Source: Nitrosotalea sp. (lineage in GTDB: Archaea; Thermoproteota; Nitrososphaeria; Nitrososphaerales; Nitrosopumilaceae). Taken from it: a stretch of 40,359 bases of DNA. This document shows positions 1-40,359 of this stretch, piece by piece (position 1 is the first letter of the stretch; every line of letters begins with the position of its first letter). Both the position numbers and the translations under genes were made by a program. The stretch lies in assembly GCA_023252235.1 (NCBI GenBank), contig JAHEXH010000006.1:1-40359 (forward strand), given 5' to 3'. The notes below the pieces were generated by a model, which did no database searches, had not been told where the DNA came from, and worked only from the letters and a program-made list of their open reading frames with translations.

Positions 1-2
1 CT

Positions 3-2840
3 TTGAACAAATCATTTCACAGATCACTTACTGACTCACTTGCAATGTCTGACACAGTCAAATTCAGTGGAGGAATAAAGTTTGAAGCCAGAGACACATC
101 AGGCAACCTGATAAGTGGAGCCCACTATACCATAGCTCCAAACCCCAGTGGCGGAACATCGATGACAGTAATAGATGGAGGAGTAAACGATCATGATTCT
201 ATATCAAACGGCAGGGCAGTAGTTTCACCTGTACCATTTGCAAGCTATAATGTGACAATGACAGTCACACCTGCTGGGTACAATGTACTTGGCAACTTTA
301 CCCAGTTTACAGCAGACAACACTCAAGCAAACGGAACTGTAACATTCAGAGTAACTCCCACCAGTGCGAATCTGACATCACTTACAAAGACCGTAATCAC
401 TGATGCACCAAACCTTAGCAGCACTACACTGAACACATGGAAGTCTACATTTAATGCAATCAAGATCAATACCACATCGAGTACAATCACTACAGTCACT
501 GCATTGCCTCCAATGTTGTCTGCTGGAGTTCTAAACCAATCACAGGTAACATTAGCTACATCGAACCAGGCATCAGTTGTATTATCAAAATCATTTGCAA
601 TGAACACCAATGGTTCTGATGTCATACAGACACTTGGTGTTCCAACATATTCTGTTCCAAAGAGCAACAATCTAACCTCTGTAATACCCTCGATAATTGC
701 AACAACAGATACAACAAAACCAGACCAGACAGTAACCACACCACCACTTGACAAGATAGTTTCAGGACAGCAGATGATAATGCCAGTGCAGAGCTCAGCT
801 ATACCCTCAACCGGAGGCCTCAAACAATTAAACGTCCAGTCAAACAAGAGCTCAAGTGCAACAGGAAATGCCATAAACGACTGGTTTGTAATTCATACAG
901 ATAATACACTTCCATCCTCCAAACCAGGACTTCCAAACAATGACAAGCTTACATTATACATCAATGTGACATACCAATACGAGGCAACAGGTAAGGGATT
1001 TGACTGGAGCAAATCATCAAACTTTGCAACACCACCAAAGCTTACACTACAGTTGCCCAGAAATGCACCAAATGTAACAGTGGACTCTCAGGGATGTCCA
1101 GTGTCTGATATCTTTGTATTTGATCCAAACACTGGAAGCTGGACGACAAACTCAGTCAAAATTTTATCATCCACTCCTACAAGCAGTACCACTTGTGATG
1201 TAGTAGTCCAACCACAACACTTCTCACAATTTGCACTTGGTGGACACAGCACTGGTGGAGGAAGCTCAGCAGGCGCAGCTGCATCATCTTCAAGCGGAGG
1301 AGGAACAGGAACTGGTGTAGGTGCATCAACATCTGCAGGACCTGGTGCAAGTGAAGGAGAGTTTGGCGGAAGATTTGCAACAGATCTGAAGATACTTAGA
1401 ATATCATACGACGCATGTGAGACTCACCTAGTCAAGATACTAGTTGCATACTCTGACAACAACCCAAGTGTCATATTGCGAACATCGCTTACTGGAATAA
1501 TCACTGCATCACCTGCAAAAGAGCAACCATATGCTGATGAAAACGAGAATGCCACAATAAAGAAGGTAGTCTATGAGGCAACAATAAGCCAGAAAGAAAA
1601 GACATACGAGGTTATCGTAATGCAGGCAATAGGGCATAACATCAACTCTGTAGGCAAGACTATCGAGATAACAGGATGTAGTGACAACATATCATTTGAG
1701 AACGAGTTTGTTTCCCCAGAAGTTGACCTGAGTGCACCAAAGATATTTGATGTTAAATTCCAGATTGGAAATGGTACCAAGATTCCATCAACTGAGGATA
1801 ATCACTACACTGACTCACAACCAATCTCTGTATTTGCTATCATAGACAGCAAGACACCAATTGACAATGCAGAGATTAGATACATCAAGATGGGAGATTT
1901 GATTACCAATTATAAATCAGTAAAGATGAATGTAGTTTCAATACAAATTACAAACTCGACATATTTGGTTTCAGGAATAATTCCAGCCAACACATTGCAG
2001 GCACCGGCTGTATCATATTGGATTATCATACACAACAATGCAGCAAAGACAACAGACTCTGATCATTATTCAATTGGAGTAAAACCAAGTTATTCTGCAA
2101 AGGGTAAGCTCGAGACAGACATACGACCAACAAGAATAGGAGGTACTATAGATCATCCAGAAGTATACTTTACCAATAATGCAGCTGGACCAGTCTATGG
2201 TTCGGTAGATCTGATAGTTGATGGTAAAGTAGTGTATACTTCACCAGCTCAAATATTTGGTGCAGGACAAACTCAAGTAAACTTGGAGTGGCATTCTTCT
2301 ACTGTAGATCAAATTGTACAACACAGTATATCCTCTAGAGCAGAGTTTTATGACAAGTCATTTGATACTGTGTCATCAACTGTGATATTATTCCCAGGAA
2401 CTCTAACAGAACAACTATCAAACCTAAGCAATATTGGAACGATATCCTTGAATAATCACACAATTGCCAAAGCTACTGTAATCTATTCTTCATTCAAGAG
2501 TGATGGTACACAAGAATATCAAGTAACTGCACCTGATGGTACATGTGTTATAGGGGTAAGTGATAATTGCCTTGTAACAAAATCTACACTTGGATTACCT
2601 GGTAACTTCAAGACTGTAACAATTGGAGATCAAGTATACCGAATACGATATGTTGGAATGAGTGAAGGTGTAGAACGATTCTCTATAACCTCAGTTGATC
2701 CAATAACTGGCTCTTGGCATGTGAGAATAATTAACTCAAAACAAGGACTAGGATCTCAAGCCGAGGCTATTAGTGACATATTTGTCAAAATAAAATACAA
2801 AGACATTGACACATCAAGAATAACTATTCCTTCTAAATGA
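3..2840 (+). CDS. Large secreted/cell-surface protein, 5'-truncated by the window edge
   Basis: Open from the window start; begins inside a thaumarchaeal surface-protein-like 'LTDSLAMSDTV' motif, has a Ser/Gly/Ala-rich linker (GGSSAGAAASSSSGGGTGTGVG) and beta-rich, low-charge composition. The TTG at 3 is probably not the real start. Confidence 0.75.
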   Translation: MNKSFHRSLTDSLAMSDTVKFSGGIKFEARDTSGNLISGAHYTIAPNPSGGTSMTVIDGGVNDHDSISNGRAVVSPVPFASYNVTMTVTPAGYNVLGNFTQFTADNTQANGTVTFRVTPTSANLTSLTKTVITDAPNLSSTTLNTWKSTFNAIKINTTSSTITTVTALPPMLSAGVLNQSQVTLATSNQASVVLSKSFAMNTNGSDVIQTLGVPTYSVPKSNNLTSVIPSIIATTDTTKPDQTVTTPPLDKIVSGQQMIMPVQSSAIPSTGGLKQLNVQSNKSSSATGNAINDWFVIHTDNTLPSSKPGLPNNDKLTLYINVTYQYEATGKGFDWSKSSNFATPPKLTLQLPRNAPNVTVDSQGCPVSDIFVFDPNTGSWTTNSVKILSSTPTSSTTCDVVVQPQHFSQFALGGHSTGGGSSAGAAASSSSGGGTGTGVGASTSAGPGASEGEFGGRFATDLKILRISYDACETHLVKILVAYSDNNPSVILRTSLTGIITASPAKEQPYADENENATIKKVVYEATISQKEKTYEVIVMQAIGHNINSVGKTIEITGCSDNISFENEFVSPEVDLSAPKIFDVKFQIGNGTKIPSTEDNHYTDSQPISVFAIIDSKTPIDNAEIRYIKMGDLITNYKSVKMNVVSIQITNSTYLVSGIIPANTLQAPAVSYWIIIHNNAAKTTDSDHYSIGVKPSYSAKGKLETDIRPTRIGGTIDHPEVYFTNNAAGPVYGSVDLIVDGKVVYTSPAQIFGAGQTQVNLEWHSSTVDQIVQHSISSRAEFYDKSFDTVSSTVILFPGTLTEQLSNLSNIGTISLNNHTIAKATVIYSSFKSDGTQEYQVTAPDGTCVIGVSDNCLVTKSTLGLPGNFKTVTIGDQVYRIRYVGMSEGVERFSITSVDPITGSWHVRIINSKQGLGSQAEAISDIFVKIKYKDIDTSRITIPSK

Positions 2841-3009
2841 TGAAAATATGATTTGAAATAATCCTAATTTCCAATTTTGGAAATTATGTTTTAGAAAAAT
2901 GGCATACTTCATTGACGGTTACTGTAATTTAATTTTCTGACCAATTTGGCACTTTAAAAAGATGATTTTGCCGATCAAGTTATATGTTATAACTAGTTAC
3001 TTCTGAGCA

Positions 3010-4878
3010 ATGCAAGTTACAAAACAATCAGGTCTCATTATGGGATTTCTTGCAGTATTATCGCTTGTATTGCCATTTCATTCTATGGCTTTACCAAATG
3101 TATATGCAACAAATAATATAATTCTCAATGACAGTACATCATGTGCTTTAGTAGGAGGTGCTTGGACGACAGATTCAGGAGGAAATAATGTATGTGATAT
3201 TTTTTCACTCACATTGGTATCAGGTGATATACTAACAATACCTGCTGGATCTAATGTTGATGTGCTTGGTACTGTAATAATACCTGCTGGTGCACTAGTT
3301 GATATTTCAAATCAATTATCAGTTCATGGTACTCTTGATAATAGTGGAACTATGATTGTAGAACCTGGAGCATTCTTTTTCCCACTTGCTGGTAGTATTA
3401 TTACAAATCATGGCTCTATAATAATTGGTGATGGAGGTCTGCTTACTACTAATTTTAGCTTTACAAATTTTGGTAGCATTATAGTGAATGGTCAAGGACA
3501 GCTTGACATTATTGGAACTTTTACTAATAATGCAGGCGGTGTAATTACTCTCAATAATCCACTTCATGATTCTTTTACATTACTTGATGAAAGCGGTGTA
3601 TTCAATAATGCTGGTCAAATTATTAATAGAGGTGTACTCTATAATATCGCTGCAACGTATACTAACAGTGCTTTCATTAATAACAACGGCGGTCAACTTA
3701 CAAATGATAACTCGTTCACAAATGCTGGTACTATACTAAACTGTAATGGTATTCTAGATGGAGCATCTCCAGTAACTTTAGGCACAATCATACCGCTCCC
3801 ACCTTCAACAACTTGTAATCAAATTTCTTCATCAACAACTGTAACACTTAATCCATCAACAATTCCGATTGGAAGTTTTACTACAGTATTAGTTCAGGTA
3901 ACAGGTTCATCACCAACTGGTTCTATAGTGTTTTCAGATTCTACTGGTACATTTAGTCCAGCATCCTGTACTCTAGATTCATCAGGACAATGTTCAGTAT
4001 CATATATGCCAACAACTACAGGTCCAGTTACAATCACTGCAACGTATTACGATGATCAAAATAATCTTGCAAGTGCCGACAGTAAACTACTTACAGTTGT
4101 TAGTTCAGGTTCTAATCCAACGCCTACCACAACTACAGTTTCATCATCACTTAATCCATCCACATTAGGTCAGCCAGTTACGTTTACAGCTGCTATTACT
4201 CCATCTACTGCAACTGGAACAGTCCAATTCCAAATTAATGGCACAAACTTTGGTTCTCCTATCTCATTGTCTGCTGGTCAAGCAGTTCTTACAACATCTC
4301 TGTTACCACTAGGAGTTGACAACATCTCTGTAGTATATTCAGGTGATTCCAACTTTAATCCAAGTACTTCAAGTATTGTGAAAATATCAGTTCATGGTCC
4401 AACCAAAGGCAAAGTGACTGGTGAGGGTCATCTTGGAAAGTATGTTCACTTTGAATTTGATGTCAAGTCAAAAGATGGCAAAACATTCAAGGGTCATCTA
4501 GAGTATAATGACAAATCTAAAAAGATTGATCTTGACAGCAAAAAGATAACTCTGCTTTCAGTGTACAATTCATTCACAAATGCCACATTTGTTGGTCAGG
4601 CAAAGTTGGATGATCATAGCGGCAAATTATCTACATTCTTGGTACAAGTAACTGATACTGATAAACCAGGAAGTCATGACGATGATGAAAAATCAGCACA
4701 TGATATGTTTTCAATTATTCTAATGGACAGCACTGGTGCAGTAACTTATCAAAACTCGGGAACTGTACAAGGACATATCGAGATTGATAAACTAACAGAC
4801 AAAGATGATGACCATAATGGTGATAACCATAGTAATGATCACAATGGTCATGGTGATGATCATCACGATAAGAAATAG
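3010..4878 (+). CDS. Secreted protein with signal peptide, beta-repeat region, two Ig-like repeat domains and a His/Asp/Asn-rich C-terminal tail
   Basis: N-terminal hydrophobic signal (MGFLAVLSLVLPFHSMALPNVYA); Ig-like repeats (SSTTVTLNPSTIPIG..., TTTTVSSSLNPSTLGQPVTFTAAI...YSGDSNFNPSTS); tail DKDDDHNGDNHSNDHNGHGDDHHDKK. Confidence 0.8.
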   Translation: MQVTKQSGLIMGFLAVLSLVLPFHSMALPNVYATNNIILNDSTSCALVGGAWTTDSGGNNVCDIFSLTLVSGDILTIPAGSNVDVLGTVIIPAGALVDISNQLSVHGTLDNSGTMIVEPGAFFFPLAGSIITNHGSIIIGDGGLLTTNFSFTNFGSIIVNGQGQLDIIGTFTNNAGGVITLNNPLHDSFTLLDESGVFNNAGQIINRGVLYNIAATYTNSAFINNNGGQLTNDNSFTNAGTILNCNGILDGASPVTLGTIIPLPPSTTCNQISSSTTVTLNPSTIPIGSFTTVLVQVTGSSPTGSIVFSDSTGTFSPASCTLDSSGQCSVSYMPTTTGPVTITATYYDDQNNLASADSKLLTVVSSGSNPTPTTTTVSSSLNPSTLGQPVTFTAAITPSTATGTVQFQINGTNFGSPISLSAGQAVLTTSLLPLGVDNISVVYSGDSNFNPSTSSIVKISVHGPTKGKVTGEGHLGKYVHFEFDVKSKDGKTFKGHLEYNDKSKKIDLDSKKITLLSVYNSFTNATFVGQAKLDDHSGKLSTFLVQVTDTDKPGSHDDDEKSAHDMFSIILMDSTGAVTYQNSGTVQGHIEIDKLTDKDDDHNGDNHSNDHNGHGDDHHDKK

Positions 4879-4914
4879 ATAAATAATTTTTAAAATTTAA
4901 TTTTTCTAAAATTT

Positions 4915-6372
4915 TTATGGAAATGCAGTAGATTGTGCAAGATGGGAATCAAGATCTGATATCTTTATTCTCTCTTGACTCATAGAGTCCCTATTTCTAA
5001 CAGTTACTGTATCATCCTGTAGTGTCTGGTGATCAATTGTTATGGCAAAAGGAGCCCCTATCTCATCAAGTCTTCTATATCTTCTTCCTATGGCACCAGA
5101 ATGATCCAAAAATGCATCATATTTTTTTCTTAACATTATGTAAACATCTTCTGTTTTTTCTGCAAGACCATCTTTTTTTACAAGTGATAACACCCCAACA
5201 TGAATTGGTGCTAAATATGACTCCAAAGAGAGAACAATTCTATCATTTTCCTTGTCCTCTCGCATTCTGTGCTCTATCATGGTATACAAACTTCGATCTA
5301 TACCCATTGATATCTCAAACACATGAGGCAAAACCTTTGTCTCATCATCCATGACTTCGAATTTTTCCTTGCTTGCACCTGCATGACTCTTTAGGTCATA
5401 ATCCGACCTGTAGTTACATGCAACAAGCTCAAGCCAACCTGTAGTAGTCTCTACTTCAAAATCAAAAGCAACTGTTGCGTAGAATGCCTTTTCTTTTTCC
5501 CCGAGTTTTCTAAATCTGCTTTTGTTTACATCAATGCCAGTTTTTTGATAAAATTCAACAAGCAAGCCAAGATAATATGCCACAAGCTTGTTTGGAATAG
5601 TTCCAGAATCTAGAGCTTCCTTGCAAGTCATACTCTTTATTGTATCATCAACCATTATTCTGATCTGGGTATTTTCAACCTCTGAGAATTTTGATAAATC
5701 ATCAAGCTTCTCAGGATTACAAAAGACTTCGATCTCTGCCTGATAGAATTCTCTTAGTCTTAAAAGACTCTGTCTTGGAGAGATCTCATTTCTAAAGCTC
5801 TTTCCAATCTGTGCAATTCCGATTGGGAGTTTTCCCCTCATTGTTTTAAAGAGTCTTGGAAAATCCACAAAAATGGACTGACATGTCTCTGGCCTGAGAT
5901 ATGCAGATTCTCCCTGAGCTCCTATTCCAACCTTAAACATCATGTTGAATTTCTTGATACCTTCAAAACTTCCCTTGCACTTTGGACACGTGATTTTTCT
6001 CTCTTCTATTACTTTATCAAATTCTACCACGTCCGCATTTTCAGGAACTGTAATTGACGTAATTTCTTCTATCATCTTATCTGCTCTAAAAATTGATTTA
6101 CATTTAGTACAAGTTGCAATAGGATCAGCAAAACTTGCAAGATGGCCAGATGCTACAAAGACATTTTGTGACATAATCTGTGAACCATCAATCTCCCACA
6201 TTCTGTCTCTTCTGACCAGTTCCCTTCTCCATAATTCTATGAATTTATTCTTCAAGCTAACTCCTGTTGGACCATATTCCCAAAAACCTGCGTGAGCATC
6301 TGAATAAATCTCACAGCTAGGAAAATAGAATCCACGCTCCAGTGCAAGTTGCATTATTTGATCATAATTCAT
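4915..6372 (-). CDS. glyS: Glycyl-tRNA synthetase (archaeal/eukaryotic alpha2 type)
   Basis: Class II aaRS motifs: FWEYGPTGVSLKNKFIELW, RPETCQSIFVDF, GIAQIGKSFRNEISPRQSLLRLREFYQAEIEVF, VFEISMGIDRSLY. Confidence 0.93.
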   Translation of the reverse strand: MNYDQIMQLALERGFYFPSCEIYSDAHAGFWEYGPTGVSLKNKFIELWRRELVRRDRMWEIDGSQIMSQNVFVASGHLASFADPIATCTKCKSIFRADKMIEEITSITVPENADVVEFDKVIEERKITCPKCKGSFEGIKKFNMMFKVGIGAQGESAYLRPETCQSIFVDFPRLFKTMRGKLPIGIAQIGKSFRNEISPRQSLLRLREFYQAEIEVFCNPEKLDDLSKFSEVENTQIRIMVDDTIKSMTCKEALDSGTIPNKLVAYYLGLLVEFYQKTGIDVNKSRFRKLGEKEKAFYATVAFDFEVETTTGWLELVACNYRSDYDLKSHAGASKEKFEVMDDETKVLPHVFEISMGIDRSLYTMIEHRMREDKENDRIVLSLESYLAPIHVGVLSLVKKDGLAEKTEDVYIMLRKKYDAFLDHSGAIGRRYRRLDEIGAPFAITIDHQTLQDDTVTVRNRDSMSQERIKISDLDSHLAQSTAFP

Positions 6373-6396
6373 AATATCACTTTCAACTCTACTAAA

Positions 6397-7239
6397 TTAA
6401 GCCAATTCTTTTGCCTTATTCAAGTTTCCAATATCATCACGTCTTTCATCAATGGGAGTCTCTAAAATTATTGGAATTTTTTTACGATTTATGAATTTTA
6501 TAATATGACCTAGTCCTTTCTCTCCTATATGACCTAATCCTATATGCTCATGTCTGTCCAAGTTGCATCCCAATTCTCCCTTTGAATCATTCAAGTGTAA
6601 AATTTTAAGGTGTTCAAAACCTACTGATTTATCTAATTTTTCAAGTGTTGATTTTGCATCTTTCTCAGTTCTCATATCATAACCTGCAGCAAAAGCATGG
6701 CATGTATCAAAACAAATGCCAAATCTCTTTGCAGGTTTTAGCTGAAATAGAATAGAAGCAAGCTGATCAAGATCTGAACCTACACTATTTTTCTGACCTG
6801 CGGTATTTTCAAGAAGAATCATTACATCGTCTGAGGTTTCAACAGCAGCTTTTGTAAATGCTTTTACCAACATTTCGATTCCTTTCTTGTCTCCTTCACC
6901 CTTATGACTTCCCAAGTGTGCAACTATGTAAGGAATTCCAAGTTTACTGCATCTTTTTATCTCATCTATGAGAGAACCTAAGGATCTTGCAAAGGGATCA
7001 TCCTCTGGTGAAGAAAGATTTGGTAAATATGGCATGTGGGCTACGGTAGAAAATCTATCAATCTTGCTTGCAGCAAGTTTTTCTTTAAAACTAGAAACAT
7101 CTTTACTTGTTAGAGGTTTTGCAGCCCACCCACGAGGATTACGAGTAAATATTTGAAATGCTGTGCATCCAGTTGCAACTGCATTGTCAACTGCTCTATC
7201 GATTGAGCCTGCGATGGATACGTGCAATCCAACCTGCAT
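6397..7239 (-). CDS. nfo: Endonuclease IV (deoxyribonuclease IV, AP endonuclease)
   Basis: MQVGLHVSIAGSIDRAVDNA, AFQIFTRNPRGW, HLGSHKGEG, LLENTAGQ, GICFDTCHAFAAGYD, HLNDSKGELGCNLDRHEHIGLGHIG: canonical Nfo motifs. Confidence 0.95.
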   Translation of the reverse strand: MQVGLHVSIAGSIDRAVDNAVATGCTAFQIFTRNPRGWAAKPLTSKDVSSFKEKLAASKIDRFSTVAHMPYLPNLSSPEDDPFARSLGSLIDEIKRCSKLGIPYIVAHLGSHKGEGDKKGIEMLVKAFTKAAVETSDDVMILLENTAGQKNSVGSDLDQLASILFQLKPAKRFGICFDTCHAFAAGYDMRTEKDAKSTLEKLDKSVGFEHLKILHLNDSKGELGCNLDRHEHIGLGHIGEKGLGHIIKFINRKKIPIILETPIDERRDDIGNLNKAKELA

Positions 7240-7365
7240 GCCACTAATTCATTTGAGGATAATTTAAACTCGTATGGAATAATTTGAAAAATACCTGATC
7301 ATGATAAAACACTAGTCAATTGGCAAGATAATCAAATTTTTAAGGTTAGCAAGAACAAAGAAAAC

Positions 7366-8376
7366 ATGCTAAAAATTGGAATAAAGGATCTAGCAAAATA
7401 TCCTTTTCTGACAGAAGCTGGCCAATATCTAGCAAATACGGGATTGAGTCTTGAACAACTTGGTCATCCTGACTGGAAACCTATCGTAGAGAAAGCATAT
7501 GGTAGGATTGTTGTTGCATCATCTGGCCAAATCTATGGATCTGATCTAGAGTCATTGGATAACGATTCTGAATTACTTTCTTTCATCGTGGCTATAATAT
7601 TGCTCAAGTCGGCAGGTATTGCTACACTAATCAGAAGGTTCTCTCTGGCAGAAGCCAGAAGAGCTGAAAGATACTTGCAACAGGATCTTTGGGTAAGCAG
7701 AGATAAAAAAAACCTAGAACTTCCCTTAAAAATAATCAGAGATCTGTTTGCAGTTAATGTGTCAATTGATAACGATGAATTTGTAATCAAAGTACCTGAT
7801 TATCTACAACGAGCTGTACATTTTCATGAAAAGGAATGGAAATTGGTTAATCGTAGAGTGTCAAATGGTTTTGTTTATCTGACTGCCCATGAGACAGTCA
7901 GATTGATACGTGCAGAACTTGGAGAATACATTAATGGAAAAATTCAATCAATCAACATCGAATCTATCCCGCAAGGCTTTAAGCAAAGAGTTGATGACTT
8001 GGTTTTACTTGCCAAAAAGTTTTCAGATACAACCTATGTTTCTTCAGAATATCCACCATGTGTAAAACATGGAATTGAAGTCCTTGAAAAGGGAGAAAAC
8101 TTGCCGCATTCAGGCAGATTCTTACTTGCTACATATCTTCTCTCAAAGGGTCAAACAGTTGATCAAATTGCTCCTCTATTCAAAAATGCTCCTGATTATA
8201 ACGAAAGAACCACAAAATATCAATTAGAACATATCTCTGGCTCATCTGGAAGTGGAACCAAATACCAATGTCCGTCATGTGAAAAGTTAAGAAGTGAAAA
8301 TCTATGTTTTGCTACATCTGACTGTGATGGAATAATTAATCCAATACAATTTGGTAAAAAGAGGAAAAATCCATGA
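7366..8376 (+). CDS. priL: DNA primase large subunit (PriL)
   Basis: C-terminal Fe-S-type cysteine pattern (PPCVKHGIEVL ... CPSCEKLRSENLCFATSDCDG); ATGA overlap with the following priS. Confidence 0.87.
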   Translation: MLKIGIKDLAKYPFLTEAGQYLANTGLSLEQLGHPDWKPIVEKAYGRIVVASSGQIYGSDLESLDNDSELLSFIVAIILLKSAGIATLIRRFSLAEARRAERYLQQDLWVSRDKKNLELPLKIIRDLFAVNVSIDNDEFVIKVPDYLQRAVHFHEKEWKLVNRRVSNGFVYLTAHETVRLIRAELGEYINGKIQSINIESIPQGFKQRVDDLVLLAKKFSDTTYVSSEYPPCVKHGIEVLEKGENLPHSGRFLLATYLLSKGQTVDQIAPLFKNAPDYNERTTKYQLEHISGSSGSGTKYQCPSCEKLRSENLCFATSDCDGIINPIQFGKKRKNP

Positions 8377-9497
8377 ATGAAAAAAATGCCTTGTTGATAG
8401 AATCTGCATTCAAGGAATATTATTTCAATCGTTTTGATCTGATACATGTTCCAAAAAAAGCTACAGAAAGAGAATTTGGATATCAAAAATTTAACTCTGG
8501 AATGACTAGACATCTAGTTATAAAAAATGACAAGGAGCTTCATCTCTTATTGATGAAAGAGATTCCATCTGATGTATATTGTTCAAATGCATACTATACG
8601 TTTCCAAATCTTTCAATGTCAGAAAAAGATTGGAAAGGAGCTGACTTGATCTTTGATATAGATGCAAAGGACTTGGCTTTACCATGTAGAAAAGATCATA
8701 CGGTCTTCAAGTGTGGTTCATGCAATAACTCTATGATTAATTTCCAATCCCAATGTCCTAAATGCGGTTCCACAAAGTTTGAGACTGTATCTGTAAGTTG
8801 TAAAATTTGTATTTCAGAATCTAAAAAAGAGGTGACAAAGCTTGTTGACATCTTAACATTTGACTTGAATATCAAAAAAGAGGAGATCGAGGTATATTTT
8901 TCTGGAAATGAGGGATTTCATATACGCGTAACAAATAGCGATTACGAACCATTAGGTTCTCAAGAAAGGGCTGACCTTGTAGACTATATCATGTTCAATG
9001 GGGCAATACCTGAATCCTTTGGAATGCGCAGACAAAATAATTCCAAGGCCTCTCTTCCTACCCTTGACGAAAAAGGATGGAGGGGTAGGATTGCCCATAG
9101 ATTATTTACATCAAAATCCAAGGCACCTAAAATAACCAAGGAAATACTTTCTAATGGTTATTCTGCATTTCAAATACAGTTAGAAGAAATCAAGAAAACA
9201 ATGGGAGTAAGAGTGGATCCAAAAGTAACTATGGATATTCATCGAATATTCCGACTTGAGGGCTCTATAAACAGCAAAAGTGGTCTTTCAAAGATTCAAT
9301 GTGTTGATTTAGACTCTTTTGATCCATTTTTAGAAGCATGCTTACTTGGTGATGACGCTGTAGAGATTTTAGCAGATTGTCCATTACAAATTAGACTCAA
9401 GAATAAGAAATTTGGACCATACAAGAACGAGGTAGTTTCTTTACCGAAATATGCTGCAGTTTACATGCTATGCAAAGGCTTGGGTAGTGCAATTTGA
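8373..9497 (+). CDS. priS: DNA primase small (catalytic) subunit (PriS)
   Basis: Catalytic DID motif (DLIFDIDAKDL), zinc motif CGSC...CPKCG, YFSGNEGFHIRV, and DIHRIFRLEGSINSKSGL. Confidence 0.93.
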   Translation: MNEKNALLIESAFKEYYFNRFDLIHVPKKATEREFGYQKFNSGMTRHLVIKNDKELHLLLMKEIPSDVYCSNAYYTFPNLSMSEKDWKGADLIFDIDAKDLALPCRKDHTVFKCGSCNNSMINFQSQCPKCGSTKFETVSVSCKICISESKKEVTKLVDILTFDLNIKKEEIEVYFSGNEGFHIRVTNSDYEPLGSQERADLVDYIMFNGAIPESFGMRRQNNSKASLPTLDEKGWRGRIAHRLFTSKSKAPKITKEILSNGYSAFQIQLEEIKKTMGVRVDPKVTMDIHRIFRLEGSINSKSGLSKIQCVDLDSFDPFLEACLLGDDAVEILADCPLQIRLKNKKFGPYKNEVVSLPKYAAVYMLCKGLGSAI

Positions 9498-9584
9498 AGA
9501 ATCATGCTATTTGACTTATTAATGGTGTTTTCGAAAAGAAATTGGGTAAGACATTAATTTGACACAAAGGAAGGTAGCCTGATT

Positions 9585-12425
9585 TTGTATAATTCATCAA
9601 CTCAATCCAGCCCGCCACCACGTGATTCTGGAAAATATGTTAGAGTAGGAATTGTAGCTTTAATTGCTATTGTAATTTTTGTACTGACAAGTAATCAGGC
9701 AGTAATCTTATACATGAATTCACAAGAGTTTGGCACTCTGTTTACAAAGCCGCTTTATTTCTCATTACTCTCTGCAGTTGTCTTGTCTTCTATTGCATTG
9801 ATAAGAGTGAATATCAAAAACCGTTCTTCAATTGCATGGTATGGTCTTAGTGTTGCTCTGACATTCTTTAAACGAGGTGGTAACTATTCCGTAGCAGAGA
9901 ATATTCCAAGCTTTAAGGAATATCGACTTAGTATTCCAAACTTTGTAATTTGGCAGATAACAAAGGTTGTACTTTTCGGAGCTTTCTTTACAAATCTCAT
10001 ATTTGGATTTGCTTTAGCATATTTGATTGATGGACACAATCTAGGGATCAAAAGTATCTGGCAGATATTCTCACTTCCATTTGTTACACCGCCCACTGAT
10101 CCATCATATGCCCTAACACATGTAGTACCTATGATTCCAGCATTAACAGTTCTTGTTCCTCCAATTCTTGCTGTAATTGGTCTCCGACTTGTGCTCTATG
10201 TTGGACTGCATAATATTGTAGGACTAGTCACTAGATATGTACAAGACGCAGCAAAAGGAAAACCCAAGTTTCTAGATTATATCGCCACAATTGAAGCGAT
10301 AATTGGAATCGGAATAATATGGGCTGGAATAAACATGTTCTTCACAGACCAAATAGATTACAACACAAAGTATGCTATTGGTGGGACACTAATAACGGGG
10401 TTTGTTCTTATTGGATTTTACTTTGTTGACAAATTTAAATCAAAAGTAATCATACATCCATCAAAACGTGATATCTACATTCGTGTACTTGCTTTAATAA
10501 CAATAGCAATAATTGCTGGTTCTGTAATGATGGTTAACAACAGTATTGCTGATGCAAGAAAAATAGAATTTCTTGGACCTTACAAGGCAGAGCAGATAGG
10601 TGTTAACCGCTACCTTGGACAATTGGACCAGATAACCGTAGTACCTCATGAAGTAAAACTAAGCTCTGTCTCGGCAAATAATATTCCTAGTTATGTCTCG
10701 CAAAATAATGAACTGTTAAGTAAAATTAGGGTCTGGGATTGGGATGCAGCATTTGCAAAACTAAAGCCAGAAATTGGTCTCATACCATATGTGGATTTTG
10801 AAAATAACGATATTCTGCGATTCAATGATACATTGTACTGGACAGCATCAATGAAGCCCATACTGCCATCCTCGGTTAGCTTGGAGAATAGATGGTACAA
10901 CGAACATCTTGTATATACACACGTTGACAATGGTTTTCTTACACTTAATGCTCATGATGGATCAATTGTTGATAGTAATGCATTCTTCAAGCAGAGAATG
11001 ATATACTATGGAGAAGGTGGACTATTCTCAGAAACTTGGTCTGCTTACCCACAAAATAGAGAAACCTCAGCTGAACTAAATAATGCGTCATATCATGGAA
11101 GTGGAGGAATAGATGTTAAACCTCCTATAAGCCAAATCTTTGAACCAAACTTTTTCTTGTCGTATCCCACAGAGCCAATTCACATACTCCGATATAGAGA
11201 CGTACATGACAGAATGCAATTAGAGTACCCGTATTTCCAATATGATTTATTTGGAAAGCAGCTAGATATTCTTCCAGTTACAGATGGACAAAAAACATAC
11301 TGGCTTGTGCCACTGATTATAGGTTTTGATACTAAAAATGTTCCATGGTCAGTCAGTAATCCATACTTGAGATTGGTAGGCTTTGCACTAGTTGATATTT
11401 ACGATGGCAAAGTGACACTGATAAAAACTGGTGATGACTTTTTCACGGATATGTTTGCAAGTCAATATGGTGATCAATTTATCGAAATGCCTTCATGGCT
11501 TGCCAAACAACTCAGATATCCAGAAGCTCTCTTTAACTGGAAAGTTGACATGTTCAACATTTACCATGTAACAGATACTTCTACATTCATACAAGCAAAA
11601 GATTTCTATGAAGTTCCAGATGGACTTGGAACTTATTACGTAGAAGAAAAACCTCCTGGATTTGATAAATCCACTTATGTCGGTTTACTCTCTCTCGAAT
11701 TACGAGGTTCTCAAGGGAGAAACTTGGCAGGTTATATGATTGTACAAAATGACGTTCCAAATCTTGGTAAAATGCAGTTCTATCAAGTCCCACTTGATTC
11801 AAAGACAAAACTTCTTGGACCTTCTGCAGTCCGTGAAGCCTTGGCAAGGGAATCAGATTTTGCTCAATTACAAACTCTACTGAGAAATCCTAGGGTAGGA
11901 GATAATATTCTCTATAAAATCGGAGATCATGATGTTTACTTTATTCCTGTTTATACCGCAGGTTCTGGTGGTGTAGTAACACAGCTAGGAACAATTGCAG
12001 CAGTAGGCGCTGCATTTGATGGTGAATATTATGTTGGTCTAGGAAGTACTCCTCAGCAAGCATTTGCTACTTACTTGGCCAAGGTTAGTGGTGTTGCCCC
12101 ATCCGCTGTTACAACCGCATTACAGCTAGATGAATCCTCCAGAGTGTCTACCATAAAATCAATACTTGACGATCAAAAGATCACCATCTTGACTCCTAGA
12201 ACAATTCAATTTCCACTTACTTTTGAGGAGGGCAAAGTATCGTTCACGCAACAATCCGATCTTGATAATACAAAGGGCCTCATCTCGACATTTGTGAAAA
12301 ACTTTGTTCATCCAAAAGGAGATAGAATATTATTCTGGCAAGAGAACTCTACAGTAAAGTTGGGTGTTGTATTTGCGCAAGATAATGTACCAGAACTGCA
12401 TTACATAACTATAGGTGTAAGATAG
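9585..12425 (+). CDS. UPF0182 family polytopic membrane protein with large extracytoplasmic domain
   Basis: Multiple N-terminal TM segments followed by UPF0182-type sequence (KIRVWDWDAAFAKLKPEIGLIPYVDF..., NRWYNEHLVYTHVDNGFL, YRDVHDRMQLEYPYFQYD); TTG start. Confidence 0.85.
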   Translation: MYNSSTQSSPPPRDSGKYVRVGIVALIAIVIFVLTSNQAVILYMNSQEFGTLFTKPLYFSLLSAVVLSSIALIRVNIKNRSSIAWYGLSVALTFFKRGGNYSVAENIPSFKEYRLSIPNFVIWQITKVVLFGAFFTNLIFGFALAYLIDGHNLGIKSIWQIFSLPFVTPPTDPSYALTHVVPMIPALTVLVPPILAVIGLRLVLYVGLHNIVGLVTRYVQDAAKGKPKFLDYIATIEAIIGIGIIWAGINMFFTDQIDYNTKYAIGGTLITGFVLIGFYFVDKFKSKVIIHPSKRDIYIRVLALITIAIIAGSVMMVNNSIADARKIEFLGPYKAEQIGVNRYLGQLDQITVVPHEVKLSSVSANNIPSYVSQNNELLSKIRVWDWDAAFAKLKPEIGLIPYVDFENNDILRFNDTLYWTASMKPILPSSVSLENRWYNEHLVYTHVDNGFLTLNAHDGSIVDSNAFFKQRMIYYGEGGLFSETWSAYPQNRETSAELNNASYHGSGGIDVKPPISQIFEPNFFLSYPTEPIHILRYRDVHDRMQLEYPYFQYDLFGKQLDILPVTDGQKTYWLVPLIIGFDTKNVPWSVSNPYLRLVGFALVDIYDGKVTLIKTGDDFFTDMFASQYGDQFIEMPSWLAKQLRYPEALFNWKVDMFNIYHVTDTSTFIQAKDFYEVPDGLGTYYVEEKPPGFDKSTYVGLLSLELRGSQGRNLAGYMIVQNDVPNLGKMQFYQVPLDSKTKLLGPSAVREALARESDFAQLQTLLRNPRVGDNILYKIGDHDVYFIPVYTAGSGGVVTQLGTIAAVGAAFDGEYYVGLGSTPQQAFATYLAKVSGVAPSAVTTALQLDESSRVSTIKSILDDQKITILTPRTIQFPLTFEEGKVSFTQQSDLDNTKGLISTFVKNFVHPKGDRILFWQENSTVKLGVVFAQDNVPELHYITIGVR

Positions 12426-12971
12426 TTGCTGCTAGTTGTAGACAATGGTTCTGTCTACACACCGTCACTTTTGAACTGTATAAAAGACCTAAACATAAAT
12501 TTTGAACATCACATATTTTCTGATATATCATCTCTGAATCTTGGTAATTATTCCTCTGTTATATTATCGGGAAGACGAAAGAATAATTCAGAAATGAATA
12601 TTATAAATTCAAAATTAGTGAAACACTCACTAGAAGAAGACAAGCCATTACTTGGTATATGTTATGGTGCAGAAATTCTTGCACTCACTCTGGGAGGCAC
12701 AATAAAAAAAATGATATCATCACGCCATGGTTTGTATGAAATTAATATTACAAAAAATAACCTACTGTGCAGTGGAAAAATCAAAGGGTTTGAGAGTCAT
12801 TCATACATGGTATCAAAACTTGGTTCCTCTTTTACACAAATAGCTGCGTCTGATGATTGTGAATTCGAGATATTCCAATATGATGGAAAAAATATTTTTG
12901 GAACACAATTTCATCCCGAAATGAGTACAGATGGAAAATCTCTATTGGAGAGGTTTGCTTTCATTAAATAG
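12426..12971 (+). CDS. Class I glutamine amidotransferase, GMP synthase glutamine amidotransferase-subunit-like
   Basis: Nucleophile motif LLGICYGAEILAL and catalytic His/Glu FGTQFHPEMS; TTG start immediately after the UPF0182 stop codon. Confidence 0.83.
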   Translation: MLLVVDNGSVYTPSLLNCIKDLNINFEHHIFSDISSLNLGNYSSVILSGRRKNNSEMNIINSKLVKHSLEEDKPLLGICYGAEILALTLGGTIKKMISSRHGLYEINITKNNLLCSGKIKGFESHSYMVSKLGSSFTQIAASDDCEFEIFQYDGKNIFGTQFHPEMSTDGKSLLERFAFIK

Positions 12972-13002
12972 TATTAATATTGTATAATTAATTGATTAAT
13001 TG

Positions 13003-13947
13003 ATGGACTCTACTCATACACTTGAGATACCGCTAGTACAAGAGGAAAATATTTGTCTACCATTAGTTGTTAGTGCAGTATCAAAATACTGGGGAATAGA
13101 CCTGCCACTGAAAGAAGCTACAGAAATTGCAAAAAAATATCCTCGTATGAAAGGAAGTATTCTCATTGAAGGTGTCGAACTTGCAGAACGACACGGCCTT
13201 TCAGCTGTTATTTCAAACTCTAGTCTTAAAGAACTCAAAAAAATGATCGATGTAGGAGTTCCACCAATTGTAATACTTCCTGGAATAAAGGATGTAGTGC
13301 AACATGCATCACTTGTTGTTGGCTATGATGAAATGGAAAAGACCATTTTTCATTACATACCAGAACCAGAAAAAATTGGAGCGATTCCTGAGAAAAGGTT
13401 TGATGAACAATGGCAAGAAGATGATCGACTGATGCTCTTGATAGTTCCACAGGATATTCTTTCTGATGTAAATACATTTGATGAAAAAAAAATCCTATCT
13501 AATAGACTGTGTTTTGATGGAGAAAAATCAAGACTTCAAGGCAAAACTGATGAGGCCATAACTACACTAAAAAAAGCTCTTGAGATAAACAAATTGAATT
13601 CTACTGCCATGTGTCTATTGGCTGGAATACTAAATGATCAAAATTCTAGTGAAGCACTAGACTATTATAAAAAAACTATTGAACTAAATTCAAAATATTA
13701 TCTGGCTTATCGAGGACTAGGGAATTATTACTTGAAAGCCAAAGACTATCAAAATGCTGAGAAATACTATACTATGGCAATTGATGTTGACTCGTTTAGA
13801 TTTGCGCCAATTTACAAGAATCGTGGATTGGCAAGATTTGAACAGAAAAAATCTAATACTGCCAAAGAAGATTTCAAAAAATATGTAGAACAAATGCCTG
13901 ATGCATATGACAAAATTAGCATTGAACAAGCCATATCACAAATGTGA
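13003..13947 (+). CDS. C39-like (papain-fold) peptidase domain fused to TPR repeats
   Basis: N-term LVQEENICLPLVVSAVSKYWG and later VVQHASLVVGYDE resemble C39-like Cys and His motifs; C-terminal TPRs (YYLAYRGLGNYYLKAKDYQNAEKYYTMAIDVD). ATG at 13003 preferred over the TTG at 13000. Confidence 0.75.
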   Translation: MDSTHTLEIPLVQEENICLPLVVSAVSKYWGIDLPLKEATEIAKKYPRMKGSILIEGVELAERHGLSAVISNSSLKELKKMIDVGVPPIVILPGIKDVVQHASLVVGYDEMEKTIFHYIPEPEKIGAIPEKRFDEQWQEDDRLMLLIVPQDILSDVNTFDEKKILSNRLCFDGEKSRLQGKTDEAITTLKKALEINKLNSTAMCLLAGILNDQNSSEALDYYKKTIELNSKYYLAYRGLGNYYLKAKDYQNAEKYYTMAIDVDSFRFAPIYKNRGLARFEQKKSNTAKEDFKKYVEQMPDAYDKISIEQAISQM

Positions 13948-13989
13948 TATTAAAGTAAAAGATTTAACACTCTCGCAATGAAATAATCC

Positions 13990-14403
13990 GTGGATTGTAT
14001 CTTTTGTAAAATAGTAAATGGAGCCATTTCTGCAAAAAAATTACATGAAACTCCAAACTCACTTGCTTTTTTGGATGCCTTTCCACTTGCTAGGGGTCAT
14101 ACACTTGTGATCCCAAAAAATCACTACGCTAAGGTACAAGATATGAATGAATCAGACAGTAAAGATCTTTTTGAAACAGTCAAGGTTTTAGCTAAAAAAC
14201 TTGAATCAATTTCTTCTTCATCATTAATTGCAATTCATAATGGTAAAGAAAGTGGTCAGGAAATACCGCATGTACATGTTCATATTGTTCCTAGAAACTC
14301 TTCTGATGGCGCAGGACCAATTCATAATATGTTTGTAAAAAGACCATCTCTTGATGAAAATGAATTTGAACAAATAATGAAAATCGTTCAAAATAAAAAA
14401 TAA
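13990..14403 (+). CDS. HIT family (histidine triad) protein
   Basis: DCIFCKIVNGAISAKKLHETPNSLAFLDAFPLARGHTLVIPKNHY and the HIT motif HVHVHIVPR; GTG-type start region. Confidence 0.93.
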   Translation: MDCIFCKIVNGAISAKKLHETPNSLAFLDAFPLARGHTLVIPKNHYAKVQDMNESDSKDLFETVKVLAKKLESISSSSLIAIHNGKESGQEIPHVHVHIVPRNSSDGAGPIHNMFVKRPSLDENEFEQIMKIVQNKK

Positions 14404-14466
14404 AATTAGTTACAGATTAAATAATACTATTATTTATTAGGTTGATTTCTCTACTAAAATTAAATA

Positions 14467-15408
14467 TTGAAAAAGAAAACAGTAGGAATTATCGTATCAG
14501 CTATCATGGGAATAATTTTTGTTGTGATCATGGCAATTCCCTTGACATTAGTTCCACCTGTGACTGAACCTATCAATCAAGGTTTATCAAATCTTAACTC
14601 AATAAATTATAACTTGCCAAATCTTAATTCTACAAATTCTACCAATGTTAAAAGATGGGTTCAAGTTAGTGAAAACATTGAAGGAAGAATTGAGACATTA
14701 TATCTCCCATATGATGATTTTCTATTCAACGTTGAATATGATAAAGATGAACAGAATCAAGTTACTGGTGTACACATTTCACTAAAGCCTGAATTTACTG
14801 ATCTTTACAACCAGATTGGTTTCTTTAACAAACCTTCTGACACTATCATAGTTTATCCAATATTTACCCAAGAAGCATATGGTCAAAATGGGTTTTATGA
14901 CTATTATAATAAAAAATGTGATGTCCATTGTTTGACTGTTAACATTTTAACACAGATAAGTCCAATTTATCAATCAAGCCTTAGATCTTATCTAATTTTT
15001 AAACTGCTAAATTACGATATGGTAACGGATATTGATGTTGACAAAAATCCAAACATGATAAAAAAATACAATAAAGTAATTGTATTACATAACGAATATG
15101 TCACGCAACGAGAATTTGATGCCATTACAGCCCATCCTCATGTAATCTATCTGTATCCAAATGCTCTTTATGCAAAAGTCCAAACAGATTATGACAAAAA
15201 TACATTTACTTTGATTCGCGGACATGGTTATCCTGATGCAAACATTGCAAATGGATTTGATTGGAAGTTTGATAATTCAAAATATGAATACGATATAGCC
15301 TGTAATAATTGGAAATTTTATAAAGTGAATAATGGAGAAATGCTGAATTGTTGGCCTAGTTTTAGAATGGAACTTGACGAATCTTTACTTCGTGCAATAT
15401 CTCAATAG
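14467..15408 (+). CDS. Membrane-anchored extracytoplasmic protein of unknown function
   Basis: Single N-terminal hydrophobic segment (VGIIVSAIMGIIFVVIMAIPLTLV) followed by a soluble domain; TTG start. Confidence 0.7.
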   Translation: MKKKTVGIIVSAIMGIIFVVIMAIPLTLVPPVTEPINQGLSNLNSINYNLPNLNSTNSTNVKRWVQVSENIEGRIETLYLPYDDFLFNVEYDKDEQNQVTGVHISLKPEFTDLYNQIGFFNKPSDTIIVYPIFTQEAYGQNGFYDYYNKKCDVHCLTVNILTQISPIYQSSLRSYLIFKLLNYDMVTDIDVDKNPNMIKKYNKVIVLHNEYVTQREFDAITAHPHVIYLYPNALYAKVQTDYDKNTFTLIRGHGYPDANIANGFDWKFDNSKYEYDIACNNWKFYKVNNGEMLNCWPSFRMELDESLLRAISQ

Positions 15409-15528
15409 GATAACAACGTAACGATTCTAGTTATAGCAGAAAAATTATGCACGAGTGGAGGGGTTTCTTTTTACTGATTGTCAATGAATTATTTGGACTA
15501 GTATTCAAAATAAAAAATAAAATTAAGG

Positions 15529-15602
15529 TGCGGAGTGCGGGAATTGAACCCGCGACCTTCAGCTTGGGAAGCTGACGTCCTACCGGGCTGGACTAACTCC
15601 GC
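15529..15602 (-). tRNA. tRNA-Gly (CCC anticodon)
   Basis: Manual cloverleaf on the minus strand: acceptor GCGGAGT/ACTCCGC, D-stem GTCC/GGAC, anticodon arm TCAGC-TTCCCAA-GCTGA, T-arm GCGGG-TTCAATT-CCCGC, discriminator A; 74 nt, no intron. Confidence 0.95.
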
Positions 15603-15654
15603 TGAATCGAGATCTGGTATCTAACATTATATAGTTTAGTTGACAAATCAAATC

Positions 15655-15828
15655 ATGGATGCAAAATGTCCAGAATGTGACAAAGTTGCAATACTTGATG
15701 ATGAAATAATGAATGTCAAGTGTCCTCATTGTGGGTTTGAGGCAAAATATGATGATTATCTTAATCTAATGAAACAAAGAGTTGGAGAAATGGCAGAAAA
15801 CTTTCAATTTGACAGACCTGGTTTTTAA
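15655..15828 (+). CDS. Small zinc-ribbon protein
   Basis: MDAKCPECDKVAIL...NVKCPHCGFEAKYDDYL: two CxxC knuckles. ATG at 15655 preferred over the TTG at 15640. Confidence 0.75.
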   Translation: MDAKCPECDKVAILDDEIMNVKCPHCGFEAKYDDYLNLMKQRVGEMAENFQFDRPGF

Positions 15829-15963
15829 TCACCAAAATGAACCCTTATCTGAACAATCCAGATGTGCGCCACAGTTTGTACATATCACATGACACGCTTG
15901 CATTGAAATCATTATTTTGTCACAGCGAGGACATTTGATTGGTTCATTCAATGATTCTAGCAA
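15829..15963 (-). CDS. Unannotated 44-aa cysteine-rich (zinc-ribbon-like) microprotein
   Basis: Manual minus-strand translation from TTG: (M)LESLNEPIKCPRCDKIMISMQACHVICTNCGAHLDCSDKGSFW*. Three or more CxxC-type pairs; stop abuts the stop of the convergent zinc-ribbon gene. Below the 60-aa cutoff of the ORF track. Confidence 0.6.
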   Translation of the reverse strand: MLESLNEPIKCPRCDKIMISMQACHVICTNCGAHLDCSDKGSFW

Positions 15964-16030
15964 GGTCTTTGTATTTTTAAAAGATTTAGGTACAAAGATT
16001 AATTAATAGTTTAGAGATTTTTTTTACTAC

Positions 16031-16435
16031 TTGGCTACATTCAAGCTGAATATATCTGACAAGAAAGGAAAAACCATCACCAAAGAGGTAAAGGAAAAGG
16101 ATGCTGGACCATTTTTGGGTTTGCAGGTAGGTAGTGAATTAGATGCTGCGTTGGTAGGAGAATCTGGTAAATTAAAAATAACTGGAGGTAGCGACAAGTC
16201 AGGAGTTCCACTACGAGAAGATATTCATGGCGGTGCTAGAAAATACATTTTGTTATCTAAGGGTGTAGGATTAAGAGATGCTGAAAAAGGACAGAGAATA
16301 CGTAAGCTTGTTAGAGGAAATACCATAACAGAAGAAGTCTATCAATTAAATTGCTTTTTTGACGGAGAACTTAAGGTAGAAGAAAAACCAGCTGAAGGAC
16401 AAGAGAAAGAATCTGCCGAGAAAACTAAGGCATAG
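16031..16435 (+). CDS. rps6e: 30S ribosomal protein S6e
   Basis: FKLNISDKKGKTITKEVKEKDAGPFLGLQVGSELDAALVG...KITGGSDKSGVPLREDIHGGARKYILLSKGVGLR; TTG start. Confidence 0.93.
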   Translation: MATFKLNISDKKGKTITKEVKEKDAGPFLGLQVGSELDAALVGESGKLKITGGSDKSGVPLREDIHGGARKYILLSKGVGLRDAEKGQRIRKLVRGNTITEEVYQLNCFFDGELKVEEKPAEGQEKESAEKTKA

Positions 16436-16465
16436 GTTAACATATCTGCTTTTTCTAGTTTGTAC

Positions 16466-17731
16466 ATGCACTGGAAAGATACACTTCCTGATTGGTATGT
16501 AAAAAAATATGGTTATCAGCCATGTGTAAATATTGGAACCGCAGGTCATGTTGATCATGGAAAGACAACTCTTATCCAAGCTTTGACTGGTGTCTGGACT
16601 AGTGCACATAGCGAGGAATTGAAACGAGGAATTACTATTAGAGTTGGATATGCTGATGCCGCATTTTACAAATGTAAAAGCTGTGAAGTTCCCTTAGGTT
16701 ATTCAGTAACACCAAAGTGTAACAATTGTGGAAAAGAAAGTGAATTATCACGTGTTGTTAGTTTTGTAGATAGTCCAGGCCATGAAAGTTTAATGGCAAA
16801 TATGTTATCGGGTTCTGCTTTGATAGATGGTGCAATGCTCTTGGTTGCAGCCAATGAAAAAGTACCTCAGCCACAAACCAAGGAACACTTGCTTGCTTTG
16901 CAAACGCTTGGAATAAAACAAGTGGTTATAGTTCAAAACAAAGTGGATTTAATATCATATGAACAAGCCATGGAAAACTATGCAGACATTGTAAAATTTG
17001 TCAAAGGAACCACTGCAGCAAAAGCTCCCATTATTCCAATTTCCGCCCAATCAAAATTAAACATTGATGCCTTGATAGGAGCAATTGAATCCTCAATACC
17101 TACTCCTGAGAGGGATGAGAAAAATAATACTGTTATGCATGTACTCAGATCATTTGATGTTAACAAGCCTGGAACCAAAATAAAAGACATCAAAGGTGGC
17201 GTTATCGGAGGAAGTATAGTTCAAGGAACATTCCAGGTAGGAGATGAAATTGAGATAAAACCTGGTTTAGCTAATGAGAAAACAGGAAAATATGAACCAA
17301 TTTTCACCGAGATTGCATCTCTTGGAACTGGGGCAGGAATAGTTAAAGAAGTAAAATCTGGTGGCTTGATTGCAATAGCAACTAAACTTGATCCGACAAT
17401 GACAAGAAGTGACTCGTTAATAGGTTCAGTAATAGGTAAGCCCGGTACCCTGCCAGAAAATTCTTACAATGCAAAAATTGAGGTAAATCTATTTGATACT
17501 GCAGTGGGATCTGGTGAAGAAATCAAAGTTTCTCCAATAACTACAGGTGAATCTTTGAGATTAAGTTTAGGAACTGCTCCACTCTTGTCCAAAGTTACAA
17601 GTGTAAGAGGCAAAACAGTGGAATTACAATTCAAAAGACCTGTATGTATTTTTGATAATAGTAAAGTGGCAATAAGTAGAAGAATCGCTGAAAGATGGAG
17701 ACTAATTGGTGCCGGTGTAGCAAGTGGTTAA
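16466..17731 (+). CDS. eif2g: Translation initiation factor aIF2 subunit gamma
   Basis: GTPase motifs GTAGHVDHGKTTL, VDSPGHESLMANML, VQNKVDL; zinc knuckle CKSCEVPLGYSVTPKCNNCG. ATG at 16466 preferred over the upstream TTG. Confidence 0.95.
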   Translation: MHWKDTLPDWYVKKYGYQPCVNIGTAGHVDHGKTTLIQALTGVWTSAHSEELKRGITIRVGYADAAFYKCKSCEVPLGYSVTPKCNNCGKESELSRVVSFVDSPGHESLMANMLSGSALIDGAMLLVAANEKVPQPQTKEHLLALQTLGIKQVVIVQNKVDLISYEQAMENYADIVKFVKGTTAAKAPIIPISAQSKLNIDALIGAIESSIPTPERDEKNNTVMHVLRSFDVNKPGTKIKDIKGGVIGGSIVQGTFQVGDEIEIKPGLANEKTGKYEPIFTEIASLGTGAGIVKEVKSGGLIAIATKLDPTMTRSDSLIGSVIGKPGTLPENSYNAKIEVNLFDTAVGSGEEIKVSPITTGESLRLSLGTAPLLSKVTSVRGKTVELQFKRPVCIFDNSKVAISRRIAERWRLIGAGVASG

Positions 17732-18100
17732 AATTATTTGTGATTCTAGTTTTCTTATGATTCTTGCTTCAAGAAGGATGAAGAACATATCTAGTATAGA
17801 GACAGAAATTGGTGCAATAGAGTATGTTGTACCAGATATGGTGGTAAAAGAATTAGAAAGGATAACTGTTGATAATAAAAAAAAAGTTCTGCTGAAAATG
17901 CTCTGAAAATTATAAAAGACCTGAAAAAAATTAATATCTCAGGAAAATCTGTTGACGATGCATTAGTTTCTTATATCAAAGAACATGGAGGGATAGTAGC
18001 TACAATTGATATCCAACTCAAAATGAGAATAAAGAAAAATGGTGGTTCTGTTCTTTCTGTCTCAAATGATAAAATTGTCCTTGAACCAAGTAAGCTTTAA
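17724..18100 (+). pseudogene. PIN-domain (Fcf1/Utp24-like) protein, reading frame interrupted at an A9 tract
   Basis: 5' frame MVKIICDSSFLMILASRRMKN...DNKKKVLLKML*; the 3' part reads in another frame ...SSAENALKIIKDLKKINISGKSVDDALVSYIKEHGGIVATIDIQLKMRIKKNGGSVLSVSNDKIVLEPSKL*. One extra A in the A9 run would restore an approximately 125-aa ORF. Confidence 0.75.
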
Positions 18101-18124
18101 TTCTAGTAGAACAAAATTCTGGTT

Positions 18125-18781
18125 ATGTTCGAATACAAAGGAATTAAGATAAAATGGCTTGGCCATAATTCTTTTAGTATAGATGCTAATATCAAAATCA
18201 TAACTGATCCGTACAAAATTATTACACAAGAAAAAGCAGACATAATTTTACTTTCACATAATCATTTTGATCATCTTAGTGTTGATGATCTAAAAAATGT
18301 CTCCACTGATAATACCACTATTGTTGCTGCAAATGAATGCATGAATATGCTGACAGGATTTCCCTTTAAAGAAAAAATTGGAATTCTTCCATATGAAGAA
18401 AAAACTGTGAAGGGAATCAAGATTAAAGCAACTAGGGCATATAATCTAGACAAAATAAATCCTGAAACCAAAAAACCCTTTCATCCAAAAGAAGATAATA
18501 AAATAGGTTTTCTGATCGAATTAAACGGTATTACAATCTATCATACGGGAGATACTGACTTGATTCCTGAAATGTCTGATATAACACCAGATATCGCACT
18601 TGTACCAGTTAGCGGAACATATGTTATGACTGCAAATGAGGCAGCTAAAGCTGTAGAAAGAATAAAGCCAAAAATTGTAATTCCTATGCATTATGGAACA
18701 ATTGTTGGTAGCGAAAAAGACGCTCAGGATTTTAAACAATTAATAAAATCTTGTGAGGTTCAGATTCTTACAAAAGAGTAA
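18125..18781 (+). CDS. Metallo-beta-lactamase-fold metal-dependent hydrolase (UPF0173-like)
   Basis: IKWLGHNSFSID, LLSHNHFDHLSVDDL, YHTGDTDLIPEM, IPMHYGTI. Confidence 0.88.
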   Translation: MFEYKGIKIKWLGHNSFSIDANIKIITDPYKIITQEKADIILLSHNHFDHLSVDDLKNVSTDNTTIVAANECMNMLTGFPFKEKIGILPYEEKTVKGIKIKATRAYNLDKINPETKKPFHPKEDNKIGFLIELNGITIYHTGDTDLIPEMSDITPDIALVPVSGTYVMTANEAAKAVERIKPKIVIPMHYGTIVGSEKDAQDFKQLIKSCEVQILTKE

Positions 18782-18810
18782 TAAACAGAGTAAATTCCAT
18801 CAAGCTTAGT

Positions 18811-21600
18811 TTGATTCAAGATGCCAAGCTGTTCAAGGTACGAAATTTTGAATTTCATTTACGTCATCTTCTTGTTATAGGTATTCTTATCATTTCATTT
18901 TCAATATCTGTGATGATACGATCTCAGGGAGCTGATTATGGTTTTCAACTAAATGAATTTGATCCTTATTTCAACTATAGAGCTACGCAATATCTCGTAG
19001 ATCATGGTCTGAATGCATATGTAAATTGGCATGATGATATGAGTTGGTATCCAGTTGGAAGGGACGTCTTTTCAAATGCACAGGTTCCACTTCACGTGAC
19101 AGATGCAGTATTGTACAAGATATTTGGAGGGGGTATGAGTCTGTATGATTTCACTATTATATTTCCAGTAATATTTGGTTCATTTACTGCAATAGTTGTA
19201 TTTGCTCTAGTGCGAGTCATAGGTGGAACTACTGCAGGACTTTTTGCTTCGCTCTTCTTTGCATTATCTCCACCTATAATAGTAAGAGGAACCATTGGTT
19301 GGTTCAAATCAGAACCATTAGGATTGTTTTATGGTATACTTGGTCTGTATCTATTTCTAAGTGGATTGAAATCAGAAAATCGAAAAATTGCAGCTACGAA
19401 ACTAACTGCAGGTGGATTCTTCCTAGCAGTAGGTTTTGCATCATGGGGTGGAGTAGAATTCTTCCTACTTCCTATTGGTCTGTTTATTATCGCTCTCCCA
19501 TTCCTAAGAAAAGATCACAAGTTTCTCATCTGGGCAATTCCACTCTTTGTTGCTGTTACCATGGCAATAGCTGGAGGACTATTTGCAAGACCTGGCCCCA
19601 CTTTTGTATTTGGAATCAGAGGATTAGTAATGATCGGACCAACAATATTGTTAGTCGTAATAATTCTCATTCAAAAATATAGTAAGGAGCACGTCAGGCT
19701 AAGAAATAGTGTAATTGGATTAGCTGGTTTGATAGTAGGCGGTGTAACAGCTATAAGTTTGTCCGGAATTATCTCCCATACAACCACTTTTAGATATATT
19801 AACGCACTAAATCCGTTCCTTACCTCGGAAGATCCTTTGGTTGATTCAGTTGCAGAACATGCAACACCTACACTTGCACAGAATTTTTCCTACTTTTCAA
19901 TCCTAATGCTCTTTGCAGGCTTGGGTATCTGGCTGATATTTAGAAAGAAGAGTGGCGAGGCTAACCAATCACGACTCTCTTTAAAAAATGAAATGACTAT
20001 TTTTGCTCTAATAATTGGTATGGTTGGTGCCTATGCTGGTTCTACCTTTGCTAGATTGGAATTGTTGACAGCTACATCTGTCATAATACTCTCTGCAGTG
20101 GGTTTGGCTGCACTTACCTCTGAAATTTTTAAGAAAAATGAAAAACCATTCAAAGTAAACGAACATTCAAAGAAAGGAGCACCACCGACTAAAAAAACAA
20201 ATGACTTCCTTGGAGTAATTCCAAAGATTGCATTTGTAGCAGTGATAGTTGCATTATTGTTAATTCCTACATTATATCCAGTAAATGCAAACTGGATATC
20301 TATAACAAAATCTCCTCCAACAATTCTCAATGGTGGATCTAATTTCGCTATTGCAACTAATGATTGGCCTGATACACTCAAGTGGATTAAGGATAATACG
20401 CCAAAAGATTCGGTTGTAGCGTCTTGGTGGGACTATGGATATTGGATACAGACTCTGGCAGAGAGAAAAACATTAGCTGATAATGCTACTGTAGATACAA
20501 ATAGGATAGCAAAGATAGCCCAAATGTTACTTAGTTCTCCAGATGTGGCTTGGCAAAAATTACATGAAATGGGCGCAAACTATGTTTTAGTTTATGTGGT
20601 AGGTCAAAAATTTGTCTCAAACGGTCAGGATCTTTACATACTTGGTGGTGGAGGAGATGAAAGCAAGAAACAATGGTTTATGAAAATAGGGGGCCTAGAC
20701 TCATCCAAATTCTTACAAGACGATGCCTTTACACCTACTGATTACTTTTGGAAAAATACTCTACTTGGACAAATGTTTACATTTACTCCTGTGACATATT
20801 ATGATCCAAATACTCACACAGAGTCACCTACCTATACTACTGGTTATACTGCAATCTATTCAAAAACGGTAAAATATCCAATAGATGGTAATGGACCATT
20901 ACGTCTGGTGTATTCATCATCAAGCTTGGACAGGAAAGAATCTGGTGTATTTTCAGGAGTATTGGTTTACCAAGTCAATCCTGATTACAAATCCCAAACA
21001 GGTGCTACCCCTCTCTACGATTCCTCAAAAGGGAATAATTCTAGTACAACTTCAGTAAAACCTACGGTTTCCACTAGCAGTTCTACTAGTGGAAATATTG
21101 CAGTAATTGATACAAAGTTTGGGGAAATCAAATTCAGATTATTGGATGACGTTGCACCAAAAACAACATCCAATTTTATCAAGCTTGCTAACTCTGGATT
21201 CTATGATGGAACTATATTCCATAGAATAGTTCCAGGATTTGTAATACAAGCTGGTGATCCAAATACGATAAAAGGTCCAAGAAACACTTGGGGTATTGGA
21301 GATGCAGGATATACAATTCCTCCAGAATTTAGTAAAAATCTACAATTCTCAAAATACATGGTGGGTATGGCACGTGGTTCTGATGTTAACAGTGGAAGCT
21401 CTCAATTCTTCATTACTCTTGGTGATGCTTCATGGTTGAATGATCAGTATACCCTATTTGGTGAGGTTGTATCTGGACAAGATGTTGTTGATAAAATGGC
21501 TACACTAAAGACTAATTCTGACAGTCAACCAGAGGATGCTGACTCTGCACGTATCACAAAGATTAGTGTTGAATCCTCATCTAACAATACGGTCAAGTAA
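18811..21600 (+). CDS. aglB: Oligosaccharyltransferase STT3/AglB with C-terminal cyclophilin-type peptidyl-prolyl isomerase domain
   Basis: STT3 hallmarks: multi-TM N-terminus, NEFDPYFNYRATQYL, VVASWWDYGYWI. C-terminal cyclophilin: IAVIDTKFGEIKFRLLDDVAPKTTSNFIKLANSGFYDGTIFHRIVPGFVIQAGD...SGSSQFFITLGDASWLNDQYTLFGEVVSG. One uninterrupted ORF with a Ser/Thr-rich linker. Confidence 0.92.
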   Translation: MIQDAKLFKVRNFEFHLRHLLVIGILIISFSISVMIRSQGADYGFQLNEFDPYFNYRATQYLVDHGLNAYVNWHDDMSWYPVGRDVFSNAQVPLHVTDAVLYKIFGGGMSLYDFTIIFPVIFGSFTAIVVFALVRVIGGTTAGLFASLFFALSPPIIVRGTIGWFKSEPLGLFYGILGLYLFLSGLKSENRKIAATKLTAGGFFLAVGFASWGGVEFFLLPIGLFIIALPFLRKDHKFLIWAIPLFVAVTMAIAGGLFARPGPTFVFGIRGLVMIGPTILLVVIILIQKYSKEHVRLRNSVIGLAGLIVGGVTAISLSGIISHTTTFRYINALNPFLTSEDPLVDSVAEHATPTLAQNFSYFSILMLFAGLGIWLIFRKKSGEANQSRLSLKNEMTIFALIIGMVGAYAGSTFARLELLTATSVIILSAVGLAALTSEIFKKNEKPFKVNEHSKKGAPPTKKTNDFLGVIPKIAFVAVIVALLLIPTLYPVNANWISITKSPPTILNGGSNFAIATNDWPDTLKWIKDNTPKDSVVASWWDYGYWIQTLAERKTLADNATVDTNRIAKIAQMLLSSPDVAWQKLHEMGANYVLVYVVGQKFVSNGQDLYILGGGGDESKKQWFMKIGGLDSSKFLQDDAFTPTDYFWKNTLLGQMFTFTPVTYYDPNTHTESPTYTTGYTAIYSKTVKYPIDGNGPLRLVYSSSSLDRKESGVFSGVLVYQVNPDYKSQTGATPLYDSSKGNNSSTTSVKPTVSTSSSTSGNIAVIDTKFGEIKFRLLDDVAPKTTSNFIKLANSGFYDGTIFHRIVPGFVIQAGDPNTIKGPRNTWGIGDAGYTIPPEFSKNLQFSKYMVGMARGSDVNSGSSQFFITLGDASWLNDQYTLFGEVVSGQDVVDKMATLKTNSDSQPEDADSARITKISVESSSNNTVK

Positions 21601-21611
21601 TTCGTTTTTTA

Positions 21612-21767
21612 CTACTTGTATCTATCAGAAATGCGATATCTTGCATATTTGTCATCAGGAGAATATTTTCCTGGATGTACAGTAGATGTCTCGTGTCCGC
21701 ATTTGGGACATTCTTCTTTTAGGGTATATTTCTTACAATCTGTACATTTTCGCATCTGAAAGTGCAT
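21612..21767 (-). CDS. nop10: Ribosome biogenesis protein Nop10
   Basis: MHFQMRKCTDCKKYTLKEECPKCGHETSTVHPGKYSPDDKYARYRISDRYK; the ORF-track N-terminal extension to 21836 lies inside aIF2-alpha. Confidence 0.92.
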   Translation of the reverse strand: MHFQMRKCTDCKKYTLKEECPKCGHETSTVHPGKYSPDDKYARYRISDRYK

Positions 21768-21768
21768 G

Positions 21769-22575
21769 TTAACCTTCTCTAGTCTTCTTTGACTCTTCTC
21801 TTGTAAATTTGAAGGTGCCACCCTTCTTCTCAACAATGTCCTGAACTGAGGAAATAATTGGTTTCAATTCCTTTTCAGCTTCTTTAAAGTTTGGTGCAGT
21901 TAGAGTAATACGATATTTGGGAGCACCGATATAAGTTACAGAGACTTCTTTCTTGTTAGCTGTAGAGTCAATTAATGCATGTTTTATTATTTCAATACCA
22001 TTAGATTTGTTACAGGTTAATTCAAAAATACCTCGTATCTCAACATGTGGAACTTGAATCTTTGAACCCAATTCTGCAATAATGGTTAATGTCTTTGGAG
22101 GAATGTTGAGGTTATCCAAAATGGATATGCCTTTTGCTGAAACTTCTGAAAATGCATCGTAGATAGAGCCAAATTTTTCAACCAGCGTATTTTCTAATTT
22201 TTCAATATCTGCATCAGATAAATTGATATGAGATTTTAGATTTTCAATTAAGGCTTCTTCTTTTTCACCACGCTTTATCTCTATGAGTTTCTTCTTTTTT
22301 TGATCAGACGATACTTGTTTTAATGATAAATCTATTTCAGACCTTCTAGGATCTACTCGTTTTACAAGTAAAACTTTTTTCTCTCCTGTTTTGAGAAATT
22401 TTGCTACATTTCTTATCCAACCAGTAGCAATCTCGGAAACATGTAAGAATCCCTGAACGTTATTGTATTCGTCAAGCGCAACATAAGCTCCTTGATCTAC
22501 TATTCTTGTTACAGTAGCAACTACAATCTCTCCCACCTCAGGGAAATTCTGGACAGTTGTTGTCATAGCCTTCAA
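21769..22575 (-). CDS. eif2a: Translation initiation factor aIF2 subunit alpha
   Basis: S1 domain FPEVGEIVVATVTRIVDQGAYVALDEYNNVQGFLHVSEIATGWIRNV...VDPRRSEIDLSLKQV; adjacent to nop10. Confidence 0.93.
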   Translation of the reverse strand: MKAMTTTVQNFPEVGEIVVATVTRIVDQGAYVALDEYNNVQGFLHVSEIATGWIRNVAKFLKTGEKKVLLVKRVDPRRSEIDLSLKQVSSDQKKKKLIEIKRGEKEEALIENLKSHINLSDADIEKLENTLVEKFGSIYDAFSEVSAKGISILDNLNIPPKTLTIIAELGSKIQVPHVEIRGIFELTCNKSNGIEIIKHALIDSTANKKEVSVTYIGAPKYRITLTAPNFKEAEKELKPIISSVQDIVEKKGGTFKFTREESKKTREG

Positions 22576-22604
22576 ATTTATTGTACATAATTTAATGTTG
22601 CTGA

Positions 22605-23135
22605 TTAAAAGTCAATTCCTTTTTTTGCTTTTATTCCAGATTTGAAGGGGTGTTTTATCTCCCTCATTTCAGTAACTAGATCAGCTTTTTCTATCACTTC
22701 ATCTTTAGCATAATTTCCAGTAAGAACTAAGCTAACATCATTAGGTTTGTTTGAAATAATTTCTAAAACATCTTCTAAATTTACCAGACCAAGATTTAAT
22801 GCATAATTTATCTCATCTAGTATTACAATGTTGTAAATTTCTGAATTAATTTTATCTCGTGCAACTCGAAGTGCTTCTTCTGCTACTTTTTTATGATCCT
22901 CAATAGGACTCTTGTCATCTATTATTCCAACAAAGCCCTTGCCTATCGCAGTAAGTTCAAACTCGGGTTCTAATCTTTTTGATGATGTCATTTCACCATA
23001 GTGCCATGAACCTTTGATGAATTGTACCATGCAAACTTTTTGATCATAACCAACTGCACGAAGAGCTATCCCGAGAGCGGCAGTCGTCTTTCCCTTGCCT
23101 TTTCCAGTGTAAACTATGATTAATCCTTTTGTCAC
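22605..23135 (-). CDS. cobO: Cob(I)yrinic acid a,c-diamide adenosyltransferase
   Basis: GLIIVYTGKGKGKTTAALGIALRAVGYDQKVCMVQFIKG, ILDEINYALNLGLV, LVLTGNYA; GTG start. Confidence 0.92.
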   Translation of the reverse strand: MTKGLIIVYTGKGKGKTTAALGIALRAVGYDQKVCMVQFIKGSWHYGEMTSSKRLEPEFELTAIGKGFVGIIDDKSPIEDHKKVAEEALRVARDKINSEIYNIVILDEINYALNLGLVNLEDVLEIISNKPNDVSLVLTGNYAKDEVIEKADLVTEMREIKHPFKSGIKAKKGIDF

Positions 23136-23183
23136 TAGGAATATTTTTTATGTGTCAGGTAAAAAGATTGGGTTCAAAAACAG

Positions 23184-23195
23184 AGAACTTGTTCT
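23184..23195. promoter_or_regulatory. Inverted repeat AGAAC-N2-GTTCT in the divergent cobO/reductase intergenic region (candidate operator)
   Basis: Perfect 5-bp arms in the 112-bp gap between divergent starts; TATA-like cttataatat at 23211-23220 lies just downstream, towards the + strand gene. Confidence 0.35.
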
Positions 23196-23247
23196 ATGCC
23201 AAAACCACAGCTTATAATATTGAATGAGAAAAATTTGAGTAATACAA

Positions 23248-24477
23248 ATGGCTAGAAATTATAATTATGATGTAGTCGTTGTGGGAGGAGGTCCGGCAGG
23301 TTTGTCAGCAGCATGGAGTGCAGCAAAAAAAGGTCTTAGTGTTGCCGTAATTGAAAGAGATGAAGCAATAGGACAAAATGTTAGGACAAGTGGAGTAACT
23401 TGGATAAAAGAGGCCAAGTCATTTGGAATCCCATCTGAATATTATAACGAAATAAGCAACTATGCATTTTATTCTCCAAATAATTATGTATTAAAAAAAA
23501 GTGAAACAGCTCAAGCAGCAGTTTTAGATGTAAGGAAAACATATCAATTTCTAGCATATCAGGCTGCTAGTGAAGGAGCAGACATTTTTTTAAGAACTAG
23601 TGTAACTGATGTGATTAAAAATGAAAACGAAAAATTAAGTGGAGTCAAGGCAACTTCACTCAAAGAAGATTTAATTTTTAACTCTAAACTTGTCATAGAT
23701 GCAAGTGGTTTCTATTCCATAGTTGGAAGATCTCTTGGTATGGTTTTACCGTGGAAAAAATTTGGAGCAGGGGCAGAATATGAAGCATATGTTGACAAAA
23801 TAGATTCTAATACCTGGTATCTCATGGTGGGTTCACAATATTCTCCTGCAGGTTATGCTTGGATTTTTCCATTAGGAAAAAATAAAGTACGTATAGGAGT
23901 AGGTGTAGGAAAACCGAATTCTCAAGCTGATGCTAACAAACTACTGATTGAATTGTTAGAAAAAAGACCAAAACCTCTAGCTGATCTGGGACGAATTGTT
24001 CCAATAGAATTTCATTACGGTCTAATTCCAAACGAAGGATTGCGACAATCAACCATATCTGACAACCTTATACTAGTTGGTGATTCTGCAGGACAGGCAA
24101 ATCCATTGGTCCTAGAAGGAATAAGATATGCCATTGAATTTGGTAGAGCTGCTGGTACAATTGGTGGAGAATCTGTAATTCAAGGTGATACGTCTAAAGA
24201 ATCGTTAAAATCTTATGAAGAAACCATGAAAAAAGCAATAGGATCAAAGATAGCGGCTGCAATTAAGGTACAGTATAGATGGCTGAATCTAAGTGATCAG
24301 GAATGGGACAAAGAAATTGAAATCATAGGTGAACTTTCTGCTGAAGAATTTCTTGATTTTATCAAGGCAGACTTTGGGATGGCTAACATGCTAAAACTTG
24401 CAACACATCACCCAAAGCTTGCACTTCGTCAGCTTTTCCAAATTATAAAAAATACTGGAAAAGATGAAGAGATATGA
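23248..24477 (+). CDS. FAD-dependent oxidoreductase, geranylgeranyl reductase (GGR) family
   Basis: YDVVVVGGGPAGLSAAWSAAKKGLSVAVIERD, ILVGDSAGQANPLVLEGIRYAIEFGRAAG. Confidence 0.87.
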   Translation: MARNYNYDVVVVGGGPAGLSAAWSAAKKGLSVAVIERDEAIGQNVRTSGVTWIKEAKSFGIPSEYYNEISNYAFYSPNNYVLKKSETAQAAVLDVRKTYQFLAYQAASEGADIFLRTSVTDVIKNENEKLSGVKATSLKEDLIFNSKLVIDASGFYSIVGRSLGMVLPWKKFGAGAEYEAYVDKIDSNTWYLMVGSQYSPAGYAWIFPLGKNKVRIGVGVGKPNSQADANKLLIELLEKRPKPLADLGRIVPIEFHYGLIPNEGLRQSTISDNLILVGDSAGQANPLVLEGIRYAIEFGRAAGTIGGESVIQGDTSKESLKSYEETMKKAIGSKIAAAIKVQYRWLNLSDQEWDKEIEIIGELSAEEFLDFIKADFGMANMLKLATHHPKLALRQLFQIIKNTGKDEEI

Positions 24478-25829
24478 AAATTCCAAGAATTGTTCTTGCA
24501 GGTGTAACTAGTGGTGTAGGTAAAACATCTATCACAACTGCAATAATCCATGGTCTAAAGGAAAAGGGATATTCAGTTCAACCATTCAAAGTAGGACCTG
24601 ATTTTATAGATCCAAGTTATCTTACTTCTGTAGCAGGTAAAATTGCTCATAATCTCGATGTTTGGATGATGGGAAAAAATGGAGTTCTCAAAAGTTTTAT
24701 CCATAATTCAGAGGCAGATATTTCTGTAATAGAAGGTGTAATGGGATATTATGATGGTTTCAGTGGAAAATCAAGTTTTGCAAGTACCTATGATGTTGCA
24801 AATATTACAAAATCTCAGGTGATTCTTGTTTTAGATGCAAGCAGAGCTGCTCGTTCTATTGCTGCAACTGCATTGGGATTCAAAAATTTTGAGAGAAATT
24901 CTAGAATATGCGGTGTAATCCTCAATAAAATAGGTAGCAAAAAACATGAACAGCTCTGTAGAGATGCACTAAAAAGAGTAAAACTACCAATATTGGGAGT
25001 TATTCCAAGAAATAATGATCTTCAGCTAGAATCAAGGCATCTAGGTCTTATACCGGTGAGGGAGAAAATATCTCTTGATAAAAAAATTAAATCCATAGCC
25101 AAGTCCCTCTCAAGTTTTATTGAAATAGAAAAAATCATTAAACTTTCTAAAAATGCACCTGTTCTTCCTCACATTCCTGATATGAAGAACAGAAAAAAAC
25201 AAACTAGAATAGCGGTTGCATTGGATGAATCTTTTAATTTCTATTATCAAGATAATCTGGATTCATTAAAAAGATTGGGTGCAGAAATTGTATACTTTAG
25301 TCCAATTTCAGATAAGAAAATACCATCATGTGACGGAATCTATCTTGGAGGTGGATTTCCAGAAGTCAAAGGTGAATTACTTCAAAGAAATAATTCGATG
25401 AAGAAATTGATTAAAAAAGCTGCTGAGGATGGCTTACCAATTTATGCTGAATGTGGAGGACTCATGTATTTGACAAAATCCATAAGTTATAAATCTGGAA
25501 AATTTAAAATGGTTGGACTTTTTGACGCTGTCACCGTGATGGAACAGAAATTAAAATTAAATTATACCAGTGCAAAGATTAGATCAAACTCTCCATTTTC
25601 ATTAGAATCAAAAATTATCAAAGGACATGAATTTCATTATTCTGAATTGGATTCATTATCAAAAGATTCAAAATTTGCATATGATTTGTCAATTGGTATG
25701 GGTATTAAAGACAAAAAAGATGGCCTGACTGTGTATAACACTTTGGCATCATATATGCATGTACACTTTTCTAATTCCCCAATTGCGAATAACTTTGTAA
25801 ATGCATGTATTTCTTATTCAAAAAAGTAA
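24474..25829 (+). CDS. cbiA: Cobyrinate a,c-diamide synthase
   Basis: RIVLAGVTSGVGKTSITTAIIHGLKEKGYSVQPFKVGPDFIDPSYLTSVAG; GATase motif YAECGGLMYLT; ATGA overlap with the upstream reductase. Confidence 0.93.
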   Translation: MKIPRIVLAGVTSGVGKTSITTAIIHGLKEKGYSVQPFKVGPDFIDPSYLTSVAGKIAHNLDVWMMGKNGVLKSFIHNSEADISVIEGVMGYYDGFSGKSSFASTYDVANITKSQVILVLDASRAARSIAATALGFKNFERNSRICGVILNKIGSKKHEQLCRDALKRVKLPILGVIPRNNDLQLESRHLGLIPVREKISLDKKIKSIAKSLSSFIEIEKIIKLSKNAPVLPHIPDMKNRKKQTRIAVALDESFNFYYQDNLDSLKRLGAEIVYFSPISDKKIPSCDGIYLGGGFPEVKGELLQRNNSMKKLIKKAAEDGLPIYAECGGLMYLTKSISYKSGKFKMVGLFDAVTVMEQKLKLNYTSAKIRSNSPFSLESKIIKGHEFHYSELDSLSKDSKFAYDLSIGMGIKDKKDGLTVYNTLASYMHVHFSNSPIANNFVNACISYSKK

Positions 25830-25847
25830 ACTGCGGTAAATGATATT

Positions 25848-26483
25848 TTATGCAGATTTTGATATTAGAATTTTAAAAAGTGCATTAACTATTGCCGAAG
25901 CACATGGGCTTCCACCTTTTCGACCTATGTTTGTAATGTATGGCACATCTGTAGTACGAAGATCATCTTTTGATTCTACCGCACAGACAAACCCTACCGG
26001 AATTCCAATAACAAGAGCAGGTGATGTCACGCCTTCTTTTATCATCTGTATCACTTCAAGAAGGGCAGTCGGTGCATTACCTATGGCTACAATTCCTTGG
26101 TTCATCTGTTTGGCAGCTAATCTCATTGATGTTTGAGCTCGTGTTTTGTCTAACCTTTTTGCTTCCTCTACCACTAGGGGATCTGATATGTTACATATGA
26201 CTTGATTTCCAAATCTCTTCAGGTTATCCTTGTTAAAACCGCCTGTAACTGCATTAACGTCAACTATGATATTGCAACCTTTTTGTAATGCCTCAATGGC
26301 GCTTTTTATTGCATCTTTGTGAAATATCACCCTATTTTCTCTTGCAAAGTCAAAATCTGCAGTAGAGTGAATCATTCTTTTTACTATGATCCATTCATCA
26401 GATGAATATGGGTGGGGGCCAATTTCGCTATCAATTATTTCCATGCTTTTGTCTTCAATTGATTGGCCCTTTTGAGTAATCAT
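25848..26483 (-). CDS. cbiC: Precorrin-8X / cobalt-precorrin-8 methylmutase
   Basis: EWIIVKRMIHSTADFDFARENRVIF, IIVDVNAVTGGF, IAIGNAPTALLEVI, IGIPVGFVCAVESKDDL. Confidence 0.92.
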   Translation of the reverse strand: MITQKGQSIEDKSMEIIDSEIGPHPYSSDEWIIVKRMIHSTADFDFARENRVIFHKDAIKSAIEALQKGCNIIVDVNAVTGGFNKDNLKRFGNQVICNISDPLVVEEAKRLDKTRAQTSMRLAAKQMNQGIVAIGNAPTALLEVIQMIKEGVTSPALVIGIPVGFVCAVESKDDLRTTDVPYITNIGRKGGSPCASAIVNALFKILISKSA

Positions 26484-27226
26484 GATTCTACCTCATTAGC
26501 TCTTTCGATAATCAAGTCGATCATTTTTTCATCAGCACCTATGTGTTGTGTGATTAGAACTTTCTTCAATTTGTATTTCTCTAATGCAGGCTTGAGATCG
26601 GCATTGATATCTGTTTTTACATGCGCACCCTCATGTAAAAAGTAAAATACAACAACAAGAACCTCAGGGTTTCTTTCTTTACAAATTTGTATTCCTTGTT
26701 CTATATTTGGTTCTTCAATTTCTAAGAAACAATGATCAACATTTCTGTATGAATGACGAAGTTCATCCACAACATATTTTATTGAAATTTTTGCGTTTGG
26801 ATCTTTACTTCCATGCCCAATTACCAAGACATCTATTTTGTCATTTGTTAATGAACTTCCATCTTTTTTCAACGCTGACTTGATTCTATTTTCTACTAAT
26901 TTTACAAGAGTCATATGCATGGACATGGGTTTAGTAACAAGAAATTTCACATCTGCTGTTGCCTGATATTTCATAACTTCTGTAACGGCTGCTTTTACTT
27001 TTTTTCCAGGATACAAGAAATATGGTACTATAGTAAGAGAATCTATGTCATTTTTTAGACACTTTTTAATTCCATCTTCAATATACGGCGGTGTTACTTC
27101 TAAAAAACAATATTCTACAAAAACATAACCTCCTTTCTTTTTTACCTCTTTGCATATGGTTTCAAGCTCTTCACCGGCTTCCCTTTCTTTACTTCCTCTA
27201 TCTATTAACAGCAAACCACGTTTCAA
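26480..27226 (-). CDS. cbiX: Sirohydrochlorin cobaltochelatase (CbiX, two-repeat form)
   Basis: LLLIDRGSKEREAGEEL...VPYFLYPGKKVK and second repeat VLVIGHGSKDPNAKISI...VFYFLHEGAHVKTDI. Confidence 0.87.
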   Translation of the reverse strand: MKRGLLLIDRGSKEREAGEELETICKEVKKKGGYVFVEYCFLEVTPPYIEDGIKKCLKNDIDSLTIVPYFLYPGKKVKAAVTEVMKYQATADVKFLVTKPMSMHMTLVKLVENRIKSALKKDGSSLTNDKIDVLVIGHGSKDPNAKISIKYVVDELRHSYRNVDHCFLEIEEPNIEQGIQICKERNPEVLVVVFYFLHEGAHVKTDINADLKPALEKYKLKKVLITQHIGADEKMIDLIIERANEVES

Positions 27227-28290
27227 TTTGGTCTCCTTGCTATTGCTATGGTAAGATTGGGTGGAAATTTGTGTTTCTGAACAATTAGTTCTCCTCCACC
27301 AGAGGCCTTTATTGCAGCAGCCTCTGATACACTTGATGTTCCCTCAAATGTCTGTACAACATCTGAAGGATTAGGTATGTTTATGGTAGAGAGAACCTCT
27401 TTGTCAAAATATTCTGTTGGCACCTTCATCTCCTCTGATAACTCTTGTAATCCCTTTACATCAACTTCTTTTTTAATTGATGCAAATTTTGCTATAGATT
27501 TTGGGCTTAGCTGAAATTTAGACAGACAAAAATTCATTCCTTCCCTAATGATATCTTTGGTAGTATCCCAATGCAGACCTACTCCAACAACTAGTGTCTT
27601 TGGTCTATACATTACAACACGATCTTGGATTTCTTTATTTTCTATTATTTTATCAGAAATGATGAGAAATCCTTTACAGTCTGATTCTACAAGCTCACTA
27701 AAAGATTTGTAAATGTGAACATTTTTTGGAATCTCTTTCTTTGGGAGCCACCAATCCTTTTCGCCTGCATCTTGGAAAACACCAATTTTTTCTTCATTTA
27801 CCATAAATGCACTAACCTTAGTAACACTGGAACTTTCATCTATGCTCCAACCAAACTCCTTTCCAAGCAGATCAACAGCAATTGTCTTGTTTACATCTGC
27901 TGCTGTAGTAACAACTGGAGTTGCATTAAGAGTGGATGCTATTTTTTCGGTAAGTTCGTTTGCACCACCCAGATGGCCTGAGAGTGTACTTATTACAAAT
28001 TTTGCTGTATCATCTATAACTACTACTGCAGGATCTGTTTTTTTGTCTTTCATATGTGGCGCAATCAATCTAATTACTGCGCCCAAAGAAAAAATACATA
28101 CTAGTGCACTATGATTTTCAAATAATTCTTTTATCTTTAAAGTAGTTGACTCGTCAAACCACTCAATATCTTTTCTTTCTTGATGGAATTTTGAGGGTAC
28201 AAATATCTTCCATGAAGGAAAATGATTCTTGAGTGAAGATGCTATGTCAATACCGTTCTTTGTTATTGCAATTATGGCTACGCTATCCAC
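27223..28290 (-). CDS. cbiG: Cobalt-precorrin-5A hydrolase
   Basis: LVCIFSLGAVIRLIAPHMKDKKTDPAVVVIDDTAKFVISTLSGHLGGANELTEKIA; C-terminal TLVVGVGLHWDTTKDII and SVSEAAAIKASGG. Confidence 0.92.
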   Translation of the reverse strand: MDSVAIIAITKNGIDIASSLKNHFPSWKIFVPSKFHQERKDIEWFDESTTLKIKELFENHSALVCIFSLGAVIRLIAPHMKDKKTDPAVVVIDDTAKFVISTLSGHLGGANELTEKIASTLNATPVVTTAADVNKTIAVDLLGKEFGWSIDESSSVTKVSAFMVNEEKIGVFQDAGEKDWWLPKKEIPKNVHIYKSFSELVESDCKGFLIISDKIIENKEIQDRVVMYRPKTLVVGVGLHWDTTKDIIREGMNFCLSKFQLSPKSIAKFASIKKEVDVKGLQELSEEMKVPTEYFDKEVLSTINIPNPSDVVQTFEGTSSVSEAAAIKASGGGELIVQKHKFPPNLTIAIARRPN

Positions 28291-28302
28291 AAAGTTGTTT
28301 TT

Positions 28303-29418
28303 TTAGGTCTTAAGATATTTGTTACTCTTTGGAAAAACTCCTATCACCTTACCATCAAAATCAAACATGATTACCTCGATCTCAAACTTGTTATCTGAAT
28401 ATTTTACAAGTTGTTTGTGAGCCTCTAAACAGACCATGTTGAAATAGTCAATTATGTTTCTTTCATTTATAATTTCAAATACATGCCTTGCAGTGTTTGC
28501 CTTTTTGATACTGTTTATGACATCTTGTGGTGCTCCACATCTTTTAGCCAAATCTGCAAGAAACTCCATGTCAACCTTTGAGCCCTTTACATGAGTCTGT
28601 TTTACACCCATTGCCATCTTTGCTAGCTTTCCAACAAATCCTGCAACATAGGCTTTCTTAATCTCCTTCTTTGCACAAACCTGGACAGTATATCCTGAAA
28701 AATCCCCCATCTGGACAAAACAGTGGTCTGGTAAATCAATTATCTTCCTTGAAAAATCCTCACTTCTTCCACCCGTTGTCAAAACAACAGTGTCATCTCC
28801 CATGGCTCTAGTAACCTCAATACTTTGTCTAATTGATGCAGCAAAAGATGCTGTAGAATATGGAACAACAATGCCACTTGTTCCTAGGATTGAAATGCCT
28901 CCAATGATTCCAAGTCTTGGATTGTCTGTCTTGAGAGCAAGCTCTCTTCCCTTTGGCACTGATATCATCACTTTGATTCCGTTTTTTACAAGAATATCTT
29001 TTGCTATCTCTAGAATGTTTTCTTTTATCATTTTTTTAGGAGTAGGATTTATGGCGGCAGCACCTATCTCTAATCCTAGTCCAGGTTTGGTAACTCTGCC
29101 AACTCCTTCTCCACCATCAATTTCTATCTCTCCAAGTTTTTCAGTCAGTGATACCTCTGTTATTATTTCAGCTCCATGGGTAACATCAGGATCATCTCCA
29201 CCGTCTTTTATCACCACACATATGGAATTACATTTACTAAATTCACAATTTTCAATTTTTATTCGAATCCGAGATTTTTTGGGTAAGGTAACATCAACAA
29301 AATCTGTTTTCTTTTGATCTATGATCGAAAGTATTGCAGCTTTTGCTCCAGCTGTTGCTGAAGTTCCTGTTGTAAAACCTGTTCTTAGTTTTCCCTTTGG
29401 TTTGTCTTCCTCTCCCAT
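28303..29418 (-). CDS. cbiD: Cobalt-precorrin-5B (C1)-methyltransferase
   Basis: KLRTGFTTGTSATAGAKAAILSI, VIKDGGDDPDVTHGAEI, GVGRVTKPGLGLEIGAAAINPTPKKMI. Confidence 0.94.
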   Translation of the reverse strand: MGEEDKPKGKLRTGFTTGTSATAGAKAAILSIIDQKKTDFVDVTLPKKSRIRIKIENCEFSKCNSICVVIKDGGDDPDVTHGAEIITEVSLTEKLGEIEIDGGEGVGRVTKPGLGLEIGAAAINPTPKKMIKENILEIAKDILVKNGIKVMISVPKGRELALKTDNPRLGIIGGISILGTSGIVVPYSTASFAASIRQSIEVTRAMGDDTVVLTTGGRSEDFSRKIIDLPDHCFVQMGDFSGYTVQVCAKKEIKKAYVAGFVGKLAKMAMGVKQTHVKGSKVDMEFLADLAKRCGAPQDVINSIKKANTARHVFEIINERNIIDYFNMVCLEAHKQLVKYSDNKFEIEVIMFDFDGKVIGVFPKSNKYLKT

Positions 29419-29457
29419 GGGATGACTTATTTTCTTACGTATTAATCCCTTATCAGA

Positions 29458-29898
29458 TCATTTCAATATGCTTGATAGAATTATCCAGAGAAAAATCACT
29501 CCTAACCCTACATATAGTATTAGATGGGTACTCATGGGGGATGACTTTTTTTCCTGATTATGGTCGTAATCTTGAGTTTCTTTTGCTCCAAACTCATGTC
29601 TGAATTCAGCAAAGTTTGATCCAAAATGAAATTCATCATTTGCTGTCTTATCGTATTTTTTCCAAAAATCGGAATATTTTGTGGCGACTTCGTTCTCTGA
29701 AATTTTTTCTTTCTTTTTTTCCTCGTTTCTTAACTGTTGATAAGCTTCTGTTATACTCTTGAATTTCTCTCCTTCACTATCATCTTTATTCCTGTCTGGA
29801 TGATATTTCAAAGAAAGTCGTCTGTATGCATTTTTTATCTCCTTTTGTGAAGCGCCTACTTGGACACCTAAAATCTGATGACAGTCTGCTATATTCAA
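29458..29898 (-). CDS. J-domain (DnaJ-like) protein with C-terminal transmembrane anchor
   Basis: [37 protein letters not shown] (HPD motif); C-terminal [20 protein letters not shown]. Confidence 0.87.
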
Positions 29899-29956
29899 CT
29901 ATGATATAATACGATAAAGACCAAAATTAATTTGTCGGCATTATTCATGTTTTTGT

Positions 29957-30826
29957 ATGAATCAAAGTAGGTCAGTCGTAATTACTGGTACAAATGGCTT
30001 TGTTGGAAAGAACGTAGGCAAGTTTCTCTCAAAAAATGGATTTCAGATTGTAGGTATAGTGCGTAAAGGGAAGAAAAAGACAGTAAATTTTGGGCGAGTA
30101 ATAACATCTAAAACCTTTTCTGAAAATAATCTTGTATCAAAACTAAAAGGTTGTGATGCACTATTACACTTTGTAGGTCAAGGAAGACAAACTGTAGATT
30201 CGGATTATGAGCAAGTAAATGTCTCTCTTACTAAAAATATCATTAATCTCTGTAAAAAAGCAAAAATAAAAAAAATAATTTACATTAGTGGTCTTGGAGT
30301 TGATGAATCCACCACACTTGGTTATTTTATATCCAAATACAAAGCCGAGCAAGAAATAATCCACTCTGGACTTGATTATACTATTCTTAGAGCATCATAT
30401 ATTATAGGAAAAGATGATCCTTTCTCAAAAAATCTACAAAGGCAAATAAAAAAAGGCAAAGTTGTAATTCCTGGCTCTGGTAATTATCGATTCCAGCCAA
30501 TTTTCATAGATGATGTATCTGATGTTGTTATGAAATCTATTACTGAAAATCTATTTTCAAATAAAATACTAGATTTGGTAGGACCTCAGATAATAAGCTA
30601 CAATACTTTTGTCAGGGAATTTATAGGTGGAAGGAAAATAAAGATAGAAAAAATTGACTTTGAATCCGCTTATCATGATGCTTTACATAATAAGGGTCCC
30701 TTTGGCATTGATGATCTAAGTATAATGATTGGTGATTATATTGGAAATTACAGAAGACTTGCAAGCCTTGCACAAATGAAATTTACAAAATATGGTGAGG
30801 TCTTAAAGTCCAGCGGCCTTTCTTAA
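29957..30826 (+). CDS. NAD(P)-binding epimerase/NDUFA9-like SDR protein
   Basis: [22 protein letters not shown] (GxxGxxG), YISGLGVDE...[29 protein letters not shown]. Confidence 0.83.
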
Positions 30827-31966
30827 AACTTCTGCCTTGTCTGTTTTTTCCCATGTAAATTCTGGCTCACTCCTTCCAAAATGTCCATAAGCTGCAGTCT
30901 TTCTATATATTGCACTCTTTAATTTTAACTGAGAAATAATAGCAGAGGGCCTCATGTCAAAATGCTTTCTTACTATATTTTCAATCTGTTCTTCAGGAAT
31001 TTTATTCGTATCAAATGTATTTACCATAAGAGAGACTGGTTCTGCCACTCCTATTGCATATGCAACCTGTACTTCACATTTGTCAGCAAGTCCAGCTGCA
31101 ACAACATTCTTTGCAATGTATCTGCACATGTAACATGCTGATCTGTCTACCTTTGATGGATCTTTTCCAGAAAAGGCGCCGCCTCCATGTCTTCCCATAC
31201 CGCCATATGTATCGACAATTATTTTTCTACCAGTAAGACCTGCATCTCCTGGAGGACCTCCTATGACAAATCTGCCAGTTGGATTAACATGAATTTTGAT
31301 CTTATCATCCCACAATTTTCCACAAACTGGTTTGATTACTTTTTCAATTATCTCTTTTCTGATCTGTTCATTTGTGATCTCAGGGGAATGCTGTGTTGAA
31401 ATTACAATAGCATCAATACGTTTTGGCTTACCATTATCATATTCTACTGTAACCTGAGACTTGCCATCTGGTCTAGCCCATGGAATCTCTTTTTTCTTTC
31501 TTGCATCGGCAAGACGTTTTGTTAACTTGTGTGCAAGTAAAATTGGCATAGGCATCAAATCTTCTGTCTCATTTGTTGCATATCCGAACATGAGACCTTG
31601 GTCTCCAGCCCCTTGATCTTTATTCTCATTGGCAGAAACTCCCATTGATATGTCGGGACTTTGCGCATGAAGTGAAATTAAAACACTGCAAGAATCTGCA
31701 TCAAAACCGTATTGCGGATTATCGTATCCTATCTCTCTAATAGTTTTTCTTACTACATCCTGTATGTCAAATCTTGCCTTTGATGTAACCTCACCAGCTA
31801 CTACGACAACACCTGTAGTGGTCAAAGTCTCTACTGCTACTCTTGAATCTGGATCTTGTTTTAGAAATTCATCCAAAATTGCATCAGATATTTGATCACA
31901 AATCTTGTCCGGATGACCCTCTGTAACTGATTCTGAAGTAAATAGGTAGCTTCTAGAAGAGGCCAT
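30803..31966 (-). CDS. metK: S-adenosylmethionine synthetase (canonical bacterial/eukaryotic-type MetK)
   Basis: [89 protein letters not shown]. Confidence 0.95.
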
Positions 31967-31977
31967 AACTGATTTTC

Positions 31978-32223
31978 CTATAACTCATTTTCTAATTTTA
32001 TGAAAAGTACGTTGTTTCCTCTAACTATAACTCTGCCGTAGTTTGCAATTATTTTACCATTGCTTATCTCTTCAGCATCTGTCATGATTAGATTCATGTA
32101 TGAATCTACATTGTTCATTTTACCTTTGTATTCTATTTCACTTTTTAGTCTGACTGTAACTTTTTTGTTAATGCCCTTTTGAAGTGTAGTTAAAGGTCTT
32201 TTTGGAGTTGCTGCTTGTGACAA
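31978..32223 (-). CDS. Sm-like (LSm/SmAP) RNA-binding protein
   Basis: [31 protein letters not shown] ... [16 protein letters not shown]: Sm1/Sm2 motifs. Confidence 0.92.
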
Positions 32224-32298
32224 TCACAAATCACTTGTCACCACTGCTTGAAATAGGGAATAAAAGCCTTCCCGATCATCCCTTATACTCTTTAATTT

Positions 32299-32970
32299 GT
32301 GATAATTTCTAGATTAAAATTGATTTCAACTGGTCTTCTAGGACTTGATGAACTACTTGGGGGTGGCATAGTAGCTGGTACGATAATCGATATTTTTGGA
32401 CCAGGAGGAAGTGGAAAAACACAACTTGCAATGCAAATTTCTCTAAATTCGTTACAAGATGGAATCGTATTGTATCAAGATACTACGGGTGGATTTAGAC
32501 CGGAAAGGATGTTACAGCTAATCAAACTAAAAGATTTGCAATCTTCACTTCTTGATAACATGATTATAGCAAGAATCACAAATACCGCAGAACAATTTGA
32601 GTATGTAAAAAAAATATCTGAGCTGAGACCTAAATTAGTTGTAATAGAGAACATAACTGATCTGTTTACATTTGAATATTCTAGAGAAACAAATTCCCTT
32701 GAAAAACATGTTAGATTTATGGAGTATATGCATTTGCTCAGTATGACCTCGATTAATACAAGGATTCCAATAATTGTAACTAATATTGTAAGAAGCTCAG
32801 ATGATCAGGAAATTGAATCCCTGAATAAATCAATTAGCATGTTTACTCACAAGAAAATCAAACTTCAAAAAGACGGACAAGTATACAAGGCTCAAGTATT
32901 GCCTTCATTTGGAAAAAAGAAAGAGATAGTATACAAGATAACTGAAGCAGGACTGGCAGAATTATCTTAA
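32299..32970 (+). CDS. RecA/RadA-superfamily ATPase, RadB-like
   Basis: STGLLGLDELLGGGIVAGTIIDIFGPGGSGKTQLAMQIS (Walker A), LVVIENITDLF; GTG start. Confidence 0.82.
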   Translation: MIISRLKLISTGLLGLDELLGGGIVAGTIIDIFGPGGSGKTQLAMQISLNSLQDGIVLYQDTTGGFRPERMLQLIKLKDLQSSLLDNMIIARITNTAEQFEYVKKISELRPKLVVIENITDLFTFEYSRETNSLEKHVRFMEYMHLLSMTSINTRIPIIVTNIVRSSDDQEIESLNKSISMFTHKKIKLQKDGQVYKAQVLPSFGKKKEIVYKITEAGLAELS

Positions 32971-32992
32971 CCTATTTATCACTGTGGTAATA

Positions 32993-33130
32993 ATGGTGGA
33001 CATGGCAGGAATTTTTGATTATATACCAATTATCTCTGTTGTTTTATTTGGTATAGGTTTAGTTGGTGTAATGGTATACGAGCGATCTAGAACAAGACAA
33101 AGCAAAGAACCCGAGTCATCTACTACTTGA
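32993..33130 (+). CDS. Unannotated 45-aa single-TM microprotein overlapping the 5' end of the helicase frame
   Basis: Manual translation MVDMAGIFDYIPIISVVLFGIGLVGVMVYERSRTRQSKEPESSTT*; one hydrophobic helix followed by a basic stretch. Confidence 0.55.
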   Translation: MVDMAGIFDYIPIISVVLFGIGLVGVMVYERSRTRQSKEPESSTT

Positions 33131-33221
33131 GTTAGAAAAAAAATTTCGTAGTCTTGGTTTTGAAAGTTTAACTGAGATACAAAAGAAGGCTGTTCCTATA
33201 ATATTTCAAAAGATTGACTCG

Positions 33222-35825
33222 TTGGTAATTGCACCAACGGGTTCTGGAAAGACTGAGACTGCAGTAATTCCTATCTTTGCACGAGTTGCAAAATCTAAAA
33301 AACAAGACAAAATAAAAATACTTTACGTCACTCCACTTCGCGCACTCAATAGGGACGTCTTTAAGAGAATTATTCATTATGCTGAAACCGAGGGTCTTCG
33401 AATCGAGGTAAGACATGGAGACACATCACAATCAATGAGGCGAAAGATAAATCTCTCACCGCCTGACATATTGATAACCACACCTGAAACGATCATAATT
33501 CTGTTAACACAAGTTGGAATGCTAAAGGCTCTTGATGAGCTTGAATGGATAGTATTAGATGAAGTACACGAACTTTTAGGGAACGAAAGAGGTGCACAAC
33601 TTTCACTTAGTCTTGAAAGACTGCAGGCAAACACCAAATATCCAATTACAAGAGTAGGACTTTCTGCAACAGTAGGAAATATCGGAGAAGCTGCCAAGTT
33701 TGTAGTTGGAACAAAAAGAAAGTGTAGGATAATTGAAGATCACTCAATTAGAAAGTATGATGTTGAGGTAAAATACATCGAAGGTACAATCACAGATGTA
33801 GTAGACCATATCATAGATTATGTCACAAAAAATTATCCATCTTCTCCGGTATTGTTATTTACTAACACTAGGGGCGAATCTGAATATCTTGCATCAGTTC
33901 TAAAGGAGAGATCTAGTCTTGCAATAGAGTTACACCATGGTTCTCTTTCTCAACAGGTTCGTGAAGAAACTGAAGAAACACTCAAGGAAGGAAAACCTGG
34001 AATAGTTGTTTGTACTTCATCGCTTGAGCTTGGCCTTGATATCGGCTCTGTCGAACTTGTGATTCACTATGGATCTCCAAGACAAGTATCAAAGCTTATG
34101 CAAAGAATTGGACGAAGCAGACACACAAGAGGATCTTCTGCAAAAGGGCTGATTGTAACAAACAATCCTGACGATGAAATTGAAGCTCTTGCAATTTTAG
34201 AGCGTGTCAAGGAAAAATCTATAGAGGATCAGATAGTTCACGACGGGGCACTAGACGTTCTTGCACATCACCTAGTTGGAATGACCATGCAATTTGGCAA
34301 AGTCTCACTTGACTTTGCACTAAATATGGTGACACAGGCATATTCATTTAGAAACATAACTGCCCAAGAACTTCTTGCAGTACTTGAGGTTCTACATAAT
34401 GGTTCGATTATTTATCTAGACAAAGAAGAGATGACATTTACAAAAAAAGGTCGTTCATTTAGATATTATTTTGAGAATCTCTCAACAATTCCTGACATTT
34501 TAAAATTCAAAGTGTTTGATACTGTATCCAAGAAGATAATCGGCAGCCTTGACCAGAGGTTTGTAGGAGATAATGGGGAACAAGGCAGTGTATTTGTGTT
34601 GAGAGGCATGCAATGGCGAATTCTAAACGTAGATGATAAATCTCTTAAAGTAAACGTAGAGCCTATCCAGTCTGCTGGAATAAACGTGCCATATTGGGAA
34701 GGTGAGAACATTCCAGTTGATTACGCTACGGCAAAAAAAGTCGGCATGGTCAGAACCAAAACAATTGTCACACATTTTACAAATAAAATAATTGATAACC
34801 TAAAACTGGATATCATTCCAGATGAACAAAATATTGTTGTGGAATCCCAAAGAGCAAGAAATACTATAGTAATACATTCTTGCTTTGGAACTAGAATCAA
34901 TTCCACACTTGCAATGTTGCTCTCTGCAATGCTCTCTGCAAAAAGTGGATATCTTGTGGACTCTAGGTCTGACGCTTACAGGATTATGCTTTCATCAAAT
35001 GGAAGGCTGTTGGAAAAAGCCGTTCTTGATACTCTTGTGGATGACTATAACCTTCAGGAAATTGTTCAAGCCTCACTTGCTGGAACACATAATGTAAACT
35101 GGAGAACCTGGTGTGTAGCAAAAAAGTTTGGAATTGTCGGAAGAGAGGCAGTTTATGACAGAAAATCTGCAAGATTTCTATATGAAAGATATTCAAAAAC
35201 TGCACTGGCCCAAGAAGCACTCCGTGAACTATTCCATGACAAGTATGATCTACAAAATACCTCTCAAGTATTGGAAAATATACGATCTAAACATGTACAA
35301 ATAAAATGGATTGAAGTGGACATCTTTTCAAAATTAGCTGAACCCATTTTAGATCATACTACAAAGTATTATGCATCTCCTGCAAATATTGACAAGGGAA
35401 TACTGGATTTGGTCAAGTCCAGACTGCTCAAGACAAGACATAGGCTAGTCTGTGTCAGATGCGGCAAGTGGGAAAAAGTGGTAGAGACAAACCAGATAAA
35501 CGAGATTCCATCGTGTCCCTATTGCAAATCACGGCAGGTATCTGCTACTTTTTATTCGGATTATGATCTGCCAAAGATAGTACAAAAAAAGATCGCAGGT
35601 AAAAAAATAACTACGGAGGAAAATCACAAGTTTTCAAGAGCCTGGAAGGTATCATCACTTCTTGCAAATTTTGGCAAGACTGCACTTGTGGTAATGTCAG
35701 GATATGGTGTAGGAGCCGATACTGCTGCACGAATACTACGAAACATGGTTGGTGAAGAAGAACTCTACAAGCAAATTTACGAAGCAGAAAGACAATATGT
35801 AACTACTAGAGGCTTTTGGGACTAG
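33222..35825 (+). CDS. Lhr-like superfamily 2 helicase (true 5' end uncertain; coding frame extends upstream to about 33072)
   Basis: VIAPTGSGKTETA, VLDEVHELLGNERGAQLSLSLERL, GLSATVGN, SLELGLDIGSVELVIHYGSPRQVSKLMQRIGRSRH. Upstream in frame without stop: ...LLLELEKKFRSLGFESLTEIQKKAVPIIFQKIDS. Confidence 0.88.
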   Translation: MVIAPTGSGKTETAVIPIFARVAKSKKQDKIKILYVTPLRALNRDVFKRIIHYAETEGLRIEVRHGDTSQSMRRKINLSPPDILITTPETIIILLTQVGMLKALDELEWIVLDEVHELLGNERGAQLSLSLERLQANTKYPITRVGLSATVGNIGEAAKFVVGTKRKCRIIEDHSIRKYDVEVKYIEGTITDVVDHIIDYVTKNYPSSPVLLFTNTRGESEYLASVLKERSSLAIELHHGSLSQQVREETEETLKEGKPGIVVCTSSLELGLDIGSVELVIHYGSPRQVSKLMQRIGRSRHTRGSSAKGLIVTNNPDDEIEALAILERVKEKSIEDQIVHDGALDVLAHHLVGMTMQFGKVSLDFALNMVTQAYSFRNITAQELLAVLEVLHNGSIIYLDKEEMTFTKKGRSFRYYFENLSTIPDILKFKVFDTVSKKIIGSLDQRFVGDNGEQGSVFVLRGMQWRILNVDDKSLKVNVEPIQSAGINVPYWEGENIPVDYATAKKVGMVRTKTIVTHFTNKIIDNLKLDIIPDEQNIVVESQRARNTIVIHSCFGTRINSTLAMLLSAMLSAKSGYLVDSRSDAYRIMLSSNGRLLEKAVLDTLVDDYNLQEIVQASLAGTHNVNWRTWCVAKKFGIVGREAVYDRKSARFLYERYSKTALAQEALRELFHDKYDLQNTSQVLENIRSKHVQIKWIEVDIFSKLAEPILDHTTKYYASPANIDKGILDLVKSRLLKTRHRLVCVRCGKWEKVVETNQINEIPSCPYCKSRQVSATFYSDYDLPKIVQKKIAGKKITTEENHKFSRAWKVSSLLANFGKTALVVMSGYGVGADTAARILRNMVGEEELYKQIYEAERQYVTTRGFWD

Positions 35826-37219
35826 TTCTTTCGTGTTATTACAGAATAGGGAGTCAAAAATAACTCTGTTCTTGCCTCAAGACCTGATTTTGCATTGACT
35901 GCAGTTACTGTAATTATCTCTCCCTGAGTAAATTGCTCCAAGAGTCTTGCCTGTGATCTCCAACCCTTGAGCCATATTTGCCCAGTGTCGTCTTCGATGA
36001 ATGTTTCAGATAACAAAACAGTTTCACCTGTCTTTGTCTGAATCTCTCGCTTTTCTGGAGACTTTAGAATTATTGCTTCAACACAATACAGTGTATCAGC
36101 TGGCTTGATTTCCTTTATCTTTGTTCTAATCTCTGATAATGTTGGAATATTTTGATCATCTATTTTTCTTACAAAAGAATCGCCTTCAAGTGTAACGGAA
36201 TTTCCATATACCTTTGATGGCATACATTCTATGACATCTCCTAAAACAAGTTCTTTTGTCAGTGATGCTGTGTCAGTAATACTAACAAGTTTCTTGTCTT
36301 GTCTTGCACCTAGGATCAATGTATTTCCAGAATCACTTTTTGTAATAGATAAAATTCTCATAACAATTGGTTGTATTTCGGATGCTCCTTCTATCTCTAC
36401 TACGGTTCCTTCGTCTCCATGAATCTCAAGCCCCATCTGACCTGTCTTTGTTTTTACTCCTATCAATCTGGTCTTGGCTCCAGATGTTATCATCTTTGGT
36501 ATGGTACTTTCATCCTTGTTCCACAAAACTACTCGTAGAATTGTCCCATCTTTTCCCTTAAGTCTGAGCTGTACTGATTTCCCAGGCTCTCCTTTGAAAT
36601 TTGTAAACTCCAAAGTCCGTATGTTTCCATCAAGAATGCCGGTAACTACAAGATTTTGCTGATTTTCTTTTACGCTGCTTACATCGTCTGTTATGGCATC
36701 AAGAGACGGAATATTACTTTGAGTACCATTAGATTCAATGGTGGAACCGGAACCTACATTGATTATGGGGTTTCCCCTCATGTCTGACTTTACATAAGCC
36801 TTGATTATTTTGACCAGATCTCCTGGTTTTAGATTTTCAATACCTGGAAGATTTGCCTTTTCATCCCACAACTTTACCTGAGCTCTTGAATCTCCATCAT
36901 AGACTGTCATTGTTCTTAACAGAAACTGGGAACCGTCTTTGCGCGAAAACTGTCTTACTGGATACACATTCATGACTCGGGTGGCAAGTGTTATCTCTTT
37001 TGCACCAACGTAGAGATCTTTGAGACCCATCTCTACTTTTAGTGGTTCATTTAATGAAACACCAAGATCGGATGCTATCAAAAAGAGTGCACCCTGGTCT
37101 GTTAGATAACCTGCACCGATCTTTTCCTTTTTTTTCTGTATCATTTCCTCGATCTGCACTCTTGAGAGATCGGGTTTCTGCTCCAATAGTTTGTTTAACA
37201 ATGAATCAAATTCTGACAA
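35822..37219 (-). CDS. Replication protein A-like single-stranded DNA-binding protein with multiple OB folds
   Basis: Repeated OB-fold-like segments (FLLRTMTVYDGDSRAQVKLWDEKANLPGIENLKPGDLVKIIKAYVKSDMRGNPIINVG; VQLRLKGKDGTILRVVLWNKDE; WLKGWRSQARLLEQFTQGEIITV). Confidence 0.83.
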   Translation of the reverse strand: MSEFDSLLNKLLEQKPDLSRVQIEEMIQKKKEKIGAGYLTDQGALFLIASDLGVSLNEPLKVEMGLKDLYVGAKEITLATRVMNVYPVRQFSRKDGSQFLLRTMTVYDGDSRAQVKLWDEKANLPGIENLKPGDLVKIIKAYVKSDMRGNPIINVGSGSTIESNGTQSNIPSLDAITDDVSSVKENQQNLVVTGILDGNIRTLEFTNFKGEPGKSVQLRLKGKDGTILRVVLWNKDESTIPKMITSGAKTRLIGVKTKTGQMGLEIHGDEGTVVEIEGASEIQPIVMRILSITKSDSGNTLILGARQDKKLVSITDTASLTKELVLGDVIECMPSKVYGNSVTLEGDSFVRKIDDQNIPTLSEIRTKIKEIKPADTLYCVEAIILKSPEKREIQTKTGETVLLSETFIEDDTGQIWLKGWRSQARLLEQFTQGEIITVTAVNAKSGLEARTELFLTPYSVITRKN

Positions 37220-37288
37220 TCAAGTCCTGATAGAAAGTGTATCATATAAAATTTCAGTAGATAAATTAGTGGGGAAAAAAGATCGCTC

Positions 37289-38239
37289 TTGTTGTATTGT
37301 ATAGAAGCAAGATCACTTTTAAAATCATATGGAAATTTTACTGCGGTTGATGGTATAGATCTGAGAGTACAATCAGGTAAAATATTTGGATTTTTGGGGC
37401 CAAATGGTGCAGGAAAGACTACTACCATGAAACTTTTGACTACACTGATTCCCCCAACTGGAGGACAAATGAATATCCTTGGAATTGATGCAATAAAATC
37501 ACCACTTGAAGTGAGAAAAAAGATTGGGGTAGTATTACAACAACCAAGCTACGAGCCTACTCTTAGTGTTGAAAAATCACTTGAAAAATATGGCATGATG
37601 TGGAATGTAGAGAAAAAGATCAGAAAGGAACGTGTGGAAGAATTACTCTCTGCATTTGATCTTGTAGAAATTAGAAAAAAGAAAAATGATGATATCTCAA
37701 TAGGACAGAGGAGAAGAGTCCAGGTTGCACGTGAATTTATGCACGATATGGAGTTATTGTTTTTAGACGAGCCTACGGTAGGTCTTGACCCATCTGCAAG
37801 AAGGGGCTTGCTTGATTATATCAAAGTAAAAGTAAAAGATGGTCTTACGATATTTTTTACCACTCATATTTTAGAGGAGGCAGAATACCTTTGTGATGAT
37901 ATAGCAATAATAAACAAGGGAAAGATAATCGCAGTTGATACTCCTGAAGATCTAAAAAACAAGTTTGGAAGAGAAAAAACTATCAAAATCCATATATCTG
38001 AACAAAAAAATGTATCTGCTCTCTTATCTGAGATACAAGACTGTAAAATTGAATATAACTCTGGTATAATTACAGTCCATTCAAATAAATCAGAACTAGT
38101 CCTACAAAATATCTTGCAAATACTTGCCTCAAATCACATTCCAGTAGAAGACCTAAGTGTAGTGCCTACAAGCTTGGAAGAGATATTTCTTTCAGTGGTG
38201 AAAAACTCTAATGCATCCAATAATTCGTCTGGTCAATAG
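37289..38239 (+). CDS. ABC transporter ATP-binding protein (DrrA-like)
   Basis: FGFLGPNGAGKTTTMKLLTTLIPPTGG, ISIGQRRRVQVAREFMHDMELLFLDEPTVGLDPSARR; TTG start. Confidence 0.93.
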   Translation: MLYCIEARSLLKSYGNFTAVDGIDLRVQSGKIFGFLGPNGAGKTTTMKLLTTLIPPTGGQMNILGIDAIKSPLEVRKKIGVVLQQPSYEPTLSVEKSLEKYGMMWNVEKKIRKERVEELLSAFDLVEIRKKKNDDISIGQRRRVQVAREFMHDMELLFLDEPTVGLDPSARRGLLDYIKVKVKDGLTIFFTTHILEEAEYLCDDIAIINKGKIIAVDTPEDLKNKFGREKTIKIHISEQKNVSALLSEIQDCKIEYNSGIITVHSNKSELVLQNILQILASNHIPVEDLSVVPTSLEEIFLSVVKNSNASNNSSGQ

Positions 38240-38972
38240 GAATCTCACAATATCCCTTAACATGGGATTTGTGATATGGCAAATTATATTTCCGCTGATT
38301 TACATTTTTGTTGCCGGATTTGCATATACTGCATTGATACATCAGGTGCCTTTTGGAAACAAGACGCTTGACTATCCTGCCTTTATAGCAACAGGAATGA
38401 TTGGATTCAATATCATGAACAGCACGCTAATCTCTGGCATAATAATCTGGAATGACAGAAGACATGGAATGTTTGAACAAATTTTGGTTGGACCATTTAC
38501 AAGGGCTCAGTACATTTTATCAAATGTCTATACAATTGGAATAATTGGGCTTGTTAGCGCATCCATGATAACAGCAGTTGGATATCCATTGTTTTTCAAA
38601 CAAGTAGAGTTTAACATATTGACTGTACCGCTTGTAATTTTTGCATCAATTACTGGAGCAATATTATTTGGTTCAATTGCATCAATCATATCAACTAGAT
38701 TAAAATCAAGTGAGGGGTTTAATGTTGTGATAAATACTGTATTTTTGTTCTTTGCATTTGTAAGTACTGCATTTTATCCAGCACAAGGAGCTCCGCCAAT
38801 ATTGTCTACTGCGTTTTACTTTAATCCGTTAACATACCTTGTTGATGTTGTACGTGCTGGAATATTTGGATACTTTAATGATCTAGTGGCAACTGAGATG
38901 ATAGTATTAGGAGTTGGTGCTGTTATACTATTTTTGATTGCAACTAAATTATTATCAAAACTAGAACTCTAA
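38211..38972 (+). CDS. ABC-2 type transporter permease
   Basis: Six hydrophobic segments; MFEQILVGPFTRAQYILSNV, STAFYFNPLTYLVDVVRAG; overlaps the ATPase gene by 29 nt. Confidence 0.92.
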   Translation: MHPIIRLVNRNLTISLNMGFVIWQIIFPLIYIFVAGFAYTALIHQVPFGNKTLDYPAFIATGMIGFNIMNSTLISGIIIWNDRRHGMFEQILVGPFTRAQYILSNVYTIGIIGLVSASMITAVGYPLFFKQVEFNILTVPLVIFASITGAILFGSIASIISTRLKSSEGFNVVINTVFLFFAFVSTAFYPAQGAPPILSTAFYFNPLTYLVDVVRAGIFGYFNDLVATEMIVLGVGAVILFLIATKLLSKLEL

Positions 38973-39010
38973 AAATTACTTTAAATGGAACAATCTCCAA
39001 TTATTTAACA

Positions 39011-39250
39011 ATGCAAGTTAGAAGACGCAGCAGTCTTTGGTTTTTGTTGCCTATTGTATTCAATATAGTTGGAGGGATAATTGCATTTTTTATAATAAAA
39101 GAGGATGATCCAAAAAAAGCAAAAAACTGTCTCTACCTTGGAATTGTTCTTGCTGCAATACCTATTCTGTTGATAGTTATACCAATTATGATTGGAATCA
39201 CTCTCTTACCGCATCTGCCTGTACAGAATCCAAATACACACTATATCTAA
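39011..39250 (+). CDS. Small two-TM membrane protein
   Basis: MQVRRRSSLWFLLPIVFNIVGGIIAFFIIKEDDPKKAKNCLYLGIVLAAIPILLIVIPIMIGITLL: two hydrophobic segments. Confidence 0.65.
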   Translation: MQVRRRSSLWFLLPIVFNIVGGIIAFFIIKEDDPKKAKNCLYLGIVLAAIPILLIVIPIMIGITLLPHLPVQNPNTHYI

Positions 39251-39252
39251 AG

Positions 39253-39346
39253 TAGCCCGGCCCAGATTCGAACTGGGGTCAAGGGCTCCAAAGGCCCCTA
39301 TGCTTGACCGCTACACTCGATGGAAATTATTTTCCTCTACCGGGCT
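39253..39346 (-). tRNA. tRNA-Gln (UUG) with a 21-nt intron in the D-arm (intron about 39316-39336)
   Basis: Minus-strand cloverleaf: acceptor AGCCCGG/CCGGGCT, D-stem GTGT/GCAT after intron removal, anticodon arm GGGGC-CTTTGGA-GCCCT, T-arm CCCAG-TTCGAAT-CTGGG, discriminator A; 73 nt mature. Intron AGGAAAATAATTTCCATCGAG. Confidence 0.87.
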
Positions 39347-39591
39347 GCCGGACGTTCAATCTTGATTTGTGTACCCTTATAATGTTATTTTGTGAGTTTA
39401 TTGATTTGAATTTTTATTGGTAAATAATTAAATTAAAACTGGGTAAAACTTGAATGGATTTACTCGATCCAAGAAAAAATATCCAGAATATGAGATTTCT
39501 AAAGTACATATGAGGATAATTCATAAAATAAGTACAATATTTCAAAATAAATTAAGTTATGCCTAGAAAATGAACAAATCGTCCATTATAC

Positions 39592-39599
39592 TTATATAT
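39592..39599 (+). promoter_or_regulatory. Candidate TATA box of the S-layer-like gene
   Basis: ttatatat about 29 nt upstream of the ATG at 39628, spacing compatible with a near-leaderless archaeal transcript. Confidence 0.5.
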
Positions 39600-39627
39600 C
39601 AAATTCAGAGCAAAAATTACAATAACT

Positions 39628-40359
39628 ATGTACAACAACATATTACGAAAAATAACTAGTCTAACACTATTAACAATACTTGTTGCCAGCAGCGCTGTAA
39701 TCGGCTTGCCAAACGCAATGCCAGCAGCACATGCAGCAACAAACGCAAACTTGTTTGTCTCTGCTGAAAACTCTCAATTCAATAACTACTTTGCCGGTCC
39801 TCAAGTAATCCAAGTAGTCGTGGCTGATCCTGATATAAACAGATTAGACCAGACTTATGGTGAACCTGTAGTAACCGTCAACGGTAAGAGATTGAGAATG
39901 GCACAGGCAACAGACGGTAATTGGTATGCGTACTTTGCAGATAGGAATCAAGCAATTGCAGCAGGTAATACAGCACAAATTTCTGGTAAAGGCCTCAACT
40001 TTGGAGGATTCTGTGCATCAACTAGTTCCACTAGCCCAAAAGCTGGTGTTAACTATGCAGATACAAAAGGATTCACAATTGCAAGAGGTGGTTATGGTTC
40101 AACCAACCATACAAACGGTACAATCACTTCAAGTGGTTTGCCACTTTGTACCACTACACCTGGTCAACAGATAGCAGCTAGCCTAGTCCAAATGGAACAT
40201 GTGGTAAGACAAAACAAGACTCTTAACACACAGTCCAATGGATTTGCGGCAGGTGCATCATATACCAATTTGTGGCCAGTAATTCAGCTCTATGACTTTG
40301 CAGCAATTCCATCAACAGTAACAGTTGACTATCAGAAATCTGGTGGTGATCAAATCGTC
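39628..40359 (+). CDS. Major S-layer-like surface protein, N-terminal part only (runs off the window)
   Basis: Manual translation MYNNILRKITSLTLLTILVASSAVIGLPNAMPAAHAATNANLFVSAENSQFNNYFAGPQVIQVVVADPDINRLDQTYGEPVVTVNG...; signal peptide then beta-rich sequence, open for 244 codons to the edge. Absent from the ORF track, probably because it has no stop in the window. Confidence 0.85.
   Translation, partial: MYNNILRKITSLTLLTILVASSAVIGLPNAMPAAHAATNANLFVSAENSQFNNYFAGPQVIQVVVADPDINRLDQTYGEPVVTVNGKRLRMAQATDGNWYAYFADRNQAIAAGNTAQISGKGLNFGGFCASTSSTSPKAGVNYADTKGFTIARGGYGSTNHTNGTITSSGLPLCTTTPGQQIAASLVQMEHVVRQNKTLNTQSNGFAAGASYTNLWPVIQLYDFAAIPSTVTVDYQKSGGDQIV

Follow-up and report, generated by a model that had tools for sequence, protein, structure and literature searches.

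One gene of Nitrosotalea sp. encodes a complete STT3/AglB oligosaccharyltransferase (OST), a linker, and a complete cyclophilin as one polypeptide. The gene lies in the middle of the window, that is, the whole stretch of 40,359 nucleotides that was analysed (Table 1). The fusion is probably ancestral to ammonia-oxidizing archaea, as judged from its distribution and the STT3 tree, and the fused cyclophilin is most likely a tethered, active prolyl isomerase that acts at the OST on envelope proteins such as the S-layer protein. The frame is unbroken over 929 codons (0 internal stops), exactly as placed by the initial annotation, and all relatives inspected (19 of 19) start with TTG at the matching position of the alignment, which indicates that the N-terminus is right.

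Table 1. Features of the fused gene and its neighbours in the window.
Feature	Coordinates	Strand	Remarks
rpS6e and aIF2-gamma, conserved upstream neighbours	16031..17731	+	
Metallo-beta-lactamase-fold protein, upstream neighbour	18125..18781	+	Beside most fused genes
Whole fused gene: STT3/AglB oligosaccharyltransferase with C-terminal cyclophilin	18811..21600	+	929 aa, TTG start
STT3 membrane part, 13 TM helices	18859..20271	+	Residues 17-487
STT3 C-terminal extracytoplasmic domain with WWDYG	20272..20994	+	WWDYG at residues 539-543
Disordered Ser/Thr/Asn-rich linker	21001..21090	+	Residues ~731-760; pLDDT <50 at 731-759
Cyclophilin (PPIase) domain	21091..21579	+	Residues ~761-923
Nop10 (47 aa), immediately downstream, convergent	21612..21755	-	Shorter than the ORF length cut used
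aIF2-alpha, next after Nop10	21769-22575	-	
Cobalamin adenosyltransferase (BtuR), after aIF2-alpha	22605-23135	-	

Both halves are recognized by Pfam models of their families. The STT3 half matches PF02516 (STT3 N-terminal; residues 47-427, 7e-29; 101.9 bits, above the curated cut-off of 24.5) and PF21436 (STT3-PglB core; residues 533-588, 2e-7; 31.9 bits, above the cut-off of 23), and the C-terminal half matches PF00160 (cyclophilin; residues 766-917, 2e-44; 151.9 bits, above the cut-off of 21.7). The STT3 core with its WWDYG motif, the Ser/Thr-rich linker, and the complete cyclophilin domain, all first read from the sequence, were thus recovered. Among solved structures, those closest in sequence are human STT3A (E 6e-60, residues 26-646) and cyclophilins. 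Asp51 in the EL1 acidic motif (EFDPYFN) and Glu349 in the EL5 motif (SVAEH) are invariant among relatives, as are the alignment columns of WWDYG across 43 relatives. The linker contains two overlapping sequons, at Asn742 and Asn743. In almost all tests of sequence and fold, each half behaves as an ordinary member of its family, the exception being a Tyr for His126 of cyclophilin.

An AlphaFold2 model built from a 43-row alignment (mean pLDDT 80, pTM 0.70) has 13 membrane-length helices, followed by the STT3 soluble domain, a disordered stretch at residues 731-759, and the cyclophilin, which is modelled with a pLDDT of about 90. In Foldseek searches, the first part of the model has human STT3A as its best match (E 5e-28) and also matches Archaeoglobus AglB and PglB, and the last part matches cyclophilins (target TM up to 0.92, rmsd 1.7); the cyclophilin beta-barrel fold is present by both Foldseek and PF00160. 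When the loops are allotted alternately to the inside and the outside and only short loops are counted, Lys and Arg make up 24.3% of inside residues (0.243 per residue) versus 5.6% of outside residues (0.056 per residue). This clear positive-inside pattern, together with the 13 TM helices, places the C-terminus and the cyclophilin on the outer side of the membrane in the model, in agreement with the initial annotation; a cytoplasmic cyclophilin is ruled out by the helix count and the charge bias. A hydrophobic stretch of membrane-helix length after STT3 is absent from all 41 relatives checked (41/41).

The active site was surveyed in 71 distinct fused domains, using the numbering of human cyclophilin A. 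Arg55, Ala101, Gln111, and Leu122 are present in 71 of 71, Gln63 and Phe60 in 70 each, and Phe113 in 69; the key residues are therefore 97-100% conserved, and the catalytic signature is retained, as had been proposed. In the Nitrosotalea domain itself, R, F, Q, A, Q, F, W, and L are all there, with Tyr at the position of His126. The initial annotation correctly identified this Tyr, which is not a defect: Tyr occupies the position in 71/71 fused domains, in almost every other cyclophilin from these archaea, and also in PpiA and PpiB of E. coli, which are active enzymes. There is thus no reason to doubt activity on this ground, and a cyclophilin degenerate because of the Tyr is ruled out. His126 is found in many, not all, cyclophilins and, given the Tyr of PpiA and PpiB, is not family-defining. 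The position of Trp121 varies among the fused domains (Phe in 35, Trp in 24, others in the rest), so that sensitivity to cyclosporin cannot be assumed.

The linker varies between relatives, whereas the flanking STT3 and cyclophilin parts are conserved, within-genus conservation being similar for the cyclophilin and STT3 parts (e.g., 82% and 80%). Its length ranges from 15 to 62 residues (median 36), with Ser and Thr accounting for about 38% of its composition. Linkers contain 71 N-X-S/T sequons versus 42.7 +/- 5.1 in shuffled sequences; this excess fits an exposed glycosylated linker but is suggestive only, because related sequences are not independent. In one fused frame (L199, genome G100), the linker is enlarged by tandem ANGTSPSNITTLASSL copies with sequons in each.

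To determine the distribution of the fusion, 400 genomes of the class were sampled; at least 80 of them, among the matches listed, have one open frame spanning STT3 and cyclophilin. Independent assemblies, single-contig genomes among them (G040, G079, G003, G025, G083, G070, G100, G093, G109, G132), have the same single frame, not the stop or frameshift that would have spoken against the fusion. In one relative (L050), the two halves lie in different frames, as an assembly, frameshift, or annotation artefact might produce, but with at least 80 genomes, several of them closed, carrying one intact frame, such an artefact is practically excluded as the explanation of the fusion. Among 80 named contigs, the fused loci belong to Nitrosotalea, Nitrosotenuis-like groups, Nitrososphaera, other Nitrososphaeraceae, and Nitrosocosmicus; the unfused loci belong almost entirely to Nitrosopumilus, Nitrosarchaeum, and other marine lineages. 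The fusion also occurs in one genome from each of two additional families (G112 and G137), in which no cyclophilin other than the fused domain was found. Each of 26 closed or near-complete ammonia-oxidizer genomes has one full-length STT3, the fused gene being the only OST where fused, and it is also the only OST found in the incomplete Nitrosotalea genome described here.

Outside the class, the fusion was found in none of about 250 genomes of the phylum among the matches listed; frames longer than 850 aa there had, among the matches listed, a single match ending before residue 640. Both STT3 and cyclophilin are absent from the tested genomes of genus g23 of family f2 (G067, G077, G080, G099, G164) and of the reduced-genome genus g15 of family f1 (G124, G147), which are 91-99% complete, and the joint absence of the two proteins from these genera is apparent. 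Two contigs are probably mis-binned: L069 has a Nitrosopumilus-type STT3 in a bin named Nitrososphaeraceae, and L082 has a Nitrosarchaeum-type STT3 in a bin named Chitinophagaceae.

In an STT3 tree of 97 rows, all ammonia-oxidizer sequences form one clade (SH-aLRT 100) whose deepest branches are fused. Together with the wide distribution, this rules out a recent fusion confined to Nitrosotalea, and what could have been taken for a local oddity is instead clade-wide and apparently ancestral in ammonia-oxidizing archaea, with later losses. The fusion label needs four changes on this tree, some placements inside Nitrosopumilaceae being poorly resolved. One gain on the ammonia-oxidizer stem followed by about three losses would be the simplest history, although not a proven one, and the losses would then fall in the Nitrosopumilus/Nitrosarchaeum clade, G046, and G089. 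In the short and weak cyclophilin tree (165 columns), the fused domains fall in three places; however, a single clade of fused domains is not rejected (AU p 0.29, and 0.48 without L114 and L115). Several independent fusions were set aside, since one clade is compatible with this tree and one gain, if not proven, is simpler with the STT3 tree.

The order rpS6e - aIF2-gamma - (metallo-beta-lactamase) - STT3 - Nop10 - aIF2-alpha - BtuR is common to fused genes and to Nitrosopumilus, in which Nop10 comes directly after the STT3 stop. The unfused STT3 of Nitrosopumilus thus occupies the shared slot, and synteny supports loss of the cyclophilin in place. A second clade of unfused Nitrosopumilus STT3 lies outside the rpS6e-aIF2 slot (L072, L079, L086, L088, L096, L103, L106, L108, L111), and two STT3 genes occur in one MAG (L080, L085). 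Elsewhere in the window, cobalamin genes (BtuR, CobB/CobQ-like, CbiC, CbiX, CbiG, CbiD) extend over 22605-29418, and a 945-aa open frame at the window edge (3-2840, +) matches nothing in Pfam at E 0.001.

In non-oxidizing relatives, STT3 is not fused, and the cyclophilins are separate proteins that have a TM anchor at the N-terminus followed by a linker; these anchored cyclophilins are a plausible source of the fused domain. In one small genome of a non-oxidizing relative (G187), two membrane-anchored cyclophilins lie in tandem (L140). Nitrosopumilaceae have a further cyclophilin, which is secreted, is about 520 aa long, and carries a GGGCLIATA region at its C-terminus (L174-L181 have a signal-like N-terminus and a hydrophobic tail). 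All unfused genomes inventoried (9 of 9) encode this protein, as do some fused genomes, and it is therefore probably older than the losses. A secreted cyclophilin of 484 aa in G070 (L182) has a domain that groups with a Nitrosocosmicus-type fused domain, a placement that suggests domain copying.

In the reading that we consider reasonably probable, the sole OST carries a prolyl isomerase tethered on the outside, which acts on exported chains as they pass the OST. The STT3 half would transfer N-glycans to the sequons of exported proteins, and the cyclophilin half, held by a flexible linker of about 15-60 residues that probably carries glycans, would isomerize prolines in these same proteins as they emerge (the S-layer protein and surface oxidases), aiding their folding or keeping acceptor sites accessible during passage. 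The PPIase activity, its substrates, and the direction of coupling are what we infer here. The glycoproteins identified in Nitrososphaera viennensis, namely its S-layer protein and two multicopper oxidases, point to plausible clients, whereas in Nitrosopumilus piranensis, whose genus is without the fused domain, the OST level is low and N-glycosylation is not detectable (PMC12153357). N. viennensis should carry the fusion, to judge from its family and closed genome G132, and the contrast, which concerns one pair of species, fits coupling. As a counterpoint, Nitrosopumilus manages without the fused domain, and a flexible tether alone is no proof of functional coupling.

Alternatively, the cyclophilin may work before transfer, isomerizing prolines near sequons or delaying folding so that more sites are glycosylated. 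In eukaryotic OST, the Ost3/Ost6 oxidoreductase subunits delay folding and thereby increase glycosylation. This alternative is possible but unlikely: the isomerase is in the same polypeptide and on the same side as the STT3 active site, and N. viennensis, from a fused family, is robustly glycosylated versus none in N. piranensis (two species only), but action before transfer and action after it are not distinguished by present data. It is also unlikely that the fusion is an evolutionary accident without coupling, in which STT3 merely serves as the membrane anchor that exports a housekeeping cyclophilin. Cyclophilins of non-oxidizing relatives are anchored by a plain N-terminal TM helix, and in Nitrosopumilus the fused domain is gone while a secreted cyclophilin remains, as such an accident would allow; however, nearly every other lineage has kept the fusion since the ammonia-oxidizer ancestor, although separation would be easy.

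More speculative, and rather improbable, is an ancestral one-chain machine for glycosylation and folding in which the isomerase determines the sequons open to glycosylation by the sole OST; on this view, N-glycosylation of the S-layer was relaxed or lost in the Nitrosopumilus group along with the machine. Still more doubtful is a domain that serves for binding or docking rather than catalysis, by analogy with human FKBP11 at the OST-A translocon (PMC12804085). The variability of position 121, which lies within the substrate pocket, would suit docking, but the catalytic Arg and core residues are essentially invariant over very deep divergence, which docking alone would not need.

With the tethered isomerase as the preferred reading, two steps in the maturation of envelope proteins, which elsewhere reside on separate proteins, would be joined in one polypeptide. 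The fusion is near-universal and apparently ancestral in ammonia oxidizers of soil and acid soil, some groups of which have cultured members, and it raises the testable question of whether proline isomerization sets the efficiency or the site choice of N-glycosylation. Nitrosopumilus offers a natural comparison, having the same gene slot without the domain, with undetectable N-glycosylation in one species, N. piranensis. A description of the fusion was not found in the openly searchable literature, outside which the main paper on AglB evolution (cited by PMC12153357) lies; it is unmentioned in a survey of archaeal PPIases (PMC8530231), and a literature search for a Nitrosocaldus/AglB paper found none.

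Archaeal AglB and eukaryotic STT3 share with the fused protein the domain organisation, WWDYG, the EL1 acidic and EL5 motifs, and the 13-TM fold, but do not have a C-terminal cyclophilin. The fused protein scores 117 bits, below the cut-off of 450, with the NCBIfam model archaeo_STT3 (TIGR04154), which is associated with the archaeosortase A system. E. coli PpiA and PpiB have the same fold, catalytic residues, and Tyr at the His126 position, and PpiA is likewise extracytoplasmic, but both are free-standing and no part of an OST. The TM-anchored cyclophilins of non-ammonia-oxidizing Nitrososphaeria also combine a linker with a cyclophilin that is extracytoplasmic by helix position, but they are encoded by a separate gene and STT3 is unfused there. 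Human FKBP11 places a prolyl-isomerase fold beside STT3A on the exit side of the OST-A translocon; its catalytic site lies buried under CCDC134, and the authors make the case that it does not serve as an isomerase (PMC12804085). It is a separate, non-homologous protein with an FKBP fold, in contrast to the cyclophilin fold of the domain described here. NmPin of Nitrosopumilus maritimus is a parvulin located between the membrane and the S-layer and is proposed to act on S-layer proteins (PMC4922055); it shares the extracytoplasmic prolyl-isomerase role, but has a parvulin fold and is a small separate protein held by a lysine patch. FKBP11 and NmPin are analogies, not relatives, and what is new, relative to AglB, PglB, and STT3 as described in the searchable literature, is the combination of STT3 with a cyclophilin.
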